In this document: piece by piece, positions 1 to 64,000 of the stretch
How positions within the stretch are numbered: the stretch's first letter is position 1
Layout of the letters: each line of letters starts with the position of its first letter
Origin: a virus
IMG/VR virus record: IMGVR_UViG_3300024239_000011
Location: 206,303-270,302 of that record
Direction: 5' to 3' (one strand)
Length of the DNA stretch: 64,000 nucleotides
Program-made: the position numbers and the translations under genes
The notes under the pieces: generated by a model
Databases searched by the model: none
The model's input: the letters and a program-made list of their open reading frames with translations, nothing else
Told to the model about the DNA's origin: nothing

Positions 1-891
1 GGTCGGAGCCTCGAACACACCTTCGGTGGTACGAGCGAAAGCGGAGGTGGTTGCGGACTGAAGAATGGTCAGCGCAGTCGGGGAAACCACAACCCAGTTA
101 CCAGCACCACGACGGGTACGGGCAGCGATGAGGTTTGCCTGACGGTTGATCAGAACGGCCAGAGCGGCATGTTCGTCACCAACGAAGGTGGCGGTACCAG
201 AGACGTTGCCCTGGTCGTACATGGCGGTCGGGGTGCCCGGCAGAGCGCGAAGGCTCTGAAGGATTTCCTGATCGATTTCAGCAGTGATTTCCTGAGCCAG
301 AGCGGCCATGATTTCAGCTTCGATGTCGATGCCCTGCTGAGCCTGTGCGTCCTGCGCGGCTTCGAAGGTCCAGCGAGCGGACAGACGACGGGTCTTAGCT
401 TCGACGGTTTCCTTCAGGATTTGGATGTTCAGGCGAGGACCGGGAACACCTTCCATCGTGGCAGTCGGAGCAGCCTTCGGGTTATTCGGGTCTTGGTTAC
501 CCGAGTAGAAACGAGCAATGTCGAACGGGGACAGAGCTTCGGTACCAGCAGTCACGCCGCCGCCAACCGCAGGGATCGTGTCGGCATAACGCACACGCAG
601 GGTGTGAATCTGAGCGACCGGACCAGTCATTGGCTGCACACCAATGATTTCATTGGCAATGACGGTGGGCATAACGCGCCGAATAACCGGCAGAATAACC
701 TTGTTCAAAGTTGCGATGTTGCCAGTAGCGGTAGCACCGACAGTGGCGTTTTCCAAGATCGGGGTCTTGGACATCAGGTCTTTGCGAGTGTTCTCAAGAA
801 CAACTTCCATGACCTTCTTCTTATTACCGGTCAGACCCTCGCAGAGAGCATCGCGGGTCTGCTTCCAGTGTGATTCAAAAAGCTTCGACAT
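1..891 (-). CDS. 23: Major capsid protein gp23 (N-terminal part; gene runs off the left edge)
   Basis: Main shell protein of the T4-type head, normally matured by the gp21 protease. The ATG at 891 opens a frame without a stop to base 1, so the C-terminus is outside. The family signature is clear at about residues 64-95: VILPVIRRVMPTVIANEII followed by GVQPMTGPV, the segment equivalent to the T4 gp23 region that contains the Gol peptide. A second recognisable stretch, DIEAEIMAALAQEITAEI, lies near residue 190. A Shine-Dalgarno-like GGAGATAGGGAAC precedes the start. It is the last gene of the minus-strand gp68-gp21-gp22-gp23 block, the T4 order. Pieces of this N-terminal region recur in small genes at 48285-48957. 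Confidence 0.95.
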   Translation of the reverse strand, partial: MSKLFESHWKQTRDALCEGLTGNKKKVMEVVLENTRKDLMSKTPILENATVGATATGNIATLNKVILPVIRRVMPTVIANEIIGVQPMTGPVAQIHTLRVRYADTIPAVGGGVTAGTEALSPFDIARFYSGNQDPNNPKAAPTATMEGVPGPRLNIQILKETVEAKTRRLSARWTFEAAQDAQAQQGIDIEAEIMAALAQEITAEIDQEILQSLRALPGTPTAMYDQGNVSGTATFVGDEHAALAVLINRQANLIAARTRRGAGNWVVVSPTALTILQSATTSAFARTTEGVFEAPT

Positions 892-907
892 GTTCCCTAT
901 CTCCTTA

Positions 908-2323
908 TTAAATACCTGCCATCTTAATACCAGCGAGCATCTTGAACTGATCGAGTTCGGCATCAAATGTTGCCGTATCGGTCTTTTCGTTCAGCGAAGC
1001 TTCGGTAAGACGGTTGTTTCGGTTTCCAGTGACCGCAACAGGTTTGCGCTGCGGAATGCTGTTGTTTTCGACAAGTTTCTTGCGACCATCCTTACGCGGA
1101 CCAGCGGTCTCACCCAGTACAGACGGCAAGTATTTGTGGAACGCATCCTTCAGATTATCAGTACGAACATCTGCAAGGAGTTCTTCCATAATGACGCGCT
1201 TATCACGCGCCAGCGGCTTCAGGCATTCATTGAGTACCTTGGTACGCAATGCATTGTCTTCTGCCTTCTTGATGCGAGACTTAGCTTCCGTAAGAACCAT
1301 TTGCTGCTTCTTGACGGCACTAATAGCCTCTGCAAGTTTCTGTTCCACCCCAGCCTTCTCGTGCTGAAGCTTCTTAATTTCGGTACCTTCTGCAAGGTAC
1401 GACGCCATGTATTCAGCGGCGAAAGCCTCGAAAATACGACGACCGAAATTGTTCTCGCGAGCAGCCTTCAAGTCGTCACGGAACTGGGACATTTCTGCCT
1501 TCAGGGTGGACTCGATAGTTTGTTCAACGAGGGTGGCCGCACGCTTGATGAACGCGCTACGGGACTCTTCCAGCTTCTTCTTACCTTCAGCAACCAATTT
1601 GACACGGGATTCCACGAGTTGCTTTTTGTCCTCGTTGAATTCCTTCATTTCATTGGTCAACTGCTTCAATACGAAGCTTTCTAGTGCCTTGGTACGTTCT
1701 TTAAGCTGCTTGTTGTAGCCAATCTTGGCTTCGCGAAGCTGCTTCTCCATCTTGACGCGCTGTTCTTGCAGAAGACGACGATCCTGAGTGAATTCATCCA
1801 TTTCTTCTTTAAGCTGCTTCAGGACAAAGCCCTGTAGCACAGCGGTATGCTCAGACACTTTCTTCTTGTAGAGTGCCTTGGCTTCGGCAACAGCCTTAGC
1901 CAACTTGACACGCTGAGCATCGACAGCCTTGCGGTCATCGGTAAACTCAGCCATTTCCTCAGAAAGCTGCTTCAAGACGAAGGAGTTGAGCAGATCAACC
2001 TTTTCCTTCAACTTGCTGCGGTAATGTGTCTTTGCTTCTTTGACAGCCTTGTCCAACTTCTCGCGTTGGCGGGAAACCGCCTTGCGATCCATCTGGAACT
2101 CTTCCAGTTCAGACTTGATGGAGTCAGTAAGCATACGGTCCATGGCTTCAACGAGAAGACCACGGTCGTGGTCATAGCGACGGGCAAACTCTTCGCGAAC
2201 TTCGGTTTCCACCTCTTCGCGAAGGCTCTTCCGCGCCTCGTTCACTTTTTGTTCAATAGCTTCCTGAATTACCTTTTTATTTTCTTCAGAAAGCATTTTG
2301 AACATTTCGTTCTCTTTATCCAT
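908..2323 (-). CDS. 22: Prohead core scaffolding protein gp22
   Basis: Internal scaffold of the T4-type prohead, degraded by gp21 during maturation. Identified from its place between the protease and gp23 and from an almost wholly charged, helical, coiled-coil composition over 471 residues. It carries about four tandem copies of a unit of roughly 50 residues, each holding a DRK/QR.KL element, then EAK..Y, then FVLKQL.EEM (FVLKQLSEEM, FVLKQLKEEM, FVLKQLTNEM). The T4 protein is about 270 residues, so this one is long and the repeats account for much of the extra length. The C-terminus (LDQFKMLAGIKMAGI) is less charged. The gene is 22 bases downstream of gp21. Confidence 0.85.
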   Translation of the reverse strand: MDKENEMFKMLSEENKKVIQEAIEQKVNEARKSLREEVETEVREEFARRYDHDRGLLVEAMDRMLTDSIKSELEEFQMDRKAVSRQREKLDKAVKEAKTHYRSKLKEKVDLLNSFVLKQLSEEMAEFTDDRKAVDAQRVKLAKAVAEAKALYKKKVSEHTAVLQGFVLKQLKEEMDEFTQDRRLLQEQRVKMEKQLREAKIGYNKQLKERTKALESFVLKQLTNEMKEFNEDKKQLVESRVKLVAEGKKKLEESRSAFIKRAATLVEQTIESTLKAEMSQFRDDLKAARENNFGRRIFEAFAAEYMASYLAEGTEIKKLQHEKAGVEQKLAEAISAVKKQQMVLTEAKSRIKKAEDNALRTKVLNECLKPLARDKRVIMEELLADVRTDNLKDAFHKYLPSVLGETAGPRKDGRKKLVENNSIPQRKPVAVTGNRNNRLTEASLNEKTDTATFDAELDQFKMLAGIKMAGI

Positions 2324-2344
2324 GGGACTACTCCTACTTCAAAA

Positions 2345-2974
2345 TTACTTCAGAGAGTTAATCCATCCCAGCAGTTCCTCACGGAGATACTTCTGAGCTT
2401 TTGGATCATGACGAACGGCTTCCGCCAGTTCTTCAACAATTACGCCACGCTTTGCGTAGTTCAGTGCTTCATACACTGCACGCGGATAAGCTTCAGGCGC
2501 AGACGGCTTCGCCACGATGTCTACGGTAATGATCTCGAAATCCGAGACATAACCACTGCCATCAACGTTACCCGAGCCGCGAGAGGAAACCCCGAGCTTC
2601 ACATCGCATTCCAGAAGAGTACGAATAATGTTGCCCATTGGAGTTGGGATGATCTTGAGTTTTCCAAGACCGTTATTCCCATCCATACGCATTTCAGTAA
2701 TAACGTGGCTCACACGATCCAAGTTGATGGTGAGTTCTTCCGGGTGGTCAGCTTCCCCAAGGATGCTTTCACCACGCCGGATGCACTCATTGATCTGATC
2801 CACAGCCTTCGAAATCTCGTTGACCGGATAAACACGCTGATTATGATTACGGCAACCGCCCTGGATAAAAATGCCCTTCATGTAAAGGTCTTTACCACCA
2901 GTGCTGTTTTCCTTGGTTTCAACAACCATACGGGTTTGATCTGGGGTGAGTGTTTCAAGAAGCTTGGTCTTCAT
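2345..2974 (-). CDS. 21: Prohead maturation protease gp21
   Basis: Serine protease of the herpes/T4 prohead protease class that processes gp22, gp23 and other core proteins. Typical features: GEADHPE around residue 88 (His of the active site), SHVITEM, and GVSSRGSG around residue 138 (active-site Ser region), followed by DIVAKPSAPEA. The ATG at 2974 is chosen over an upstream TTG at 2980 because of an AGGGG ribosome site at a suitable distance. The length of 209 residues matches T4 gp21. It sits directly between the acidic core protein and gp22, as in T4-like genomes. Confidence 0.92.
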   Translation of the reverse strand: MKTKLLETLTPDQTRMVVETKENSTGGKDLYMKGIFIQGGCRNHNQRVYPVNEISKAVDQINECIRRGESILGEADHPEELTINLDRVSHVITEMRMDGNNGLGKLKIIPTPMGNIIRTLLECDVKLGVSSRGSGNVDGSGYVSDFEIITVDIVAKPSAPEAYPRAVYEALNYAKRGVIVEELAEAVRHDPKAQKYLREELLGWINSLK

Positions 2975-2986
2975 GATCAATTCCCC

Positions 2987-4036
2987 TTACTTGGACATGT
3001 TCTTTGCACCCATGGTATTCAGAGGGGACTTATTGTTCTCAGCACCAAAACCCTTACCGGAGTTCAGCGTTGCGGACTTGTCACCTTCCTTGGATACCTT
3101 GGTGCCGGTTGGAGCCGACTTGTTCACGTTGCGCGGGCTGGTAGCACCAGTTCCGCTCTTCGTGCCAGGAGCAGCCTCACGGTCGTAACCGGAGTGCTGG
3201 GAGGACTTAACCTCAACAGGCTTTGCCTTGTTTGCGCGATCACCCTTTGGGTGAGACGGCATTGGGGACACGTTGTTCTGAGTCACACGACCACCCTTGC
3301 CGATTTCAGCGTCAGACATCGTGACTTTCACGGTATCAAGCTCATCAAGAGCCGATTCGGTCAGATCATCGAAGTCGGCGCCAAGCAGAGCGTCGAGTTC
3401 TTCAAACACATCTTCTTCGCCATAAATGCTGGCGGATTCAGTGGTTTCTTCTTCGCCTTCTTCGCCTTCGGCGTCATCAGCAGAAGCAGTTTCTCCATCA
3501 ACCTCTTCCCCGTCGATGTCACCGTCGATGTCGCCACCCAGGTCATCGTCGCCTTCAGGAGCTTCCGCACCTTCGCCGTTTAGGGCGTCAAAACTGGACT
3601 GAAGTTCGTCAAAACGAGCTTCGAGGTCTTCGATCTGGGCTGCCAGATCGCTTTCTTCGCCACCTTCGATATCACCACTGTCAATGGCATCATCGGCTTC
3701 ATCACCTTCAACGCCATCACCAGACAGTTCATCAGCAACATCACCCGCAGCGTCTTCGATGCCACCATCGCCGCCCTCGGTGCCTTCTTCGTCACCAAGG
3801 TCATCGTCGCCAAAATATTCTTCGAAAGTCATTTCATCGCTTTCAAGCTGATCTTGATCGTCACCGATCTCATCAGCCGAAGCGTCACCCATGCCCAGAG
3901 CATCGTCTTCTTGCATCAGGCTTTCGTGAATTTCACGAGCCTTCTCAACGAAAATCTGGTGCAGGAGCTTGCGGGCTTTCTCTTCGTCTTTGTTGATAAG
4001 GTACTCTAGCACCTTCTCCAACTTCTGATTCGCCAT
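2987..4036 (-). CDS. Acidic prohead core protein (gp67/gp68-like)
   Basis: Very acidic protein of 349 residues whose central third is almost entirely Asp/Glu/Gly with Ala. The N-terminus (LEKVLEYLINKDEEKARKL, then VEKAREIHESLM) has the helical style of small prohead core proteins placed just before the protease in T4-like phages. Assignment to gp68 (or a gp67/gp68 composite) rests on that N-terminus and on synteny; the acidic region is low complexity and not diagnostic. The C-terminal third turns basic and Ser/Gly/Thr-rich, ending MGAKNMSK. It is the first gene of this head block inside the window and is preceded by a late-type promoter motif at 4081-4090. Confidence 0.6.
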   Translation of the reverse strand: MANQKLEKVLEYLINKDEEKARKLLHQIFVEKAREIHESLMQEDDALGMGDASADEIGDDQDQLESDEMTFEEYFGDDDLGDEEGTEGGDGGIEDAAGDVADELSGDGVEGDEADDAIDSGDIEGGEESDLAAQIEDLEARFDELQSSFDALNGEGAEAPEGDDDLGGDIDGDIDGEEVDGETASADDAEGEEGEEETTESASIYGEEDVFEELDALLGADFDDLTESALDELDTVKVTMSDAEIGKGGRVTQNNVSPMPSHPKGDRANKAKPVEVKSSQHSGYDREAAPGTKSGTGATSPRNVNKSAPTGTKVSKEGDKSATLNSGKGFGAENNKSPLNTMGAKNMSK

Positions 4037-4080
4037 TGTAGTTCTCCTTGTTTGACCAAAACCACAGACAAGTTTCTCGT

Positions 4081-4090
4081 CTTTATTTAC
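4081..4090 (-). promoter_or_regulatory. Possible late promoter for the head gene block
   Basis: On the minus strand the bases read GTAAATAAAG about 45 bases upstream of the start at 4036. It matches the TAAATA core seen ahead of other structural genes here, but the flanks are imperfect. Confidence 0.4.
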
Positions 4091-4203
4091 AGGTCTGTGA
4101 ATTTTACTTATCGAAAAGCCTCAAAAATTGGGATTTTTTAAAAATTGCCATTTTTCAATCATTTTTGGTAAAACCAAATAACCTTGAGTTGGACGAAATA
4201 CGC

Positions 4204-5025
4204 ATGAAAGACATCATTCTATTTGGCAATTGCCTGGAAACTTTGGATAGTTTCCCGAACAACACAGCTAGGTGTTGTATTACTAGTCCACCTTATTTTG
4301 GACTACGTGACTATGGGCATGAAGATCAAATCGGGAACGAACAAACCCCATCGGAATACATCACCAATTTGGTTAATGTATTTCGAAAGGTTCGTCGTGT
4401 TTTGACTGACGATGGGATTCTATGGGTGAATATCGGGGACAGTTATGCGGGGGCTGGATACAGCAATCACAAAAACACCGGAGGTGCCCAACGAAGTGAT
4501 GGAGGGAAACAACGGCACCTGATTGGTACCGGATGCAAAAATAAAGACTTGATTGGTATTCCGTGGATGTTGGCTTTTGCATTGCGCGAAGATGGTTGGT
4601 ATCTTCGGCAAGACATTATTTGGCACAAACCAAATCCCATGCCGGAATCGGTCAAAGATCGATGCACCAAATCCCATGAATATTTGTTTCTATTGTCAAA
4701 ATCTGAGAAATATTATTTCAACAGCGAAGCAATTCGAGAACCATGTGTTGGATCATCACAGCAGCGAAGTCGTAGATCGGTTTGGACAGTGCCAATTAAA
4801 CCTTACAAAGGGGCGCACTTCGCAACTTTTCCCCAAAAACTGATAGAACCATGCGTATTGGTCGGTTCCGAACGTGGTGATATAATCCTTGATCCGTTTA
4901 TGGGGTCTGGTACAACGGCAGAGGTCGCAATTATACACAATCGTCATTATATCGGTTGTGAGCTAAATGATGGCTATAAACCCCTACAAGACCAACGAAT
5001 CATGTATGCGAGACAAAAAGAATGA
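4204..5025 (+). CDS. Site-specific DNA methyltransferase, beta class (N6-adenine or N4-cytosine)
   Basis: Transfers a methyl group from S-adenosylmethionine to an exocyclic amino group in DNA. The catalytic motif TSPPYFGLRDYG comes first (about residue 28) and the SAM-binding motif DPFMGSGTTAEVA comes last (about residue 230), the beta-class order. A longer open frame begins at 4048, but the first 52 codons are AT-rich and unlike protein; ATGAAAGACATCATT at 4204 starts exactly where family members begin. TSPPY does not decide between adenine and cytosine. The stop overlaps the next gene by four bases. No restriction partner lies beside it, so it probably protects or marks phage DNA. Confidence 0.88.
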   Translation: MKDIILFGNCLETLDSFPNNTARCCITSPPYFGLRDYGHEDQIGNEQTPSEYITNLVNVFRKVRRVLTDDGILWVNIGDSYAGAGYSNHKNTGGAQRSDGGKQRHLIGTGCKNKDLIGIPWMLAFALREDGWYLRQDIIWHKPNPMPESVKDRCTKSHEYLFLLSKSEKYYFNSEAIREPCVGSSQQRSRRSVWTVPIKPYKGAHFATFPQKLIEPCVLVGSERGDIILDPFMGSGTTAEVAIIHNRHYIGCELNDGYKPLQDQRIMYARQKE

Positions 5026-5876
5026 AGCCCTTATACAATGTGAATGGTTTAATGTTCTGGTCGGAGGAAGAGGTTCGCCTTCGGGAAACCATGCGTGATA
5101 CCTTTGCTCGTGGAATTCAAAACATCCTCCTGGCTGAAAACCCGGCATGGCAGTTTGTCTATTTCGAAGGTCCATTGTTAACCCCACGCTCGTTAATCAA
5201 CCAGAACTACACCAATGATGATGTGTGGGTTCAAGAAGGTGAAGCCGACAAGCTGCGCTCTCAAATTGCGAAGCTGTATGCAGATGATTACCGCGACAGC
5301 GATTATCAGGACCGCAAGGAAGATCAGATCGCGGAACTGGAAGCAAAGCTTGCCCAGTACAGTGATCTTGTGCTGCGTCCGGAGACGACCCCGACTTCGT
5401 ACACCTTCGCGCAACACCTCCTGAACAGCCATAGCGGTCACAAGCCGCCGATCTGCGTATGGCAGGCAGGTAAGAGCTTCCGCCGTGAAGCGGAACAGCC
5501 GACCAAGCACATGCGCTTGAAGGAATTCTACCAACAGGAATTCCAGTGTCTCTATACCGCTGACACCAAAAACGACTACCACACCGCCGTTCTGGAACCG
5601 GTGCGCAAGATGATTGCCCAGGCAATCCCCTTCCCGACCCGTATTGTCGAAAGTGATCGTCTCCCGGCATACAGCCAGATCACCATGGATGTGGAAGTAT
5701 GGAATGAAGATAAGTGGATGGAGGTCTGCTCCATCAGTCGCCGTACCGATTTCCCAGACAAAGCCCGGTTCACAACCAAGAACGGTACCGTGGAAAAGGA
5801 CATTTTGGTTTGTGAAATAGCCATTGGTCTAGACCGCTGTGTATACAACTACAATCAGTGGGCACAGAATGTCTAA
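5022..5876 (+). CDS. Class II aminoacyl-tRNA synthetase catalytic core, glycyl-tRNA-synthetase-like
   Basis: Carries the class II active-site motifs: LRPETTPTSYTFAQ (ATP/amino-acid pocket, as LRPETAQG in GlyRS), motif 2 as AGKSFRREAEQ followed by RLKEFYQQEFQ, a SISRRTDFP stretch comparable to the ADRTDYD stretch of GlyRS, and motif 3 as IAIGLDRCVYNY. At 284 residues it ends right after motif 3, so the usual C-terminal anticodon-binding domain is absent. It could be a tRNA-specific enzyme with altered recognition or an amino-acid ligase for another acceptor. It overlaps the methyltransferase upstream and a tiny frame downstream. GlyRS affinity is my judgement from motifs; class II core is firmer. 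Confidence 0.75.
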   Translation: MKPLYNVNGLMFWSEEEVRLRETMRDTFARGIQNILLAENPAWQFVYFEGPLLTPRSLINQNYTNDDVWVQEGEADKLRSQIAKLYADDYRDSDYQDRKEDQIAELEAKLAQYSDLVLRPETTPTSYTFAQHLLNSHSGHKPPICVWQAGKSFRREAEQPTKHMRLKEFYQQEFQCLYTADTKNDYHTAVLEPVRKMIAQAIPFPTRIVESDRLPAYSQITMDVEVWNEDKWMEVCSISRRTDFPDKARFTTKNGTVEKDILVCEIAIGLDRCVYNYNQWAQNV

Positions 5877-5943
5877 GGCTTATGATCGCCTGCGAAAGAA
5901 ATACATCTTTCGCACCGAAATCTTCGAGAGCAAGAAGACCTAA
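5869..5943 (+). CDS. Tiny basic ORF, 24 residues
   Basis: Starts inside the last codons of the synthetase-like gene and encodes a very basic peptide (MSKAYDRLRKKYIF...). Its stop is followed in the same frame by a further open stretch to 6045. It may be a real micro-gene or the front of a gene split by a stop codon. Confidence 0.3.
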   Translation: MSKAYDRLRKKYIFRTEIFESKKT

Positions 5944-5955
5944 AAAATTATCCGG

Positions 5956-6045
5956 ATGTTGACCGTGTTTGGGGAGGAAGAAGGCTACTTCCTGGCGGAA
6001 TTGGTCGATAACATCATGTGGTCAGAGGTGGTGATCAAGAAATGA
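5956..6045 (+). CDS. Tiny ORF, 29 residues, in frame with the preceding one
   Basis: Encodes MLTVFGEEEGYFLAELVDN followed by about ten more residues. It lies in the same frame as 5869-5943, separated by one stop codon and three other codons. The stop overlaps the start of the next gene (ATGA-type junction at 6042-6045), which supports translation here. Confidence 0.35.
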   Translation: MLTVFGEEEGYFLAELVDNIMWSEVVIKK

Positions 6046-6305
6046 AAATTCGTTTCCTCGATATCGACCAACCGGAACCGTATTTCTGGGTCAACCGAAA
6101 TCGGGACCGGGCACCAATCGAATGCCCGGCGTGTGATGCGGGACTTCCTGTCAGGAAAGTCCACATGGTCAATGCTGTCCCGGTTATCGGGTATTGGCTC
6201 CCCGAGTTAAAACACTCTAAGAACCGTTCAAAACGGGTCTGGAAGAAACTCATCCGCAGACAGTCGAAGCCCATGTATGGTAAACCTGTAGTGGTGGTAC
6301 TATGA
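6042..6305 (+). CDS. Small protein with CPAC motif, unknown function
   Basis: 87 residues. A single CPAC pair (ECPACDAG, about residue 27) could hold half of a metal site; the rest is basic and Trp/Tyr-containing. The ATG at 6042 is preferred over an upstream alternative start at 6018 because it overlaps the preceding stop. The stop overlaps the next gene by four bases, so the run from 5022 to 7530 is translationally coupled. I do not recognise a family. Confidence 0.65.
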   Translation: MKIRFLDIDQPEPYFWVNRNRDRAPIECPACDAGLPVRKVHMVNAVPVIGYWLPELKHSKNRSKRVWKKLIRRQSKPMYGKPVVVVL

Positions 6306-6652
6306 ACGGATCAGCCGAAGACATACTCAGCCGTATTAAAGCCATGGCGAAACCGTCAGATGCATCCCCCGATCTCCCTGAGTGTGACGATAAGGGCATC
6401 AACGCATTACTAGATGTGGTTGCTGCACGTGCCGTGACAATTGCCCCCCACACTCATTATGTGGTCGATGATTGTGACACCAGAACGTCAACAGTTGCTT
6501 ATTTCGACGGGAATGGTTGGTGGCTTCCTGGGAGTGAAATGATGCATTCTGCTGAAGAATTCGATAATGGTCGTTTCCAAATTAAGTCCAAAATCGCAGT
6601 AACCCACCACGCCTATGGTCCATGGAAAGTTGAAAGCGGAAGGTTCGCTTAA
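6302..6652 (+). CDS. Hypothetical protein, 116 residues
   Basis: No recognised domain. The first half is acidic and helical (DILSRIKAMAK, INALLDVVAARAVTI). The second half has strand-like segments rich in Trp, Tyr and Gly (YFDGNGWWLPG). It overlaps both neighbours at start and stop, which supports a real coupled gene. Confidence 0.65.
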   Translation: MNGSAEDILSRIKAMAKPSDASPDLPECDDKGINALLDVVAARAVTIAPHTHYVVDDCDTRTSTVAYFDGNGWWLPGSEMMHSAEEFDNGRFQIKSKIAVTHHAYGPWKVESGRFA

Positions 6653-7530
6653 TGCCAACGCTCGATGAATTAAAAGCCAAAGTCCTTGCACTCAAGGACC
6701 AGCAATCAGAACGTGAAGCTGCTATATTGGCACATCCAGACCTCTTGAGCCGACCGATTGTTGAAGTATCGGAAGTAGGGAAGTTTGCTGGTGAGGTCTA
6801 TTACCTCGCTTGCCATATGCCCATGACTTCACTGGAATTTGACGCGGGGGCAGACATCCCCAATGGCAACCATGCCTATGCGACGTGGTACAAAGACTGT
6901 GTGAGCTTTAGCTACGATGGTATACCGTGGCGTACTGTTCGTTCCACTGATCGTTCATCGACCATTTCCGGACGCACCATTGAAGATTTGTTGGTGGAAC
7001 TGAAGCGGTGGCATTTCGAGGTACCAATTAATGCGTACATTTTACGGCTCGCCATCCGCCCAGAACGCCAGCTAACGCTTGATGATTTGCGCGACAAACT
7101 TCAAAAAATACAGCCACGGGCAGATATTGGGCAGTTCCCCACGTTGCGCGACAAACCAATTCGCGAACACGCAGTCACGAATACCATTCACCTTCAACCC
7201 CATACGGTGGATATCTACGTTCTTGCGCGAAAAATCCCCTATACCGAAGAAGAATGGGCTTATTTTGATTACGAAACACCCCCGGATGAAAATTGCTTAG
7301 CCTTTCTGACCTTCTACGATGATCGCGTGGATTTTACCCATTGTGATGACGGTATCGTAGTATGGCGCACGATTAATATTGAGGATGATCGTTGCGTGAC
7401 CATTCACGGTGACACGGTTGAACGGTTGCTCGGTGAAGTTCAGAAAGACTACCTGGGTCCGATTCCCGAGGATTGCTTCATTGTGAAAGTGGCATACACT
7501 CGGCAATACCAGCTACACTCAGCCCGTTAA
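6652..7530 (+). CDS. Hypothetical protein built from two copies of one domain
   Basis: 292 residues falling into two related halves. Half one runs from TLDELKAKVLAL through YYLACHMPM, CVSFSYDGIPWRTV and TISGRTIEDLLVELKR. Half two runs from TLDDLRDKLQKI through IYVLARKIPY, RVDFTHCDDGIVVWRTI and TIHGDTVERLLGEVQK. The matching order of helix, strand pair, WRT turn and closing helix shows internal duplication. Function unknown. Coupled to 6302-6652 by overlapping stop and start. Confidence 0.75.
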   Translation: MPTLDELKAKVLALKDQQSEREAAILAHPDLLSRPIVEVSEVGKFAGEVYYLACHMPMTSLEFDAGADIPNGNHAYATWYKDCVSFSYDGIPWRTVRSTDRSSTISGRTIEDLLVELKRWHFEVPINAYILRLAIRPERQLTLDDLRDKLQKIQPRADIGQFPTLRDKPIREHAVTNTIHLQPHTVDIYVLARKIPYTEEEWAYFDYETPPDENCLAFLTFYDDRVDFTHCDDGIVVWRTINIEDDRCVTIHGDTVERLLGEVQKDYLGPIPEDCFIVKVAYTRQYQLHSAR

Positions 7531-7534
7531 AAAT

Positions 7535-7807
7535 ATGGAACACGAAATCTTATATCCGTGCCATCTGATCCACCCTGACCATCCGCATCACGAGCGGGTG
7601 GTCAAGGTGCTATCGCCGTTTGAATGCGAAGACGGGAAACGCATGTTCAGTCGGGTTCAGGTACCGATCAACGTATCGTTTCGACCCGACCCCAAGGCAA
7701 ACAAGTTTATAGTCGGTGGGCGGAACTCATACGCAGCAGCACAATTTGCCACCAAGTTGCGACAATGCATTGTTGGCTTGGCTAAACATAATGCAATAAC
7801 AGATTAG
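7535..7807 (+). CDS. Hypothetical protein, 90 residues
   Basis: No family recognised. A His-rich front (CHLIHPDHPHHERV) is followed by strand-like segments and a C-terminal helix. It starts four bases after the preceding stop and looks like the last gene of the 4204-7807 run. Confidence 0.6.
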   Translation: MEHEILYPCHLIHPDHPHHERVVKVLSPFECEDGKRMFSRVQVPINVSFRPDPKANKFIVGGRNSYAAAQFATKLRQCIVGLAKHNAITD

Positions 7808-7824
7808 TTTCTCCGCATCTGCTA

Positions 7825-7853
7825 TTGCAAACCTGAAATTCTGCTGGTATAAA
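7825..7853 (+). promoter_or_regulatory. Sigma-70-type promoter for nadE
   Basis: TTGCAA at 7825-7830 and TATAAA at 7848-7853 with a 17-base spacer. It lies 87 bases ahead of the nadE start and is the only clear promoter in this gap. Confidence 0.7.
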
Positions 7854-7940
7854 TATCGAAAGTTGATTCTGATGCTACCCATTCCGATGTGGTCGTAACG
7901 GAGTCAAACCCTTAGAAAATAAGCGGTTTGGAGATAACCA

Positions 7941-9716
7941 ATGCGAGAGCTTAATGTAGCTCTTGCCCAGTTGAACCCCAAGGTGGGTGACATCGCGGGC
8001 AATCTGAGCAAGATTCTGACCACCCGTCAGACCAATTCCAACGTCGATCTGATCGTCTTCAGCGAGTGCGTGTTGACCGGCTATCCGGTTGAAGACCTCG
8101 TGCAGCGCCCCGCCTTCATGAAGGCGGTCATGGCGGGCATCGAAGAACTGCGCGCCGCCATCGCGGGCACCGATGGTCCCGAGATCATCTTCGGCACTCC
8201 CTATCTCGAAGGCGGTAAGGTCTACAACGCCGCCATCTACGTCGCCCGGAACGGCAAGGTTCAGGTGCGCTTCAAGTCCGAGTTGCCGAACTACGATGTG
8301 TTCGATGAAGTGCGCAACTTCACCCGCGCCATCCCCGCCGACAACCAGACCTTCCGCATCGGTGATTATCATGTCGGCATGATGATTTGCGAAGATGGCT
8401 GGTACCCGCGCGTTTCCGAAGCCCTGTACAAGGGCGGTGCCGACATCATCTTCTGGATCAACGGCTCGCCGTTCTGCCAGGGCAAGGACCAGCTTCGCAA
8501 GGAAGTCATGGCGCAGCGCGCCAAGGAATGCCCCGGCACCCCGATCCTGTACGTCAATCAGGTCGGCGTTCAGGACGACATCGTGTTCGACGGCGCTGGT
8601 TTCGTTAGCGACCGTGAGGGCAACATCGTCGCCCAGCTTCCGGCGTTCGAGGAAAGCGTGACCGCGTTCAAGCTGGTCAATCACACCAAGAACACCGAAG
8701 TCAGCCTCGACCCGAACGCCCGTTCGCAGGCGTACCCGAGCGAGGACGAGGCGATCTACCGCGCCCTGATGCTGTCGCTGCGGGATTACGTGGAGAAGAA
8801 CCGCTTCCCCTATGTGGTCCTGGGTCTGTCGGGTGGCATCGACTCCGGTCTGGTCGCCGCGCTCGCTGCCGATGCTCTCGGTCCCGACCGCGTGTGGGCA
8901 GTTCGCCTGCCGTCGCAGTGGACTTCCGACGAGTCCAACGATCTGGCAACCGAACAGTGCCGCCGCATGGGTATCCGTTGTGACACCATCGCTATCGCGG
9001 AAGCGGTTGCGGTGCTGGAAAACAACATCAACACCCTGGCGCTGTCCGATCTTCCGTTCCCGTCCCGTGACCCCAAGGGTCTGGCGGAAGAGAACGGTCA
9101 GTCCCGTGAACGCGGTCAGACCCTCATGTGGCTGTCCAACAAGTTCGGTCCCATGGTGGTGTCCACCGGCAACAAATCCGAGTACAGCACCGGCTATGCC
9201 ACCCTGTATGGCGACATGTGCGGCGGTTACGCCTTGCTCAAGGATGTGTGGAAGCTAGACGTGTTCGCGGTCGCTAAGTGGCGCAACGAAAACCAGCCCA
9301 TCGGCAGCCGTTTGCCCCGTGGTCCGAAGCAAACCCTGGAAGTTATCCCGGCGCGTGTGATCGAACGCCCGCCGACTGCCGAACTCAAGCCGGGTCAGTC
9401 GGACGAAGAATCGCTCATGCCCTATGACTTCCTCGACCCGCTGCTGATCGCCATGGTCGAAGACGAAAAGAGCAACGATGACACCGCCCTGATGCTGCTG
9501 GAACGCTTCGGCGCCGTTCGCAACTGGTGCGACGACGTGGACAAGATGCGGCGTCTGCTGGACCTTGCCGAGTACAAACGGCGGCAGGCAGCGCCGGGTC
9601 CGAAAATCACCCGCAAGTCCTACGGCAAGGGTCGTCGCTACCCGATCACCAATGGCTTCGTGGAAGTCTGTTCGGCGGATGTTCGGGCGCTGGTCGAAAG
9701 CAAGATGACCACCTGA
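7941..9716 (+). CDS. nadE: Glutamine-dependent NAD+ synthetase
   Basis: Converts nicotinic acid adenine dinucleotide to NAD+ using ATP and ammonia from glutamine. The N-terminal nitrilase-fold glutaminase (residues 1 to about 265) has the full Glu-Lys-Cys triad: FSECVLTGYPVEDL, KSELPNYDVFDE and MMICEDGWYP. The synthetase domain begins near residue 285 with the ATP-binding loop LGLSGGIDSG and continues with STGNKSEYSTGYATLYGD and the C-terminal PPTAELKPGQSDEESLMPYD. At 591 residues it is full length, so the enzyme looks active. Base composition is visibly GC-richer than the flanking phage genes. It is followed by a homing endonuclease and then the PncB-like enzyme. Confidence 0.95.
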   Translation: MRELNVALAQLNPKVGDIAGNLSKILTTRQTNSNVDLIVFSECVLTGYPVEDLVQRPAFMKAVMAGIEELRAAIAGTDGPEIIFGTPYLEGGKVYNAAIYVARNGKVQVRFKSELPNYDVFDEVRNFTRAIPADNQTFRIGDYHVGMMICEDGWYPRVSEALYKGGADIIFWINGSPFCQGKDQLRKEVMAQRAKECPGTPILYVNQVGVQDDIVFDGAGFVSDREGNIVAQLPAFEESVTAFKLVNHTKNTEVSLDPNARSQAYPSEDEAIYRALMLSLRDYVEKNRFPYVVLGLSGGIDSGLVAALAADALGPDRVWAVRLPSQWTSDESNDLATEQCRRMGIRCDTIAIAEAVAVLENNINTLALSDLPFPSRDPKGLAEENGQSRERGQTLMWLSNKFGPMVVSTGNKSEYSTGYATLYGDMCGGYALLKDVWKLDVFAVAKWRNENQPIGSRLPRGPKQTLEVIPARVIERPPTAELKPGQSDEESLMPYDFLDPLLIAMVEDEKSNDDTALMLLERFGAVRNWCDDVDKMRRLLDLAEYKRRQAAPGPKITRKSYGKGRRYPITNGFVEVCSADVRALVESKMTT

Positions 9717-9725
9717 ACCAGAAAT

Positions 9726-9772
9726 CCATAGTGACCATCGTAAAGTTATAAATAAAGCGATGGTCACTATGG
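9726..9772 (+). repeat. 15-bp perfect inverted repeat between nadE and the homing endonuclease
   Basis: CCATAGTGACCATCG (9726-9740) pairs with CGATGGTCACTATGG (9758-9772) around an AT-rich 17-base loop. The right arm runs into the GGAGGG ribosome site of the next gene, so the stem could end nadE transcripts or limit endonuclease translation. There is no long T-run after it. Confidence 0.6.
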
Positions 9773-9780
9773 AGGGTTAG

Positions 9781-10635
9781 ATGAATAAATTCGCAGCTAA
9801 AACAAAAGCAATACCATACTCCGATACAGAGATAGAACGTCTTCGGGTGTTATGGGTTTCGGGTTCTATGGAAGAAATAAAAGAAGCATTTCCTAACCGC
9901 TCTTTGATTGGACTTGGACAGAAAGCTAAAAGTCTGGGTTTGGAATGTAAAGTTGAACGCGCCAGACGTGGTGATCTGTCCGTATTATTGGATAAATCAC
10001 TAACATCATTTTACTGGCTCGGTTTTATACTTGCCGATGGACATTTCACCAAAACAGGGCAATTAGTCGTTGCATTAATGGAAAAAGATAAAAATCACCT
10101 TGAACATCTTGCTCAATACCTAAAAACAACAGTCAAATATCCATATAGGCGAGAAAAAGAATACAAAAAGAGGACATCATTAATTTCACCATCAGAACAA
10201 CAATTAAGATCAGTTGTTCGAATAACAGTACAAGACAAAGAAATAGTAGATCAGATCAATTTTTTATTAGGATTGCCATCTTCGAGAAAGACATACAACC
10301 CTCCTACTAAGTTAGACGACTTGAATACAGACGAAATTACGGCTCTGTTTATAGGTTTCTTTGATGGGGATGGGTCATCAAGTTATAGTTCAATAGAGGG
10401 GTGTGTTCGGAAATCAGCAAGACTTGAAAATCATATTTCGTGGAAACCAGTTTTTGAAATCTTTAGAAATAACAATTTAATACACAACGCTATAACACAC
10501 AAAAATAAGAATACCGTTTCCGGACATCCTACGAAAACTACTATGATGCGGTTATTAGCGTTCGCCACTGAGTATAAGTTACCAATTCTAATTCGGAAAT
10601 GGTCAATCTGGTTTGACGAAAGCAACTTAAACTGA
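9781..10635 (+). CDS. LAGLIDADG-family homing endonuclease (free-standing)
   Basis: Two LAGLIDADG helices are visible: YWLGFILADGHF near residue 79 and ALFIGFFDGDGS near residue 185, each with the catalytic acidic residue. A helix-turn-helix-like N-terminus (DTEIERLRVLWVSGS, then IGLGQKAKSLGL) may aid DNA binding. The gene is markedly AT-rich compared with nadE and the next gene, typical of an invading homing gene. It lies exactly between two NAD genes and is not inside an intron that I can see. The pncB promoter sits in its 3' end. Confidence 0.88.
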   Translation: MNKFAAKTKAIPYSDTEIERLRVLWVSGSMEEIKEAFPNRSLIGLGQKAKSLGLECKVERARRGDLSVLLDKSLTSFYWLGFILADGHFTKTGQLVVALMEKDKNHLEHLAQYLKTTVKYPYRREKEYKKRTSLISPSEQQLRSVVRITVQDKEIVDQINFLLGLPSSRKTYNPPTKLDDLNTDEITALFIGFFDGDGSSSYSSIEGCVRKSARLENHISWKPVFEIFRNNNLIHNAITHKNKNTVSGHPTKTTMMRLLAFATEYKLPILIRKWSIWFDESNLN

Positions 10636-10641
10636 TATACT
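10613..10641 (+). promoter_or_regulatory. Sigma-70-type promoter for the PncB-like gene
   Basis: TTGACG at 10613-10618 and TATACT at 10636-10641 with a 17-base spacer, straddling the end of the homing endonuclease gene. It would start a transcript just ahead of the ribosome site GGAGG. Confidence 0.75.
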
Positions 10642-10664
10642 TTTGCTAATTGGAGGATCAACAC

Positions 10665-12095
10665 ATGACCAATTTTGCAGATCGTATTCTTCGTCCAGAA
10701 ACGAACGATTATCCTGTTCGGAATTTGACAGATATCGATTTCTATAAATTTAGTATGGGGCAGTTCATTTTCCAAAACTACAAGGGCGTCCGCGTCCGCT
10801 TCGGTCTGATCAATCGCGAGCAGAAAATTCCGCTGGCGCGCATCGTGGATGAAGCGGAACTGCGCGCCGCGCTCGATCACATCTGCACGCTGAAGATTCG
10901 ACGCACCGACCTGTCCACTCTGCGTGGTATGGACGTGTACGGGCAGAATATGTTCTCGAATGACTATCTGGCGTTCCTGGCTGATCTGCGCCTGCCGACC
11001 TACGACCTGAAGCGAGTGGGCGATCAGTACGAACTTTTCTTCGAGTGCGAATGGGCGGAAGTCACGCTGTGGGAAACCATCGCGATGGCTGCCATCATGG
11101 AATTGTACTATCGCGCTCTGATGCGGAAGCTGCCCAAGCGCGAACTCGAAAACATGTACGGCATGGCGGCGAACAAGCTGTACCGCAAGCTGCTGCGTAT
11201 CAAACAGCACGGCGGCATCCGCCTCGCTGATTTCGGTCAGCGTCGCCGTCACAGCTTCCTGTGGCAGCGTTACGCCATTGACATGGCGAAAGACGTGCTG
11301 GGTGAGCAGTTCACGGGTACCTCGAACACCTACATGGCGTTCGGCGCTGACTTGAATCCCATCGGTACCAACGCGAACAAACTGCCGATGGTGGTGACCG
11401 CGCTCAAGATGATCGAGGCGCTGAAGGGCGGACTGTCCCGCGAAGACATCATCCCGCTGGTACGTGGCGCTCAATACACGGTGCTTGACCAGTGGGAGCA
11501 GATGTACGGTTCGGGTCTGCGGATCATCCTGCCCGATACCTACGGCAGCAAACAGTTCTTCGCCAACATGTCGGCTGATCAGGCGCGACGTATCGCCTTC
11601 GATTGGCGTGGCATCCGCCAGGACTCTGGCGACCCCGTGGCGGAATGCTGGATGTTCATCAACTGGCTGAAGTCGCAGGGCGTCGCCAATCCGAAGAAGG
11701 CGGGCAAGGTCTGCATTTTCTCGGACGGTCTGGACGTGAAGCTGGACGGTGCTTCGGGTGAACCCGATATCATCGAGCTTTACGAAACGTTCAAGGACGA
11801 AATCAACACGCCGTTCGGCTGGGGTACCAACTTTACCAATGACTTCAAGGGCTGCCTGTCCTGTGCCGATGATCTGGTGCCGGGTCTGGAAGACTTGGGG
11901 CTGAAGTGGAAGGACGTGTTCAAGGGCTTCTCGCTGGTCTGTAAGGTCATCGCGGTCATCTATGACGGCATCAAGGTCGGTGCTGTGAAGCTGTCGAACA
12001 ACATTCTGAAGGCGACCGGCGCTAAGGAAGATGTGGCGGAATACATCCCCATCTACGGTGAAGACGGTCGCATTGAGCAGAAGGTCAACGTGTGA
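10665..12095 (+). CDS. pncB: Nicotinate phosphoribosyltransferase-like enzyme (PncB family)
   Basis: Joins nicotinate to PRPP to make nicotinate mononucleotide, the first step of the Preiss-Handler route. PncB landmarks in order: DIDFYKFSMGQFIFQNY at the N-terminus, EWAEVTLWETIAMAAI, DFGQRRRHSFLWQ, GTSNTYMAF, GIRQDSGDPVAE (PRPP site), CIFSDGLD and GWGTNFTND. The length of 476 exceeds the roughly 400 of E. coli PncB. Oddity: the autophosphorylated His of bacterial PncB, in the sequence GTQAHE, is replaced by Asn (GTNANK), so ATP coupling may be lost. A NAMPT role cannot be fully excluded, but the motifs are PncB-type. GC-rich like nadE. Confidence 0.88.
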   Translation: MTNFADRILRPETNDYPVRNLTDIDFYKFSMGQFIFQNYKGVRVRFGLINREQKIPLARIVDEAELRAALDHICTLKIRRTDLSTLRGMDVYGQNMFSNDYLAFLADLRLPTYDLKRVGDQYELFFECEWAEVTLWETIAMAAIMELYYRALMRKLPKRELENMYGMAANKLYRKLLRIKQHGGIRLADFGQRRRHSFLWQRYAIDMAKDVLGEQFTGTSNTYMAFGADLNPIGTNANKLPMVVTALKMIEALKGGLSREDIIPLVRGAQYTVLDQWEQMYGSGLRIILPDTYGSKQFFANMSADQARRIAFDWRGIRQDSGDPVAECWMFINWLKSQGVANPKKAGKVCIFSDGLDVKLDGASGEPDIIELYETFKDEINTPFGWGTNFTNDFKGCLSCADDLVPGLEDLGLKWKDVFKGFSLVCKVIAVIYDGIKVGAVKLSNNILKATGAKEDVAEYIPIYGEDGRIEQKVNV

Positions 12096-12253
12096 TGGAC
12101 GGCGAAGATTACCGTCTGGATCACTGGCTGGTGGAGCGGGGAGCAATCCCCGCTTTCGCCTCATCCTGCCCCTGCTGTAAGGCAAAAACACAACAGAAAC
12201 CCGGCTCGGAACCCGAGCAGAAAACACTAAACAATAATACCCCTCTCTACTAA
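12095..12253 (+). CDS. Small CPCC protein, possibly truncated by the downstream insertion
   Basis: 52 residues starting in a TGATG overlap with the pncB stop. The front (MDGEDYRLDHWLVERGAI) and a CPCC pair look like a phage protein. The tail becomes Asn-rich where the DNA changes to the AT-rich homing gene, so the original C-terminus may have been lost. It overlaps the end of the opposite-strand gene by 27 bases. Confidence 0.45.
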   Translation: MDGEDYRLDHWLVERGAIPAFASSCPCCKAKTQQKPGSEPEQKTLNNNTPLY

Positions 12254-13171
12254 AATTTGGTAGAATTTGTGCTTGTGGGGATACAATATTCTTATTAATT
12301 CTATACCATTATTAGCACAATACTTTGTTTTCACATCATCGCGGTATTGCGTATCACGTAAAGATTTTTCCCCTCCCCAATGACCGACAGGGCGGAAATG
12401 TTGTGCTCCATCATACTCAATAACGGTATGAATACTTGGTAAATAAAAATCAAATCGTAACGGATATCCCGTTGATGGGTTTCGACAATCATCAAATGTT
12501 TTTTGAAAAACATACGCAATATTATTATCATCCAATATTCTCATAAGGCGAATTTCCGCCACAGAACTACTTTTACATTTAGGGCACCCATTCCCGTTTA
12601 AATGATGTCGTGGCGTTTGTTCAAAAATACCGTGATGCGGGCAGTCTATTTGCACCCTTGTATAATCATTTACGTATGACACATAGGAATAGTTGTAAAA
12701 CTGCCCATGTATCACGTTGGCTCTTTTACCAAATATTTCAGCCGTTAAAGATTGTTTCTGCGCAGTTTTACGATCACCACATCGGGGACAACCATATCCA
12801 TGTGAATGATTATCGGGTGATTGTTCGAAAACACCATGTAACGGGCATTTTATTTTTACTTTTGTGCGTGCATTCTTATACTCCACAAGGTCATATTGAT
12901 AAAACCCTTCATGAATGCTCGTAGATTTGTTGATAAACTCAATTGATTTCTTTTCTATATTTTTCCCTTTATTGCGCACACTACTAGCACAGCGAGGACA
13001 ACCTTGACCTTGTAGATGATTATCAGGTCTTTGAGTAAATTCGCCGTGTACCCGACATGTAATTACCACCGGGGTCTTATTGTTGATGTAGTTAGACTTA
13101 TCATAGCTATATTTGCCGTCATGAACAGATAGTGCCAACCCAACAAACCATTCAGTATCCCGTTTTTGCAT
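12227..13171 (-). CDS. Homing endonuclease: zinc-finger repeats plus Vsr-like PD-(D/E)XK nuclease
   Basis: Three tandem repeats of the treble-clef type each read roughly C.HG.F.Q.P..HL.G.GCP.C (CPRCASS, CPRCGDR, CPKCKSS), as in DUF723-style DNA-binding repeats. The C-terminal domain has FDFYLPSIHTVIEYDGAQHF and YCANNGIELIRI, the Vsr/EDxHD homing-nuclease pattern. The ATG at 13171 is chosen over an alternative upstream start. The gene is AT-rich, on the opposite strand, and sits between pncB and the NADAR-NMNAT gene, so it is a second mobile insertion in the NAD block. Confidence 0.82.
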   Translation of the reverse strand: MQKRDTEWFVGLALSVHDGKYSYDKSNYINNKTPVVITCRVHGEFTQRPDNHLQGQGCPRCASSVRNKGKNIEKKSIEFINKSTSIHEGFYQYDLVEYKNARTKVKIKCPLHGVFEQSPDNHSHGYGCPRCGDRKTAQKQSLTAEIFGKRANVIHGQFYNYSYVSYVNDYTRVQIDCPHHGIFEQTPRHHLNGNGCPKCKSSSVAEIRLMRILDDNNIAYVFQKTFDDCRNPSTGYPLRFDFYLPSIHTVIEYDGAQHFRPVGHWGGEKSLRDTQYRDDVKTKYCANNGIELIRILYPHKHKFYQILVERGIIV

Positions 13172-13173
13172 AG

Positions 13174-13202
13174 TTGCCTCACAAACCATCATGTGCTATT
13201 AT
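13174..13202 (+). promoter_or_regulatory. Sigma-70-type promoter for the NADAR-NMNAT gene
   Basis: TTGCCT at 13174-13179 and TATTAT at 13197-13202 with a 17-base spacer, 39 bases before the start at 13242. Confidence 0.65.
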
Positions 13203-13241
13203 TTAGCAAAATTAGCACATGACAGTTCAAAAGGTCGCCAC

Positions 13242-14582
13242 ATGTCTTCCCGCGCCAACACTGATTACACGTTTTTTTGGAAATCCGATTCGCCTTTCAG
13301 CAATTGGCATCCATCTGAATTTGTATTGCCATTCCCTTGGCATTTAATCGATCTCACACGGGGTAATGCGATTCACCGTCCAGCGGTGAAGGCACTATTC
13401 TCCATGGGCATCACTTTTGATGATCTCAAGTTCAACTGTGTTGAAAAATATATGATGTTCGCCAAAAGTCTTCTCATGGGCGATTATATCACTGCTGCTA
13501 AAATTCTCAAAGAAACTCGCCCAAATGAATTAAAACGATTGGGGCGGGAAGTATCGCCGTGGAACGAAGAATTATGGATCGAACATCGTTTTAATATCGT
13601 GTTCGACGCATGTTGGGCGAAATTCACCCAGAATGAGCATCTACGTGATGAAATGCTTAGCACGGGAACTACAAAATTTGCGGAGGCGAGTCCCAAGGAT
13701 GCTATTTGGGGTCTTGGTATTTCCGTTGACGATCCACGCATTAATACGCCAGCCGTATGGACCGGTTTAAATCTTCTCGGGCAGGTTCTTGACAAGGTGA
13801 AAGCTCGCCTGCGCACCCAACCGGTGATCAAGCGCAAGATTCTGCCCTGGATGTCCGTCCAGAAGCGGGAACCGCGTGTCGCCCTAATGGTCGGACGGTT
13901 CCAGCCACTTCACCGTGCGCACTGCATGGTCATCGAGCGCATGCTTCAGGACAATGACGTGGTGATCATTGGTATCGGGTCGGCGCAGGAATCCAAAACC
14001 CAACGCAACCCGTATCACGCCGAAATCCGCATGGCGATGCTGAAAAACGTTTTCGGCAACCGTATCGTGACCATGCCGTTGCGTGACTTGGGGTCGGGGG
14101 TTCACACCCAGGAATGGATTACCAACGTCATCGGTAAATGCCATGAAATGCGCCTACCGACGCCCAATCGCTACTACTGCGGATGCCATGACGATTCGCT
14201 CTGGTACCAGGGCTACTTCAGTGGCACCAACCCGAAGAAAATCGAGGTTGGTGACATGGTGAAATACGTCCACACCAGCGAAGACCGGGAACTGATCATC
14301 CTCGAACGGACGATGAATCACTACCCGAGCGCCACGCGCATCCGTGAGTACATGAACCTGCGAATGGAAGACTGGAAGTGGTGGATTCCCGAGGTCAACC
14401 ACGTCCTAGTGGAAGCTAACTATCCAGCGCAGTTCCGCACCGCGCTGGAAGTCGAAGACTTCAGCGAGTTCACCGATATCCAACCGGAAGGTACGTTTGT
14501 GTACCAACCGACCAATGGCGAAATCTATCAAAAAATCAATGGTGTCTACCAGCCCAAGCGCGAATCGGTGGTCATCGAGTAG
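13242..14582 (+). CDS. NADAR domain fused to NMN/NaMN adenylyltransferase (NadM-like)
   Basis: Residues 1 to about 190 form a NADAR (YbiA/DUF1768) domain: FFWKSDSPFSNWHPSEF, CVEKYMMFAKSLLMGD, GLGISVDDP and WTGLNLLGQVLDKVK. NADAR enzymes cleave N-glycosidic bonds, including ADP-ribose on guanine. From about residue 213 the nucleotidyltransferase domain has VALMVGRFQPLHRAH (HxGH-type site as HRAH), QRNPYHAEIRMAML and the late PSATRIREYM motif, as in archaeal and bacterial NadM. It would adenylylate NaMN or NMN. The NADAR half has lower GC than the transferase half, with a change near 13800, pointing to a recent fusion. The ATG at 13242 follows an AAGGT ribosome site. Confidence 0.88.
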   Translation: MSSRANTDYTFFWKSDSPFSNWHPSEFVLPFPWHLIDLTRGNAIHRPAVKALFSMGITFDDLKFNCVEKYMMFAKSLLMGDYITAAKILKETRPNELKRLGREVSPWNEELWIEHRFNIVFDACWAKFTQNEHLRDEMLSTGTTKFAEASPKDAIWGLGISVDDPRINTPAVWTGLNLLGQVLDKVKARLRTQPVIKRKILPWMSVQKREPRVALMVGRFQPLHRAHCMVIERMLQDNDVVIIGIGSAQESKTQRNPYHAEIRMAMLKNVFGNRIVTMPLRDLGSGVHTQEWITNVIGKCHEMRLPTPNRYYCGCHDDSLWYQGYFSGTNPKKIEVGDMVKYVHTSEDRELIILERTMNHYPSATRIREYMNLRMEDWKWWIPEVNHVLVEANYPAQFRTALEVEDFSEFTDIQPEGTFVYQPTNGEIYQKINGVYQPKRESVVIE

Positions 14583-14627
14583 TAAATGGGGCGGGAATTA
14601 TCCCGCCCCAAATTATGAGAACAAAAC

Positions 14628-14975
14628 ATGACACAAGTTGCTCTGTATCAAGGGTTCCCGGTTTCCAAGGATGGTTCTGTCGAGGGCGAACTTCCGCCAG
14701 ATGTGAAATCGCGTTTTCCATCGGACCCTGATAATATCGACAATTACGATCTGGTACAGGCAGGTTACGAAGTCGTTATTCTATGTATTGATGAAGACTC
14801 TGATTTCCCCATTGACGATGAGGAAGATCGGAATGAAGAAGGCGAAATTTATCTCGACGTAGCCCTTCAATGGTGCCCGGAACCTCCACCCGGTGAAGGT
14901 TGGAAATTGGCATGGAAAACCCCTCACGGGGATGATTGGAACGTCGTTTGGTGGAGAAAGAAAAATGACAGTTAA
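14628..14975 (+). CDS. Hypothetical acidic protein, 115 residues
   Basis: No known domain. Strongly acidic in the middle (DEDSDFPIDDEEDRNEE) with a Trp-rich end (WKLAWKTPHGDDWNVVWW). It overlaps the following ADP-ribosylglycohydrolase by 11 bases and is probably co-transcribed with it. Confidence 0.65.
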   Translation: MTQVALYQGFPVSKDGSVEGELPPDVKSRFPSDPDNIDNYDLVQAGYEVVILCIDEDSDFPIDDEEDRNEEGEIYLDVALQWCPEPPPGEGWKLAWKTPHGDDWNVVWWRKKNDS

Positions 14976-15831
14976 AGATCGAGCAATAGGCTCATTTATT
15001 GGTTTGGCTATTGGCGATGCCCTCGGCACCCCAGCAGAATTCAAGATGCCCGGCGAATTCGAACCCATCACTGGAATGCGCGGTGGTGGGGCTTTTCGTT
15101 TGAACCCTGGCGAATGGACCGACGATACCAGTATGGCGTTGTGTATTGCGTATTCACTGTCCGACAAAGGTGATTTTGTCCCGTCTGATATCATGAAACG
15201 GTTTGTGAACTGGTGGCAGCACGGCTACGCTTCCCACAACGGGCGCTGCTTTGATATTGGTACCACCACCCGCAAAGCCCTTCAGCGGTTCATAAAGACC
15301 GGTGAAACGTCAATGCCGGATACAGACCCGATGGCGTCTGGAAACGGCGCCATCATGCGATTCTCACCCATCGCCACGTTCTATCACGACAACATCGACC
15401 GCATGGTTGAGGTGGCAATTTCCCAGGCAATGATGACCCATCCAACCCCCGAGTCTATTCGGGAGGCGGAAACCTTTGCCCGCATCATTCACGGGGCAAT
15501 GCACGGCAAGACGAAGGAAGAACTTATCGACTGCGAGAAATTCAAGAAAATCCCGGCTGATATGGTCCCGGCAACTGGTTACGTTGTGCATACGATGTTT
15601 GCTGCACAATGGGCAGTTGCCAATTCGGATAATTTCTGCGATGCTCTACTCAAGGCAGTAAACCTAGGGGATGATGCTGATACCGTTGGTGCGGTTACCG
15701 GTCAAATTGCCGGTGCATTGTACGGCGTCTCTACAATCCCCAACGAATGGCTGTCGGTGCTTGCATGGCGCGAACAATTGTTCGATCTGGCGGAAAAACT
15801 ATACTCAGGTCAACCCAACAACGACATGTGA
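14965..15831 (+). CDS. ADP-ribosylglycohydrolase (DraG/ARH family)
   Basis: Removes ADP-ribose from modified proteins or nucleic acids using a di-magnesium site. Both metal motifs are present: GLAIGDALGTPAEF with EWTDDTSMAL near residue 55, and GDDADTVGAVTGQIAGALYG near residue 233. The length of 288 matches the family. The ATG at 14965 is placed where the family begins (MTVKDRAIGSFIG). It lies directly after the NADAR-NMNAT fusion, so ADP-ribose removal and NAD+ synthesis are encoded together. The substrate (Arg, Ser, DNA or ADP-ribose itself) cannot be told from sequence. Confidence 0.92.
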   Translation: MTVKDRAIGSFIGLAIGDALGTPAEFKMPGEFEPITGMRGGGAFRLNPGEWTDDTSMALCIAYSLSDKGDFVPSDIMKRFVNWWQHGYASHNGRCFDIGTTTRKALQRFIKTGETSMPDTDPMASGNGAIMRFSPIATFYHDNIDRMVEVAISQAMMTHPTPESIREAETFARIIHGAMHGKTKEELIDCEKFKKIPADMVPATGYVVHTMFAAQWAVANSDNFCDALLKAVNLGDDADTVGAVTGQIAGALYGVSTIPNEWLSVLAWREQLFDLAEKLYSGQPNNDM

Positions 15832-15835
15832 AATA

Positions 15836-16153
15836 ATGGCAAAACATAAACATATTTTTTACGCAAATGAAGACGAAGGAATGATTGATCTTCTTGAGTT
15901 TTTTGGTTGTTATGAGGATATCGAGCATATTTTCGATATCGAAATAGCTTGCGCAGAAAAAGACGGAACCCCGCTATTTCATAAAGATAATCCAAATGGA
16001 TTTCATGAAGAATATGATGGAGTTGTATTAGACACTATCTTCAGAAATGCGGACACCAAAGTAATTCATAGGCTTGGAATCAAGGGTTATAAATTTCAAG
16101 TAACGTATGATGATGAAACCGAAGAATTTATTAATGCGAAAATATCCAGATAA
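15836..16153 (+). CDS. Hypothetical protein, 105 residues
   Basis: Starts five bases after the glycohydrolase stop. Acidic, with no recognised motif (begins MAKHKHIFYANEDEGMIDLL). Lower GC than the preceding gene. Function unknown. Confidence 0.6.
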   Translation: MAKHKHIFYANEDEGMIDLLEFFGCYEDIEHIFDIEIACAEKDGTPLFHKDNPNGFHEEYDGVVLDTIFRNADTKVIHRLGIKGYKFQVTYDDETEEFINAKISR

Positions 16154-16198
16154 CCACTTGCCCAACAATTGAAGGAGACGGTTCATCCTCGTTCCGTC

Positions 16199-16230
16199 GG
16201 GTTTGATGTTGTTAGAGCAACATCAAACCC
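16199..16230 (+). terminator. 13-bp perfect hairpin upstream of coaD
   Basis: GGGTTTGATGTTG (16199-16211) pairs exactly with CAACATCAAACCC (16218-16230) around a six-base loop. It ends 37 bases before the coaD start. There is only a weak T-rich tail, so it may terminate the ADP-ribose operon or act as an attenuator for coaD. Confidence 0.55.
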
Positions 16231-16267
16231 CGCTTGTATATTTATCTCGAACGAAAGGGGGCGCGTT

Positions 16268-16784
16268 ATGGCACGGATTGCCGTTTACGCGGGAAGTTTT
16301 CGACCCGATTACCTATGGTCATTTCGACATGATCGAGCGTGCGTTGCCGCTGTTCGACCGGCTGCATGTCACAATTGCGGTCAATCCCGATAAGGATAGC
16401 GGGCTACTCTCGCTCACGGAACGTCGCGAACTGATCGAAGCATGGCTCGCCACCAAAGACTTCAAGGACAAAGTGGTGGTGGTCGATGCGGTCAAGGGAA
16501 TGTTGGTAAAGCATTGCCGCCATATTGGCGCCCATTTCATCGTGCGCGGATTGCGTGCGGTATCGGACTTCGATTATGAATTTCAGGTCTACGGCATCAA
16601 CCGTGATCAGGCACCAGACATCCAAACCATCTGGTTCCCTGCGTCGCCCGAATTCATGTTCGTGTCCTCGAAAACGGTCAAGGGCATCTTTAAGAGCGGT
16701 GCCGACATCAGCAAGTACGTTCCGCCCCTCGTGGAACAGAAAATGCGCGAGCGCATTCAACAGACTACCTACGAGGTGGTATAA
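16268..16784 (+). CDS. coaD: Phosphopantetheine adenylyltransferase, split by a +1 frameshift
   Basis: Makes dephospho-CoA from phosphopantetheine and ATP. The ATG at 16268, behind an AAAGGGGG ribosome site, encodes MARIAVYAGSF in one frame. The rest of the enzyme, DPITYGHFDMIERA to the C-terminus, is in the +1 frame and is intact, with TYGH, FIVRGLRAVSDFDYE and the late SSKTVKGIF motif. The frames meet at TTT CGA (16298-16303): a +1 slip of the Phe tRNA from TTT to TTC restores GSFDPITYGH. This could be programmed frameshifting, a sequencing error in a four-T run, or a fresh mutation. Total product about 171 residues, slightly longer than E. coli CoaD. Confidence 0.8.
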
Positions 16785-16796
16785 GGACTACGGATT

Positions 16797-17585
16797 ATGC
16801 TGGACAATCTTCTCTACCAAGAAAAGCTTCTGAGCCTTGAAGAGGAACAGGCGCTTACCAACCGTATGAATGACAAGAAGGCGTTCGACACGCTGATATT
16901 GGCACATGCGCCCTTGGTCGGGAAGATTGCGCGTAATTTCAAGGGCTATAATCTGCCCATGGACGACCTCATTTCCTGCGGGTTCACTGGACTTGTTTAC
17001 GCTGCCCATCGGTTCGATCCGACCCGTGGCGCTCGGTTCGCAACCTATGTAGAAGACCGCATTCGTTACGAAATTGCCGAATACGTTCTTAAAAACCTGC
17101 GACTGATGCGAGTGGATGTATCAGGTGCGCATCGGAAGTGCTTCTACGCAATTTCCCGTATGCGTCGAAAACATAACATACTTCGTTTCACCGAAGAAAA
17201 TGCCGGTCCCGCAGCCGAGGAACTTGGGGTGGAACCCCGTATCCTTGTGGATATGGAGGATCGACTTCAGGCGGTTACTTCACTTGACACCCCTGTGAAA
17301 GATGGTAGTTCCACCACCCTAGCCGACCTTCTGGTAGACGGTTCGACCATGACGACCGTGGAAGACAATCTTGCTGAACGCCAGGAATACAACCAACAGT
17401 GGTGCTGGGTTCAAGAAGCCATCACTACGCTGAATGACCGAGAACAAGACATCATCCGTCAACGCAAATTGATGGATGAACCGCCTACCTTAAATGAATT
17501 GGCGGTGAAGTATAACGTTTCGTCGCAGCGTATCCGCCAACTCGAAACACGTGCGATGGAAAAAATCATCAGCTATTGCATTTAA
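16797..17585 (+). CDS. RpoH-like (sigma-32 family) sigma factor
   Basis: Directs RNA polymerase to a subset of promoters. Region 2 reads LILAHAPLVGKIARNFKGY, LPMDDLISCGFTGLVYA and RFDPTRGARFATYVEDRIR then EIAEYVLKN, very close to RpoH. An RpoH-box-like element follows (HRKCFYAIS). Region 4.2 is a good helix-turn-helix (TLNELAVKYNVSSQRIRQLE). The length of 262 is nearly full (E. coli 284). It starts 12 bases after coaD. The phage also has a gp55-type late sigma factor at 52315-53184, so this is an additional specificity factor. Confidence 0.88.
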   Translation: MLDNLLYQEKLLSLEEEQALTNRMNDKKAFDTLILAHAPLVGKIARNFKGYNLPMDDLISCGFTGLVYAAHRFDPTRGARFATYVEDRIRYEIAEYVLKNLRLMRVDVSGAHRKCFYAISRMRRKHNILRFTEENAGPAAEELGVEPRILVDMEDRLQAVTSLDTPVKDGSSTTLADLLVDGSTMTTVEDNLAERQEYNQQWCWVQEAITTLNDREQDIIRQRKLMDEPPTLNELAVKYNVSSQRIRQLETRAMEKIISYCI

Positions 17586-17595
17586 AGGTGTTCCA

Positions 17596-18651
17596 ATGAG
17601 AATTCTCCTAGTACGGCATGGTGAATCCGCTGCCAACGCCAACAAAGACCTCCACGCCAGCATGGCGGATCACGACATCCCGCTATCCGAGCGTGGTTTG
17701 TTGCAGGCGACCGAAGCAGGTAAATTCCTAAACGCATTCTTGAACGAACGTTTGCGTGCTGAAAAAGATATGGGAACGTTTGCGTTAGAAGCATTTGGGA
17801 TGAAATCGCCTCTTGGTGATGGGCTTAAATTACCCAAAGTCCGGCTATGGAATAGTCCCTATCGGCGTACACGACAAACGGCGAAGAATATCCTCGCTCA
17901 AATTACACCGAGCGAATTCAACATCGATCAACGTGAAAACAGCCGTTTATGCGAGCAGCAATTTGGGTTGTTCGATGGTATTCCCGATGATGAACGTCAT
18001 CTCCATTTCCCGGACGAAGCCGCACACTATAAAAAGTGTGAGGACCACGGCGGGCATTATTGGGCACGTATGCCGTTGGGCGAGAGCCGGTTCGACGTGG
18101 GCAACCGCGTATATCAATTCTTTGGTAGCGTCCACCGCGATAGCGAAAAACACGGCATCGACACGATCATCGTGATCTGTCACGGCATCACCTTGCGGGT
18201 ATTTGTTCAGGAATGGCTCCATTTGTCCCCGGAATGGGTCAATGCCGAACCGAACCCAGATAATTGTTGGGTCCGCTATCTCAGCCAGGGAGAGGATGAC
18301 ACTCATGGGCGTCCCGGTAATTGGATCGACCATGGCTATATTTTCACTGGGGAAGGACAGTCCGGTCTTTGGCCAAAACAACGAGCGCCACGCCACGGAC
18401 ATCCATGCACGGGCGAATGCAATGGCGCTGCCACTTGGTCATCCAATGGCTGCGGTGCCTGTGGGATCACCGAACACGAGAACGAAACCTGGGAACAGAT
18501 GTCTACCCAGGAACGGTCCCGTATTTTCGCGGACATCACCCTTCGTGATATTACCCCGGCATTGAAAGCGTGTGGGACGTGTCGGTTCCAAGAGGGGTGT
18601 AGCAAGCCGGAAAAACGGGACAATTACTGCAACGAATGGGCAGCATCATGA
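17596..18651 (+). CDS. Histidine phosphatase family protein with Cys-rich C-terminal tail
   Basis: The N-terminal domain has the phosphoglycerate-mutase/phosphatase signature LLVRHGESAANAN with the phospho-accepting His, and the second His in VICHGITLRVF near residue 198. A central stretch DHGYIFTGEGQ is followed by an unusual tail of about 90 residues with at least eight Cys (CTGEC, CGAC, CGTC, CSKP), likely binding metal. The start at 17596 fits the domain boundary. The substrate could be a sugar phosphate or nucleotide; not decidable here. It overlaps the next small gene. Confidence 0.82.
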   Translation: MRILLVRHGESAANANKDLHASMADHDIPLSERGLLQATEAGKFLNAFLNERLRAEKDMGTFALEAFGMKSPLGDGLKLPKVRLWNSPYRRTRQTAKNILAQITPSEFNIDQRENSRLCEQQFGLFDGIPDDERHLHFPDEAAHYKKCEDHGGHYWARMPLGESRFDVGNRVYQFFGSVHRDSEKHGIDTIIVICHGITLRVFVQEWLHLSPEWVNAEPNPDNCWVRYLSQGEDDTHGRPGNWIDHGYIFTGEGQSGLWPKQRAPRHGHPCTGECNGAATWSSNGCGACGITEHENETWEQMSTQERSRIFADITLRDITPALKACGTCRFQEGCSKPEKRDNYCNEWAAS

Positions 18652-18845
18652 CCGAGAAACCGTTCGTCAGCAGATGTTGTGAGGGCGAGGAATGTTCTTG
18701 CGGTGCGCCTGCTGAACATAAAGTCGAAGAAGTCATCTTCTACGACGACCCGCACCAGCAACGTCACCCGTTCACCGCATACGTTTGCCACAAATGTTTC
18801 GTCCACATCATGGGCAACGCGGCAAAACGTCCCGAAGAGCTATAA
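18648..18845 (+). CDS. Small zinc-ribbon-like protein, 65 residues
   Basis: Cys pattern RCCEGEECSCG and later VCHKC suggests one metal site. The ATG at 18648 overlaps the phosphatase stop (ATGA). The neighbouring phosphatase tail is also Cys-rich. Function unknown. Confidence 0.6.
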   Translation: MTEKPFVSRCCEGEECSCGAPAEHKVEEVIFYDDPHQQRHPFTAYVCHKCFVHIMGNAAKRPEEL

Positions 18846-18850
18846 ACGGA

Positions 18851-18873
18851 AAGGGCGGCAATTTGCCGCCCTT
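18851..18873. terminator. Bidirectional terminator between convergent genes
   Basis: AAGGGCGGC pairs with GCCGCCCTT around AATTT, with T-rich flanks on both strands. It lies between 18648-18845 (plus) and 18875-19147 (minus). Confidence 0.85.
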
Positions 18874-18874
18874 T

Positions 18875-19147
18875 TCATTTTCCGTCCGGTGGCGTGTCGT
18901 ACACGATCAGGATTGTTTCAGCCAGATTGGTCAACGCCTTAAGCGTACTGGTTTCAAACGCGGTGCCTTGGTGAGTCAATGCCAGCGTTGCAACCATTTT
19001 TAGCACACCGATCACTTCCGGGGAATAATTGAACGGCGGTTTGGCGTAATGGTTGGCATTACCAATCAGTTGCTCGATCAGCGGAATGACCTCTGCGTTG
19101 GGTTGCTCCAACGCAGACAGAAAATCAAAACATGAATCAGACAGCAT
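18875..19147 (-). CDS. Hypothetical protein, 90 residues
   Basis: Mostly helical with no recognised motif (begins MLSDSCFDFLSALEQ). Follows the DUF262 gene by 35 bases on the same strand and shares its promoter. Confidence 0.6.
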   Translation of the reverse strand: MLSDSCFDFLSALEQPNAEVIPLIEQLIGNANHYAKPPFNYSPEVIGVLKMVATLALTHQGTAFETSTLKALTNLAETILIVYDTPPDGK

Positions 19148-19182
19148 GTGTCGTTCCTATTCGACGGTAGGCATGATAGCCA

Positions 19183-19725
19183 TCAGGCAGCTTCCTTTAA
19201 CAGCAGAGCATACACCTTGGCAATCTCTTCCTCAGTATGGGCAACGCCGCCCGCATTAAGATCGATGTACCACTGAAGCACTTCCTTGCGGGTCTTCAGA
19301 TTGTTGATATGGACGGTGAAGGCGCAATCGTGCGGCAGCTTGTCCGCATACTCGCCATACAGCCGACCGAACGCCGGGATTTCGTTCGCCAGGAACCGGC
19401 GAACTGCCTGAAGGCGCTGTTTACCATCAACCAGCACCAATTCGCCCCGGAAATCGTCGTTCCAGCGGGGATGATTGAAGTACAGGTCGCGGCTGGACTG
19501 CCCGCCGCGCAGGATAAATTCAACATAGCGAATCTGCTGCTTCTCGTTCCACACATGGGCGCGTTGGAAATCAGGGTCGAGGACGAGAACCTGCTGACAA
19601 CCCGGATCGTCCTGATCCGCCAGCCACCCTTCCAGATAGCGCCACGACTGCTCGCACTTGTACGCGGCAGACCGGGTGAACTGCGGGATGTCACGGAACC
19701 TGTTGAACGGACCCAAGGCAGTCAT
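19183..19725 (-). CDS. DUF262 (ParB/GmrSD N-terminal-like) protein
   Basis: Shows the DUF262 core: LDPDFQRAHVWNEKQQIRYV (the DFQR..W signature), LVDGKQRLQAVRRFL (DGxQR) and FTVHINNLKTRKEVLQWYI with DLNAGG. DUF262 is the nucleotide-binding ParB-like domain of GmrS-type modification-dependent restriction proteins, where it is usually fused to an HNH domain. Here only about 180 residues are present and no HNH domain follows. It may be a regulator, an exclusion factor against other phages, or a decoy of host restriction. Confidence 0.8.
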   Translation of the reverse strand: MTALGPFNRFRDIPQFTRSAAYKCEQSWRYLEGWLADQDDPGCQQVLVLDPDFQRAHVWNEKQQIRYVEFILRGGQSSRDLYFNHPRWNDDFRGELVLVDGKQRLQAVRRFLANEIPAFGRLYGEYADKLPHDCAFTVHINNLKTRKEVLQWYIDLNAGGVAHTEEEIAKVYALLLKEAA

Positions 19726-19750
19726 GGTGATCTCTCCATCGAAGAAAGAT

Positions 19751-19779
19751 AAATTAACAGACCTTGGCCGTTATGTCAA
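19751..19779 (-). promoter_or_regulatory. Sigma-70-type promoter for the DUF262 gene
   Basis: On the minus strand TTGACA (19779-19774) and TAATTT (19756-19751) are 17 bases apart, 26 bases ahead of the start at 19725. Confidence 0.75.
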
Positions 19780-19807
19780 GATGGTAGGTTCATTTTGTGA
19801 GGTGGCT

Positions 19808-20278
19808 ATGAATATTCAAATCCCGACTTTCCTCGATTTCGAAGCATCTTCGCTCCATACGGGGTCATATCCAATTCAAGTAGCATGGAATATAGGGGAG
19901 GAATATACTGAATACCTTATCCGTCCACACAAATCATGGACCGATTGGGACTACAACGCCCAGAACATCCATGGGATCGCACAAAATGACCTTCTCACCT
20001 ACGGAAAAGATGCGAAGTCGATTGCCCTGGTCATGAACGAAGCACTTCGGGAACAATTAGTGTTGTCCGACAACCCAGCTTACGAGAAATACTGGCGCGA
20101 CCGCCTCTTCGCACAATACGACATTCACCCAGAATTCGAGTTCGCGGATATCCGCTTTAACCTCCCGGTAGAGATTGTTAGTCGCCCGCATTTGATTGCT
20201 CAGCTTGAGAACTGGCGAAAACAAGCCCGAATCAAAGCAGGACCAGCCCACCAAGCGAAAAACGATGTTGCATGCTGA
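19808..20278 (+). CDS. DnaQ-like (DEDD) 3'-5' exonuclease domain protein
   Basis: Exo I motif TFLDFEASSL near residue 6 gives the metal-binding Asp and Glu. IRPHKSWTDWDYNAQNIHGI matches the exonuclease linker. HQAKNDVAC at the end resembles the H...D Exo III motif. The ATG at 19808 is chosen over an upstream frame from 19658 that crosses the opposite-strand gene. At 156 residues the protein is short but has three of four motif regions. Confidence 0.72.
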   Translation: MNIQIPTFLDFEASSLHTGSYPIQVAWNIGEEYTEYLIRPHKSWTDWDYNAQNIHGIAQNDLLTYGKDAKSIALVMNEALREQLVLSDNPAYEKYWRDRLFAQYDIHPEFEFADIRFNLPVEIVSRPHLIAQLENWRKQARIKAGPAHQAKNDVAC

Positions 20279-20327
20279 GTTGAGACATGGAAAATTATGG
20301 CAGATGAGATAAAGGCACTCGGAAGCC

Positions 20328-20576
20328 ATGAAAACGAAGCAAATTGAGCAAGGCAAAACCTACGAGGTCAAATCTGGCAAGGAAGCGCGTCGCGTTATTC
20401 AGATCGGAAAAGATTTGTCACGTCCTCGCTGGAATAGTAAACCCAAGGCAGAGCCGAAACCGGGTGCGACTCCCATCGTTCGTTTCGAAATCATTCGTGG
20501 ACCCCATGCCGGGTGCATTGATTCGTTATATCTTTTCCAGTTCGCCTGTTGGGCGCACAAAGAGGTTGCAGTATGA
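20328..20576 (+). CDS. Hypothetical basic protein, 82 residues
   Basis: Lys/Arg-rich front half (KTKQIEQGKTYEVKSGKEAR) suggests nucleic acid contact; no known family. Overlaps the start of the lipoprotein gene by four bases. Confidence 0.55.
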   Translation: MKTKQIEQGKTYEVKSGKEARRVIQIGKDLSRPRWNSKPKAEPKPGATPIVRFEIIRGPHAGCIDSLYLFQFACWAHKEVAV

Positions 20577-20869
20577 AACGCTTTATCTTTCCGCTCGTCG
20601 CCGTTCTGGTATTGACCGCCTGTGGTCTTGACGATGAACAAAAGAAACGTTGTGAAGGACGGTGGCAGGTTTTGTCGTATTACGAGGTGAATAATTCACA
20701 ATCCACCAGATTGGATAGTGAAACACTTTGCGTTCTCTCAGTTGCCGATATGCGCCCGCCTTGTGAAGGCAACCTCAAAACCATTGAATACATTTCCCGT
20801 AGTGGGTCATATTCTACCAGAAATGTATGTATTATGGCAGCAAGCCCAAGCGGAAATTTGAACCAGTAG
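20573..20869 (+). CDS. Predicted lipoprotein, 98 residues
   Basis: A short basic N-terminus and hydrophobic stretch end in the lipobox LTAC (MKRFIFPLVAVLVLTAC), then a charged mature region with four further Cys. It would be exported, lipidated and held at the host envelope. Phage lipoproteins of this size can act in superinfection exclusion or lysis (Rz1-like), but no Rz partner is seen. Confidence 0.72.
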   Translation: MKRFIFPLVAVLVLTACGLDDEQKKRCEGRWQVLSYYEVNNSQSTRLDSETLCVLSVADMRPPCEGNLKTIEYISRSGSYSTRNVCIMAASPSGNLNQ

Positions 20870-20881
20870 GAAACTCACAAT

Positions 20882-21859
20882 ATGAAACTGAACACCCGCA
20901 TCGCGCCGTCTCCGACTGGTTTCATGCACATCGGGACTGCCCGCACTGCTTACTTTAATTTTTTGGCTGCTAAAGCCAGCGGCGGCACTTTCTATCTGCG
21001 CATTGACGATACCGATACTGACCGTGAGGTTGAAGGTGCAGTGGACGTGATCCTGAACAGCTTGTCATGGTTGGGGTTGGATTACGATTCAGAGGTAATC
21101 TACCAGTCGCAGCGGAAAGATGTTTATCGTCAATGGGCGCGATGGTTGATTTCTATCGGCGCTGCCAAGGAACTCGACAATGGCGCGATTGCCCTGGTAT
21201 GGCAGGATTACATGCCGCGCGTGTGGCATGACGACATCGCGGGCGAAATGGCAATTTCCGACAAGGAAGCCGAACAAATCGACGGGCTGATCCTGATGAA
21301 GGGTGGCGACAAGCTTGGTCAGCCGATCTACCACTTCGCATCCGTGGTCGATGACTGGAACCGAATCAACTGCATCATTCGCGGCACCGATCACATCTCG
21401 AACACTGGCAAGCAGCTTGCCATCTGGGCAGCTATGAACCGGTTCTGTGAGATTCAGAACGAGCGAAAGACGGAACTTGACCCGGTTCATGGTCACTTCC
21501 AAACGCCGCCCGAGTTCCCGCGCATTGCCCATGTGGGTTTGATCCACAAGAACAAGAAGAAAATGTCGAAACGGGACGCGGTGACCGACCCGACGATCTT
21601 CATGGCGTACTATCAGGAAAACAACTATGAACCGGAAGCAGTTCTGAATTTTCTATTGCGTATGGGATGGGGTCCGACTGTGGATGACAAATCCACTACT
21701 ACTCTCCCACGTGAACGTGCAGTGGAACTGTTCCTCGAAGGCGGTAAGATGCGGTCGGCACCCGCAAACTTCGATATGGCGAAATTGGAATCGTTTAATC
21801 GCAAGTATAAAGGTATGCGCGAGAATGCCCTGAAAGCGACAGTCAATGCAGTGGCTTAA
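20882..21859 (+). CDS. gltX: Glutamyl-tRNA synthetase catalytic core without anticodon-binding domain
   Basis: Class I synthetase that activates glutamate. Signatures: RIAPSPTGFMHIGTARTA (HIGH motif as HIGT), LRIDDTDTDREVEGAVD, IYHFASVVDDWNRINCIIRG followed by TDHISNTGKQ, and KKKMSKRDAVTD (KMSKS) then VLNFLLRMGWG. The frame ends near residue 325, where the alpha-helical anticodon-binding domain of about 150 residues should start. It is therefore comparable in layout to GluQ-RS, which modifies tRNA rather than charging it, but the motifs are of ordinary GluRS. No frameshifted remainder is visible downstream. Confidence 0.9.
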   Translation: MKLNTRIAPSPTGFMHIGTARTAYFNFLAAKASGGTFYLRIDDTDTDREVEGAVDVILNSLSWLGLDYDSEVIYQSQRKDVYRQWARWLISIGAAKELDNGAIALVWQDYMPRVWHDDIAGEMAISDKEAEQIDGLILMKGGDKLGQPIYHFASVVDDWNRINCIIRGTDHISNTGKQLAIWAAMNRFCEIQNERKTELDPVHGHFQTPPEFPRIAHVGLIHKNKKKMSKRDAVTDPTIFMAYYQENNYEPEAVLNFLLRMGWGPTVDDKSTTTLPRERAVELFLEGGKMRSAPANFDMAKLESFNRKYKGMRENALKATVNAVA

Positions 21860-21992
21860 ACGTCTGTTCATCCACTCAAAAGTCCGTGACCAAGAACTGA
21901 TGGACCTTATTGATCAAGCTAAAAAGGAACCGATCTGTCCCCCGAGAAAAAAGCTGAAATCAAAGCTAGGACCGAGAAAGTGTTCGAAATAG
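21846..21992 (+). CDS. Small very basic protein, 48 residues
   Basis: Starts in the last codons of the GluRS-like gene (MQWLKRLFIHSKVRDQELMD) and ends in a Lys/Arg-rich tail (PPRKKLKSKLGPRKCSK). Its stop touches the terminator hairpin. It might substitute for a missing RNA-binding domain of the synthetase; that is speculation. Confidence 0.45.
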   Translation: MQWLKRLFIHSKVRDQELMDLIDQAKKEPICPPRKKLKSKLGPRKCSK

Positions 21993-21993
21993 T

Positions 21994-22018
21994 GAAGGGC
22001 GCCACTTAGGCGCCCTTC
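21994..22018. terminator. Terminator hairpin between convergent genes
   Basis: GAAGGGCGCC pairs with GGCGCCCTTC around ACTTA. The stop of the RNase H gene on the minus strand lies within it. Confidence 0.75.
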
Positions 22019-22749
22019 TTCTTTCCGGTGGAGGCGGATACCGCCAACTGATCTGCCCGCTCATTGTACATCAGCGTGGCATGTCCGGGCACATGCTGGT
22101 ACGTGACCATTCCAAGCCGTCGATGCTGCTTCTTCAGAATTTCGAGCAGTATCCCATGAACGCCCCATGCCCGACTCTTGGTCATACATTCGACCACCAT
22201 GAGAGAATCGGTCAGCACGGTGACATCTGAATCATCGGGTACTGCGTTGAGCGCGTACACCACCGCCATGATTTCGGGAGCATAGCTATCCGCAATCCAG
22301 GGAATTTCAACCGGATAGCTGCCTTCGCAATACTGTTCACCATCCCCGCCGACAATCACCCACCCAGCACCCATGCGCTTGGTCTTCGGGCGAAACGACC
22401 CATCGGTGTAGACATCAAACAGCCATACGGACGGCTTCGCTGGGCGTCGGGTCTGTGGTTTGACCCCTTGCCCAACAACTGCCATGAGGTGCTGCTGTTC
22501 ATAGAAAGTCAACGACCGAAAATGATATGCGAGGGGACCATTTCGGAGAACATCTAACCCGGCATCAAAGTCGTAAATGTCCCCACGGGCGGCCAACGCC
22601 TTGAGGTCCGGGAACTCCGAGATCAAGCCACAAACCTTCCAGAAAGTGTCTCGCCCGGATGGGTACTGCCCCACACTCGCTTCAAGGCGGAATGCGGCTT
22701 CTTTTGCGCGCTCATTAATCCGCCAACAGATATCATCAATAAAACTCAT
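22006..22749 (-). CDS. Ribonuclease HI domain protein
   Basis: Cuts RNA in RNA-DNA hybrids. The catalytic set is present in the C-terminal half: DVYTDGSF (first Asp), SYAPEIMAVVYAL (Glu), VTVLTDSLMVVE (Asp) and NERADQLA (last Asp), with HVPGHATLMYN before it. The N-terminal 110 residues are a separate helical domain of unknown role. It probably removes RNA primers or R-loops during phage replication. Confidence 0.88.
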   Translation of the reverse strand: MSFIDDICWRINERAKEAAFRLEASVGQYPSGRDTFWKVCGLISEFPDLKALAARGDIYDFDAGLDVLRNGPLAYHFRSLTFYEQQHLMAVVGQGVKPQTRRPAKPSVWLFDVYTDGSFRPKTKRMGAGWVIVGGDGEQYCEGSYPVEIPWIADSYAPEIMAVVYALNAVPDDSDVTVLTDSLMVVECMTKSRAWGVHGILLEILKKQHRRLGMVTYQHVPGHATLMYNERADQLAVSASTGKKKGA

Positions 22750-22761
22750 CCGACGACCTTT

Positions 22762-22769
22762 CTAAATAC
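22762..22769 (+). promoter_or_regulatory. Late promoter motif for endolysin
   Basis: CTAAATAC located 29 bases before the endolysin start, matching the TAAATAC core ahead of other late genes. Confidence 0.55.
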
Positions 22770-22797
22770 CTCTACCATAACAACGTGGAGGTGTGCC

Positions 22798-23364
22798 ATG
22801 GCAAGATTCGAAGATGCTATTGGGGTAATTTTAGAACATGAGGGCGGTCTAGTCGATCATAAATCTGATCCGGGCGGCGTCACCAACTGGGGTGTTAGTT
22901 TGCGTTTTGCCTTGAGTACATTGAAGCAGGACAAAGACAAGGATGGTTGGCTTGATGGCGACATCGATCACGACGGCGACGTAGATGCGGATGACATCCG
23001 CAAGATGAAACGCGAAGATGCCGTGAAAATCTATCGCCTCCATTTCTGGAAGGACATCTATGGGGATATCGTCTCCCAAAGCATCGCCACCAAACTCTTT
23101 GATATGGCGGTGAACATGGGCGCCGGGCAAGCCCATAAAATCCTTCAGCGCGCGGTCAACAAATGCGGCGATACCATCGACGTGGATGGTGGGTTTGGAC
23201 CAAATACTCTTTCCCATCTGAATGTACAAATCAACAAGCGCAGCGAACGGTACTTCCTGTCCGTGTTGCGCCAAGAAGCATGGGAATTCTACCAAAACCT
23301 CATTAAGCAAAAACCCGAACTTGCTGCATTTGAAAAAGGTTGGAAGAACAGGGCGTTCTCATAA
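22798..23364 (+). CDS. Endolysin, GH108-type muramidase with EF-hand/dockerin-like insert
   Basis: Peptidoglycan hydrolase for lysis. The N-terminus ILEHEGGLVDHKSDPGGVTNWG matches the GH108/ZliS family with the catalytic Glu in EHEGG. FDMAVNMGAGQAHKILQRAVN and DGGFGPNTL are further family landmarks. Inserted near residues 44-65 is an Asp-rich stretch, DKDKDGWLDGDIDHDGDVDA, with two overlapping calcium-loop patterns. No signal peptide or membrane anchor is visible, so a holin outside this window is expected. Confidence 0.88.
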   Translation: MARFEDAIGVILEHEGGLVDHKSDPGGVTNWGVSLRFALSTLKQDKDKDGWLDGDIDHDGDVDADDIRKMKREDAVKIYRLHFWKDIYGDIVSQSIATKLFDMAVNMGAGQAHKILQRAVNKCGDTIDVDGGFGPNTLSHLNVQINKRSERYFLSVLRQEAWEFYQNLIKQKPELAAFEKGWKNRAFS

Positions 23365-23375
23365 GGAAAATACCA

Positions 23376-23906
23376 ATGCGAGTATTCGAAATAACCGAAG
23401 AAGTATTAGATAGAAACATTCATAATAAAAACAAATTTTTCTATCGCCCGGCAAACGGAGAAATCTTATATGCACCTCGTTGTGACGAGTTTGATCTCGA
23501 ACATTCGCATCGAATAATTCAATCACCTGAACTATTTGGTATGACTGCACATGAGATTGGGGAAATTCCAGTCGAGAAACGACAGAATGGTTATCCATTG
23601 TTAGGCATGGATGATATGGCCAAACTAATCGAAAAAGCACTAGCGCAAGGCTGGGTTCGTGTATGTCTGAATGTAAATGGTAATATTTTCATACACGCCA
23701 AAAACGCCAAACTCGTCCGTCAAACTCTACGGTACCTACGCGATGTGCATAATATATATTCCGCAACCATAGATATCGGACCTGTGGCGGCTCATCCCGT
23801 AATCTCCCTAACACTTGATACTGATGAAGGAATAAGCCGTTTCATCAAACATGGCACTACTGACGATAGTTGGGAAAATGAACAATTGGCGCTAGTCCGA
23901 AGCTGA
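23376..23906 (+). CDS. Hypothetical protein, 176 residues
   Basis: Mixed alpha/beta sequence with no motif I recognise (MRVFEITEEVLDRNIHN). It follows the endolysin by 11 bases and could be co-expressed late. Lower GC than neighbours. Confidence 0.65.
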   Translation: MRVFEITEEVLDRNIHNKNKFFYRPANGEILYAPRCDEFDLEHSHRIIQSPELFGMTAHEIGEIPVEKRQNGYPLLGMDDMAKLIEKALAQGWVRVCLNVNGNIFIHAKNAKLVRQTLRYLRDVHNIYSATIDIGPVAAHPVISLTLDTDEGISRFIKHGTTDDSWENEQLALVRS

Positions 23907-23923
23907 AAAAATTTGCTGATAAT

Positions 23924-23941
23924 ACCATATACGGATATGGT
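23924..23941 (+). repeat. Short hairpin upstream of the Tpt1 gene
   Basis: ACCATAT and ATATGGT flank ACGG, just ahead of the start at 23948. It may shape the ribosome site or be an operator. Confidence 0.4.
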
Positions 23942-23947
23942 TCTTCC

Positions 23948-24496
23948 ATGGAAGACGATCTCGTAAAACACAGCAAATTCATGAGCCTCATCTTGCGGCA
24001 TAAACCCGAGAAAGTAGGTCTTACCCTCGGGGATGGCGGTTGGGTCAATACGTTTGACCTCATCAAGGCGATGAATGACCACAATTACCCGATCACTCTC
24101 GACACCCTCATTACAGTCGTTGAAGACAACGACAAGAAGCGTTTCTCCTTCAACCATGACAGGTCGATGATACGGGCTGCCCAAGGGCATTCGGTTGATG
24201 TGAAGCTGGACTATCGCCCGAAACGCCCGCCTGATCGACTGCATCACGGTACCGTCTACGCCTTCCTGAAGTCGATCAAGCAGACCGGCTTGGACAAGGG
24301 CAAGCGCCATGCAGTGCATCTGAGCGAGGATTATGCGACGGCGGTCAAGGTTGGATCGCGCCGTGGTGATCCGGTCATCCTGATCATCAAAGCCAAGGAA
24401 ATGCACGAGGACGGCTATTCGTTCTTCCAGAGCGACAATGGCGTTTGGCTGACCGACTTCGTGTTACCGAAGTACATCATCTTCCCCAATGACTGA
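23948..24496 (+). CDS. kptA: RNA 2'-phosphotransferase (Tpt1/KptA family)
   Basis: Moves an internal RNA 2'-phosphate onto NAD+, giving ADP-ribose 1'',2''-cyclic phosphate and nicotinamide. Motifs: KFMSLILRHKPEKVGL (Arg and His of the RNA-binding lobe), LHHGTVYAFLKSIKQTGL (ADP-ribosyl lobe) and KRHAVHLSEDYATAVKVG. The length of 182 is standard. It consumes NAD+, which ties it to the NAD+ synthesis genes at 7941-14582. No partner tRNA ligase is seen in the window. Confidence 0.93.
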   Translation: MEDDLVKHSKFMSLILRHKPEKVGLTLGDGGWVNTFDLIKAMNDHNYPITLDTLITVVEDNDKKRFSFNHDRSMIRAAQGHSVDVKLDYRPKRPPDRLHHGTVYAFLKSIKQTGLDKGKRHAVHLSEDYATAVKVGSRRGDPVILIIKAKEMHEDGYSFFQSDNGVWLTDFVLPKYIIFPND

Positions 24497-24896
24497 GGTA
24501 TTTTACGCATCGACTGACTATGGTGGGTCTAGACAGTACCTACACCCAGATGATGGTAACCCTCTCATTGGTGACGTATATCGGGATCAGTCTGAGATTG
24601 GGTGGGAAGGACTTTTGAAATACGCCACAAGCTATATAGGCGATTTCTTCAAGATTTTCCCGTTTGATGTTGAACAAACAGTATTCGGTGAACGAAAGAT
24701 CGTTATTGGCAAATTAATCATCGAGAAAGGTCATAGAATTTGTCCAATTAGATATGATTTCTACATACGGACATCAAACAACGTTCTTGTATATGCATTA
24801 GAAATGTGGTTGAAGGGCAAACCCATCATTCATACTTTCATAAATCGAGAAATCCATGACAGAATCTATCAGGATGCATGTCATGAAGGGCTATAG
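24489..24896 (+). CDS. Hypothetical protein, 135 residues
   Basis: Overlaps the Tpt1 stop by eight bases, so it is co-translated with it. Aromatic-rich, with no recognised motif (MTEVFYASTDYGGSRQYLHP). Confidence 0.6.
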   Translation: MTEVFYASTDYGGSRQYLHPDDGNPLIGDVYRDQSEIGWEGLLKYATSYIGDFFKIFPFDVEQTVFGERKIVIGKLIIEKGHRICPIRYDFYIRTSNNVLVYALEMWLKGKPIIHTFINREIHDRIYQDACHEGL

Positions 24897-24900
24897 CAAG

Positions 24901-24942
24901 AATGGGTAGACCTTGTAATCAATCCCTGATTACAGACCCATT
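24901..24942. terminator. Hairpin between convergent genes
   Basis: Inner stem TGTAATCA/TGATTACA and outer stem AATGGGT/ACCCATT enclose the ends of 24489-24896 and 24930-25172. The T-runs are weak. Confidence 0.45.
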
Positions 24943-25172
24943 CCCATGCCCATACCACCATCATCACCACCATCAGGCTCACCATAAATTAATTCAAGCA
25001 TGTCGTTGCGCTGGAGCATTTCCAGACGACGTGTTGCGCGAATTTTTTTGAGTTTATTGAGGTCGCGCAAAGTCAGGCGGCTCTTGCGGGTATCAGACTT
25101 TTTGAACTGATTGAGTTTATCATCATCCGGATCATAGTAGCCGTAATTCGCGTTAATTTCGCTTGCCTTCAT
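24930..25172 (-). CDS. Small conserved T4-superfamily structural-region protein
   Basis: 80 residues: DYDP-like acidic front (YGYYDPDDDKLNQ), then a basic helix (SRLTLRDLNKLKKIRATRR) and a Gly/Met tail (GGMGMGMGL). This layout resembles a small protein conserved beside head or neck genes in T4-like marine phages; its role is not known to me. It is alone on the minus strand and has its own late-type promoter. Confidence 0.6.
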   Translation of the reverse strand: MKASEINANYGYYDPDDDKLNQFKKSDTRKSRLTLRDLNKLKKIRATRRLEMLQRNDMLELIYGEPDGGDDGGMGMGMGL

Positions 25173-25197
25173 CTAGTCCCTCACTTGATGGTACTAG

Positions 25198-25205
25198 CTA
25201 TTTAG
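25198..25205 (-). promoter_or_regulatory. Late promoter motif for the gene at 24930-25172
   Basis: Minus strand reads CTAAATAG about 26 bases upstream of the start at 25172. Confidence 0.5.
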
Positions 25206-25225
25206 CACGAACTCTGTGCGGCGAC

Positions 25226-25254
25226 TTGACAGCCCCAAATTGTAAAGGTATGCT
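25226..25254 (+). promoter_or_regulatory. Strong sigma-70-type early promoter
   Basis: TTGACA at 25226-25231 and TATGCT at 25249-25254, spacer 17. Nearly the same sequence (TTGACAGCC start) recurs at 25835. Confidence 0.85.
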
Positions 25255-25276
25255 GGGTCATCTTACGAGGTGACCC

Positions 25277-25816
25277 ATGGACAAGAATGCCGCCATTGCC
25301 TTGATGCAAGCTGCTGGTATCGCCGCTTCCGACGAGTTCGGTGCGGACATCGACTTCAAGAGCGATGCGGCGCGGCTGGTTCTGGACGACATTCTGACCA
25401 CCCTGATCAACCGGGGTGTCGCCAAGGTTACCAATGCCAAGCCGGGCGCTCCGGTGGCGCTGGACAACCGCAACGAAAAAACCCGCTATGAGGTCAAGAT
25501 CGAATTCAGCGTTGATCATTACAGCGCGGGCATGCACGAGTTCGTTGGTACGATGGATGAATTGAAAGTATCCATCAAGAAAGCTGCCGACAAATTCTAC
25601 CGCGAGGTCGAGGATAACTTCGACAAGTACGGCGATCACCGTTGCTATTGCCCGATGTTGGGTAACGGCTATCCCTGCCGGTCGCCCGATATGGGCGACG
25701 TGGTGTCGTTCACCGTCATCGATGTCTTTGCCTTGATTGGCGGGCGTAAAGAAGAAGTCAAATACCACAGCGATGTTTACCAGAAATTCCGGCGAATTGC
25801 CCAGGACGAAGAGTAA
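25277..25816 (+). CDS. Hypothetical early protein, 179 residues
   Basis: No recognised family. Charged protein with a short Cys cluster (CYCPMLGNGYPC, about residue 130). Codon use is GC-rich and biased, and the promoter is near consensus, as expected of a strongly expressed early host-takeover protein. The AGGTGACCC leader supplies the ribosome site. Confidence 0.75.
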   Translation: MDKNAAIALMQAAGIAASDEFGADIDFKSDAARLVLDDILTTLINRGVAKVTNAKPGAPVALDNRNEKTRYEVKIEFSVDHYSAGMHEFVGTMDELKVSIKKAADKFYREVEDNFDKYGDHRCYCPMLGNGYPCRSPDMGDVVSFTVIDVFALIGGRKEEVKYHSDVYQKFRRIAQDEE

Positions 25817-25834
25817 CGTTTTCTTCGCGGCATC

Positions 25835-25863
25835 TTGACAGCCTCAGATAGTAAGTGTATTGT
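25835..25863 (+). promoter_or_regulatory. Strong sigma-70-type early promoter
   Basis: TTGACA at 25835-25840 and TATTGT at 25858-25863, spacer 17. It drives the gene at 25893. Confidence 0.82.
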
Positions 25864-25892
25864 GGTCCCGTTCAGAGAGAAGGAACGGGACC

Positions 25893-26510
25893 ATGAAGAC
25901 CCTTGGCGCTACCGTCTACGAATTCGGTCTGGTAAACAGCACCCCGGTGATCCGGGAACTGATCGTTGTTTCGGTGGACATGAACGGTGGGTACCGGACC
26001 ACTCCGGACACGACCAAGGGTTTCACCATCACCGACACCCGCGACAACGCTGAAGCTGGTCTGCGTGACGTGATCGCGGTTCGTCTGGCTGCTCTGCGCT
26101 CCGAGATTGAGGCGCTGGAAGCGGTCGAGGTGCCCCAGGTGGACACCGCCCGTGACAAAATCACCGACATGGACTTCAAGGGCGTCCGCAACTTCTACAA
26201 GGCGGCTCCCAAGGTCGTCAGCCCGTTTGCTGTGGGTACCGAAGTGTACCGTGTTTGTATGGGCATGATGGGCGGCACCGTGGTTGAGAAAACCGTGGTT
26301 TCACGCCTCTTCCTCAGTTCAAATCAGGGCAAGCTTACCGTTCTGGTGGGTACCGGGACCGACACCTCGAACTATTCCCTCGCTCGGTATGACGGGGAAG
26401 GTAAGATGGCGAACAACGCCACAGTGTACCATTTGACCAAGGATGTGGCGGAAGCCAATCTGCTCAAGGTAATGTTGGACAAGGCTGCCGAGGAAGTGTT
26501 TACCCGATAA
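25893..26510 (+). CDS. Hypothetical early protein, 205 residues
   Basis: No recognised family. The ATG at 25893 follows an AAGGA ribosome site and is preferred to an upstream start at 25860 that lies within the promoter. Like its neighbour it has a GC-rich, biased codon pattern and a near-consensus promoter. Predicted to be soluble with a central helix (AEAGLRDVIAVRLAALRSEI). Confidence 0.75.
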   Translation: MKTLGATVYEFGLVNSTPVIRELIVVSVDMNGGYRTTPDTTKGFTITDTRDNAEAGLRDVIAVRLAALRSEIEALEAVEVPQVDTARDKITDMDFKGVRNFYKAAPKVVSPFAVGTEVYRVCMGMMGGTVVEKTVVSRLFLSSNQGKLTVLVGTGTDTSNYSLARYDGEGKMANNATVYHLTKDVAEANLLKVMLDKAAEEVFTR

Positions 26511-26527
26511 ATACGGGCAATAAAAAA

Positions 26528-26543
26528 CCAGCCCTCAGGCTGG
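26528..26543 (-). terminator. Rho-independent terminator, minus strand
   Basis: Stem CCAGCC/GGCTGG with a four-base loop, followed on the minus strand by TTTTTTATT. It ends the gene at 26535-26801 and overlaps its stop. Confidence 0.85.
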
Positions 26544-26801
26544 CGATAGATATTCCTCTACTAGATGGGCAAGGAAATCGAGTGCCCCTTGCGGCGTGGT
26601 CAACATTGTTACCGGGAGTGGTTGATTTAGCGACAAATGGACAATATTGGATGAAAAGTACCGTATAAGTCCAAAACCCTCGTATCGACCACTTCCGGGT
26701 TCTCTTGGTCCCCACCGCCCTCTCTTTCGTAGCTTCCGTGGGGGTTCGTGAGTCTGCCCTAACAGACTATCACAGGCGGCATAAAAAACTTCCTTTTCCA
26801 T
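26535..26801 (-). CDS. Hypothetical protein, 88 residues, possibly from a leaderless transcript
   Basis: Begins MEKEVFYAACDSLLGQTHEP and has a basic patch (RKLRKRGRWGPR). A longer frame from 26858 is rejected because it runs through a terminator. A TATAAATA motif ends five bases before the ATG, which would place the transcript start on the start codon itself. Confidence 0.55.
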   Translation of the reverse strand: MEKEVFYAACDSLLGQTHEPPRKLRKRGRWGPREPGSGRYEGFGLIRYFSSNIVHLSLNQPLPVTMLTTPQGALDFLAHLVEEYLSPA

Positions 26802-26806
26802 GAGCC

Positions 26807-26814
26807 TATTTATA
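26807..26814 (-). promoter_or_regulatory. Consensus late promoter TATAAATA, five bases from the start codon
   Basis: Perfect T4-type late box on the minus strand. The short distance to the ATG at 26801 predicts a leaderless message. Confidence 0.6.
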
Positions 26815-26823
26815 GCAAAGAAA

Positions 26824-26850
26824 AAAGGGGAGGTCAACAACCTCCCCTTT
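26824..26850 (-). terminator. Rho-independent terminator after the portal operon
   Basis: Stem AAAGGGGAGGT/ACCTCCCCTTT, then TTTTTTCTTT on the minus strand, immediately after the stop of 26852-27052. Confidence 0.88.
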
Positions 26851-26851
26851 C

Positions 26852-27052
26852 TTACCATCCGCGTGCAATATCGCGCGTGATTTCTAAGTAATCTGGCTCG
26901 TCAACCACCACAATATCAGGTTCGGTTCCCCGTTCCATAATTATAGGGGAATTTTCATGATTGGGTTCCCATACCCATTCCTGCCCATCCCAGACAAGTT
27001 TCCCACCTTTGACACCAAACACGGGCGGAACGACAACTACCAGAACCATCAC
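26852..27052 (-). CDS. Hypothetical protein, 66 residues, in the portal operon
   Basis: Starts with a hydrophobic stretch (MMVLVVVVPPVFGV), then acidic. Overlaps the preceding stop by four bases. A possible small structural component; no family recognised. Confidence 0.6.
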   Translation of the reverse strand: MMVLVVVVPPVFGVKGGKLVWDGQEWVWEPNHENSPIIMERGTEPDIVVVDEPDYLEITRDIARGW

Positions 27053-27516
27053 ACCCCGCCAACAATGTCCCGCACGGCTGCCAAATAATCAATCTTAGTA
27101 GGCTTTTCCTCTTGAATATCCGGGAGTTTGACGGTCAAACCCAACCCAGACTTTACCATGGTGAAATATTTCACTTCACCAAAGTTGATCAAATCCCCAC
27201 CAGGGAGCGTATCTACAAGCGACCCACGCGGCTCGATATTTACACGAGCATTATTGACATTGGGTATGTACCCACTGCCTCCACCAGTGCCCGAAACGGT
27301 GATGGATGTTTTATCAACCACCTGAGAATATCCACACCCACCAATGTTGTTTTGGCTGGACGATAACATGGTCATCTTACGAAGATCATCAATCGTGAAC
27401 AAAGACATTTCAGCAAGCTTCATGTTCTTAATTTGTTCCTTATAGAGACGATCACTTTCTTGTTTCTCTGCTTCCGACCAACCGTAACTGATCTCATACT
27501 TGTCAACTATATCCAT
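27049..27516 (-). CDS. Hypothetical protein, 155 residues, downstream of portal
   Basis: Helical N-terminus with a possible Gly-rich strand repeat in the middle (GGCGYSQVV, then GTGGGSGYIPNV) reminiscent of short structural repeats. It follows the portal gene by 14 bases on the same strand, so a virion role is plausible. Not recognised. Confidence 0.6.
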   Translation of the reverse strand: MDIVDKYEISYGWSEAEKQESDRLYKEQIKNMKLAEMSLFTIDDLRKMTMLSSSQNNIGGCGYSQVVDKTSITVSGTGGGSGYIPNVNNARVNIEPRGSLVDTLPGGDLINFGEVKYFTMVKSGLGLTVKLPDIQEEKPTKIDYLAAVRDIVGGV

Positions 27517-27530
27517 ATTCCACCTTCTTA

Positions 27531-29291
27531 TTAGAGGTTTAGGTCTGGTCCGGTATCACCACCAGACGCGCCTTCGCCACCGCTAATTGGACTTTCACCA
27601 CCGGTCATGTCCATGTCACCACCTTCATCGCCCATGTCCATATCACCCATACCCATATCGAAGCCGCCACCGCCGCCCCCAATACCAACATCACGCAGAC
27701 CGCCGCTTTTGTCTTCACCGGACTTACCAGACTTATCTTTAACCTTCGAAGCGTTTTCGGCTGCCCAATACTTCTCATTTTCGAGAACTTCGTCTTCAGT
27801 CCAACCAGCATACTTGATAAGACCGTAACGCTTCGAAATCCACGGAATCTGACTGACTTGACCATACAATCCAAGACGCTGAGAATCAATTTCCATACGC
27901 TTGTATTCACCGAAGTTTTGTGGCTCGTGGAATGCAATCTCGTAGATAGTCGGATGAATTTCGATGCCGTTCCTCTTTAAGAACAACTTGAATTCCATAT
28001 CAAACATTGGCGCAAGAACATTCTGAAGACGTTGGCAATATTTTGAGAAACGCCATTCCTGAATGTATGCGGTACCTACACGCCCATCACTTACCTGGGC
28101 GGTACCATCTTCTGGTCCAGTCGGTAAATACGATGTTGGAATACGCAGCGCACGGAACAACTTATTGCTGAAGTATTTCACGTCATCGATCTCGCCCAGG
28201 TTCTCACCCGCAGGGAGAGTTTCAACCTTAGAGCCGCGACCCTCGGCTGACTGAGCAAAGAAATAGTCTTCAATGATCGCCATGGGATTATACGCCGCAT
28301 CCAGAATGGATGCGCCACCGCCTGTCCGGTTAGGAATACGACGCTGGTGAATTTCGTTCTTGATTCGTTCCACATAAGCCATCGCCTTATGGGCGGGCAT
28401 GTTACCCACATCCACATAAAATACGCGACGTTCAGGGGCACGCTGGACGCGGTAAATGATCATCGCATCTTCCAGCAATTCCTTCTGCTTATAGACCTTG
28501 AATACCGATTCAAGAATTGAGTTACCAAATGGCCAATTCTGATCCATACCTTCGGACAAAGAAAGGTGAACCACATGTTCTGCCGCCACCGGCACAACTT
28601 GTTCATTGTGTCCACCACCGAACCGGGTTTGCATAATCGGGGTTGAAGCCAGGGTGGAACCGCCGCCCATCAATGGTTCAGCGCCAGTCTGGGACGGCCA
28701 TGCACCATTCATATTCGCAGCATCCTTGCGGAGCGCCGTAGCGGTCTTTGCCATGATGTTCAGGTCCAAATCCTTGATCAAGTATTCCTGGGGTTCCTTA
28801 CCCTCGGCTTCATTGACCACGATGGACTGCACCTTGGCATGATCGACCCACATGAGTTCATACGTCTCGGGGTCGCGGATAAAGAACTGATCACCGTACT
28901 TGATCGTGTTACGGACAACCTTCCAAATGCGACGGCGGAAATCGTTCAGCTTGACCCACTTACGAAGAGCAGTTTCAAGAAGTTCAGTTTCCGTTTCGGT
29001 CGGTTCTTCGTGATACACGATCTCGAACGGCTGATCCTCATTGTCTTCGATCTGGGTACAGAAATCGGCAATGGTATCGAGGGCAGCATTGATTTCACTG
29101 TCCATATCCATCTGGTCATACTGTGTATAGCGCGCAATGCGGTCGCCTTGACCAGAATAGACCTCGGGGAGCCAGCTTGCGAATTTACCGCCGGTACCGG
29201 CGCCATATGCTCTATCGTCAAGCCCGCTCATCGCGGTAGATGCCTTGAGCTTTTTGCTCGGCACTACCTGAAAGTGCTTCTTCCAACTCAT
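27531..29291 (-). CDS. 20: Portal vertex protein gp20
   Basis: Dodecameric DNA entry ring of the head. 586 residues, close to the 524 of T4 gp20. Typical stretches include DDRAYGAGTGGKFASWLPEV near the start, AALDTIADFCTQIEDNEDQP, FIRDPETYELMWVDHAKV, RVQRAPERRVFYVDVGNMP and IPTSYLPTGPEDGTAQVSDG. The C-terminal 80 residues are a Gly/Asp/Met-rich tail, longer than in T4. Followed by two small genes and a terminator; preceded by the tape measure gene. Confidence 0.93.
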   Translation of the reverse strand: MSWKKHFQVVPSKKLKASTAMSGLDDRAYGAGTGGKFASWLPEVYSGQGDRIARYTQYDQMDMDSEINAALDTIADFCTQIEDNEDQPFEIVYHEEPTETETELLETALRKWVKLNDFRRRIWKVVRNTIKYGDQFFIRDPETYELMWVDHAKVQSIVVNEAEGKEPQEYLIKDLDLNIMAKTATALRKDAANMNGAWPSQTGAEPLMGGGSTLASTPIMQTRFGGGHNEQVVPVAAEHVVHLSLSEGMDQNWPFGNSILESVFKVYKQKELLEDAMIIYRVQRAPERRVFYVDVGNMPAHKAMAYVERIKNEIHQRRIPNRTGGGASILDAAYNPMAIIEDYFFAQSAEGRGSKVETLPAGENLGEIDDVKYFSNKLFRALRIPTSYLPTGPEDGTAQVSDGRVGTAYIQEWRFSKYCQRLQNVLAPMFDMEFKLFLKRNGIEIHPTIYEIAFHEPQNFGEYKRMEIDSQRLGLYGQVSQIPWISKRYGLIKYAGWTEDEVLENEKYWAAENASKVKDKSGKSGEDKSGGLRDVGIGGGGGGFDMGMGDMDMGDEGGDMDMTGGESPISGGEGASGGDTGPDLNL

Positions 29292-29332
29292 TAAATCACC
29301 TCAAGTGTGTGTAGTGGTGTGATTAACCGCGA

Positions 29333-29340
29333 CTATTTAT
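29333..29340 (-). promoter_or_regulatory. Late promoter motif for portal operon
   Basis: Minus strand reads ATAAATAG, 41 bases before the portal start, overlapping the tape measure stop. Confidence 0.55.
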
Positions 29341-31424
29341 GCAGTCTGAACAGCGATTCGCCCGGTATTGTCTGCCATGTCCTTCGTGTGGCGCAATGTA
29401 TCTTCCAAACGTTCGTTCTGTTTCTTCAATTCTTCCATCATAACACGTTGCTGCTCTAGTTGAGCTTTAAGAATTTCGATGGTTTCATTTCGGTGGGCAG
29501 TCTGCGCGTCTGCCTGTTTTTGCAACTCTGACTTCTGTTGCTCGGACATAACTGCTATGGGCTGGTCTTTACCACCCATGTTCTGGTTGTTATTAGGAGA
29601 AGTAACCGTCGTCGGAGTTTGTGCGGGTCCGGACGAACCGAAGATTCCAGTTACACTATCCCAGGCGCTACCGATTGCCCCGGTAGTAGTATTCCAGGCA
29701 TTTGAAACCGTTGACTTGGCAGACGCATAACTGTTGGTAACGCCGTTTACAAAGCCTGCAACACTATCGATGGCTTGCCTCAACGATTCGAGACTGCTTT
29801 GCCATTTTTCAATTTCACCACCTAGCGACCAATTACTAAGCGATTCCTTGGTTTTGAGCAGCCATTTCGCTATTTCTGCTAATGTTCCATCCCCACCGGC
29901 CAACTCAGCCACCTTCCCCCACAGGTAATCCCATGCTTCCAAGGCTGCGGCACGAAGACGCTCAAAAATACTTTCAAACTTTTTCGTCCATTGCTCACTG
30001 TCGGTGCCCAAGGTATTAATCTCTTTCATGATGTCCGCAATGGTATCCCATGCTGGACCAAGAAATTTTGCACCCTTGTCAAAAAGGTCGAACGCAAACG
30101 ATTTGAAATTTGCACGCAATGTGCTTAGCGCCTGATCAGCTTGAAGCAAGGTCCGGGTAAACCCAGTACGTCGCTTCATTTCTTCCTCAAACGATTCTGG
30201 TTTCTGGTTCGCAGACTCGCGGGCATGGGCGAGAACGTCCATGACCATTTTGGACTGCGCATCGCCGTCAGACGCCATCTGATTGAGGATTTGTATCTGG
30301 GCTTCTGACATGTTCCCAAGATCAGCCATCAATGCCTTGGTGATGGCTTCCGGGTCTGTCTTCCCACCACTGTTCGCCGTGTTTAGCTGGTTCTGAATGG
30401 TGTCTAGCGTATTCTGAAGACCAAGCCCTGCATTCGATGCCAGATCGGAGAACCATACACTCCCGTTCTTCACAAACGCATCCATGATCGAATCGGCGGC
30501 GCCCTTACCAGCCTGGGCAGACATATTCTGGTACAACTTCATGAGTTCTTGCTGACTACCTTGACCGCGCATACTCATGGAGAGTTTCCACCCGGAATCG
30601 TCATTCGATTTAGTCATAGAACCACGTAGAATGTCGTCGCGGCTTCGACCGGTTATGCGCGCCAACATATCTGCGTTCTGGACCAAATCCTTGAAGCTTT
30701 CAGCAGCATCCTTGGCACTCATTGTTTCAAGCTTGCCTGTCTGCTTGAGCATTTTTATGTGCTGGGTGTAATGCTTCTGCACATCCCCCAACGTCATCCC
30801 AAAGTTCTCGACCTTAGCCATCACCGAGGTCATCGTTGAGAAATAGTCGCTGAGTCCTTTTCCACCCAGTGTCGCGGCAGCTTCGGATGCCTCGTTGATA
30901 GTCTGTGCAAATTGATCAATGGACATATTAGCGTGATATGCCGCTTGACCCATCGCAATGATGTTACCACCAAATGACTGACCGACATTGATCATGTCAC
31001 GGTAGGTATTTCGTGATGCAACCATTTCATCGAATACGTCGGTCATCGCACCAACGACAAGTCCAACGGTCGCACCAAGCAACGAACCAATAAGCGGAAT
31101 TTTACCTAAGGTGTCACCAACCGCGTCCCCCATATCAGAGACCGTCCGAGTGACACTGCGGGCTACATTATCAAAATTACCCAAGTTGTCGAGCGTGTTA
31201 TTAACCGACCGTCCAAACTCGACCGAGTCATTACGCAAACTATCAAATATCGTTTTAGTGGCTTTTTCACGAGAAATATCTTTGTTCTTAGCGGCTCTAT
31301 CATCACGAGACCGCTTTCCCCCCATTGCATCCACAAGGTCACGAAGCGTCTTTTCAGTTGCCCAACCGTCGCGTTTATCGATTTGCAATAGAAGACGGCC
31401 AAGCAGTTTTTCGTCAATGTCCAT
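29337..31424 (-). CDS. Tail tape measure protein
   Basis: Sets tail length and is ejected with DNA. 695 residues, rich in helix with a hydrophobic Gly-rich membrane-active segment near residues 90-115 (IPLIGSLLGATVGLVVG). It contains many Ala/Gln/Asn-rich amphipathic helices and a C-terminal coiled coil (SEQQKSELQKQADAQ, ending near EELKKQNERLEDTL). Its place between portal and baseplate genes and its length fit a T4-type gp29-like role, although sequence match to T4 gp29 is not obvious. ATG at 31424 has a GAGGTG ribosome site; a GTG at 31433 is the alternative. Confidence 0.78.
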   Translation of the reverse strand: MDIDEKLLGRLLLQIDKRDGWATEKTLRDLVDAMGGKRSRDDRAAKNKDISREKATKTIFDSLRNDSVEFGRSVNNTLDNLGNFDNVARSVTRTVSDMGDAVGDTLGKIPLIGSLLGATVGLVVGAMTDVFDEMVASRNTYRDMINVGQSFGGNIIAMGQAAYHANMSIDQFAQTINEASEAAATLGGKGLSDYFSTMTSVMAKVENFGMTLGDVQKHYTQHIKMLKQTGKLETMSAKDAAESFKDLVQNADMLARITGRSRDDILRGSMTKSNDDSGWKLSMSMRGQGSQQELMKLYQNMSAQAGKGAADSIMDAFVKNGSVWFSDLASNAGLGLQNTLDTIQNQLNTANSGGKTDPEAITKALMADLGNMSEAQIQILNQMASDGDAQSKMVMDVLAHARESANQKPESFEEEMKRRTGFTRTLLQADQALSTLRANFKSFAFDLFDKGAKFLGPAWDTIADIMKEINTLGTDSEQWTKKFESIFERLRAAALEAWDYLWGKVAELAGGDGTLAEIAKWLLKTKESLSNWSLGGEIEKWQSSLESLRQAIDSVAGFVNGVTNSYASAKSTVSNAWNTTTGAIGSAWDSVTGIFGSSGPAQTPTTVTSPNNNQNMGGKDQPIAVMSEQQKSELQKQADAQTAHRNETIEILKAQLEQQRVMMEELKKQNERLEDTLRHTKDMADNTGRIAVQTA

Positions 31425-31461
31425 CCGCGTCACCTCGGGTTAAAACCCAATAAAATCCGAT

Positions 31462-31469
31462 TATAAATA
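31462..31469 (+). promoter_or_regulatory. Consensus late promoter TATAAATA
   Basis: Exact T4 late box 34 bases ahead of the gp26-like gene, in the divergent gap with the tape measure gene. Confidence 0.75.
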
Positions 31470-31481
31470 CTGATATCTAAA

Positions 31482-31489
31482 GTATTTAG
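31482..31489 (-). promoter_or_regulatory. Late promoter motif for tape measure gene
   Basis: Minus strand reads CTAAATAC about 58 bases ahead of the ATG at 31424. It forms a divergent pair with 31462-31469. Confidence 0.6.
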
Positions 31490-31503
31490 TAAGGGATTAT
31501 AGT

Positions 31504-32346
31504 ATGACAGAAATGCCATCAACCAACCCACTGCGCAAATTCTTCCGCGAACCGGGTATATATATCAAGCTCCCAACCATGGGGTACTTCAACCCCGGTG
31601 AGATTGATTTCACGGCATCAGGGGAAATCCCGATCTACCCGATGACGGCTTACGATGAGCTTCTTCTGAAAAACCCTGATGCATTGCTCAATGGTGATGC
31701 AATCGAACGCATCATCACATCCTGTGTTCCTGATATTAGAAACCCACGAAATCTTTGCACACCAGATGTTGATACTATTCTTTTGGCAATTCGCGCATCA
31801 TCATATGGCGACATCATCGAATACCAATCAAATTGCCCCAAGTGTAACAAAGAAAACACTTATGCAGCATCCATCCGTTTTGCAGTAGAAACCATTGCAT
31901 TCCATGAACCGGCATATCCAGTGGAAGTGGGTAAGAATGTATTAGTGCATATTCGTCCACGGTCGTTTGCAACCGCGACGAAAGCGGCGATCAAAGCGTT
32001 TGAACAGCAAAAACTTCTTCAGGAAATCACCAAAGCAACTGAAATAGATGATCTTGAGAAAAACGCCATCTTCCGTGACAGCTTTGAGAAAATCTCAAAC
32101 CTGAACTTCGAACTGATAGCGGATTCGATTATTTCCGTTACTATCCCGCAAGGCACGGTGGTCGAACCGGAATTCATCAAAGAATGGCTAGTGAATACTG
32201 ACACTCGTTCCGTTAAAAAAGTGGAAAAGGAAATTTTACGAGTAACTGAGATCGGTGTGAACAAAAAACACGCGGTTTCCTGTCCTAATTGTCAGCACGA
32301 ATGGGAGTCGAATATTATCTTCGATCCATCCTATTTTTTCGGATGA
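31504..32346 (+). CDS. 26: Baseplate hub protein, T4 gp26-like
   Basis: 280 residues. The front GIYIKLPTMGYFNPGE and IPIYPMTAYDELLLKNPDAL, followed by ITSCVPDIRNP, follow the T4 baseplate hub (gp26/T4_baseplate family) pattern. Two Cys pairs, NCPKC near residue 118 and SCPNC near residue 260, could bind zinc; such pairs are seen in gp26-like proteins of T4-like phages. The gene stop overlaps the next start (ATGA). Confidence 0.78.
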   Translation: MTEMPSTNPLRKFFREPGIYIKLPTMGYFNPGEIDFTASGEIPIYPMTAYDELLLKNPDALLNGDAIERIITSCVPDIRNPRNLCTPDVDTILLAIRASSYGDIIEYQSNCPKCNKENTYAASIRFAVETIAFHEPAYPVEVGKNVLVHIRPRSFATATKAAIKAFEQQKLLQEITKATEIDDLEKNAIFRDSFEKISNLNFELIADSIISVTIPQGTVVEPEFIKEWLVNTDTRSVKKVEKEILRVTEIGVNKKHAVSCPNCQHEWESNIIFDPSYFFG

Positions 32347-32567
32347 GGCTCTTGGCAGCAACGCCGGAAGAAATTCAGCATATCCTCCATGAAATGACTG
32401 AGGAGTCGAGAGCCATAACAAAGTCAATAGCAGACATCGTAACTTACTCAAATGGTGGAGTAGGTTGGTCTGAAGCATGGTCAATGTCTCCGGAATCCCG
32501 CAAAACCATAGCGAAATCCATTGGAGAACTGTTTGAATTTAAGAAAAAAACTGGATTACCATTTTAA
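32343..32567 (+). CDS. Small baseplate hub assembly protein, gp51-like candidate
   Basis: 74 residues beginning MRLLAATPEEIQHILHEM. The end VGWSEAWSMSPESRKTIAKS matches small proteins that follow gp26 in T4-like genomes and help hub assembly. The ATG at 32343 overlaps the gp26-like stop. The name is given mostly from position. Confidence 0.5.
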   Translation: MRLLAATPEEIQHILHEMTEESRAITKSIADIVTYSNGGVGWSEAWSMSPESRKTIAKSIGELFEFKKKTGLPF

Positions 32568-32573
32568 TTGGGT

Positions 32574-32602
32574 TTGACACCCTCTACTATCCATGATAGT
32601 AT
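32574..32602 (+). promoter_or_regulatory. Sigma-70-type promoter for the membrane protein gene
   Basis: TTGACA at 32574-32579. A 17-base spacer gives TAGTAT at 32597-32602; TATGAT lies three bases further at spacing 20. The -35 box is inside the left arm of the inverted repeat 32575-32635. Confidence 0.65.
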
Positions 32603-32635
32603 GATATAGTGATCGTTGTTCAGTAGAGGGTGTCA
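32575..32635 (+). repeat. 14-bp perfect inverted repeat spanning promoter and ribosome site
   Basis: TGACACCCTCTACT (32575-32588) and AGTAGAGGGTGTCA (32622-32635) are exact complements. The left arm covers the -35 box. The right arm contains the AGAGGG ribosome site and the first base of the start codon. This looks like a paired operator rather than an RNA hairpin, because the left arm lies upstream of the predicted transcript start. Confidence 0.7.
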
Positions 32636-33075
32636 TGAGCAACAAACCCGCAATCGGTATTTTCGTCTGGATGGCGTTTGGCACCAAACTCATCAAAAGC
32701 CGATTGTTCTGGGTCGCTATGTGGGCGATCTGGCTGGTATTGTTCCCATGGGCTACCTCACCAAACCCAAACCAAGGTCCAGTACAGATTGTATGGGTGA
32801 TCATATCGATCATCATTCTGCCCACCGTGTTCTATATCATTCAAGCGATTCTCTCGAACATCATCGTGAAAATTCTACTTTGGTTATGCGTAGGTTTCTG
32901 TTGGTTTTGGGCAGTAGTGTTTTGGTACAAAGGCTTCGATCCTATTCCGCCTTTGTTCCTTTCGTTAATTCCGTTGGCATTTATTGCCTGGAAGTTCACT
33001 CTTATTGTGATTTCTGGTGGAATTGCTACCTTAGCACTCGGAACGCGCTGGTCTTTCAGAAAAACTGAAGACTAA
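32635..33075 (+). CDS. Multi-pass inner membrane protein, 146 residues
   Basis: Four hydrophobic segments are visible: around residues 22-40 (FWVAMWAIWLVLFPWA), 48-70 (QIVWVIISIIILPTVFY), 76-97 (ILLWLCVGFCWFWAVVFW) and 102-130. Trp-rich. It has its own early-type promoter with an unusual operator. Possible roles are exclusion of other phages or modulation of the host membrane; no family recognised. Confidence 0.75.
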   Translation: MSNKPAIGIFVWMAFGTKLIKSRLFWVAMWAIWLVLFPWATSPNPNQGPVQIVWVIISIIILPTVFYIIQAILSNIIVKILLWLCVGFCWFWAVVFWYKGFDPIPPLFLSLIPLAFIAWKFTLIVISGGIATLALGTRWSFRKTED

Positions 33076-33960
33076 ACAACTTTTAGTTATTGCACCAGAT
33101 CGAGGTACCACCTTCCCTCCCATAAAAGAAGGAAGATGGTAACACGGATTTGCACCGAGTCTCAGTACCCGAACATCGAGGCTAGTGCTTTAAAACAGCA
33201 CGGTAGGCGGGTCGTCGTACTCCTACCATCCCCTCTCACCTTCACTCCGACCGGTGCCGATCAGGGACTTGTCGGTAATTCCTGACCGGGTGCCTGTTGT
33301 GGTTCATCACATATCAGGCTCTTTGCACCAAATAACCTAAGGTAATTGGATTTACATAGCTACACTCAGTAGCCGTGTCTATTTCAGTTCGATTGAACTG
33401 GGGTCCGCTTGGCGTGCCTTGCATTCCCTATCCCGCCGACTGCACTCGTGGTCTTGTTGATCCCACAAGCGGATTTCCAGCGGTTGTGCTACACTCACTC
33501 AATGTCTTCGTCGGCGGCTGTGTAGCCTATTGTCCGAAGCCAGGGGTACTGCGGGATCACAGTGGTTGAAATCCCTGTGTAGGTATATAATGCTGCGAGC
33601 AGCTACGCTAAATATGTGCATAGCTGTTCGCAGCTATATGACACCTTCCGGTGTCCTGCTTAACTGCCCAGACGGAAACCCTCACCATGCCCGGTGGGGG
33701 TTTCTTTATGTCTGGACATAACCGAGATAGGGTAAACCTATTGAGCCTGTGGACGTGCTGAGTAAAGAGCGGTGTTAACGGAGCCAAGAACGGGATGGGA
33801 TTATATCCCTGCGCCGAACCGCAGAAGTCCACAGCTTGGAAATTATATGCGGAATTTTTACCTAACCACATAAGATTTTACCTGAAAGAATCGAAAAGAC
33901 TCGTGCAGGTTGCCGTACACGAGTCTTAACGAATCTGTAGTGGTAGCCGCAATATAAAAA
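33076..33960. ncRNA. Candidate large structured noncoding RNA region
   Basis: 885 bases with no convincing protein gene on either strand but many stems. Examples: 17-bp stem 33592-33608/33618-33634 with one wobble and one mismatch; 12-bp stem 33675-33686/33693-33704 inside an outer pair CCAGAC/GTCTGG; 10-bp stem 33896-33905/33918-33927; GCTACAC/GTGTAGC (33488-33494/33520-33526); CAGTTC/GAACTG (33385-33400); CCGATCAGG/CCTGACCGG (33257-33289); an anticodon-like GTGCT-7 nt-AGCAC stem (33185-33201); and a long-range pair GATGGTA/TACCATC (33135-33230). On the minus strand one stem is capped by a GGAA (GNRA) loop (33640-33655). This resembles giant ornate phage RNAs such as GOLLD or ROOL; membership is not shown. 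Confidence 0.55.
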
Positions 33961-34203
33961 TTAGGTATGCCTGAGGATTTCCTTGCGGATGATCTTCGCA
34001 TCCACTTCAGGTCGTGACGCGATTTTCAGGCTTACCGACGAACCGTGGCACGTACATTCGGTGCCAGTGAATGACACAAATCCAGCCGCGATAACATGAC
34101 CGGGCATAGCATTTGCGATCAACGCATGTTCGATGTAGTTTGGGAAAACGATGGCAGCATCATTTAGACCATTGTCCATAATGACGTATTTGGCGTCTTT
34201 CAT
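33961..34203 (-). CDS. Hypothetical protein, 80 residues
   Basis: Last gene of the minus-strand early operon that starts at 36204. Begins MKDAKYVIMDNGLNDAAIVF and holds a TECTCHG Cys pair. The start overlaps the preceding stop. Function unknown. Confidence 0.6.
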   Translation of the reverse strand: MKDAKYVIMDNGLNDAAIVFPNYIEHALIANAMPGHVIAAGFVSFTGTECTCHGSSVSLKIASRPEVDAKIIRKEILRHT

Positions 34204-34820
34204 TACAATCCTCGTCTGGTAATGGTGTCGATGGCGCGTTGAAGCATTTCAGTTTCGGAATTGGTCAGAGTGGTGCCCAGTCGGGTACGGATTGATTCCA
34301 GTCCTTCAAGGGTTTCGTCCTTTCTGACTTTCGCGGCGGTTTCCTTTTCCTCTTGTTCTTTCTTCCGTGTTGCTTCGCGTGCTGCTTCGTCCGCTCTACG
34401 CTTGCGTTCTTTTTCTTCGTATTCCGCAGTAGCAATCGCGATCTCTTCGGTGGTCATAAGACGCCGATGACCATATGCATTTTGAAAGCGCCAGCCCAAA
34501 ACCAGCGGTGCAAGGTCGGCAAGGTCGTAGTTTTTGTTGGCGTGGTGTGCCTTGAGGAATTCGGTTTCCCCAAAACCATAAGAGTAGGTTTCCCACAGGG
34601 CATCCACTAGGAGAGCTTGCTTGCCCCAACCATACGGACGGCGAGCGTAGCCCACCAACGCACCATCGACGCGGATTTCCCACCGGGTGCGTTCCTTGGG
34701 ATGTCCATCGGGGTTTCCTTCCGATACCCACTGATGGCGCCAGCGTTCGATCTGCGTAAATTCGACCGTGCTGCCGTCGATCATGAAACTGACGGTTTTG
34801 GATTTCGGCTTAGTAGGCAT
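34203..34820 (-). CDS. Hypothetical protein with C-terminal coiled coil, 205 residues
   Basis: N-terminal mixed domain with Trp-rich strands (SFMIDGSTVEFTQIERWRHQ), then a long Lys/Glu/Arg coiled coil (YEEKERKRRADEAAREATRK) and a short helical end. The ATG at 34820 (MPTKPKSKT) is chosen because the region before it belongs to the previous gene. Unknown function. Confidence 0.65.
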   Translation of the reverse strand: MPTKPKSKTVSFMIDGSTVEFTQIERWRHQWVSEGNPDGHPKERTRWEIRVDGALVGYARRPYGWGKQALLVDALWETYSYGFGETEFLKAHHANKNYDLADLAPLVLGWRFQNAYGHRRLMTTEEIAIATAEYEEKERKRRADEAAREATRKKEQEEKETAAKVRKDETLEGLESIRTRLGTTLTNSETEMLQRAIDTITRRGL

Positions 34821-35163
34821 TCGGGTCACCCCATAAATCTTTAAGGTAATAGTCTTGATCCACACACCTTGCGCGCAATGCCATGCAATGTTCGGCAAGC
34901 AAGCTCGGTAGGTTGTCCTTGAAAGTTCCTTCAAAAATCATAGGACGCCCTTCGTGTGACACATCTTTATAGTGTTTTACCGGTGACATATGGGCGAACA
35001 CGATCTTATTTTGAGCAAGGTAAATCCGGTAGACTTTTTCATCGCATTGCATGCGGCACTCGAAGCCCGTAATGTTTCCAGTCTCGATTAATTCGAAGCC
35101 GTGTTTGCACGATGTTACGTGAACATCGGCGTGGGGTTCTAATGGGACGAACGAGACGGACAT
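34810..35163 (-). CDS. Hypothetical protein, 117 residues
   Basis: Begins MSVSFVPLEPHADVHVTSCK; five Cys scattered. Overlaps the next gene by 11 bases. No family recognised; belongs to the early operon. Confidence 0.6.
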   Translation of the reverse strand: MSVSFVPLEPHADVHVTSCKHGFELIETGNITGFECRMQCDEKVYRIYLAQNKIVFAHMSPVKHYKDVSHEGRPMIFEGTFKDNLPSLLAEHCMALRARCVDQDYYLKDLWGDPNAY

Positions 35164-35178
35164 TTGAATGACCTATGC

Positions 35179-35655
35179 CTACTTGCACATGGGGCAACGG
35201 ATGTAACGCCGTGCCCGATGCGAATGGTTAACCTCGGGATTGGGGACACGTTCGCTACCCTTGCATGTGTCGCAGAACGCTAAATGCTCCGGATGACATA
35301 GAATGGTGTCACCCCGCCATTTAACCTGAACAATCCCGCTGTCTTCGATCATAACGACCGTGCCTTTATGATCGTAATACCCTTCGGCGTTGCTCCGCGC
35401 AATGCGAACTTTCTGCCCAACCCAGAATTTCTTAGACAAAGTGATGGTATTGAGGTCGAAGATGAATACAACTCCTAGCGGAAGCTTGGACTTGTAATGG
35501 TACACGGCATGGTCGAAGGTCAGCTTGTTCGGAAAATAGATGCTACATTCATCAACCTCGATTTCCGCACCGTCGCGCTCTCGTATCATGGTTGCCAGTT
35601 TTTCGGCGTTCGCCGGGGTGTTCACCTTGAAAAATTTGTGGAAGCGGATCATCAT
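35179..35655 (-). CDS. Hypothetical protein with zinc-knuckle-like C-terminus, 158 residues
   Basis: C-terminal Cys pairs CDTCKG and CPMC, about 25 residues apart, could bind one zinc, and the segment before them (VGQKVRIARSNAEGYYDHKG) resembles a KOW/SH3-like strand set. Start overlaps the upstream stop. Possibly nucleic-acid binding. Confidence 0.6.
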   Translation of the reverse strand: MMIRFHKFFKVNTPANAEKLATMIRERDGAEIEVDECSIYFPNKLTFDHAVYHYKSKLPLGVVFIFDLNTITLSKKFWVGQKVRIARSNAEGYYDHKGTVVMIEDSGIVQVKWRGDTILCHPEHLAFCDTCKGSERVPNPEVNHSHRARRYIRCPMCK

Positions 35656-35942
35656 GCCACCGTATTGATGGTGATCGGCATACCGTGGCAGACCCGGCGT
35701 AACGCACCTTTACGTGCAGCGCGGACAGCATCGATAGCCATGCGCCATTCAACACGGTTAATTGTTGAATCAAGGTCATCGGTCTGGAATGCTACTGCGC
35801 GACTTGAACCTTGCCACTCCATATGGACATGGAATTTCTTTTCGGTACCTGCGGTGATCATGGTCGTACTGCGACCAACCGTAATGGTAAAGCCTTTGAT
35901 GCTATTCTCTTCGAGCAGGGCGAGTGCAGTATCGAGTTCCAT
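35652..35942 (-). CDS. Hypothetical protein, 96 residues
   Basis: Begins MELDTALALLEENSIKGFTI and ends with a basic helix (IDAVRAARKGALRRV). Coupled to the following gene. No family recognised. Confidence 0.6.
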   Translation of the reverse strand: MELDTALALLEENSIKGFTITVGRSTTMITAGTEKKFHVHMEWQGSSRAVAFQTDDLDSTINRVEWRMAIDAVRAARKGALRRVCHGMPITINTVA

Positions 35943-35949
35943 ATCAGCC

Positions 35950-36204
35950 TCACAATTTCACATGGATGATGTGACGTTTACCATCCCACTGGTTGGTCAG
36001 GAAATTCTTCAGCGCAGTTTCCCGCTTGGGAAGAGACATGCGAAAGGATTCGTTGATCGCCCCGCGTTTCCGGCGCCCATAGAAAGTCACTTCGGTGTAA
36101 TTGGAGAAATCGTATACCCGCCCGTCGCTGAACCACGCAGTCCCGGACACGGGTTTGCCATTGGTGGTAACCGAGGTGACTTGGCATTTGGTGATGGTCA
36201 GCAT
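35950..36204 (-). CDS. Hypothetical basic protein, 84 residues
   Basis: First gene of the operon. ATG at 36204 (MLTITKCQVTSVTTNGKPVS) has an AGGAG ribosome site seven bases away; a longer frame from 36255 would start inside the promoter. A basic patch FYGRRKRGAINESF suggests nucleic acid or polymerase contact. Confidence 0.65.
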   Translation of the reverse strand: MLTITKCQVTSVTTNGKPVSGTAWFSDGRVYDFSNYTEVTFYGRRKRGAINESFRMSLPKRETALKNFLTNQWDGKRHIIHVKL

Positions 36205-36226
36205 GGATGGCTCCTGATTTGAACCA

Positions 36227-36255
36227 ATAGTACCAGCCCAATCCCAAGTTGTCAA
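36227..36255 (-). promoter_or_regulatory. Strong sigma-70-type promoter of the early operon
   Basis: Minus strand TTGACA (36255-36250) and TACTAT (36232-36227), spacer 17. It serves six genes and may continue into the structured RNA region. Confidence 0.85.
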
Positions 36256-36273
36256 TCTGGGCCAAAAGAAAAC

Positions 36274-36291
36274 GGGCTGCCGAAGCAGCCC
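36274..36291 (-). terminator. Rho-independent terminator with UUCG loop
   Basis: Minus strand GGGCTGC-TTCG-GCAGCCC followed by GTTTTCTTTT. It ends the gene at 36298-37092 and insulates the next promoter. Confidence 0.9.
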
Positions 36292-36297
36292 TATGGT

Positions 36298-37092
36298 TTA
36301 GATTACGGAAGATCGTGCGGTTCGTGCTGACTGATGATGGGATGCCCCGCCGTAGGGGTTTGCCATTTCCATGTACTTCAGAAGGTATTGCTCGGGTGCT
36401 ACACGGAAATCGATCATCCATGGGGTGTCACCGCGTGGCATCTTTCCGGGTTTCTGGTGCAGGATGGCGATTTTCCACGTGGTGTCTTTAGCAATATCAA
36501 CACCAGGGACAACAATCCGGTTCTGGGTGTACGGGGTTTTGATTAGCGACCGGCGCTGTGCTTCATCGTATTCGATTTCCAGCAGACGACGCGGAATTTG
36601 GATGTGGCGCTTGCGCGTTTCATCCAGACTTTCCAAGAACTCATATGAACCGCTACCCTTGACCTGAATGCGGGCAGAGTTGCCATAGAATTTCAGGATT
36701 TCCGCAACCAGCGCCCGACGCACTTCGCGATGCACTGACATCGGGATGGAGATTACGCTTTCGACCAGCATGAGGATTTGCTTGTCGGTGGCGAAAAGCC
36801 CGTCCCGATGCGTCTGAAGGCTCTCGGGAAGCTCGACCTTCTCCTTGGTGCCAGTCACTACCTTCCGCACGTCAAAGCCCTCTTGGATCGCGGTACCGAG
36901 GGTGTTGATGGTCTGATCCGTGATGGTAGCCAAGAGCTTGGGATCGCGACGGAGCATCCGCATCAATTCCGTGTTCAGGGCGTTGTACAGGACAAGTTCC
37001 TGACCCATAATTGTGCGCACACGGGTCTTATCATGGTATGCAAGCTCTACCGTGTATTGCTGATTTGTTGTTTTCTTATCAATTCTGGTCAT
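36298..37092 (-). CDS. Hypothetical protein, 264 residues
   Basis: A sizeable, well-formed protein that I cannot place. The front reads QYTVELAYHDKTRVRTIMGQ, LVLYNALNTELMRMLRRDP; the middle is helical; the C-terminal third has strand-like PGVDIAKDTTWKIAILHQ and WMIDFRVAPEQYLLKYME. Divergent from the ADP-ribosyltransferase-like gene and insulated by its own terminator, so probably a single-gene unit. Confidence 0.7.
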   Translation of the reverse strand: MTRIDKKTTNQQYTVELAYHDKTRVRTIMGQELVLYNALNTELMRMLRRDPKLLATITDQTINTLGTAIQEGFDVRKVVTGTKEKVELPESLQTHRDGLFATDKQILMLVESVISIPMSVHREVRRALVAEILKFYGNSARIQVKGSGSYEFLESLDETRKRHIQIPRRLLEIEYDEAQRRSLIKTPYTQNRIVVPGVDIAKDTTWKIAILHQKPGKMPRGDTPWMIDFRVAPEQYLLKYMEMANPYGGASHHQSARTARSSVI

Positions 37093-37132
37093 AGTAACTC
37101 CTTTGTACCCGAAACTCGGATAGAAACATCGC

Positions 37133-37143
37133 TGATAAATATT
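37133..37143 (+). promoter_or_regulatory. Possible late promoter for the ADP-ribosyltransferase-like gene
   Basis: TGATAAATATT located 33 bases before the start at 37177; TAAATA core with a non-standard last base. Confidence 0.4.
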
Positions 37144-37176
37144 TTCAGGATCGTTCTATTTATTTTTCGAGGCAGG

Positions 37177-37878
37177 ATGCGGTACCAAGAACTATTCGAA
37201 TGGAGTACGGATGTCCTAGCGTCAGTTAACAATAAGCCGGGATTTCAGGTATGGTTTGGGGAGTCGAAGGTCGTTGATCGCGACGGTTTACCGCTCCCTG
37301 TATTTCACTACACCTCTGCACAGTTCGAGGTTTCGAATTTTCACCCATTCAGTCACTTCGGGTCGGACAAAGCCGCCATGGCGATTTGGCAGCATCGCTA
37401 CGACTTGGGGGACAAGCCGGGTCGGATACGACAGAAGACGCTTAATCGGATTACCCAGAACCCAGATGCTTTTTATTGGAAGAATGATGGTCGTCATGGG
37501 CGGGATGATGTCCAACATCGCACCATCCCGGTGTTCTTGAGGATCGAGAAGCCGTTACGAATCGAAGATCACGGTGACGCTCACCGCCCTGAAGTTTTCC
37601 TACACATACTGAGGGATTTGGGGCTTTATGAGCCGGATTTCGATGAACTACACCGTTTAGCAAAGAAGCGGCGTTTACCGGATAATTTTGGTACTGGTTT
37701 GAGCCGTCTGCTCCACGTGTATTCTGATGAGAAAATGAACTCCATTATTCTCGATGTGATGCGCAATGCCGGGTACGATGGGTTCGTTTACAAGAATCTT
37801 AAAGAACACAAGGGTAGTCGGAGTTGGATTATTCTTGACCCATACCAAGTCCGCTCGGTGTTTGAATTCCTTGGATAA
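37177..37878 (+). CDS. ADP-ribosyltransferase-like protein (ART-PolyVal type)
   Basis: 233 residues. The segment FQVWFGESKVVDRDGLPLPV then FHYTSAQFEVSNF followed by FGSDKAAM is the typical opening of phage PolyVal-type ADP-ribosyltransferase domains (WFG.SKVVD..G.PL..YH.T), with H-Y-T at the NAD+ pocket. The end GYDGFVYKNLKEHKGSRSWI then LDPYQVRSV matches the closing segment of the fold. Such proteins are often carried in the virion and modify host targets with NAD+. The ATG at 37177 follows GAGGCAGG. A longer frame from 36778 only shadows the opposite gene. Confidence 0.75.
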   Translation: MRYQELFEWSTDVLASVNNKPGFQVWFGESKVVDRDGLPLPVFHYTSAQFEVSNFHPFSHFGSDKAAMAIWQHRYDLGDKPGRIRQKTLNRITQNPDAFYWKNDGRHGRDDVQHRTIPVFLRIEKPLRIEDHGDAHRPEVFLHILRDLGLYEPDFDELHRLAKKRRLPDNFGTGLSRLLHVYSDEKMNSIILDVMRNAGYDGFVYKNLKEHKGSRSWIILDPYQVRSVFEFLG

Positions 37879-37911
37879 TAGGTGATTTGGGACATCCAAA
37901 TGGTTCTGAGA

Positions 37912-37920
37912 GATAAATAC
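37912..37920 (+). promoter_or_regulatory. Late promoter motif upstream of the HNH gene
   Basis: GATAAATAC, 27 bases before the start at 37947. Confidence 0.45.
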
Positions 37921-37946
37921 TCACATAATAAGTGAGTGGAACCAAA

Positions 37947-38750
37947 ATGGATTATGAACGCATATATGACAATTTGATGGTTAGGGCGTCGAGCCGTGTA
38001 TTAGATGGTTATGTTGAAAAACATCATATCATTCCACGATGTGTCGGTGGTTTAGATGATAATACGAACTACGCAATATTGACTCCAGAAGAGCATTATC
38101 TGGCGCATCTTTTGTTGGTGAAAATGCCGCGTTATAAAGGGCATTCCAAATACAATAAGCTGGTATATGCCGCCAACATGCTCACCGTTGGGGGAAGTCG
38201 TAATAACAAATCTTATGGATGGTTAAAACGCAAGTTGGGCGCGTTGGTGCGCGAAAACAATTTAGGTAGAAAGCAAAGTGAAGAAACTATTGAGAAACGG
38301 GTAAGTAAAACGCGCGGACAGAAACGAACTGACGAAACCCGTCAACGCATTCGTGATGCGTTGACTGGGCGAACACGACCCGAATTTTCGGAAGAATGGA
38401 TCGCAAAACTACGTCAGGCGAATACCGGTGAAAACAACAATATGTTCGGTAAGAAACATAGTGATGAAAGTCGTCGCAAGATGTCCGAAAGTAAAAAGGG
38501 CAAACATCTATGGACTGATGATCAAAAACGTGAAATTGGAGAACGCATGCGCGGTCGTGTTGATACCGAAGAAACAAAGAGGAAGAAGTCTACTGCGATT
38601 AAGTCATCATGGGAAGATAATGATGAACGCAAAAAACAGTTAAGCGAAAAAATGCGCGGTCGTGTTCTTTCAGAAGAAACCAAAAAGAAATTATCTGATG
38701 CTGCTAAGCGGCGTTGGCAGAAAATAAAGGAAAACGCCAATGAATTCTAA
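37947..38750 (+). CDS. HNH homing endonuclease with NUMOD3-type repeats
   Basis: HNH core: VEKHHIIPRCVGGLDDNTNY then ILTPEEHYLAHLLL near the N-terminus. The C-terminal two thirds hold several NUMOD3-like DNA-binding units (GRKQSEETIEKR, GKKHSDESRRKMSESKKGK, GRVDTEETKRKK, GRVLSEETKKKLSDAAKRRW). A free-standing homing gene inserted before the PD-(D/E)XK gene, which it overlaps by 11 bases. A GTG at 37932 is the alternative start. Confidence 0.9.
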   Translation: MDYERIYDNLMVRASSRVLDGYVEKHHIIPRCVGGLDDNTNYAILTPEEHYLAHLLLVKMPRYKGHSKYNKLVYAANMLTVGGSRNNKSYGWLKRKLGALVRENNLGRKQSEETIEKRVSKTRGQKRTDETRQRIRDALTGRTRPEFSEEWIAKLRQANTGENNNMFGKKHSDESRRKMSESKKGKHLWTDDQKREIGERMRGRVDTEETKRKKSTAIKSSWEDNDERKKQLSEKMRGRVLSEETKKKLSDAAKRRWQKIKENANEF

Positions 38751-39237
38751 AAACAAAGGTAATACGTTCGAGCGTAAGATTGCCAATTTGTTTTCGAAAC
38801 GGTTTGCTGAGAAAACTGGTATTGCCCAAGCGTTCAGACGTAATATCGATTCTGGTAGTTTTTTTGGCGGTTCAAATCAAAAACGAACGGAAACGCATAA
38901 TACTGAGAACGCAGTATTTGGTGATATTAATTGCCCGAGTAATTTTAACTATTCGCTTGAATGCAAGCATTACAAAGCTGGTCCCTCATTTGCCAATCTC
39001 ATGAAGCAAAATTGTAAGGATTGGGATGGGTGGATTAGTCAAGCCGAACAGGATAGTAAAAATTCTGGAAAGAAAATGGCTATCATCGTCAAATATAACA
39101 ATGTTGAGGAAGTAGTCATTCTGTCGGAACCGGTCCCGGATTGCTACAATATGCCGTACAAGGCTTATTTTGTGGCGCCGTTGGTAGATTTTCTTAAAAT
39201 GGACGACAGTGTGTTCTTTCCAGAAACGGTGGATTGA
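38740..39237 (+). CDS. PD-(D/E)XK nuclease, Holliday-junction-resolvase-like
   Basis: 165 residues. KGNTFERKIANLFSKRF at the start, FGDINCPSNFNYSLECKHYK in the middle (D...ECK, the catalytic Asp, Glu and Lys) and MAIIVKYNNVEEVVI later. This order matches phage resolvase/RecU-like nucleases. In T4 this task is done by gp49, an unrelated fold, so this could be the resolving enzyme here. Confidence 0.7.
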   Translation: MNSKNKGNTFERKIANLFSKRFAEKTGIAQAFRRNIDSGSFFGGSNQKRTETHNTENAVFGDINCPSNFNYSLECKHYKAGPSFANLMKQNCKDWDGWISQAEQDSKNSGKKMAIIVKYNNVEEVVILSEPVPDCYNMPYKAYFVAPLVDFLKMDDSVFFPETVD

Positions 39238-39899
39238 TGGTAGAGCGGTTGGAGCCTCGGGAAATTCTACGGCGGTTTGGCTCGCCGGAATATAAGCAGC
39301 AACGGCAGCGCAAGATGTCGAACTACCAGAACGTGGTGTTCGATAATTGCGAACGGATTTTCGGAAAGTACCATTCTTGGGTGCGGTACTCTGAAATGCT
39401 GTTATGGCTCCAACCCAAAGATCGCGGGCTGTTATACGTCCACCCACAGGTTTTCCCGTTTGATGGGCGCCTGGGGGTGGTTGTTTCGGAAATTCTCCGG
39501 TACACCTCAATCAAGCTTCAGAAGAATGGGTCTGATTTGGTCAAGGGAAGTGAGGTAATCCGGGGCGGTGAACACATCATCGACGTGGAACGGCAGATGG
39601 ATGACGCGGATCACCTACAAATAAGCTGTCGCCTCCCGTTTAGCTCTTACCATATGGCGGGAATGGTTGACGACAAAGCGTGTCATTTTGTCAACCTGAC
39701 TAACATGAACCTTCCGGCGCGGGGATCAAGTAACGGACCATACCCATCGGTTTGTGCAATTTTCCTGAAACAAGAGGACGCCGGGAAATACCGTGATTGG
39801 TTGGTCAACCTGATCCATTCCAATCCAGAATATTTCTCGTGGGAAGGGTCGAACCTATATTTCAGTCCACTCTATCCAGAATTCCCGAAGGATTTTTGA
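39237..39899 (+). CDS. Hypothetical protein, 220 residues
   Basis: Starts in a TGATG overlap with the nuclease gene. Trp/Tyr-rich with no motif I recognise (begins MVERLEPREILRRFGSPEYK). Probably co-expressed with the nuclease. Confidence 0.65.
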   Translation: MVERLEPREILRRFGSPEYKQQRQRKMSNYQNVVFDNCERIFGKYHSWVRYSEMLLWLQPKDRGLLYVHPQVFPFDGRLGVVVSEILRYTSIKLQKNGSDLVKGSEVIRGGEHIIDVERQMDDADHLQISCRLPFSSYHMAGMVDDKACHFVNLTNMNLPARGSSNGPYPSVCAIFLKQEDAGKYRDWLVNLIHSNPEYFSWEGSNLYFSPLYPEFPKDF

Positions 39900-40045
39900 T
39901 GTCAACCGATAATTATTGTATGACCAAACAAGAAATTCTCAAGGCGTTACTGGAAGGTATCAAAAAGAAACCCGATCCTCCACCTGAAATTGATCCGGAA
40001 GTTAAACAGTTTTTCGAGGACAGCCGATCTGAACCACCTGATTAG
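39899..40045 (+). CDS. Small protein with C-terminal DPxVxxFF motif, 48 residues
   Basis: Helix TKQEILKALLEGIKKK, a Pro-rich hinge and the ending EIDPEVKQFFEDSRSEP. The ending resembles those of the small proteins at 48285-48494 (SDPQVKAFFDDLRQ) and 48491-48712 (PDPQVVDFFEQNK). Starts on the preceding stop (TGATG). Overlaps the convergent gene by 44 bases. Confidence 0.55.
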   Translation: MSTDNYCMTKQEILKALLEGIKKKPDPPPEIDPEVKQFFEDSRSEPPD

Positions 40046-40256
40046 TTTTAATCTCGGACAGAGCGATGCGAGCTTTTTCAACCATCATTGAGCAGAAATC
40101 TGGGTCTTCAATTAGATCAAACCATTCATTTATTCTGTCTAATTTTGGTACGTTGATACTCCAACCGGCATCGGGATACCACATCATAGGTGATGAAAGA
40201 CCCTTATCGGATGCCAAAACTACCAACGTACCAGTATAGTCGCGTGCCACGATCAT
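40002..40256 (-). CDS. Hypothetical protein, 84 residues
   Basis: The ATG at 40256 with a GGGGG ribosome site (MIVARDYTGTLVVLASDKG) is preferred over a GTG at 40298. No family recognised. Confidence 0.5.
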   Translation of the reverse strand: MIVARDYTGTLVVLASDKGLSSPMMWYPDAGWSINVPKLDRINEWFDLIEDPDFCSMMVEKARIALSEIKTNQVVQIGCPRKTV

Positions 40257-40285
40257 AACGACCCCCAAAATTTGTTTTGGGCTAT

Positions 40286-40621
40286 TTATTCTTGCCACTT
40301 CAATCGGAGCATAGTCGCCTGACGCCGGTCTTTGCAGTAGATGCGGTACCGGTAATAGGTAAATTCACCCTTTATGACAGTGTTACGTGTTACGACAATT
40401 GGCGATGTGGTACCGACGTTTAGCCAATCGATCAAATCCCTGTCGAACGCATCATGCCGGTCTTCGTCAATGTCCACCGTGAACGATGTCCAAAGGAGGT
40501 AAACATTGGGAAGCGGGATTGGTTCGGACGGACCAATACCAAACACGCTTCTACCAATATTCTTTCGGTTAAGTTCAGTGATGTTCTGAAGATTAAACTG
40601 CACGAGTTTGTTGCCATTCAT
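40286..40621 (-). CDS. Hypothetical protein, 111 residues
   Basis: Begins MNGNKLVQFNLQNITELNRK; the end is basic (YRIYCKDRRQATMLRLKW). No family recognised. Located upstream of 40002-40256 on the same strand. Confidence 0.55.
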   Translation of the reverse strand: MNGNKLVQFNLQNITELNRKNIGRSVFGIGPSEPIPLPNVYLLWTSFTVDIDEDRHDAFDRDLIDWLNVGTTSPIVVTRNTVIKGEFTYYRYRIYCKDRRQATMLRLKWQE

Positions 40622-40658
40622 GTTCCCACATCAACAAGATTATATCCGCTGGTTTTTT

Positions 40659-40781
40659 ATGGCTTCAATTTTTTCGCGCTTCCGCTGGAACGGCAGGAAA
40701 ACCGATACGGCTGGTCGTATAGCTCAGTTGCTCAAGCAGGCTGGTGAACAGCACATGCCCTATTCACTGCTAGTGCGGTAG
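40659..40781 (+). CDS. Small basic ORF, 40 residues
   Basis: MASIFSRFRWNGRKTDTAGR, then a helix (IAQLLKQAGEQ) and SLLVR. Protein-like composition in an otherwise empty gap, but the ribosome site is poor. Confidence 0.35.
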   Translation: MASIFSRFRWNGRKTDTAGRIAQLLKQAGEQHMPYSLLVR

Positions 40782-40859
40782 ACGGGGCACCCCGCCAGAA
40801 CGAAGACTCACGCGACCACCACAAACCGCAAACAATCAGAAGAATAAGTGGGTTTATTT

Positions 40860-43196
40860 CTAATCTTCGAATGTTGTGAATTTATTTTCTTTGCGTGCGA
40901 TCAGAATATGGCTCGACCTAGTTTGCAATTCTTCGCGATGTGTTACCAGCATGATGCATTTATTTCTATCCCGTCCCATCTCTTTAAGTATATTGAATGC
41001 CATTTCACTACCTTGTGTATCTAGACCGGCATCAATGATTTCGTCGCAAAGAAGTATATTAATAGGACCATTGAGATTTTCCCAGATATCGCGGAAAGCT
41101 AGGGATAATGCGATAGACAGACGGGTACCTTCGCCGCGAGACAGGTTTCCGATGTCTAATTCACGACCGTACTGGTTGATTTCCGCCGTTAAGTCATTAT
41201 GGAACGTGACCTGATGGGGTAGTCCGATCTTACTCAGATAGTTAGCAAGGCGGGTATTGAGAAAGTTCAAGTTCTGGTCGATGATCTTCTTACGGATGAA
41301 ACTCTTCTTATCCACCAGAAGGTCTTTGAGGAATTTTTGGTGATCCAGTAAGCGCGTCAACTCATTCAGACGATCATAGCGCGGCGGGGTAAGGTTCTTT
41401 TGAAGTGTTTCCGCTTGTTCGGTGTACGGGTTCAACTTTGCCTTTTCAGTCGCGAGATCACGGGTGAACTGTTCGAACAGAGCCTTCGCCTGATAGGCGT
41501 CGTTACGGGTCGGGAAGATCGACGTAGGACGCACGCCAAGCCCGGTTATAGCGGCTTCTTTATCGGCCAGTATGGCATGCTTTTCCGACAGAACAGACCC
41601 GATCAATTCTGCCTGTGCGTTCTTTTCAGTAATTTTGTCTGCTATAACCTTCGCTGCTGTTTCGGCTATCGCTTTGACTTCAGCAATCTGCTGGGTGACT
41701 TCGCCTATGCGACGTTCAAGGTCCATCTGGGTGGAGATCGTTTCTCCCTTCAGTTTGCTAACAACTGCCTTGGTGTCGGACTGGATTTGCTTGATTTCGC
41801 GATCCCGATCCATTTCAAGTTTGGTAATGTCGTTCCCGGATCGTGCGATTTCATTGATCAATTGGGTATGGTGTTTTTCCATTTCCGTCTTGATCGTGGT
41901 AATGCGGGTTTCGATGCGTTCTATTACGTCATGAATATGCGCTTCGTCTTTCAACGCCTGTCCACAAGCTTTACAATTCTTACTGTCCGGGTCGGACAGT
42001 TCTGCTTCTGCTTTCGTAAGCTCTTCCTGTAATGCGGCGGTACGAGTTGCTGTGCTGACTTTGGTGGCTTCTAGAGTCGCACCAACACGCCCGATGGCAG
42101 TTTCAGTCTGGGTATTGATGCGGGCAATAGCTTCTTCGCATTGGCGTTCAGTGCGCTCAACCTGGGCAGCAACGGTAGTATCCAGTTGGTCAAGATCACG
42201 TTGATAGCGGTCTAGTTCGTTCTGAAGTCGCGTGACTTGCTGTTCATCGACGCCAGAACTCGTTTCAAGTTCCTTGATCTCAGCAAGCAAACGAGTGGCT
42301 TCGGTTTCGATCTGACGGATTTCTTGGGTAATAACATCCCGATCCGCTTTCAACGCTTGTATGGCACGGTCATAGATGTCTTGATCATCAAAGGCTTTCA
42401 CTTCGGCATCGAAGTCGATACCGGAAAGGGCACTGAGGTTGCCTTCGATTTCTGCGATGGTGTTATGCTGGGTGGTATCCCAACGTTGCACCTTCAACAT
42501 CAGGTCATCAATGCTGGTTTGGATTTTATCGTTCGCTGCTTTGATAGCCTCTATTTTATTCTCTTCCGACTCAATCTCGCGCTTAGAGTTGCGCATCAAC
42601 TCCATGATCGTTTCAGCTTTTTCAGACAGCAACTTGATACCAAGAATTTGCTCGATGATTTCGCGTTGCTCGGTTGGCTTCATCATCAAAAACGGGGCAG
42701 TGTAAGTGTTCATAGCTACGACGTGCTTGAACATCTCAAAGTCGATACCGACCACCGTATCAATGGCTTCCTGTGTATCCTTACCAGTACCCTGTTGGTC
42801 GCCAACCTCTTTGACGATTTCCTCGGAATTATCGGACGCACGAACAACGCCGTCCACAATCCACCGAAAGATTTTGGGTTTCTGCCCCCGTTCAACCCGG
42901 TACGTGTGACCTTTCTTCTGGAATTCCAAGGTCACTAAACTCTGTTTATTGTTGATGTTGTTTACAAAGTTGCCCACACGCCGAATCGGTGAAATGGCAT
43001 GTCCGTACAGAGCATAAGAAATGCCATTTACGATGGTGGTTTTTCCAACCCCATTTCTCGCAGAATTGTCGCCCTGTGGCTGGTCTAGGTTCTCGCCCAG
43101 GATGAGGGTCAGTCCCTTACGATCTAGAGATACTACCTGCTCGACGTTACCCACCGAGAGAAAGTTTTTCATCGTGATCTTGGTGAATTCCAACAT
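40860..43196 (-). CDS. 46: Recombination endonuclease subunit gp46 (Rad50/SbcC-like ATPase)
   Basis: SMC-type ATPase that works with gp47 to process DNA ends for recombination-dependent replication. Walker A region GENLDQPQGDNSARNGVGKT near residue 34. Long coiled coils flank a zinc hook CKACGQ near residue 412. The C-terminal half has LSRGEGTRLSIALSLAF (ABC signature) and ILLCDEIIDAGLD (Walker B). The length of 778 is greater than T4 gp46 (560) because the coils are longer. Normally adjacent to gp47, but here about 3.8 kb of cargo separates them. Confidence 0.93.
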   Translation of the reverse strand: MLEFTKITMKNFLSVGNVEQVVSLDRKGLTLILGENLDQPQGDNSARNGVGKTTIVNGISYALYGHAISPIRRVGNFVNNINNKQSLVTLEFQKKGHTYRVERGQKPKIFRWIVDGVVRASDNSEEIVKEVGDQQGTGKDTQEAIDTVVGIDFEMFKHVVAMNTYTAPFLMMKPTEQREIIEQILGIKLLSEKAETIMELMRNSKREIESEENKIEAIKAANDKIQTSIDDLMLKVQRWDTTQHNTIAEIEGNLSALSGIDFDAEVKAFDDQDIYDRAIQALKADRDVITQEIRQIETEATRLLAEIKELETSSGVDEQQVTRLQNELDRYQRDLDQLDTTVAAQVERTERQCEEAIARINTQTETAIGRVGATLEATKVSTATRTAALQEELTKAEAELSDPDSKNCKACGQALKDEAHIHDVIERIETRITTIKTEMEKHHTQLINEIARSGNDITKLEMDRDREIKQIQSDTKAVVSKLKGETISTQMDLERRIGEVTQQIAEVKAIAETAAKVIADKITEKNAQAELIGSVLSEKHAILADKEAAITGLGVRPTSIFPTRNDAYQAKALFEQFTRDLATEKAKLNPYTEQAETLQKNLTPPRYDRLNELTRLLDHQKFLKDLLVDKKSFIRKKIIDQNLNFLNTRLANYLSKIGLPHQVTFHNDLTAEINQYGRELDIGNLSRGEGTRLSIALSLAFRDIWENLNGPINILLCDEIIDAGLDTQGSEMAFNILKEMGRDRNKCIMLVTHREELQTRSSHILIARKENKFTTFED

Positions 43197-43212
43197 AGTT
43201 CGCCTTTTGTTC

Positions 43213-44166
43213 TCATACTGGGAATATTAATAGCTCAGTTTTCTCGGTGGCTGCAATTTTCTTCCCGTTGTCGGTTTCCACCTTGGTCTGCTGGATCGTG
43301 TATTTGGCATCAAACGCTTCAATACGCGCCCACGAGTAAAGGTCACGGATTTCTGGGCAGTCGTCATATGACAGCACCCACGGGTGTGGACATACCCGCA
43401 GAAGGTCTGCCATGCGGCGGTGATCGTCCTCGGTGAAGGCATGCTGGTACAGATCACCGCCCTTCATGTAATACGGCGGGTCCAAATAGATGAAAGCTGG
43501 TCGGCTGGTGTCGGTGATCATTGCAGCAAAATCGCTGTTGGTGACCCTCGCATCGACCGAAATAAACTGCTTGTGGATCAGGTCGATTTTCTTGCAGATG
43601 TTGGATGGACTCCAACGGCAATCAATTGGGTACTTGGTATTGGCATCTTGGTTGCGCCCACCTAATGGACCGCCGGATTTGACGCCGAGACCTGAGTAGG
43701 AGATTTGGTGGATCGCCAGCTTCCGGAACCCACATTCAACTATTTCGCTGATAGTGGTTGGGGTTGGATTGTCCAAGAAGAACTGCTTGTAGTCGTCAAA
43801 CGCCTGGATGGACGGCTTAAAGCTATTGACCAGTTCCTTTAGCTCTTCTGGATTGTTGATGACTGCGTTCCATAGTGAGAAAATTCCTACATCCTTGTCG
43901 TTGATCCAGAAGGATCGATAGCCAAATGTCTTCTCTTTTGCGTTCTTTCCCTTGGTTGGTGTATCAAAGGAGAACAACAAATCAAACGGGTCTTGTGATA
44001 CCTGCTTGGTGTGGTCGTTGTCTTCAAGCACCATCAGTCCCACGCTACCGCCGCCGAAGAATGGCTCACGATATTCCATCGCATCGTTGCTGGTAGCAGC
44101 AATGGCGGTTAGAATTTCATCGCGGAACTTGGACTTTCCGCCCGGATACCGAAAGAATGAAGCCAT
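43213..44166 (-). CDS. Dam-type N6-adenine DNA methyltransferase (D12 class)
   Basis: SAM-binding motif FFRYPGGKSKFRDEIL at the N-terminus, EPFFGGGSVG near residue 34, and catalytic FIYLDPPYYMKGG near residue 219, the alpha-class order. 317 residues. It lies in the operon with the HaeIII-family endonuclease but is an adenine enzyme, so it would not give the classic GGCC cytosine protection. The recognition site cannot be told. Confidence 0.9.
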   Translation of the reverse strand: MASFFRYPGGKSKFRDEILTAIAATSNDAMEYREPFFGGGSVGLMVLEDNDHTKQVSQDPFDLLFSFDTPTKGKNAKEKTFGYRSFWINDKDVGIFSLWNAVINNPEELKELVNSFKPSIQAFDDYKQFFLDNPTPTTISEIVECGFRKLAIHQISYSGLGVKSGGPLGGRNQDANTKYPIDCRWSPSNICKKIDLIHKQFISVDARVTNSDFAAMITDTSRPAFIYLDPPYYMKGGDLYQHAFTEDDHRRMADLLRVCPHPWVLSYDDCPEIRDLYSWARIEAFDAKYTIQQTKVETDNGKKIAATEKTELLIFPV

Positions 44167-44175
44167 TTCAACTCC

Positions 44176-45141
44176 TTAACCAAATAAGTCTTTGTTTATC
44201 GCAGATAGGCTGGCTTCTGGACAATTTTTATCTTTGATGGTTAACGTTTTGGCGAAATGGTCCGGTATGGATATTTCTATTGAGAATTTTAAGTCATCCT
44301 CGACTTTACTACTTGCGTTATGTAATCGGAAATTAACTTTCCAATACTCGGTTGTAATCATATAGATGCGGGCAGCTTCGTCCATTTCGGGTGTTAGACC
44401 GGAAAATAGGGATGAATTGTCGGGGATATTCGTGTAGAGGTGTTTTATTTTTCCGAAGTTGGTTTTAGGGTATGGAAGTGACCCGTTTACATTGATTGGG
44501 TATACTGTAATGTAATCTGATTTTCTTGGGTCGGTGCGTAGAACTGCTTTATAGTAGTCGTGCGTTCCCAGGATGGTTTGGACAATCCCATTTACTAGTA
44601 CGTCGCTGGGGGTACGTTGAAAGATCGAGAAAATTATGTTGGTAAGTTGTTGACACAATTTGAGCGGCTTCACATCCAGCCGGTGCCAAAGCGACCCTAT
44701 GTGAGGGGTTAAAACGCTGAGTGTGTCTTTAATCGCGGTGCGCTCGGCGTCGGTTAACTCACATCCACAAATGGTTGTAGTTCTTTCTGAAATACGGAGC
44801 GATTTCTGTTCATCGCTGTTGTGTTTAAGGGATATTCCGCGTCGAATTGACGGGTTGTGTAAAAGAACATCACTTACGTCACCTCCAACAGCTAGGTGAT
44901 CCGATAGGCAAATAGCATTAAGGTTTGAACAATCGTTCAAACCTTCCGTTGCTAAAATATAATCGAGTAGAGTGTTACCAGCAGCCAACATCAGCCGATA
45001 TTCATAGGACGTGCCATTGTATTGAAGGTCGGCAAGTTCTGCCTTTTTCAAATAGTAGGATTTGTCCAGTCGGAGTGTTGCCCCTCGCATGGCAGCGGCG
45101 TCCATAACACTTGCTTCGAACGCATCACCTTTATTAGTCAT
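44176..45141 (-). CDS. HaeIII-family restriction endonuclease
   Basis: 321 residues, matching the roughly 318 of HaeIII, which cuts GGCC. Family stretches: KGDAFEASVMDAAAM near the N-terminus, GGDVSDVLLHNPSIRRGISL then KHNSDEQKSLRIS (the DV...KHN active-site region), LGTHDYYKAVLRTDP, YPINVNGSLPYPK and YWKVNFRLHNASSKVEDDLK. The putative catalytic Asp and Lys residues are kept. There is no cytosine-5 methylase beside it. The window itself is almost free of GGCC. It may cut host DNA or competing phages. Operon order: two unknown genes, this gene, Dam, gp46. Confidence 0.82.
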   Translation of the reverse strand: MTNKGDAFEASVMDAAAMRGATLRLDKSYYLKKAELADLQYNGTSYEYRLMLAAGNTLLDYILATEGLNDCSNLNAICLSDHLAVGGDVSDVLLHNPSIRRGISLKHNSDEQKSLRISERTTTICGCELTDAERTAIKDTLSVLTPHIGSLWHRLDVKPLKLCQQLTNIIFSIFQRTPSDVLVNGIVQTILGTHDYYKAVLRTDPRKSDYITVYPINVNGSLPYPKTNFGKIKHLYTNIPDNSSLFSGLTPEMDEAARIYMITTEYWKVNFRLHNASSKVEDDLKFSIEISIPDHFAKTLTIKDKNCPEASLSAINKDLFG

Positions 45142-45775
45142 TGTATGGGACGTAGGTATGCGTTTCTACGTTGATAAGCGGACGCAGCATATGAGCATAC
45201 ACATCATAATTCTGGTGTGAGCAATCTTTGACCGGTGAGGGGGTGATCGGTAGATTTTCAATGAAAGTTTTGCTCTGCCACCCGGTCAGAACCACCCGCG
45301 CCCATTTCTCGTCACGAGATTCGGCTTCGCAATAACCGAACACGTAGATATCGCATTTTGGTGGCGTAGCAAACCCGCGGTCAGTAATTGCCTGAATACG
45401 GTTGATCAAGCTGACGGTGGTTGCCAGCTTTACATCAACCGTCTTACCATTTTCAGTGAAATCGGTGTCATCGTATGCCCGGAAAGTGAGGTCCACCGGG
45501 AGGTTCTTAATTTTGGCATAGGCAAACTCCCCTAGCATTCCCATGCGGGTAACGATAAATGGATCATCGTCAGTGTTCTTGATGCCGCGTCCATAGCTTC
45601 CGGGTTTTGTATTACACCCTCGGTGTTTAGACGCGGCATCACACAATTCCCATTCAACGCCTTCAATTTTGATCACCAATGCCGGGTTTGCACGTGGACG
45701 TTCCAGTGGTCCCAATTTGATGGTGGTGCTGATTTCAGGGGTGATTTGATTAGGCGTGTAGGAAATTTCATTCAT
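45134..45775 (-). CDS. Putative PD-(D/E)XK nuclease-like protein
   Basis: 213 residues. The block MLGEFAYAKIKNLPVDLTFR then YDDTDFTENGKTVDVKLAT has the E...D...xDVK spacing of restriction-fold nucleases. RIQAITDRGFATPPKCDIYV followed by WARVVLTGW fits the following strands. It overlaps the HaeIII-like gene by eight bases, so the two may be produced together. Confidence 0.6.
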   Translation of the reverse strand: MNEISYTPNQITPEISTTIKLGPLERPRANPALVIKIEGVEWELCDAASKHRGCNTKPGSYGRGIKNTDDDPFIVTRMGMLGEFAYAKIKNLPVDLTFRAYDDTDFTENGKTVDVKLATTVSLINRIQAITDRGFATPPKCDIYVFGYCEAESRDEKWARVVLTGWQSKTFIENLPITPSPVKDCSHQNYDVYAHMLRPLINVETHTYVPYND

Positions 45776-46365
45776 GCAGCAAGCCCTTCGACCACAGTGT
45801 AGTCGCGATGCTCGAACCCGATAATCAGGCTGATTGATTCGTCCCAGATGACGGGGAATTCGCGACCACCAACCCCGTATACCAGAAACAGCTTGTGGTC
45901 AGCGGTTTCTTTATCCCAATACAAGTGGGTGTATTCACCGCGCATGATTTTCTTGTTGAGATCGATCCATTGCGGGTAGGATAAATGCTCAAACCCGCAC
46001 TTTTCATCTGCGTCTTTCTTGGAATCGGACAATGCTTTGCGGGCATATGTCGTCATGAAGATCAGTGTATCGAAGAAATGTTCGAGTAAGTATTCACGGG
46101 GTAGAACACCCGTAATGTGCTTCGATCCGTTGTCGCGGGTGCGGGTAACTGCGACGAAGAAATCGTCTCCGTTATACTGCCAACGGACGGCATACACGGA
46201 GACAGCCGAATCTTGTTCCAATAATTTACAGTTCCATGGATTGCTCAAATCAAGAACCATGCTGCACATCTGACAATAATCCTCATGGGACACTTCCAGA
46301 TCATAAAACTCTGCCATCTGACGCTTGAAATTACGGAAGGCATTGCCGGTAGCGGACGGAAACAT
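45772..46365 (-). CDS. Hypothetical protein, 197 residues
   Basis: Starts MFPSATGNAFRNFKRQMAEF at 46365; a longer frame to 46443 would cross a hairpin. Trp/Tyr-rich with strands (VYAVRWQYNGDDFFVAV). Coupled to the nuclease-like gene by ATGA overlap. Function unknown. Confidence 0.6.
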   Translation of the reverse strand: MFPSATGNAFRNFKRQMAEFYDLEVSHEDYCQMCSMVLDLSNPWNCKLLEQDSAVSVYAVRWQYNGDDFFVAVTRTRDNGSKHITGVLPREYLLEHFFDTLIFMTTYARKALSDSKKDADEKCGFEHLSYPQWIDLNKKIMRGEYTHLYWDKETADHKLFLVYGVGGREFPVIWDESISLIIGFEHRDYTVVEGLAA

Positions 46366-46390
46366 GCGACAACTCCGAAACAAGAGGAAC

Positions 46391-46439
46391 GGACAACAAA
46401 TATGCCGCTGAAGGCGGCTCAGCGGCAATATATTTGTCC
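46391..46439 (-). terminator. Long hairpin after the small membrane protein gene
   Basis: Core GCCGCTGA/TCAGCGGC with flanking pairing of GGACAA.AAATAT and ATATATTTGTCC. It may terminate upstream transcripts or set the border before 46365. Confidence 0.6.
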
Positions 46440-46457
46440 ACAAGATGAATGGATGTT

Positions 46458-46619
46458 TTACTTACAGTCACGCATGATTAAGTAATCCCATGCTTGATTT
46501 CCAGTTGGTAAATGTCCGCATTCTTCTTGGAACAGCATAGTGGGAAGCAAGACGCTGACCAGAATGAGAATGGTGAGAACGATGGGTGCTACGAGGGTGA
46601 TGAACGCAATCGGTTTCAT
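46458..46619 (-). CDS. Small single-pass membrane protein, 53 residues
   Basis: MKPIAFITLVAPIVLTILIL continuing to a hydrophobic span of about 25 residues, then a polar tail (EECGHLPTGNQAWDYLIM). Placed between the HNH gene and the restriction cargo. Role unknown. Confidence 0.55.
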   Translation of the reverse strand: MKPIAFITLVAPIVLTILILVSVLLPTMLFQEECGHLPTGNQAWDYLIMRDCK

Positions 46620-46645
46620 GATCCGTCCTGTGTGGGGGAAATCCC

Positions 46646-46987
46646 CTACCGTATACACTCTGCATACAAAGGGAGCAAATCGTTATATAGAGCCATCACA
46701 TCACCTCCGTTCTTTTGCACATAGAAGCTATGTGGTGGTTGGGTACCTTTCATTTTGTTGCACTCTTGACAAGCGGCAACAATGTTGATCCAGCTATGGG
46801 CGCCACCCTTCGAACGCGGGATTATATGGTCCCGCGTTGGATGATCCATGATCTTTCCGCAGTAGGCGCAACGATGGTTCTGAGCTTCTGACAGCCGGGA
46901 AAGCGACACCCCGATCCCATCTGGGTCGTAGCTGCATTCCCGGCGCAAATCTGACCAGATCAACTGGACGCCCATATCATCGCGCAT
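46646..46987 (-). CDS. HNH endonuclease, 113 residues
   Basis: Compact HNH domain: CAYCGKIM, RDHIIPRSKGGAHSWIN and ACQECNKMKG give two zinc Cys pairs and the catalytic His. The ATG at 46987 overlaps the gp47 stop; a TTG at 47002 is less likely. It may be a small homing enzyme that helped open the gap between gp46 and gp47. Confidence 0.85.
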   Translation of the reverse strand: MRDDMGVQLIWSDLRRECSYDPDGIGVSLSRLSEAQNHRCAYCGKIMDHPTRDHIIPRSKGGAHSWINIVAACQECNKMKGTQPPHSFYVQKNGGDVMALYNDLLPLYAECIR

Positions 46988-48000
46988 CAAACGCTTCTCC
47001 AAATCTCAACCAGAATAGCGTTGTCGATGGTAGCCGAATCGACAGCCAACAAACCTTCTTCAATGATCTGGTCGATAGTTTGAAAATTCACTTCTAGTGC
47101 GGTGTTGCTCATTTCATCCACAAGGTTTTTGGGGCGAAGTTCCATTTCACGGACTTGGAACATCCGTTCCAGTTCGTCGCGGATGGTCGCCATTTCCTCG
47201 TAGGACAAATCAACATCAATGGTAACGCGGGCGTACACGTCTGGGGTCAAATACTTCGACGGGTCTGCGATAATATCTGAAAGATTGGTCGTGATGTATT
47301 TCGGGCAGTTTTCCCAATCGCGATAGATGGGCTTGCCGCCGTGTTCGATCAGCATGCAACCGCGTTCGAAGTCCCATGCGTCGGCGTAGTTGTGAGGGAA
47401 CGCATTACCGATATAGTGAATGTTGCCCGACCGCTGGCGTTTATGGAAGTGTCCGGTGAATACGTACTCCTGATTAGTGAACAGGTTCTTGTTGACCGTC
47501 CCGTGGTCCTGGCATTCGATCATCGCGTTAAGCAGAAAACCGGGGATTTCAAAGTGTCCAAAGACGTATTTTTCTTGCCACTCGGGAATACTCTTCCATT
47601 CGTCTCCAATCATCCAGGGCTGGAAGCGCGTGTCACCAATGACCAATGGATGCTGAACGACCGTCACTTTTTCAAGCAATTGACCAAACCGCGCGGATGT
47701 CACGTCACGTTTGTCCTTGAAAAACATATCGTGATTTCCCACGACAAAGTAAACGTTCGTGAAATATTCTGCCAGCCGTGTCAACCCTTCAATACCGTAA
47801 TTTAGTGTATTCACGTTGATAGTGCTGCGATTATGGAAGAAGTCACCCAAGAAAATACAAGTTTCAGCACCAAATTCATCGGCTTCCTTTATAAACCAAT
47901 CAATAAAATCCAAACAGTCGTTGTTATGGGTGTCTGAATTACTTCGGCACCCAAAATGTATATCTGTGAAGACTGCTGCTTTCTGGAATGCCATCGTCAT
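46987..48000 (-). CDS. 47: Recombination endonuclease subunit gp47 (Mre11/SbcD-like)
   Basis: Metallophosphoesterase nuclease partner of gp46. Metal motifs: VFTDIHFG near residue 11, IFLGDFFHNR near residue 50, FVVGNHDMFF near residue 90, and YVFTGHFHKRQ near residue 185. 337 residues, as T4 gp47 (339). ATG at 48000 has an AGGTG ribosome site. Confidence 0.93.
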   Translation of the reverse strand: MTMAFQKAAVFTDIHFGCRSNSDTHNNDCLDFIDWFIKEADEFGAETCIFLGDFFHNRSTINVNTLNYGIEGLTRLAEYFTNVYFVVGNHDMFFKDKRDVTSARFGQLLEKVTVVQHPLVIGDTRFQPWMIGDEWKSIPEWQEKYVFGHFEIPGFLLNAMIECQDHGTVNKNLFTNQEYVFTGHFHKRQRSGNIHYIGNAFPHNYADAWDFERGCMLIEHGGKPIYRDWENCPKYITTNLSDIIADPSKYLTPDVYARVTIDVDLSYEEMATIRDELERMFQVREMELRPKNLVDEMSNTALEVNFQTIDQIIEEGLLAVDSATIDNAILVEIWRSV

Positions 48001-48042
48001 TGTTCACCTTTTGTTCTTAGTGGATTGTCGGTATTCTCGGTA

Positions 48043-48264
48043 TTATTTCAGTCGCTCGACATACCGACGCACGTAATCGCCCCAATCACCAACTACCGCA
48101 TTATCAGAACCGTTGATTTCAACGCCGTAGCTCGCGATACTAACCCTAATCCCTGGTGGAATAGGCATACGCACGCTCTTGATTTCAAGATCGGGGTTCC
48201 TGGCAACAAAAATCAAAATACCGTCGTCAATCTTGACTAGATTGATGGGATAATGGATAACCAT
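48043..48264 (-). CDS. Hypothetical protein, 73 residues
   Basis: Strand-rich small protein (MVIHYPINLVKIDDGILIFV) ending in a helix (WGDYVRRYVERLK). Sits between gp47 and the capsid-fragment cluster. Unknown. Confidence 0.55.
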   Translation of the reverse strand: MVIHYPINLVKIDDGILIFVARNPDLEIKSVRMPIPPGIRVSIASYGVEINGSDNAVVGDWGDYVRRYVERLK

Positions 48265-48284
48265 GTTCGTTCCTTTTTCCTGTT

Positions 48285-48494
48285 CTAATCATCTTCTAGC
48301 GCATTTTGACGCAGATCGTCAAAAAATGCTTTTACTTGTGGGTCAGATTTTGGTTCATATCCGGGGAGTGTTGTGACATGGGAACCCGGTAATTTTTGTG
48401 CGCTCATTGGTGATAGCTCAATAAAGTCGTCAACGACGACCGTTGGCATAACCCGCCGTATCTCAGTGATTTTGCGTTGCATTTCGTCGTTCAA
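48285..48494 (-). CDS. Small protein carrying a major-capsid-like segment, 69 residues
   Basis: Residues 8-30 read ITEIRRVMPTVVVDDFIELS followed by PMS, a close match to gp23 of this phage (IRRVMPTVIANEIIGVQPM). The rest is unrelated and ends SDPQVKAFFDDLRQNALEDD. Start overlaps the upstream stop (ATGA), so it is translated as part of the cluster. Function unknown; a capsid mimic or decoy is one idea. Confidence 0.65.
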   Translation of the reverse strand: MNDEMQRKITEIRRVMPTVVVDDFIELSPMSAQKLPGSHVTTLPGYEPKSDPQVKAFFDDLRQNALEDD

Positions 48495-48712
48495 TCTTCG
48501 ACCTCGGTTTTGTTTTGCTCAAAGAAATCCACCACCTGTGGGTCGGGTTCCTTCATAGGTGAAATTTTGGGTGCGCATATACCGGGCATGTCGGTTAGAA
48601 CTTCCGGCATTACTCTGCGTATTACGGGAAGGATAACCTTCGTCATACCTACCGGTCCATCCAACAATGCCTGTTTGGTTTCTAGCCAGTGGGACGTGGT
48701 TGGTTTGATCAA
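48491..48712 (-). CDS. Small protein carrying N-terminal major-capsid-like segments, 73 residues
   Basis: SHWLETKQALLDGPVG matches gp23 residues 7-22 (SHWKQTRDALCEGLTG), and TKVILPVIRRVMPEVLTDMP matches the later gp23 stretch NKVILPVIRRVMPTVIANEI, with the intervening gp23 residues missing. It ends PDPQVVDFFEQNKTEVED. Both junctions with neighbours overlap by four bases. Confidence 0.7.
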   Translation of the reverse strand: MIKPTTSHWLETKQALLDGPVGMTKVILPVIRRVMPEVLTDMPGICAPKISPMKEPDPQVVDFFEQNKTEVED

Positions 48713-48957
48713 TTCTCTGGCTCCCGACTGTTCGCGAGAAAGAATCCACGCCCGCTCGTTTTCGCGGATTTCTTCTTCGGTTCGATCTCGGCGGTAATCT
48801 CATGCGACATCGCTGCAATAATTTCAGCCTCAATATCGGGGTGTGCTTCATGATGGCGAAACTGCTGCCCGAATTGCGGCTCGTCTATGATGAATTTAAT
48901 CAAGGGCGTCCATCGCTTCTTGGCGCTGTTGCTCAAAATAGCTGCGAGTGTCGCCAT
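48709..48957 (-). CDS. Small protein carrying an internal major-capsid-like segment, 82 residues
   Basis: DIEAEIIAAMSHEITAEI matches gp23 DIEAEIMAALAQEITAEI. It continues with a Lys-rich tail and SGRGFFLANSREPEN. The start may be the ATG at 48957 or a TTG at 48903 (overlapping the previous stop); both give the matching segment. Confidence 0.6.
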   Translation of the reverse strand: MATLAAILSNSAKKRWTPLIKFIIDEPQFGQQFRHHEAHPDIEAEIIAAMSHEITAEIEPKKKSAKTSGRGFFLANSREPEN

Positions 48958-49252
48958 GGATTTCTTCCATGCGTTCTTTAATTACCGCGAGGACTTTTTT
49001 AGTATGTGGACTGATTTTTTCGGGCGACCTCGCGAATTTGTCCAGTAAACGCCGGATTTTATGAGGATGGGTACGAACCATTTGATCGTAATAGTCTGGA
49101 TCGATCTCATCACCATCTTCATCTTCGAGCGCCAGTTCATCGGCGTCTACGTCCTTATAGCAGTCCTCGTCGGGGACTTCCGTATCATCTTCAATGATCG
49201 ACGGACGGTAAAAATTTGCCGTATGACCCTTACCGTAATATCGTCCAGTCAT
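48896..49252 (-). CDS. Acidic small protein, 118 residues
   Basis: Acidic middle (DVDADELALEDEDGDEIDPD) and basic helical end finishing SYFEQQRQEAMDALD. The ending resembles that of the next gene upstream (NFWEAQRADAMKDFD). Begins on the preceding stop. Unknown function. Confidence 0.6.
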   Translation of the reverse strand: MTGRYYGKGHTANFYRPSIIEDDTEVPDEDCYKDVDADELALEDEDGDEIDPDYYDQMVRTHPHKIRRLLDKFARSPEKISPHTKKVLAVIKERMEEIHGDTRSYFEQQRQEAMDALD

Positions 49253-49563
49253 CAGTCAAAATCCTTCATTGCATCCGCACGCTGCGCTTCCCAGAAATTC
49301 GTGATTGCTGTGGTATTACTGCGTTGCGCCGCGAGTAGCTGTTCAAATTCGGTAACCCAATCAAGAAACCCATCAACTTCGTGTGGCTCTACGATTTCTG
49401 CGGCATATTCACGCATGTGACCCATGAACTCTGCGCACAATTCCGCTGGGATCATGGTCAGATCGATAACGAATCGGTTAAAGTCGATATCACCGTATTG
49501 GTCTTGGTGAACCACGATTTGATAAACGTTTTCATCCCCTTCGGGAATTACATTTATGGTCAT
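49252..49563 (-). CDS. Small protein, 103 residues, first of the cluster
   Basis: MTINVIPEGDENVYQIVVHQ, then helices; ends NFWEAQRADAMKDFD, like the following gene. Start overlaps the folD stop (ATGA), linking the cluster to folD expression. Confidence 0.6.
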   Translation of the reverse strand: MTINVIPEGDENVYQIVVHQDQYGDIDFNRFVIDLTMIPAELCAEFMGHMREYAAEIVEPHEVDGFLDWVTEFEQLLAAQRSNTTAITNFWEAQRADAMKDFD

Positions 49564-50450
49564 CGGAAAATTCCACTGTCATGGGTTAAAGTAATACCGC
49601 GTTGCCGGGCACACGCCATTACCGTGTTGTGCATCAAGCATGCGATGGTCATTGGTCCTACGCCGCCCGGAACTGGGGTGATCGCCCCCGCGACCTCTTT
49701 CACGGCATCAAAGTCAACGTCGCCGCAGAGTTTACCATCGGGAAGGCGGTTGATACCCACGTCGATAATCACCGCCCCTGGCTTCACCCAATCTTTCTTG
49801 ACCAGTTTCGCCACGCCAGTAGCCACCACCAGAATGTCGGCGGTACTGCATTCGGCTTCGATATCCTTGGTATGCTCATGGCACATTGCGATAGAGCAAT
49901 GCTCGTGTAACAGCAACGTAGCTATTGGTTTGCCCACAATGGTCGAACACCCAACTACGACCGCCTTTTTGCCGGTCAGATCGTGCCCCAGATGCTTCTT
50001 GATCAGCATGAGGCATCCCATGGGGGTACAGGGAATGATCCCGCCGCCATTAGTGACCAACAAACCCACGTTGTCGATGTGGAAACCATCTACATCCTTT
50101 TCTGGGGCGATGGCATTGATGACCGCGTGCTTACTGATGTGGGGCGGGAGGGGAAGTTGAACCAGAATGCCGTGAACCTGATCACTCTGGTTGAGCATGT
50201 CGATATAGCCGAGTAAACTGTCCTGGGTGGTATGGGTGGACAGATTGAACATCAGTGATTGGACGCCAATTTCCTCGGCGGCTTTCGCCTTGTTGCGTAC
50301 ATAGATATGGCTTGCCGGATCATCACCGACCATGATCACCGCAAGGCATGGTACGGTACCATGTCCTTTGAGTTCCGTGATTTGGTGGGAGAGGGTTTGA
50401 AGAAGGCGTTTTGATTCGGCTTTGCCGTCTATAATTTGAGCATCTGGCAT
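49560..50450 (-). CDS. folD: Methylenetetrahydrofolate dehydrogenase/cyclohydrolase
   Basis: Bifunctional folate enzyme interconverting methylene-, methenyl- and formyl-tetrahydrofolate, feeding thymidylate and purine synthesis. Motifs: SHIYVRNKAKAAEEIG (catalytic Lys), GILVQLPLPPHI, EKDVDGFH, VVVGCSTIVGKP (NADP site) and ITPVPGGVGPMTIACLM. The ATG at 50450 gives 296 residues, normal for FolD. It uses NADP+, another link with NAD+ supply. Confidence 0.95.
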   Translation of the reverse strand: MPDAQIIDGKAESKRLLQTLSHQITELKGHGTVPCLAVIMVGDDPASHIYVRNKAKAAEEIGVQSLMFNLSTHTTQDSLLGYIDMLNQSDQVHGILVQLPLPPHISKHAVINAIAPEKDVDGFHIDNVGLLVTNGGGIIPCTPMGCLMLIKKHLGHDLTGKKAVVVGCSTIVGKPIATLLLHEHCSIAMCHEHTKDIEAECSTADILVVATGVAKLVKKDWVKPGAVIIDVGINRLPDGKLCGDVDFDAVKEVAGAITPVPGGVGPMTIACLMHNTVMACARQRGITLTHDSGIFR

Positions 50451-50487
50451 ACTGTGCGACCTTTCGGTTTGATCCGAAAGAGTACCA

Positions 50488-50533
50488 AACTGGCAAAACA
50501 TGGAGCAATTTTATTCATCATGTTTTGCCAGTT
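50488..50533. terminator. 15-bp perfect inverted repeat between folD and the homing endonuclease
   Basis: AACTGGCAAAACATG (50488-50502) pairs with CATGTTTTGCCAGTT (50519-50533). It follows the stop of 50539-52278 and precedes folD on the minus strand; it could be a terminator or a regulatory palindrome. Confidence 0.5.
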
Positions 50534-50538
50534 GGTTT

Positions 50539-52278
50539 CTACTTCAATACCAGCGCATATACCGCGTTACCACAATCATATATAAGGTTCCACCCGTTCT
50601 GGCGCATGTTTTCGATTTCGGTTTGTGCAGGATCAAAATGGTCTAACTTTCCCTTCAGTTTGTGCTTTTGAAACCCATTTCGAGATTGTAAATTCATATT
50701 TCCTTTGAAATAGAAATAGTTGGGTGGGGAGGTGTTGATATATTCAAATCCAAGTGCCTCGTATAATTTCCCCCGTCCCCAACGTAAATCTGCATAGGAG
50801 ATGATGGAAGACGGATTATGATGTGTAATGAACGCATTCAGTAATTTACCAGCACCACCAATCACCGTCGTATTAAGTCCGCTTGAATACCGTAAAATTT
50901 CCCACTCATATTTGTGCGAATACCGGCTTTTGGAAAAACTCATTGCTGCAACAAGATCATTATCAAAAAGTAGACCATATGTGACGGCGGCATGTGCATG
51001 CCCTTGTAGGTGGGTTTCGGAAAAAAACATCTTGCTTGTTTGATGATCCAATTCGACTACTTCAGTCTTACGGGCATATATGCTATTAGCATTTCCAAGA
51101 ATTGCACAAATACGGCTTTCAACGATTTCGCGTTGAAGCAACCATTCATTTTCCCATACATGGATTAATGTTATTCCGCGTTCTGTGCATAGCTTTGTTT
51201 TCATGGAATGGTAGTTCTTTGGTTTCCCGGCATTGATTGAATGCCACCATAACCCATCGTACTCGAACGCAATGTTTTTTGAGGGTACGAAAATGTCCAA
51301 TTCGTACCCTTTTAACAAATGCCTGTTATTCGTTGTTACATCATAACCGAACCCGCGAATGAAATCCGTTAATTCGCGTTGTCCACTCGATACGAAGTGA
51401 ACTTTTGGGGTAATTCCATGTTGTTTGAACCGGTGACACACCGGGAAAATAGATATCCCCAACTGTTGGGCGATTTCTTTTAATGTATATGTTTGATTTT
51501 GTTCTTTAAGCCAGTCAATATCATCCAGTTTATCTGCGACTCCTGCTGGAAAATGATATTGGTTTGGTTTACGTACCCCTATGGACGTGAATAGCTCTTG
51601 TAGCTTCTCTTTAATGTGAAGAACTTTCATGGGATTGTCACGCCCATACTTTGCGATCCAGTGGTTTTTGGTTTGCTTAATAACCTCTGAATTTTGAGAT
51701 GGGTAATCTGTTCCAAACTTTTGGCGGTTGGTTTCTTTGACTTTTTCGATGATTTTGGTTGATTGAGTTGGCCAAGCAACTCCATGGTTGTGAAGATTTG
51801 ATTGCTGAACTTTATCTAGAATTTCAGCATTCATGGTAGGTGACTTCACCCCATATCGATCAATACAAGTTTGAGCGGTTGCGTGTTTGACAGCATCCGT
51901 CATTGATGCGAAATCCGCACCGTATTTTTCTCGGTTAGTCGTTTTCCGCTTGGTAATGATGTTTTGGCGATCTGTTTCCGAGCGATGTTCGCGTGCTTTT
52001 TCAGCGTTTTCTCGGTTACACGCGCATACCGACTGGTTGCCGCAAAATTTTAGATAGCCTTTATTAAAGGAAACAAAGGTAGGGCGCGAACCGTTAACGC
52101 ACATTATCTCGGGGACGGTTTTTCCATTCAAATATAGCCACAGTTTTTCTATATCAGGGACATCGAAGCCTCCAATAAAAGCTTCGATGTCTGCCCAAAA
52201 GTGTTCTTTTGCTATCTTCAGTTTTACTCGTGTATCAGAGTGTGATGATAGCATTTCAAGGTGGTGTTCTCGGTACAT
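50539..52278 (-). CDS. Large homing endonuclease: repeats, Vsr-like nuclease and acetyltransferase-like tail
   Basis: 579 residues. Residues about 95-225 hold repeated units such as KTTNREKYGADFASM, DRYGVKSPTMN and TNRQKFGTDYPSQ, typical of DUF7487-like DNA-binding modules in phage homing proteins. A helix-turn-helix (TLKEIAQQLGISIFPVCHRF) follows. The nuclease core near residues 320-400 reads YELDIFVPSKNIAFEYDGLW and ERGITLIHVWENEW (Vsr/EDxHD). The last part resembles a GNAT fold (LVAAMSFSKSRYSHKYEWEI, KLYEALGFEYI). AT-rich, inserted between gp55 and folD. Confidence 0.78.
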   Translation of the reverse strand: MYREHHLEMLSSHSDTRVKLKIAKEHFWADIEAFIGGFDVPDIEKLWLYLNGKTVPEIMCVNGSRPTFVSFNKGYLKFCGNQSVCACNRENAEKAREHRSETDRQNIITKRKTTNREKYGADFASMTDAVKHATAQTCIDRYGVKSPTMNAEILDKVQQSNLHNHGVAWPTQSTKIIEKVKETNRQKFGTDYPSQNSEVIKQTKNHWIAKYGRDNPMKVLHIKEKLQELFTSIGVRKPNQYHFPAGVADKLDDIDWLKEQNQTYTLKEIAQQLGISIFPVCHRFKQHGITPKVHFVSSGQRELTDFIRGFGYDVTTNNRHLLKGYELDIFVPSKNIAFEYDGLWWHSINAGKPKNYHSMKTKLCTERGITLIHVWENEWLLQREIVESRICAILGNANSIYARKTEVVELDHQTSKMFFSETHLQGHAHAAVTYGLLFDNDLVAAMSFSKSRYSHKYEWEILRYSSGLNTTVIGGAGKLLNAFITHHNPSSIISYADLRWGRGKLYEALGFEYINTSPPNYFYFKGNMNLQSRNGFQKHKLKGKLDHFDPAQTEIENMRQNGWNLIYDCGNAVYALVLK

Positions 52279-52314
52279 GTCGGTAAATTAGCAAATTACC
52301 GCATTATAACCAAT

Positions 52315-53184
52315 TTATTCCTCGCGATAATTCTTCTCCATTTCACGCATTTTATATTCATGTTCAATCTGACGTGTGAACGATGGGTTGTGACCCATTG
52401 CTTGAAGCATATCATCGCGAATACTTTGGTTTTTCTTTTCGATGTTTAACACTCTAGTAAAAGATGCAGTAATTACTGCTGTGTAATAGGCAAAGGGATT
52501 TGGTGTAATTGATCGTGACTCGTCAAATTGTAGTCCAACCTGGGAAAGCTGCACTAGGGCTTGGCTTTTCATTTCGTCAATGTATGTGTAACCGCGCCAA
52601 TTTCCGCGTTGACTATATTTGTCCACCAATTTCATGAACATAAAAGCGAGCCGGTGGGTAATTTTACCATGGTCGGTGCAGAATTGATCACCTTTCCAAT
52701 GGCTCCGTAACACTTCAACAAACTGCCCGTCTTTGAGAATGTAGTGTTTAAAGGGCGGGAAGTTCATCCGTGCCCGTTCTTCGTCCTCTCCGTCTGCATT
52801 TTTCTTTTTCTTCTTGTATTCCGGTGGAATGTGTTCATCCGTCATGACGCGGAATACGAGATTTTCAGTTTTGATATCATCAGCCGATGTATTGACTTGA
52901 ATTTCTTGGGGGCGAAATCCCATTTCAAGCAATTCTTCTTTTTTCTGCTTGGTGACGCGCTCGGCGTTATTCGCCTTGGCTGTTTGAATCATTTCTTCGG
53001 TGATATCGGACAAACGACCTTGTTTTTTCTGATCACCGCCCTCACCAACGATAATGTCGTAGTATCGAAACCTATCCTGTTGATACTCCGGATCAAGCAA
53101 TGAGCAATAGGTTAGCTTTGATTTGTGTATTTCGATAAGGAGTTCCTTGTTAGACAAGTAATTGATGCGTGGCGGTACTGACAT
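52315..53184 (-). CDS. 55: Late-transcription sigma factor, T4 gp55-like
   Basis: Directs host RNA polymerase to TATAAATA late promoters. The front INYLSNKELLIEIHKSK matches the gp55 opening (YVNNKELL). The C-terminal region RLAFMFMKLVDKYSQR, GYTYIDEMKSQALVQL then NPFAYYTAVITASFTRVLN with IEKKNQS is the gp55 sigma region 2 equivalent. A Lys/Glu-rich insert of about 90 residues makes it longer (289) than T4 gp55 (185). Upstream of it the strand switches to the plus-strand baseplate genes. Confidence 0.85.
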   Translation of the reverse strand: MSVPPRINYLSNKELLIEIHKSKLTYCSLLDPEYQQDRFRYYDIIVGEGGDQKKQGRLSDITEEMIQTAKANNAERVTKQKKEELLEMGFRPQEIQVNTSADDIKTENLVFRVMTDEHIPPEYKKKKKNADGEDEERARMNFPPFKHYILKDGQFVEVLRSHWKGDQFCTDHGKITHRLAFMFMKLVDKYSQRGNWRGYTYIDEMKSQALVQLSQVGLQFDESRSITPNPFAYYTAVITASFTRVLNIEKKNQSIRDDMLQAMGHNPSFTRQIEHEYKMREMEKNYREE

Positions 53185-53280
53185 TGAAATTCCTTAACTG
53201 TTAATGGAACGCGATTTAATACTAATATCCTATAATATTTGTTGACACAATAAATAATTAACTTTGGTTTTTTAGTTCCA

Positions 53281-53288
53281 CTAAATAC
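53281..53288 (+). promoter_or_regulatory. Late promoter motif for the baseplate operon
   Basis: CTAAATAC 24 bases before the start at 53312, followed by GAAGGAG ribosome site. Confidence 0.65.
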
Positions 53289-53311
53289 TCTATATGTGAA
53301 GGAGAGTATTC

Positions 53312-54205
53312 ATGGCAACGGATGATACCCCGACGATTGGGCAGAAAATGTTGAATGATGCAGAAACACTTCAGAGTGACTTTGCGCGTGATACGGCTTC
53401 GCTTGCTGATAAAATTGGTTCCATTATGCCATCGTTTGGATCGCGGGGGGTGGGTACTAATACTGGGGCGTTGTCTAAGGGAGAGCAGTATCTTCGGAAC
53501 ACTTATGGGCAGAACCAGAATGCGAATATATCCCAACCTGCCTCTGGACAGACAACCACCAAGTTTGACCACCGGGCACGTCTACGCCCAATGCCAAAAG
53601 CGGAAGAGTTTGTGTATGGTGAGCGGGATCGTAATACCAACATTTTGTTTCCGTTGTATGAGTCTGGTGGACTGATTTGGCCATTTACACCATCCATCAA
53701 TATTCAACAAAGCGTTGAATATACGGCGTATCAAGCAGTGCATAGCAATCAGGAATACAAGGCGTATTCTCATACTCCTGCCTTTTCATTTGCCTGTGCT
53801 GGTATATGGACTGCGCAGAATGAGCAAGAAAAAGCCTATTGTCTTGCCGGTTTGCATTTCCTTCGAACTGTGACGAAGATGCATTTTGGCATCAATGATA
53901 AGGACAATCGCGGAACACCACCCCCTGTGTTGCTGTTTTCTGCATATGGTAATCTGATGTTCAACGATCTCCCGGTGATTATCAATTCATTCACGGTGGA
54001 CTTTACTAATGATGTTGACTATGTGCAATTCCAACGAACGGTTGGGCAACAACGCCAAACTGGCACCGCGTGGTTGCCTGCTAAATTTAATGTGTCGGTA
54101 CAGATGACGGTGCAAAAAACGCCAAGTCAAATGCGTAATGATTTCAATCTTAATAAGTTCCGTACTGGGGAGTTGTTGCTTTCTGGGAAAGGTGGGTGGT
54201 TCTGA
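53312..54205 (+). CDS. Baseplate tail-tube cap/initiator (gp48/gp54-like)
   Basis: 297 residues. The disordered first 90 residues are followed by ILFPLYESGGLIWPFTPSIN, a typical tail-tube-related strand set, AYSHTPAFSFACAGIW, and the ending WLPAKFNVSVQMTVQKTPSQ with FNLNKFRTGELL. The position at the head of the gp53 operon fits a gp48 or gp54 function; which of the two cannot be decided. Confidence 0.68.
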   Translation: MATDDTPTIGQKMLNDAETLQSDFARDTASLADKIGSIMPSFGSRGVGTNTGALSKGEQYLRNTYGQNQNANISQPASGQTTTKFDHRARLRPMPKAEEFVYGERDRNTNILFPLYESGGLIWPFTPSINIQQSVEYTAYQAVHSNQEYKAYSHTPAFSFACAGIWTAQNEQEKAYCLAGLHFLRTVTKMHFGINDKDNRGTPPPVLLFSAYGNLMFNDLPVIINSFTVDFTNDVDYVQFQRTVGQQRQTGTAWLPAKFNVSVQMTVQKTPSQMRNDFNLNKFRTGELLLSGKGGWF

Positions 54206-54501
54206 TGGCTACATATTCCGGACACTCGCCGTATGTGACGACCCCTCAAAATTCGTGGTATTTGGGCTACTATAATCACCGCAGTATCCTTCCAAACATC
54301 ACTGATGATTTGGTCGTGATAGAGCAGAAGCATCAGCACAGACCTGACCTTCTCAGTTACGACATGTACGGTACTGTGGATTTCTGGTGGGTTTTTGCGG
54401 CGAGAAATATGGATTTGATCAAAGACCCGATCTATGACTTGAACGCCGGGATGCAAATTTACGTTCCGTCGATGGCAAGTATTTCCTCAATGGTGTTCTA
54501 A
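54205..54501 (+). CDS. 53: Baseplate wedge protein gp53
   Basis: 98 residues with the family core RPDLLSYDMYGTVDFWWVFA then IKDPIYDLNAGMQIYVPS, a LysM-like fold in gp53 proteins. It is shorter than T4 gp53 (196), as in many T4-like relatives. Starts on the preceding stop and ends on the next start. Confidence 0.88.
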   Translation: MATYSGHSPYVTTPQNSWYLGYYNHRSILPNITDDLVVIEQKHQHRPDLLSYDMYGTVDFWWVFAARNMDLIKDPIYDLNAGMQIYVPSMASISSMVF

Positions 54502-57500
54502 TGGCTACTTCGTCACCACCGCCCATGGCGGGGGAAGACCCCTCCAAGGTCAAATCTTCATCTACTGGGACTGACGGGAAAACCGTCCAGACTATGAAGG
54601 TTCCGGTCACATTCAATGAGAACGCGACCAATAGGACTGAGAATGATCGCTTGGCAGGGATTAATCTCAGTCAAATCGAGGAAAACTGCCTTAATCGGTA
54701 CCACAATTATACCTACCATTGGCGGATGTTCCTGATCAATGACATGGACGAACGCGAAAAGCTTCTCAGTGGTGATATCGGGAAATACGCTGACACGATC
54801 AAGAGCCTAGAGAAAGCTGGGCGCCTTCTGACAATTGTCGAAAGTGGTGTTACTGGGTATGGTATTGACGAAGTGCAAATGGTCACCAAGTGTGCGGATC
54901 GAAATACCACCACAATCGGGTTCAATATTGAGCTAACCGAGCCAATGGGTTCGAGTTTTCTTGATAAGCTTGGTTTGGCGACCGTCCATCTTGGGGTGCC
55001 TACGTTCCGTGAGGCTCCATGGCATTTGGAATTGACCTTCATGGGGTACGAACCGGAAACCGGGTTGCCACGACGGATCACTGATGGGCAAGGGCGTCCA
55101 ATCTACAAACTTTGGCCGGTCTACCTGACCGACATCAAGACGACGATGATCCATAGTTTGACCAAGTATAGTATTAAAGCGGTTCCTGCCTGTGAGAAGG
55201 CGAGAGCGAATAACCTTGCCTTGCTGCGTACTGGGGCAAAAATCACTGCCAGTACGCTTGGGGAAGCGTTGACAAAACTTGCGGAAGAAATGCCCGCAAA
55301 GATGTCAGAGAGCGATTACTACATTCAAGACAACAAGTACCGCTTTGAGTTCCACCCGCCGGAAATGGCATCGTGGCGTCTGGTCGAACAGGGCGATGGT
55401 TTCATCAAGCCGAACCGGTCTAGCGGGTGGGATAAGGTCCAAATCGACAAAACGTCGGTTCAATTTGCCGCGAGTTCGAATATCTATGACATCATCGATA
55501 TTCTCTCCATTTGCACCACTGAGTGTCAGCACAATTTGGGGGTCGTGAACCAAGACCTAAAACAACGGCAGGATGGCGACAATGGTGAGCGTGCTGCGGG
55601 CGGCTCGATCACCGATATCAGCCAGACCAACTTTCAGGCAGTTTCCGTTTATCCGGAGGTTACCAAGCTAACGTTTCGTCCCACGACCGGCGATTATGAC
55701 CGTGAGATTGTGTACCACATTCATCAACGGGATATCTCAACCCCGCTCATCGATCAGCGGCAGACAGAACGCCTCGCAAGAGACAAAGTAGCGGCACAAC
55801 AGCGGTATTTTGAGTTCGGGCGCCGCTTGAATAAACGTTACGACTATATGTACACCGGTCTCAACACCGAAATATTGAGCCTGGATATCAAGCTCGACAA
55901 TTTGTATCGCGCAACCCTTGCTCATATGGGCGGGCTGTACAGCAATCCTTTGATCACCGAAGGGTACTTCCTTGATAAGGAAAAGATCAAGGTGCGTATG
56001 GATGCTCTAAAAAGCACGTTCGAGAACAATAAGCGCGAGATCAGAAAGATCGATGAAGAATTGAAGTCCAGCAGTGTTACTGCCGGGAAGCGCAAAGAGC
56101 TTGAGTTGCAGCGAAATAAGTTGGAAAGCAACAATAACGCTTACAAAGAACGTATGCGGACGTTGGCGATGGGTACCGCCAAACCGAATGATCCGACTAA
56201 TGACGCGGTGTTCGAAGTCGAACAGTCGGCTCTTTCACGGGATGCGGAAATTCATGGCTCGCCATATGCACAGCAGCTTGCCAAGACCCAGAATGATCGT
56301 CTCAAGAAGTTCAAGAAGGATAATGAAAAGGTTGCGTATGCCGAAAATCTTCAGGGTGACCTTCAGGTGACTTTGGATTGGTATGCGTCAACTGGTAAAG
56401 GCACCAGTCTGATTATCTTTGGTGAAGACGACCGTAAGGCAGAAGCCGATTTCTTGATGTCAGTTGAGACCAAGTATGGGCGCGGGCGAGGCATCGCGGC
56501 ATCGGTCTTGAATCAGGTTTACACGTCGAACGCATACGGGGATATGGTCACGATTGACCTCGAAGTGCGTGGCGATCCGTATTGGCTCGGGATGGACTCC
56601 TACGAGCTTTTGAAATACCAGCACGATACGATCAGTCGCTCACGTCCTGATACCTCCAAAGGCACGCCAAGCGGTGACGGACCACATCAGGTGAACGGGT
56701 ACCCGAACTTCGTTGAAGCGCAGCATTTGTTCCTGCTGACGTTCAATGCGCCTAAAGAATATGACGAAATGGGTCTCACCCGGAATAACGGGAACGAGCC
56801 ATCTTTTTTCGAGCGCGTGTATCACGTTCGCGAGGTTACCAGCATTTTCCGCCAAGGGCAGTTTATCCAGCGCCTCAAGGCGAATATGGACCCTCATGTT
56901 GCCCCTGCCTCGCTGATCGAACGAGTCAAGTTGCTTCAGGATATGCGTAAGGGAGAAGTGAGTGTTGTTACACCAAACTCCCCGGCGGCAACCACGAAGA
57001 ACAATTCCCCGCTTAAAGCCAAAACGGCAACCGGAACATCTGCGACAAGCGCGGATTATGATTCTAAACGGTACGACTTCATCAAGGGGGTCGAGGGCGA
57101 GAAGTTGAAATCCTATACGGATACTACTGGACACCGCACCGTTGGCGTCGGGTTTAACATGGATGCTCCCGGTGCCAAGGAAAAATTTAATTCGACCTTG
57201 GGTACTGATGACCAGTATTTTCAGGATGTGTATAGCGGGCGTCAGAATATTACCCCTGAACAATCTAAGCAACTATTCAGTACAAGCGTAGTTGATGCGG
57301 AAGGCGTTGTTGATCGAAAACTTAGTGGAACTTCGCTAAGTGAAAACGAACGTATCGCTATGGTGTCGATGGCGTACAACAACCCGTCGTTGATTGGGTC
57401 GGGAATGACATCAGCCGTGCAAAATGGGGACAAGCAAGCGGTGGTCGATGAAATCCTCTATAAGTCAAATGGCGGCAACAGCAAGGGTATTGCTAATCGT

Positions 57501-57587
57501 CGCTATCAGGAAGCCGCCTTGTTTGCTGGTTCTGAGAGCATTGCCAGTGTGCCTGAATATAAGAAATATGCATCGAGGTATGCCTAA
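54501..57587 (+). CDS. Large baseplate structural protein with C-terminal GH24 lysozyme domain
   Basis: 1028 residues. The first 850 form the structural part, with a coiled-coil stretch near residues 490-560 (LDALKSTF.. style, RMDALKSTFENNKREIRKID) and tail-protein strands later (VTIDLEVRGDPYWLG). Residues from about 859 carry a T4-lysozyme-like domain: FIKGVEGEKLKSYTDTTGH with the catalytic Glu, RTVGVGFNM, and SENERIAMVSMAYNNPSLIG. It would help the tail cross peptidoglycan. No clear T4 homologue for the N-terminal part. Confidence 0.8.
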   Translation: MATSSPPPMAGEDPSKVKSSSTGTDGKTVQTMKVPVTFNENATNRTENDRLAGINLSQIEENCLNRYHNYTYHWRMFLINDMDEREKLLSGDIGKYADTIKSLEKAGRLLTIVESGVTGYGIDEVQMVTKCADRNTTTIGFNIELTEPMGSSFLDKLGLATVHLGVPTFREAPWHLELTFMGYEPETGLPRRITDGQGRPIYKLWPVYLTDIKTTMIHSLTKYSIKAVPACEKARANNLALLRTGAKITASTLGEALTKLAEEMPAKMSESDYYIQDNKYRFEFHPPEMASWRLVEQGDGFIKPNRSSGWDKVQIDKTSVQFAASSNIYDIIDILSICTTECQHNLGVVNQDLKQRQDGDNGERAAGGSITDISQTNFQAVSVYPEVTKLTFRPTTGDYDREIVYHIHQRDISTPLIDQRQTERLARDKVAAQQRYFEFGRRLNKRYDYMYTGLNTEILSLDIKLDNLYRATLAHMGGLYSNPLITEGYFLDKEKIKVRMDALKSTFENNKREIRKIDEELKSSSVTAGKRKELELQRNKLESNNNAYKERMRTLAMGTAKPNDPTNDAVFEVEQSALSRDAEIHGSPYAQQLAKTQNDRLKKFKKDNEKVAYAENLQGDLQVTLDWYASTGKGTSLIIFGEDDRKAEADFLMSVETKYGRGRGIAASVLNQVYTSNAYGDMVTIDLEVRGDPYWLGMDSYELLKYQHDTISRSRPDTSKGTPSGDGPHQVNGYPNFVEAQHLFLLTFNAPKEYDEMGLTRNNGNEPSFFERVYHVREVTSIFRQGQFIQRLKANMDPHVAPASLIERVKLLQDMRKGEVSVVTPNSPAATTKNNSPLKAKTATGTSATSADYDSKRYDFIKGVEGEKLKSYTDTTGHRTVGVGFNMDAPGAKEKFNSTLGTDDQYFQDVYSGRQNITPEQSKQLFSTSVVDAEGVVDRKLSGTSLSENERIAMVSMAYNNPSLIGSGMTSAVQNGDKQAVVDEILYKSNGGNSKGIANRRYQEAALFAGSESIASVPEYKKYASRYA

Positions 57588-60262
57588 TGTCGTTGGATTT
57601 GTGGTCTCGTAAAGTAAAGAAGTCGCACCTTCTGCAATCGTCTAACGCGATGCCGCGTTACGACAAAATCTATGTCGGCTTGGTCATGGCGAACGACGAT
57701 CCCGATGGGATGGGGCGTCTCATGGTGTACATTCCGGAATTGTGCGGCGGGCGAATGACCGATTCTGAGGCATGGTTTCTTGTGAACTATGCGTCTCCAT
57801 TTGCGGGCGCTACCAATCCTTGGCCCGACCTTAGCACGGGGGATAGCGGAAACAAACGTGACGGAACCACTTTTGCTGACACACAGAAATCCTACGGTTT
57901 TTGGGCAACCCCGCCAGATTTGAACAATCAGGTACTTATTGCGTTTGCCTCGGGCGACCCGATGCGTGGGTTCTGGTTTGCGTGTCTGTACCAGCAAAAT
58001 ATGAACCATATGGTCCCTGGTATTGGTGCGGGGAAGTCCTATGATGGTGATGAGAACGGAGTGGCGCAGCCTGTTGCTGAATACAACAAGGATGTAAGCG
58101 CGCCGTCTACCGCTGCGATGACCCAACGCGCGTCTCACCCACTTCGGGATGCTCTGAAGAAACAGGGGTTGAGTGTTGATGGGTTGCGCGGCGTATCGAC
58201 CGCATCGGCACGTCGAGAGTCGCCCAGCCGCGTCTTCGGGTTGCTCACACCGGGCGGGTCGCAATTCGTCATGGATGATGGCGACCCCCATAATGAACAA
58301 AACGCTTACATTCGCCTGCGTACCGTGCAAGGTGCCCAAGTCGTAATTTCAGACACTTATGGGCACATCTATCTCATCAGTCGCGACGGGAATTCCTGGG
58401 TTGAACTGAATAATGATGGGCATATCGACGTTTATTCACGTCTTGCCGTGAACATCCACGGGGAAACCGACGTAAATATTCGTGCAGATCAGGATGTGAA
58501 CATCGAAGCTGGTCGCAACATCAATATGAAGGCGGTCGAGGGTGATTTGAAGCTTGAAGTGGATGGAAACATTCACATGACAGCGGCTCGGAATTTCTCT
58601 CTCACGGCGCACGGAAACGGGGATATCAAGATCGATTCCCACCTCAAGATTTCTTCTTTGAATTACGATTTGCGGGTGGATCAGGATCGCACGATCTGGG
58701 TGGGTAAGGACACCCATATCAAGCATCCGGGTGGTGGTACCCGCAACTGGGGTGAGGCAAAGTCTTACGGGTTCCCTGGTCCGTGTATTATCCCACAACC
58801 AGTAATCATTTCGTGTGGTGATGTGAAAGATGCTGCCTCGGCGGGGTCGGCGGCTGTTCCGGCGGTCAACACGCATGCTTTGAACAAGACGGTAACGGCA
58901 TCGGTCACCACCCGTGTCCCCGAACATGAGCCGTGGGCGCCTCACACGGTACCAGCCCAAGGGGCACCGAAGGAATCCTATGAACCCGGCTTCGACCCGG
59001 CCAAGTATCAGGATTTGGAGCAGGAAAGTTCCCCCAATGATGGTTGCGGGGAGCCGAAAGCGGTTGACCGCATGGCAACGTCCGACCGAGGGAAGAAATT
59101 TATCACAGGGTTGAACGATAACCCGTTCAGTTTGTATGCGGTATCGAGTGATGATCAAACGCTTCGGATTGGTTATGGGACAGTCGGACCTCGCGAAGAG
59201 ATCATGACGGACTTCCGCTATGGTATTACTGAAGAGGATGCGTGGACCAATTTCGAACGTCGATTGAACCGAGACGGGGAAATCCCAGTCAAATCCAATA
59301 TCTCAGTCGAGTTGACCCAGGCGCAATATGACGCCTTGGTAAGTCTTGTTTTGGATTTGGGTGTCGGTGCCCTTAGTCGTGAGATCGATGGGGTACGTCT
59401 TCGTGACGTGATCAACGAAGGTAGGCACGATGATGCAGCCAAGATAATTGCGGTTCTGGGTGGGAATTCAAACCGTCGTCGCCAAGAAAGCGTTCTATAC
59501 GCGACTTGTAACTACGGAAGCCTCGGTGATCGTTGCTCGTGGTTCAAGAAAGGTATGAACGATGCCAAGAACGTCTACAAGGGGCAGAACGACACCATTC
59601 GCCGCCAAATCCAAGGATCGTGCTGGCGTATGAACCAGCCCGACCTTCCTGGCGGTGATGAGTTTGTTACCGAATTGCGCACAAAGTACCCGAAAGAGAG
59701 TGTACAGAATTACAAGACGCCGTGTATCTCGAAGAAGATCGAGGAACACAGTACCAGTGGTACCATCGTTGAAAACGGCGATATACCAATCGGGAAGTAT
59801 TTCAAGCTCAAGGATTTCTGTCAGAGCGATACTGCTCGGGCGGCAGGCATCCCGAACAATCCAACTGAAGAGGAAGTTGAAAATCTCAAGGCGCTAGTCA
59901 CCAATGTCATTGACCCATTCATTGATGGTACCGGATGTCAAATCCGTATTACCAGTGGATACCGTAGTCCTGCACTGAACAATTATATGCGTGGTGGGCG
60001 TGCCGATGTAGCGAAACGTAGTCAGCACAGTCGTGGTCAAGCAGTGGACTTTATTCCACAAGGAATGACAACCAGACAGGCGGCGCTTTGGATTGCAGAT
60101 AACCTTCAATTTGACCAGCTTATTCACGAAGCCCGCAATACACGGTGGGTACATGTGAGTTGGAACCGTGCAGGTAATCGGGTAAATGACGGGCGTACAA
60201 AAGTGTTTTCATGGAACACCACGTCTGGTCGGAAGTATTACGGTGAAATTGTTGACGTGTAG
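57587..60262 (+). CDS. 5: Tail-tip spike, gp5-like, with lysozyme-like and M15 peptidase domains
   Basis: 891 residues. OB-fold near the N-terminus (KIYVGLVMANDDPDGMGRLM), then a beta-helix with repeated DVNIEAGRN/VEGDLKLEVDGNIHM units near residues 285-350, as in gp5/VgrG spikes. Near residues 500-590 lies a GH24-like domain (LRIGYGTVGP, YDALVSLVLDLGVGA), but the usual catalytic Glu position reads LNDNPFSLY, so activity is doubtful. From about 785 a peptidase M15 domain shows RITSGYRSPALNNYM, HSRGQAVDFIP and RWVHVSW (zinc His, Asp, His). Two wall enzymes in one spike; the peptidase looks complete. Confidence 0.87.
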   Translation: MSLDLWSRKVKKSHLLQSSNAMPRYDKIYVGLVMANDDPDGMGRLMVYIPELCGGRMTDSEAWFLVNYASPFAGATNPWPDLSTGDSGNKRDGTTFADTQKSYGFWATPPDLNNQVLIAFASGDPMRGFWFACLYQQNMNHMVPGIGAGKSYDGDENGVAQPVAEYNKDVSAPSTAAMTQRASHPLRDALKKQGLSVDGLRGVSTASARRESPSRVFGLLTPGGSQFVMDDGDPHNEQNAYIRLRTVQGAQVVISDTYGHIYLISRDGNSWVELNNDGHIDVYSRLAVNIHGETDVNIRADQDVNIEAGRNINMKAVEGDLKLEVDGNIHMTAARNFSLTAHGNGDIKIDSHLKISSLNYDLRVDQDRTIWVGKDTHIKHPGGGTRNWGEAKSYGFPGPCIIPQPVIISCGDVKDAASAGSAAVPAVNTHALNKTVTASVTTRVPEHEPWAPHTVPAQGAPKESYEPGFDPAKYQDLEQESSPNDGCGEPKAVDRMATSDRGKKFITGLNDNPFSLYAVSSDDQTLRIGYGTVGPREEIMTDFRYGITEEDAWTNFERRLNRDGEIPVKSNISVELTQAQYDALVSLVLDLGVGALSREIDGVRLRDVINEGRHDDAAKIIAVLGGNSNRRRQESVLYATCNYGSLGDRCSWFKKGMNDAKNVYKGQNDTIRRQIQGSCWRMNQPDLPGGDEFVTELRTKYPKESVQNYKTPCISKKIEEHSTSGTIVENGDIPIGKYFKLKDFCQSDTARAAGIPNNPTEEEVENLKALVTNVIDPFIDGTGCQIRITSGYRSPALNNYMRGGRADVAKRSQHSRGQAVDFIPQGMTTRQAALWIADNLQFDQLIHEARNTRWVHVSWNRAGNRVNDGRTKVFSWNTTSGRKYYGEIVDV

Positions 60263-60265
60263 GGG

Positions 60266-60294
60266 TTGACAACTACCGGACACCTCGCTAAAGT
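60266..60294 (+). promoter_or_regulatory. Sigma-70-type early promoter
   Basis: TTGACA at 60266-60271 and TAAAGT at 60289-60294, spacer 17, immediately after the spike gene stop. Confidence 0.78.
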
Positions 60295-60324
60295 AGTGCC
60301 CATAACAAGCCACGAGGGAGTGCC

Positions 60325-60498
60325 ATGGCTAAGCGTATTGTTCTGACCCGCACGTTGAAGGTCGCGAAGGGCAATCTGGAAATCGGTCGTAAGGTCGCCG
60401 TTTCCGATTTGGACCCGCACGAGGTCAATGACCTGATCGCTCTGACCGGCGCCGTCATCCAGGGTCAGTACCTCGTGCGTCCCAGCGCGGTGGCGTGA
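60325..60498 (+). CDS. Small early protein, 57 residues
   Basis: MAKRIVLTRTLKVAKGNLEI, then an acidic turn and DLIALTGAVIQGQYLVRP. Too short for the usual cut-offs but has its own consensus promoter, a GAGGGAG ribosome site, GC-rich biased codons and a terminator. Resembles small early host-takeover proteins. Unknown target. Confidence 0.7.
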   Translation: MAKRIVLTRTLKVAKGNLEIGRKVAVSDLDPHEVNDLIALTGAVIQGQYLVRPSAVA

Positions 60499-60527
60499 TT
60501 TCGCGGTCTGAACAACTGGACTACAAA

Positions 60528-60555
60528 GAAACGGCGGCTAATTAGCCGCCGTTTC
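60528..60555. terminator. Perfect 28-base palindrome terminator between convergent genes
   Basis: GAAACGGCGGCTAA and TTAGCCGCCGTTTC; short T-runs on both strands. It ends 60325-60498 and, on the other strand, 60538-60882. Confidence 0.8.
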
Positions 60556-60882
60556 TGCTTGCCATTTCTTCCACATCGAACGCATGTTGTCACACATCAA
60601 CATGTCTTCGGTGATTGGTACCTCGATTTCAAACATGCTGTCTGATAGAATAACCGTTCCGGTAGGTTCGGTCACTGTTGGGAAAAAATTTAACGCCAGC
60701 CGGGCTGCATCCGTGTGGATTTGTGAATCTAATGGGTTTGCCATGGTTCCCATGTTTACCTTGGTGTGCCCGATGATCGTTCCGTGTTGAACCACGGTAA
60801 CCTGATAGATCAGGCTGACCGCCTCAATCAAAGACCAGTTCGGTTGGGGAAATGTAAAAGTATCCGGGTCGGTAGTCTGCAT
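60538..60882 (-). CDS. Hypothetical protein, 114 residues
   Basis: Begins MQTTDPDTFTFPQPNWSLIE; strand-rich middle (YQVTVVQHGTIIGHTKVNMG). Overlaps the previous gene by 59 bases, unusually long for this phage. No family recognised. Confidence 0.55.
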   Translation of the reverse strand: MQTTDPDTFTFPQPNWSLIEAVSLIYQVTVVQHGTIIGHTKVNMGTMANPLDSQIHTDAARLALNFFPTVTEPTGTVILSDSMFEIEVPITEDMLMCDNMRSMWKKWQAETAAN

Positions 60883-61258
60883 AATTCACCGTGTTGACTT
60901 GTAGGTATACTTTGACATCCGAACCATCCACCGGTTTCATCCAGATGTACTTGACCGTGCGGTTGGGTTCTCCCTTAAATCGATCAATAATTTGATCAAG
61001 CGCCATCTGTTCGTCGGTGAACTCGATGTACGCTCCATAGTCGCCAATCACGACCCGATCATACCCGGTCGCTAGGACAGTCCCCACAGGCGTCCAGAAC
61101 ACCTTGCGAGGATCGCCATTTGGGGACAGTTTCAATTGCGAGAGGTAATGGAGCCGCACGATCTGCGATTCGTCGGGCGGAAGGGGCTTGTAGAAACTTG
61201 AAGACCCCTTCTCTGTCCGCGACTGAACCTTATCAAGAATGGCTCGTAGGTTCTTCAT
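60824..61258 (-). CDS. Hypothetical protein, 144 residues
   Basis: The ATG at 61258 (MKNLRAILDKVQSRTEKGSS) is preferred to one at 61318 that overlaps the exonuclease. The end is strand-rich with many Tyr (VNYADYRPGYFYISP). No family recognised. Confidence 0.6.
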   Translation of the reverse strand: MKNLRAILDKVQSRTEKGSSSFYKPLPPDESQIVRLHYLSQLKLSPNGDPRKVFWTPVGTVLATGYDRVVIGDYGAYIEFTDEQMALDQIIDRFKGEPNRTVKYIWMKPVDGSDVKVYLQVNTVNYADYRPGYFYISPTELVFD

Positions 61259-61277
61259 CTTCAGATGCCCGTCTAGA

Positions 61278-61877
61278 TTACCCAAGAACAGTGTGCTTTT
61301 CGATGGGCGGAAGACCACGGTTCTCTCGGATCATGTTGATGGACATGCAGCCCTGCTCGATAGCATCATCCAGGGACACGTGGGTATGGGGTAGTTTGTC
61401 GAACCAACGCTTCGGATATCGGCTTTTCACGCTATGACGGAACTCGCACTTCTGCATCGCCATACCGAAGGACTTCATGCATAGTCCAGCATGTCCCATG
61501 GGGTCTTGACCGGTGTACCGGATCAAGTACCAATGGACCCACATGTAATCGAACGCCGCAGGGTATCCCACAAAGATGGGGCGCAGACCACGGTTCACCG
61601 TCACATCGGTGAGCCATGCAAGATACCGCTTCATTGTCTGTTCGCAGTCTTGTTGATTCACCTGGGTCGCATTCCAGGCGTCTGGGAACTTAGCCCAGAA
61701 TTTCATCGTCTCGGGGTCTTGGACCGCGCCGGGGTAGGGTAGGACGTTGGTAGTAAAACTACTGGTCACTTCCTTGTCTATGGTCATAGCAACACTTGCG
61801 AAGCTAAGCATCGAGTTGATGGCAGGAATAGGACCGTCGCTTTCAATATCCGTGCTGATGTAGATTTCGCCGCTCAT
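61278..61877 (-). CDS. DEDD-type 3'-5' exonuclease
   Basis: 199 residues. Exo I: YISTDIESDGPIPA (Asp, Glu). Exo II: FVGYPAAFDYMWVHW (Asp). Exo III-like: THVSLDDAIEQG (His...Asp). It resembles phage RNase T/DexA-style exonucleases; substrate is probably single-stranded DNA or RNA. Confidence 0.82.
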   Translation of the reverse strand: MSGEIYISTDIESDGPIPAINSMLSFASVAMTIDKEVTSSFTTNVLPYPGAVQDPETMKFWAKFPDAWNATQVNQQDCEQTMKRYLAWLTDVTVNRGLRPIFVGYPAAFDYMWVHWYLIRYTGQDPMGHAGLCMKSFGMAMQKCEFRHSVKSRYPKRWFDKLPHTHVSLDDAIEQGCMSINMIRENRGLPPIEKHTVLG

Positions 61878-61933
61878 AGTTCTTCTCTCAGGTTGACTGA
61901 AGAACCTAACGCGACCAAACTCAGGTGGTCAAT

Positions 61934-62491
61934 TTATTCGGTGCGGTCGAGGAAGCGATCAAATCGCTGATTAACAAGACGAAGAAGTTGGTCATTCTTG
62001 GGTCCGATGGTGTTCCGAACACGACCATTTGCCATGGTCGCAAGATATGCCACCGGTTTGTTGGCGCGGTTGCGCAAGAAATACAAGCGCACTACATCAT
62101 TACCTTCTTGATGGGTAATGTGAGAACCATCCCGAAAACCATGTTCTTCTTTGCCGGGCTTAGTTGGGTCTGTCCATACGGGACCGAGCTTGGTCAACCC
62201 AATGTTCTGCCCGTCTCCGATCACCACCAGACCAAATTGCTCCACGAAGTGTTTGATGTGGTTGACGAAGTATGGGTGCTTAAATTCCGGCTGGACGTTG
62301 GTTATGTGAGTGACGCAGCCGCGCTTCACCACCATTGTGTTCAATGGCTGATTGTCTGGTGATACCAACACGTAGGTGCGGGCGCCGTTGACGGGGATAA
62401 CCAGTTCAACGATCTCAGCAACATGGTCGTCTCCGGGAAACGACATGATTGTTTTCTTCGGTTGGGTTGGGAATTGTTCAAGTCCAAGCAT
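61934..62491 (-). CDS. Hypothetical protein, 185 residues
   Basis: Begins MLGLEQFPTQPKKTIMSFPG; an internal ATG at 62446 (MSFPGDDHV) is a possible start. An AATAAATA box ends five bases before the ATG at 62491, which would make the message leaderless if the first ATG is used. No family recognised. Confidence 0.6.
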   Translation of the reverse strand: MLGLEQFPTQPKKTIMSFPGDDHVAEIVELVIPVNGARTYVLVSPDNQPLNTMVVKRGCVTHITNVQPEFKHPYFVNHIKHFVEQFGLVVIGDGQNIGLTKLGPVWTDPTKPGKEEHGFRDGSHITHQEGNDVVRLYFLRNRANKPVAYLATMANGRVRNTIGPKNDQLLRLVNQRFDRFLDRTE

Positions 62492-62496
62492 ATGGT

Positions 62497-62504
62497 TATT
62501 TATT
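62497..62504 (-). promoter_or_regulatory. Late-type promoter box next to a start codon
   Basis: Minus strand AATAAATA, five bases upstream of the ATG at 62491, the same geometry as at 26807-26814. Confidence 0.4.
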
Positions 62505-62512
62505 GCGCGGAC

Positions 62513-62541
62513 TTGACTTGGTTGGATGTAGATGATATTTT
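62513..62541 (+). promoter_or_regulatory. Sigma-70-type promoter
   Basis: TTGACT at 62513-62518 and TATTTT at 62536-62541, spacer 17, ahead of the gene at 62565. Confidence 0.6.
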
Positions 62542-62564
62542 AAATGATCCAATAAGAGGAATAA

Positions 62565-62939
62565 ATGGATCGTTCTCGTGCAAAAGACAGGTCTTTTCGC
62601 GTATGCTTACTCATGGCGCGACTAATGAAAGACCCTGCATGCTATCCCGATGAACGGGATACCGCAGCAATGCGGATACGAGAAGCCATCGATAAATGGG
62701 GTTTCTGTCCGTCTGATTTTGGGTTGACGTGGGTTGACATTCCTCGGTTTTTACCCGGTGATAAGGAAAAATTTATCCAGGGATACAACGAGGGATACCG
62801 GGGTATTTCCCATTCGGGGAATAGAGCGATTATTGACTATTATGAATCTGGTATTGATTGGGGTGATCATGACCGTCGCGTAAATTGGGTGCGTGATCCG
62901 AACTATGTTTGGTTGCGCTATACCGAACAAGTCGATTAG
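62565..62939 (+). CDS. Hypothetical protein, 124 residues
   Basis: Begins MDRSRAKDRSFRVCLLMARL; Trp/Asp-rich second half. AGAGG ribosome site. Its stop overlaps the convergent gene's stop. No family recognised. Confidence 0.6.
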   Translation: MDRSRAKDRSFRVCLLMARLMKDPACYPDERDTAAMRIREAIDKWGFCPSDFGLTWVDIPRFLPGDKEKFIQGYNEGYRGISHSGNRAIIDYYESGIDWGDHDRRVNWVRDPNYVWLRYTEQVD

Positions 62940-64000
62940 ATAATCCGCTTGATCGTTTCGATCTGACCCGGTGGAACCAAGAACTCAGACTCGGCATCCT
63001 GATACCGTTCCTTGCCAGTCAACCGCACCTGACATTCGAGAATGCCGACATCCTTGGGGGATCGTCCAACCAGCTTGGTCACCAGGGTTTTGGGACTCAT
63101 GAACACCGGGTTCGGGCGTTTGATCTTGTTCATCCAGAGGTACCAGTTGTACAGGCTGGCGGTATCTTCGATGTCTGGGTTCTTGGGATCGCGAACGCTT
63201 GCGTTGATGTGTAGGATCGCTGATAAGCTGTCCATTCCAGGCGTACCCTTGAACTGGTCGAAGATTTTCTCACGCTGACACCAGTCCAAAATCTGACGGA
63301 ATTTCAACTCGCCATTGGCGATCATCACCATTTCGATCAGGCAGCGCCGTAGCTCTTTGGCGATATGGATGTCATGAGTAAAGGAAATTTCGGTGGTGCT
63401 GATGGTCCCCAGACCCAACCGATCATCCGGTTTGCTCTCGTGGAACCCGTCCTTCTCGATCTCGGCGGCGAACGCAGAGGCGTGATAAAGAGTTTCTACG
63501 TCGCCATGCGCCGGGCGCCGATCTTTCTCGTCGCCATAGAGGTGGGTCTTGCGGAGCCATTCCTTGAGTTTCGGGACAGTTTCGTTGTAGAACTGCTCCC
63601 ACAGCTTAATCATTTCAGCCGTTTTCTTGAGAACTTCAACCGCCGCTTTGTGGGCAGCAAGCTCATCCGGTTCCATGTATTCCGGATTGAGGTATCCGTT
63701 CTCAACGTGTTTCTCGATTATTTGATCGACGTATGGGAACACCTTGACGATTTCTGCGCTACGGTATTGCTCGTAATTCCGCTCGACGCTTTCAATGAAA
63801 AGGTTCAGCCATTTGCGCGACTCGCCTTCACTGCGAAGAATCCACTCGGCAACGTTCTGCATGGAAGCAAAAGCATAGGTGTCGGAATTTATGCGTCGGA
63901 TGAATGTCTCGATATACCAAAACGCATCACTGGCTTCGGGATCATCCAACATCACACGACTGGCGGAATACTCGAAATCGCGCCAAGCCGAGTCCGCTTT
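62936..64000 (-). CDS. Large protein with ADP-ribosyltransferase-like C-terminal half (5' end outside window)
   Basis: The frame is open to the right edge (the residues before the first possible start read DSAWRDFEYSASRVM), so the gene probably begins beyond 64000. The first part is helical. Near the middle ETLYHASAFAAEIEKDGFHE, then LGLGTISTTEISFTHDIHIA and KEL, resemble the NAD-pocket start of phage/PolyVal ADP-ribosyltransferase folds (YH.S...I...GF, then IS.T.D...A). The end SEFLVPPGQIETIKRII also fits that fold. The call is tentative. Confidence 0.55.
   Translation of the reverse strand, partial: KADSAWRDFEYSASRVMLDDPEASDAFWYIETFIRRINSDTYAFASMQNVAEWILRSEGESRKWLNLFIESVERNYEQYRSAEIVKVFPYVDQIIEKHVENGYLNPEYMEPDELAAHKAAVEVLKKTAEMIKLWEQFYNETVPKLKEWLRKTHLYGDEKDRRPAHGDVETLYHASAFAAEIEKDGFHESKPDDRLGLGTISTTEISFTHDIHIAKELRRCLIEMVMIANGELKFRQILDWCQREKIFDQFKGTPGMDSLSAILHINASVRDPKNPDIEDTASLYNWYLWMNKIKRPNPVFMSPKTLVTKLVGRSPKDVGILECQVRLTGKERYQDAESEFLVPPGQIETIKRII

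Follow-up and report, generated by a model that had tools for sequence, protein, structure and literature searches.

Small genes carrying fragments of the major capsid protein gp23 in large T4-type phages: candidates for gp23 mimicry

Among the closest described systems is that of Gol, a stretch of the T4 major capsid protein gp23 that binds domains II/III of EF-Tu and is better conserved than any other part of gp23 (PMC3014915). In this Gol/EF-Tu/Lit (e14) system, Gol is internal to the full gp23 and has been studied as a cut-out peptide, and overproducing free Gol together with Lit activates the latter (PMC9712102). The major capsid protein is named in passages of PMC10884400 and PMC9712102 as being sensed by Lit, PifA, CapRel, SEFIR, CBASS and Pycsar. 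Tab, as described in a passage of PMC10884400, is a prophage protein that blocks virion assembly via the tape measure protein. Of the gp23 paralogues (Pfam PF07068), T4 gp24, with a 437 aa open frame, is gp23-derived and keeps the full-length capsid fold. The small genes described here, found in a phage record from IMG/VR and in at least four other phages, resemble each of these systems in part. Their N-arm pieces would correspond to the Gol stretch of gp23, which o73 and o69 have only in part, but they are encoded alone or on unrelated bodies and are putative binders. In contrast to gp24, the gp23-fragment proteins of 59-145 aa retain just one or two short stretches, from which a whole fold could not be made. 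With capsid-sensing defences and phage counter-defence the link is that the protein that would be mimicked often serves as a trigger, and in appearance the genes are accessory ones that change fast; but the papers searched describe no counter-defence made of capsid fragments, and a decoy role here is putative. Tab is comparable in being small, of phage origin and directed at components of the virion, but it targets the tape measure protein and is not presented as a capsid fragment in that passage of PMC10884400.

The window, i.e., the whole 64,000-nucleotide stretch that was analysed, covers positions 206303-270302 of a record of 543,035 bases. The nearest relatives of its gp23 are the major capsid proteins of Sinorhizobium phage Phosso (81%) and then Agrobacterium phage Atu_ph07 (69%). 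On the minus strand, the interval from the late sigma factor to the gp47/SbcD-like nuclease reads homing endonuclease, FolD, o103, o118, o82, o73, o69 and o73b, with o82, o73 and o69 consecutive (Table 1). This six-gene run is removed from the head genes and lies amid replication and nucleotide genes, and its neighbours, the late sigma factor and gp47, are of early/middle type. The endonuclease genes flanking the array are a possible route for moving gp23 pieces. The positions that the first-pass annotation gave for o82, o73 and o69 were borne out. It had also described these genes as coupled by ATGA overlaps; the overlaps are present, but those at o82/o73 and o73/o69 are TTGA with TTG starts, while an ATGA junction is found at FolD/o103 and a TGATG junction at o103/o118. 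If o82 begins at its ATG, it shares 62 nt with o118; it may just as well begin at a TTG at 48903 (64 aa), which would overlap the stop codon of o118.

Table 1. Features of the window and free-standing gp23 pieces in other phages. Positions are those of the window unless another record is named; A1 and A2 are the N-arm and spine segment profiles.
Feature	Location	Strand	Match
gp23 major capsid protein, 399 aa, start at 891, cut by left edge of window	1..891	-	Pfam Gp23 E=8e-98
82 aa ORF, same tail VKQFFEDSRSEPPD plus MTKQEILKALLEG	39797..40045 (record 246099-246347)	+	
HNH and homing endonuclease genes flanking array region	46646-47002 and 50539-52278	-	
gp47/SbcD-like nuclease, downstream border of region	46987..48000	-	PHROG 100 E=3e-58
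o73b, 73 aa, downstream small gene, neither gp23 piece nor shared tail	48043..48264	-	
o69, 69 aa, starts at a TTG, carries the second N-arm copy, IRRVMPTV......I...PM	48285..48494	-	score 63 to own gp23
o73, 73 aa, starts at a TTG, carries gp23 N-terminus (SHW.ETK.ALLDG) together with N-arm KVILPVIRRVMP	48491..48712	-	score 68 to own gp23
o82, 82 aa, gp23 spine-helix segment DIEAEIIAAMSHEITAEIE	48709..48957	-	score 69 to own gp23
o118, 118 aa array member, shared tail RSYFEQQRQEAMDALD, no gp23 piece	48896..49252	-	
o103, 103 aa array member, shared tail ITNFWEAQRADAMKDFD, no gp23 piece	49252..49563	-	
FolD-like gene, upstream, ATGA-coupled to o103	49560..50501	-	PHROG 7320 E=2e-102
gp55-like late sigma factor, upstream border of region	52315..53184	-	PHROG 12791 E=3e-82
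N-arm piece, in-frame upstream extension of annotated gene 276	Phosso 182175-182855		A1 E=9e-12
N-arm piece, 108 aa	G014 (IMGVR_UViG_3300047558_000137) 160311-160637		A1 E=4e-9
N-arm piece, ORF261, 261 aa, segment is last 40 residues	XacN1 AP018399.1 151297-152082		A1 E=2e-12
Spine piece, ORF451, 74 aa	XacN1		A2 E=3e-11
Spine piece, gene 163, 59 aa	Phosso		score 54 vs 26.7±4.2
Spine piece, 145 aa ORF	L252 (IMGVR_UViG_3300013101_000490)		Pfam Gp23 E=4e-15
C-terminal piece, gene 170	Phosso		Pfam Gp23 E=9e-6

That tiny proteins carry pieces of the phage's own capsid protein, as first proposed from the sequence, was upheld by alignment. The matched gp23 residues were 189-207 for o82 (shuffles 28.2±4.4), 7-19 plus 62-95 for o73 (28.5±4.5) and 70-98 for o69 (27.3±4.1), and in each case 0 of 1000 shuffles scored as high as the real protein, the real scores being 63-69. 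The scores of o103, o118 and o73b against gp23 were at noise level. In addition, o69 and o73 are related to each other along their length (score 52 vs 24.8±4.8). A scan of the record's ORFs no longer than 140 aa, 4614 in all, against gp23 found only o82 (E=4e-4), o73 and o69 at E<0.06, the next ORF having E=0.065. The N-arm profile gave E=1e-4 for o73 and 7e-4 for o69, and the spine profile E=3e-4 for o82. In tblastn against 50,697 phages the hits, at weak E values of 0.6-10, were mostly major capsid proteins for o73 and o69 and exclusively so for o82. No match at E<=1 to the Pfam Gp23 or PHROG models was found for any of the three. The full capsid fold of the Gp23 family spans about 390-520 aa, against 68-82 aa for the gp23-piece proteins here and 59-261 aa for those of other phages. 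Each match taken singly is short, with E about 1e-3 in its own genome, which would speak for a chance resemblance; this explanation was ruled out by the shuffle test and by the whole-record scan, in which three consecutive genes were the hits, and strong independent cases in other phages also speak against it, leaving it a negligible probability. The three ORFs are confirmed as carrying pieces of this phage's own gp23.

The fragments also show signs of constraint. In the matched cores most third bases differ from those of gp23, whereas first and second bases are largely the same; o73, for example, has 12 consecutive residues identical to gp23, with most third bases changed. For eight pooled segments from four phages compared with gp23, pS was 0.74 and pN 0.30, while neutral simulation at pS 0.74 gave pN about 0.63 (minimum 0.57), a comparison in which the segments had been chosen for matching gp23 and in which a donor gp23 from another phage, importing its silent differences, lies outside the model. 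The cores of o73, o69 and o82 had pN 0.11-0.22, with wholly different adjoining residues. Coding scores of the frames were 0.08-0.18 (0.18 for o82); true genes had 0.16±0.09, and reading off-frame gave -0.13±0.09. An alternative frame, the 110 aa ORF at 48519-48851, scored -0.13 and was rejected. Recent neutral decay is disfavoured, because silent sites are saturated in the matched stretches while the amino acids are kept and the frames are coding-like. A neutral remnant is expected to have replacement divergence equal to its silent divergence, and broken frames; the pooled pN lay well below the neutral value and the frames are open. The first-pass view that the genes are not simply decaying thus agrees with the substitution pattern, with the coding-like frames and with the similar pieces in other phages. 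Searches of IMG/VR, in a set from which near relatives of this record may be absent, found no orthologues of o69, o103 or o118, so that selection could be measured against gp23 itself only. No relatives of o118 were found in GTDB genomes, and when IMG/VR was scanned with o73, the 11 loci checked among the best 80 were all full gp23s.

Several gp23 pieces lie in arrays of tiny overlapping genes with common C-terminal tails, away from head genes. While the first-pass account of the array was right about the gp23 pieces, it missed that the C-termini of o103, o118, o73 and o69 are alike, and are like those of four further small genes in the record, at 335216-335497, 334883-335197, 246099-246347 and 91201-91620. 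The tail of the third gives the genome's best match to those of o73 and o69 (score 52; the background of tail scores had mean 13 and 99.9th percentile 32). The tail pattern, [FY]FE.QR.EA...LD, occurs in small genes scattered through the genome; a DNA-pattern search of IMG/VR did not bring up the array tail, which was not found in Phosso or Atu_ph07 either. In the G014 contig the array, at 157.7-167.5 kb, consists of about 24 tandem tiny genes in 10 kb that end in LRW[A/S], each beginning inside the preceding stop. The end codons there, TTGAGGTGGGCATGA, contain the ribosome-binding site and the next start, so that signals for translation in part determine which residues come last, which weakened the idea of the shared tail as a universal module. 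The Phosso pieces are in two clusters with another common tail (genes 276-279 and 166), and XacN1 ORF451 lies within a run of overlapping small ORFs. In Phosso PV764938.1, four radical SAM genes and an oxidoreductase gene flank the small-gene array with the gp23 piece (179870-192395).

The pieces in other phages were found by searching related records with gp23 and the two segment profiles, and they recur in accessory, non-orthologous settings. Three are in Phosso and two in Xanthomonas phage XacN1, and a single piece each was found on an IMG/VR contig of 374 kb and on another of 7.6 kb; the cut-off of the Pfam Gp23 model itself was passed by six of them, namely the extended Phosso gene 276, Phosso gene 170, XacN1 ORF261 and ORF451, and the G014 and L252 proteins. 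The commonest pieces are the N-arm (Gol-equivalent) segment and the spine-helix segment. The same segments occur in several phages joined to unrelated bodies, and since they sit at different loci in different phages, inheritance of one gene does not account for them. The motif IIAAMS, common to o82 and the L252 protein and present in 0 of 90 gp23s, may hint at common descent of these two. Among 16 named T4-type phages surveyed with the Pfam model, 12 had nothing beyond the major capsid protein; the remaining four were Phosso and XacN1, with their pieces, T4, with a full-length second copy that we take to be gp24, and Vibrio phage KVP40, with a shortened copy. The latter, at 36321-37145 of NC_005083, is a 302 aa gp23 paralogue (Pfam Gp23 E=3e-41). 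Three further candidates were treated as chance matches: 488679 in our phage's own record (a 783 aa fibre-like protein), G006 30991 (internal stop) and G040 13978 (a 39 aa frame). The match at XbC2 23019 was weak (E=0.04), and that of a 91 aa array member of G014 to the spine segment was not significant. The N-terminal part of XacN1 ORF261 resembles the terminase large subunit weakly (PHROG E=0.07; 25-32 of 1000 shuffles were as good), and a terminase mimic was not established there. The Phosso gene annotated as 'terminase small subunit' (PV764938.1 249808-250653) is a degenerate paralogue of the terminase large subunit, with GKT changed to GIT, whose product matches TerL at 302683-304281 with E=2e-14. 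In our phage's own record, the TerL frame at 33710-34636 (minus strand; 308 aa) covers the N-terminal half of Phosso TerL and is perhaps a split or interrupted gene.

The same genome has a second gp23-like cluster, three coupled and mutually related genes on the minus strand (record 336968-339407) encoding proteins of 254, 298 and 260 aa. The 254 aa protein matches gp23 235-339 at E=2e-9, the 298 aa protein has a weak collinear alignment with gp23 82-340 (score 73 vs 32±5), and for the 260 aa protein no direct gp23 match was found. Given this cluster of shrunken gp23-like proteins, the pieces may arise from a duplicated gp23 that shrinks. A rival account makes the pieces functionless remnants of a gp23 that was duplicated or transplanted, remnants that homing endonucleases or patchy recombination moved and that happen to be still open, and the HNH and homing endonuclease genes beside the array and near the Phosso array would suit this, although such proximity is weak evidence, since these phages carry many endonucleases. 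Detection, moreover, is biased to the most conserved parts of gp23, and as both of the commonest pieces are among its best conserved parts, remnants would be easiest to recognise from them; and a gp23 donated by another phage would arrive with saturated silent sites. An outside donor does not explain, however, why o73 has KVILPVIRRVMP without a change but has lost most of the fifteen residues that follow, which gp23s conserve just as well. The low-pN cores beside wholly different residues are unlike a uniform neutral process, the frames are intact and coupled, the same segments stand on unrelated bodies in several phages, and o82 shares with the L252 protein a motif absent from gp23s. We consider functionless remnants unlikely.

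It is equally unlikely, in our judgement, that the proteins are head-assembly modulators that dock on the N-arm groove or spine-helix contacts of gp23 and tune assembly, size or the co-packaging of an attached protein. Both main segments are structural contact parts of the capsid fold, which would favour such a role, as would the 254 and 298 aa proteins, gp23-like and perhaps shrunken paralogues, and the retention by T4 of the paralogue gp24 as vertex protein. But the genes are not close to those for the head; their surroundings are replication and nucleotide genes, and unlike head proteins the small proteins are not conserved in relatives. Interference proteins, i.e., capsid fragments that poison the assembly of a co-infecting phage or satellite in a dominant-negative way, are less probable still. 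The setting is accessory and turnover-prone, capsid fragments could in principle cap assembly, and Tab, in the passage of PMC10884400 that describes it, blocks the assembly of rival virions by another route; but the segments match the phage's own gp23 equally well, so that self-poisoning would be expected, and no immunity element was seen.

The reading that we favour, tentatively and at a probability of about 0.4, is that these are real small genes, forming a recurrent undescribed class, that keep gp23 fragments and mimic gp23 toward its binding partner. We infer the binding, its partner, its timing and its benefit as follows. The retained stretch would imitate a face of gp23 and bind whatever normally grips unassembled gp23, and the remainder of the small protein, in many cases including an array-specific tail, would convert this contact into competition or sequestration. 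The partner would be host-side, either EF-Tu, the partner of the Gol stretch in T4, or a defence protein that senses the capsid. A host-side partner is more likely than phage head assembly, given the Gol/EF-Tu interaction, capsid proteins as defence triggers, the setting away from head genes and the orthologue searches, which found none. The correspondence first noted between the N-arm piece and the T4 Gol region is probable, on an assumed placing of Gol and its borders in T4 gp23. Against gp23 mimicry, the spine, A-domain and C-terminal pieces have no known trigger role. A plain Lit decoy, moreover, would have to bind without activating, because free Gol activates Lit (PMC9712102). In o73 and o69 the N-arm segment is present and the IANEIIGVQPM half is absent, while the other N-arm pieces keep it; the loss of this second half would fit a non-activating binder but proves nothing. 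That large T4-type phages keep accessory arrays which recruit stretches of their own capsid as selected decoys or partner-binding mimics against capsid-recognising host proteins is doubtful.

We found no description of stand-alone capsid fragments in the literature, including a comparison of 224 jumbo phages; open-access coverage was incomplete and an earlier notice is possible. The results point to free-standing gp23-fragment proteins as a so far undescribed class in large T4-type phages. Because Phosso and XacN1 are isolated phages, the idea is directly testable. Many bacterial defences watch the capsid protein, and stand-alone copies of the watched stretches, if that is what these genes encode, would be a new and general principle of counter-defence, and the fragments would reveal where on the capsid this surveillance is directed. 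If EF-Tu or head assembly should be the target instead, the fragments would be ready-made minimal binders, and some of the tiny orphan genes of jumbo phages would be explained.
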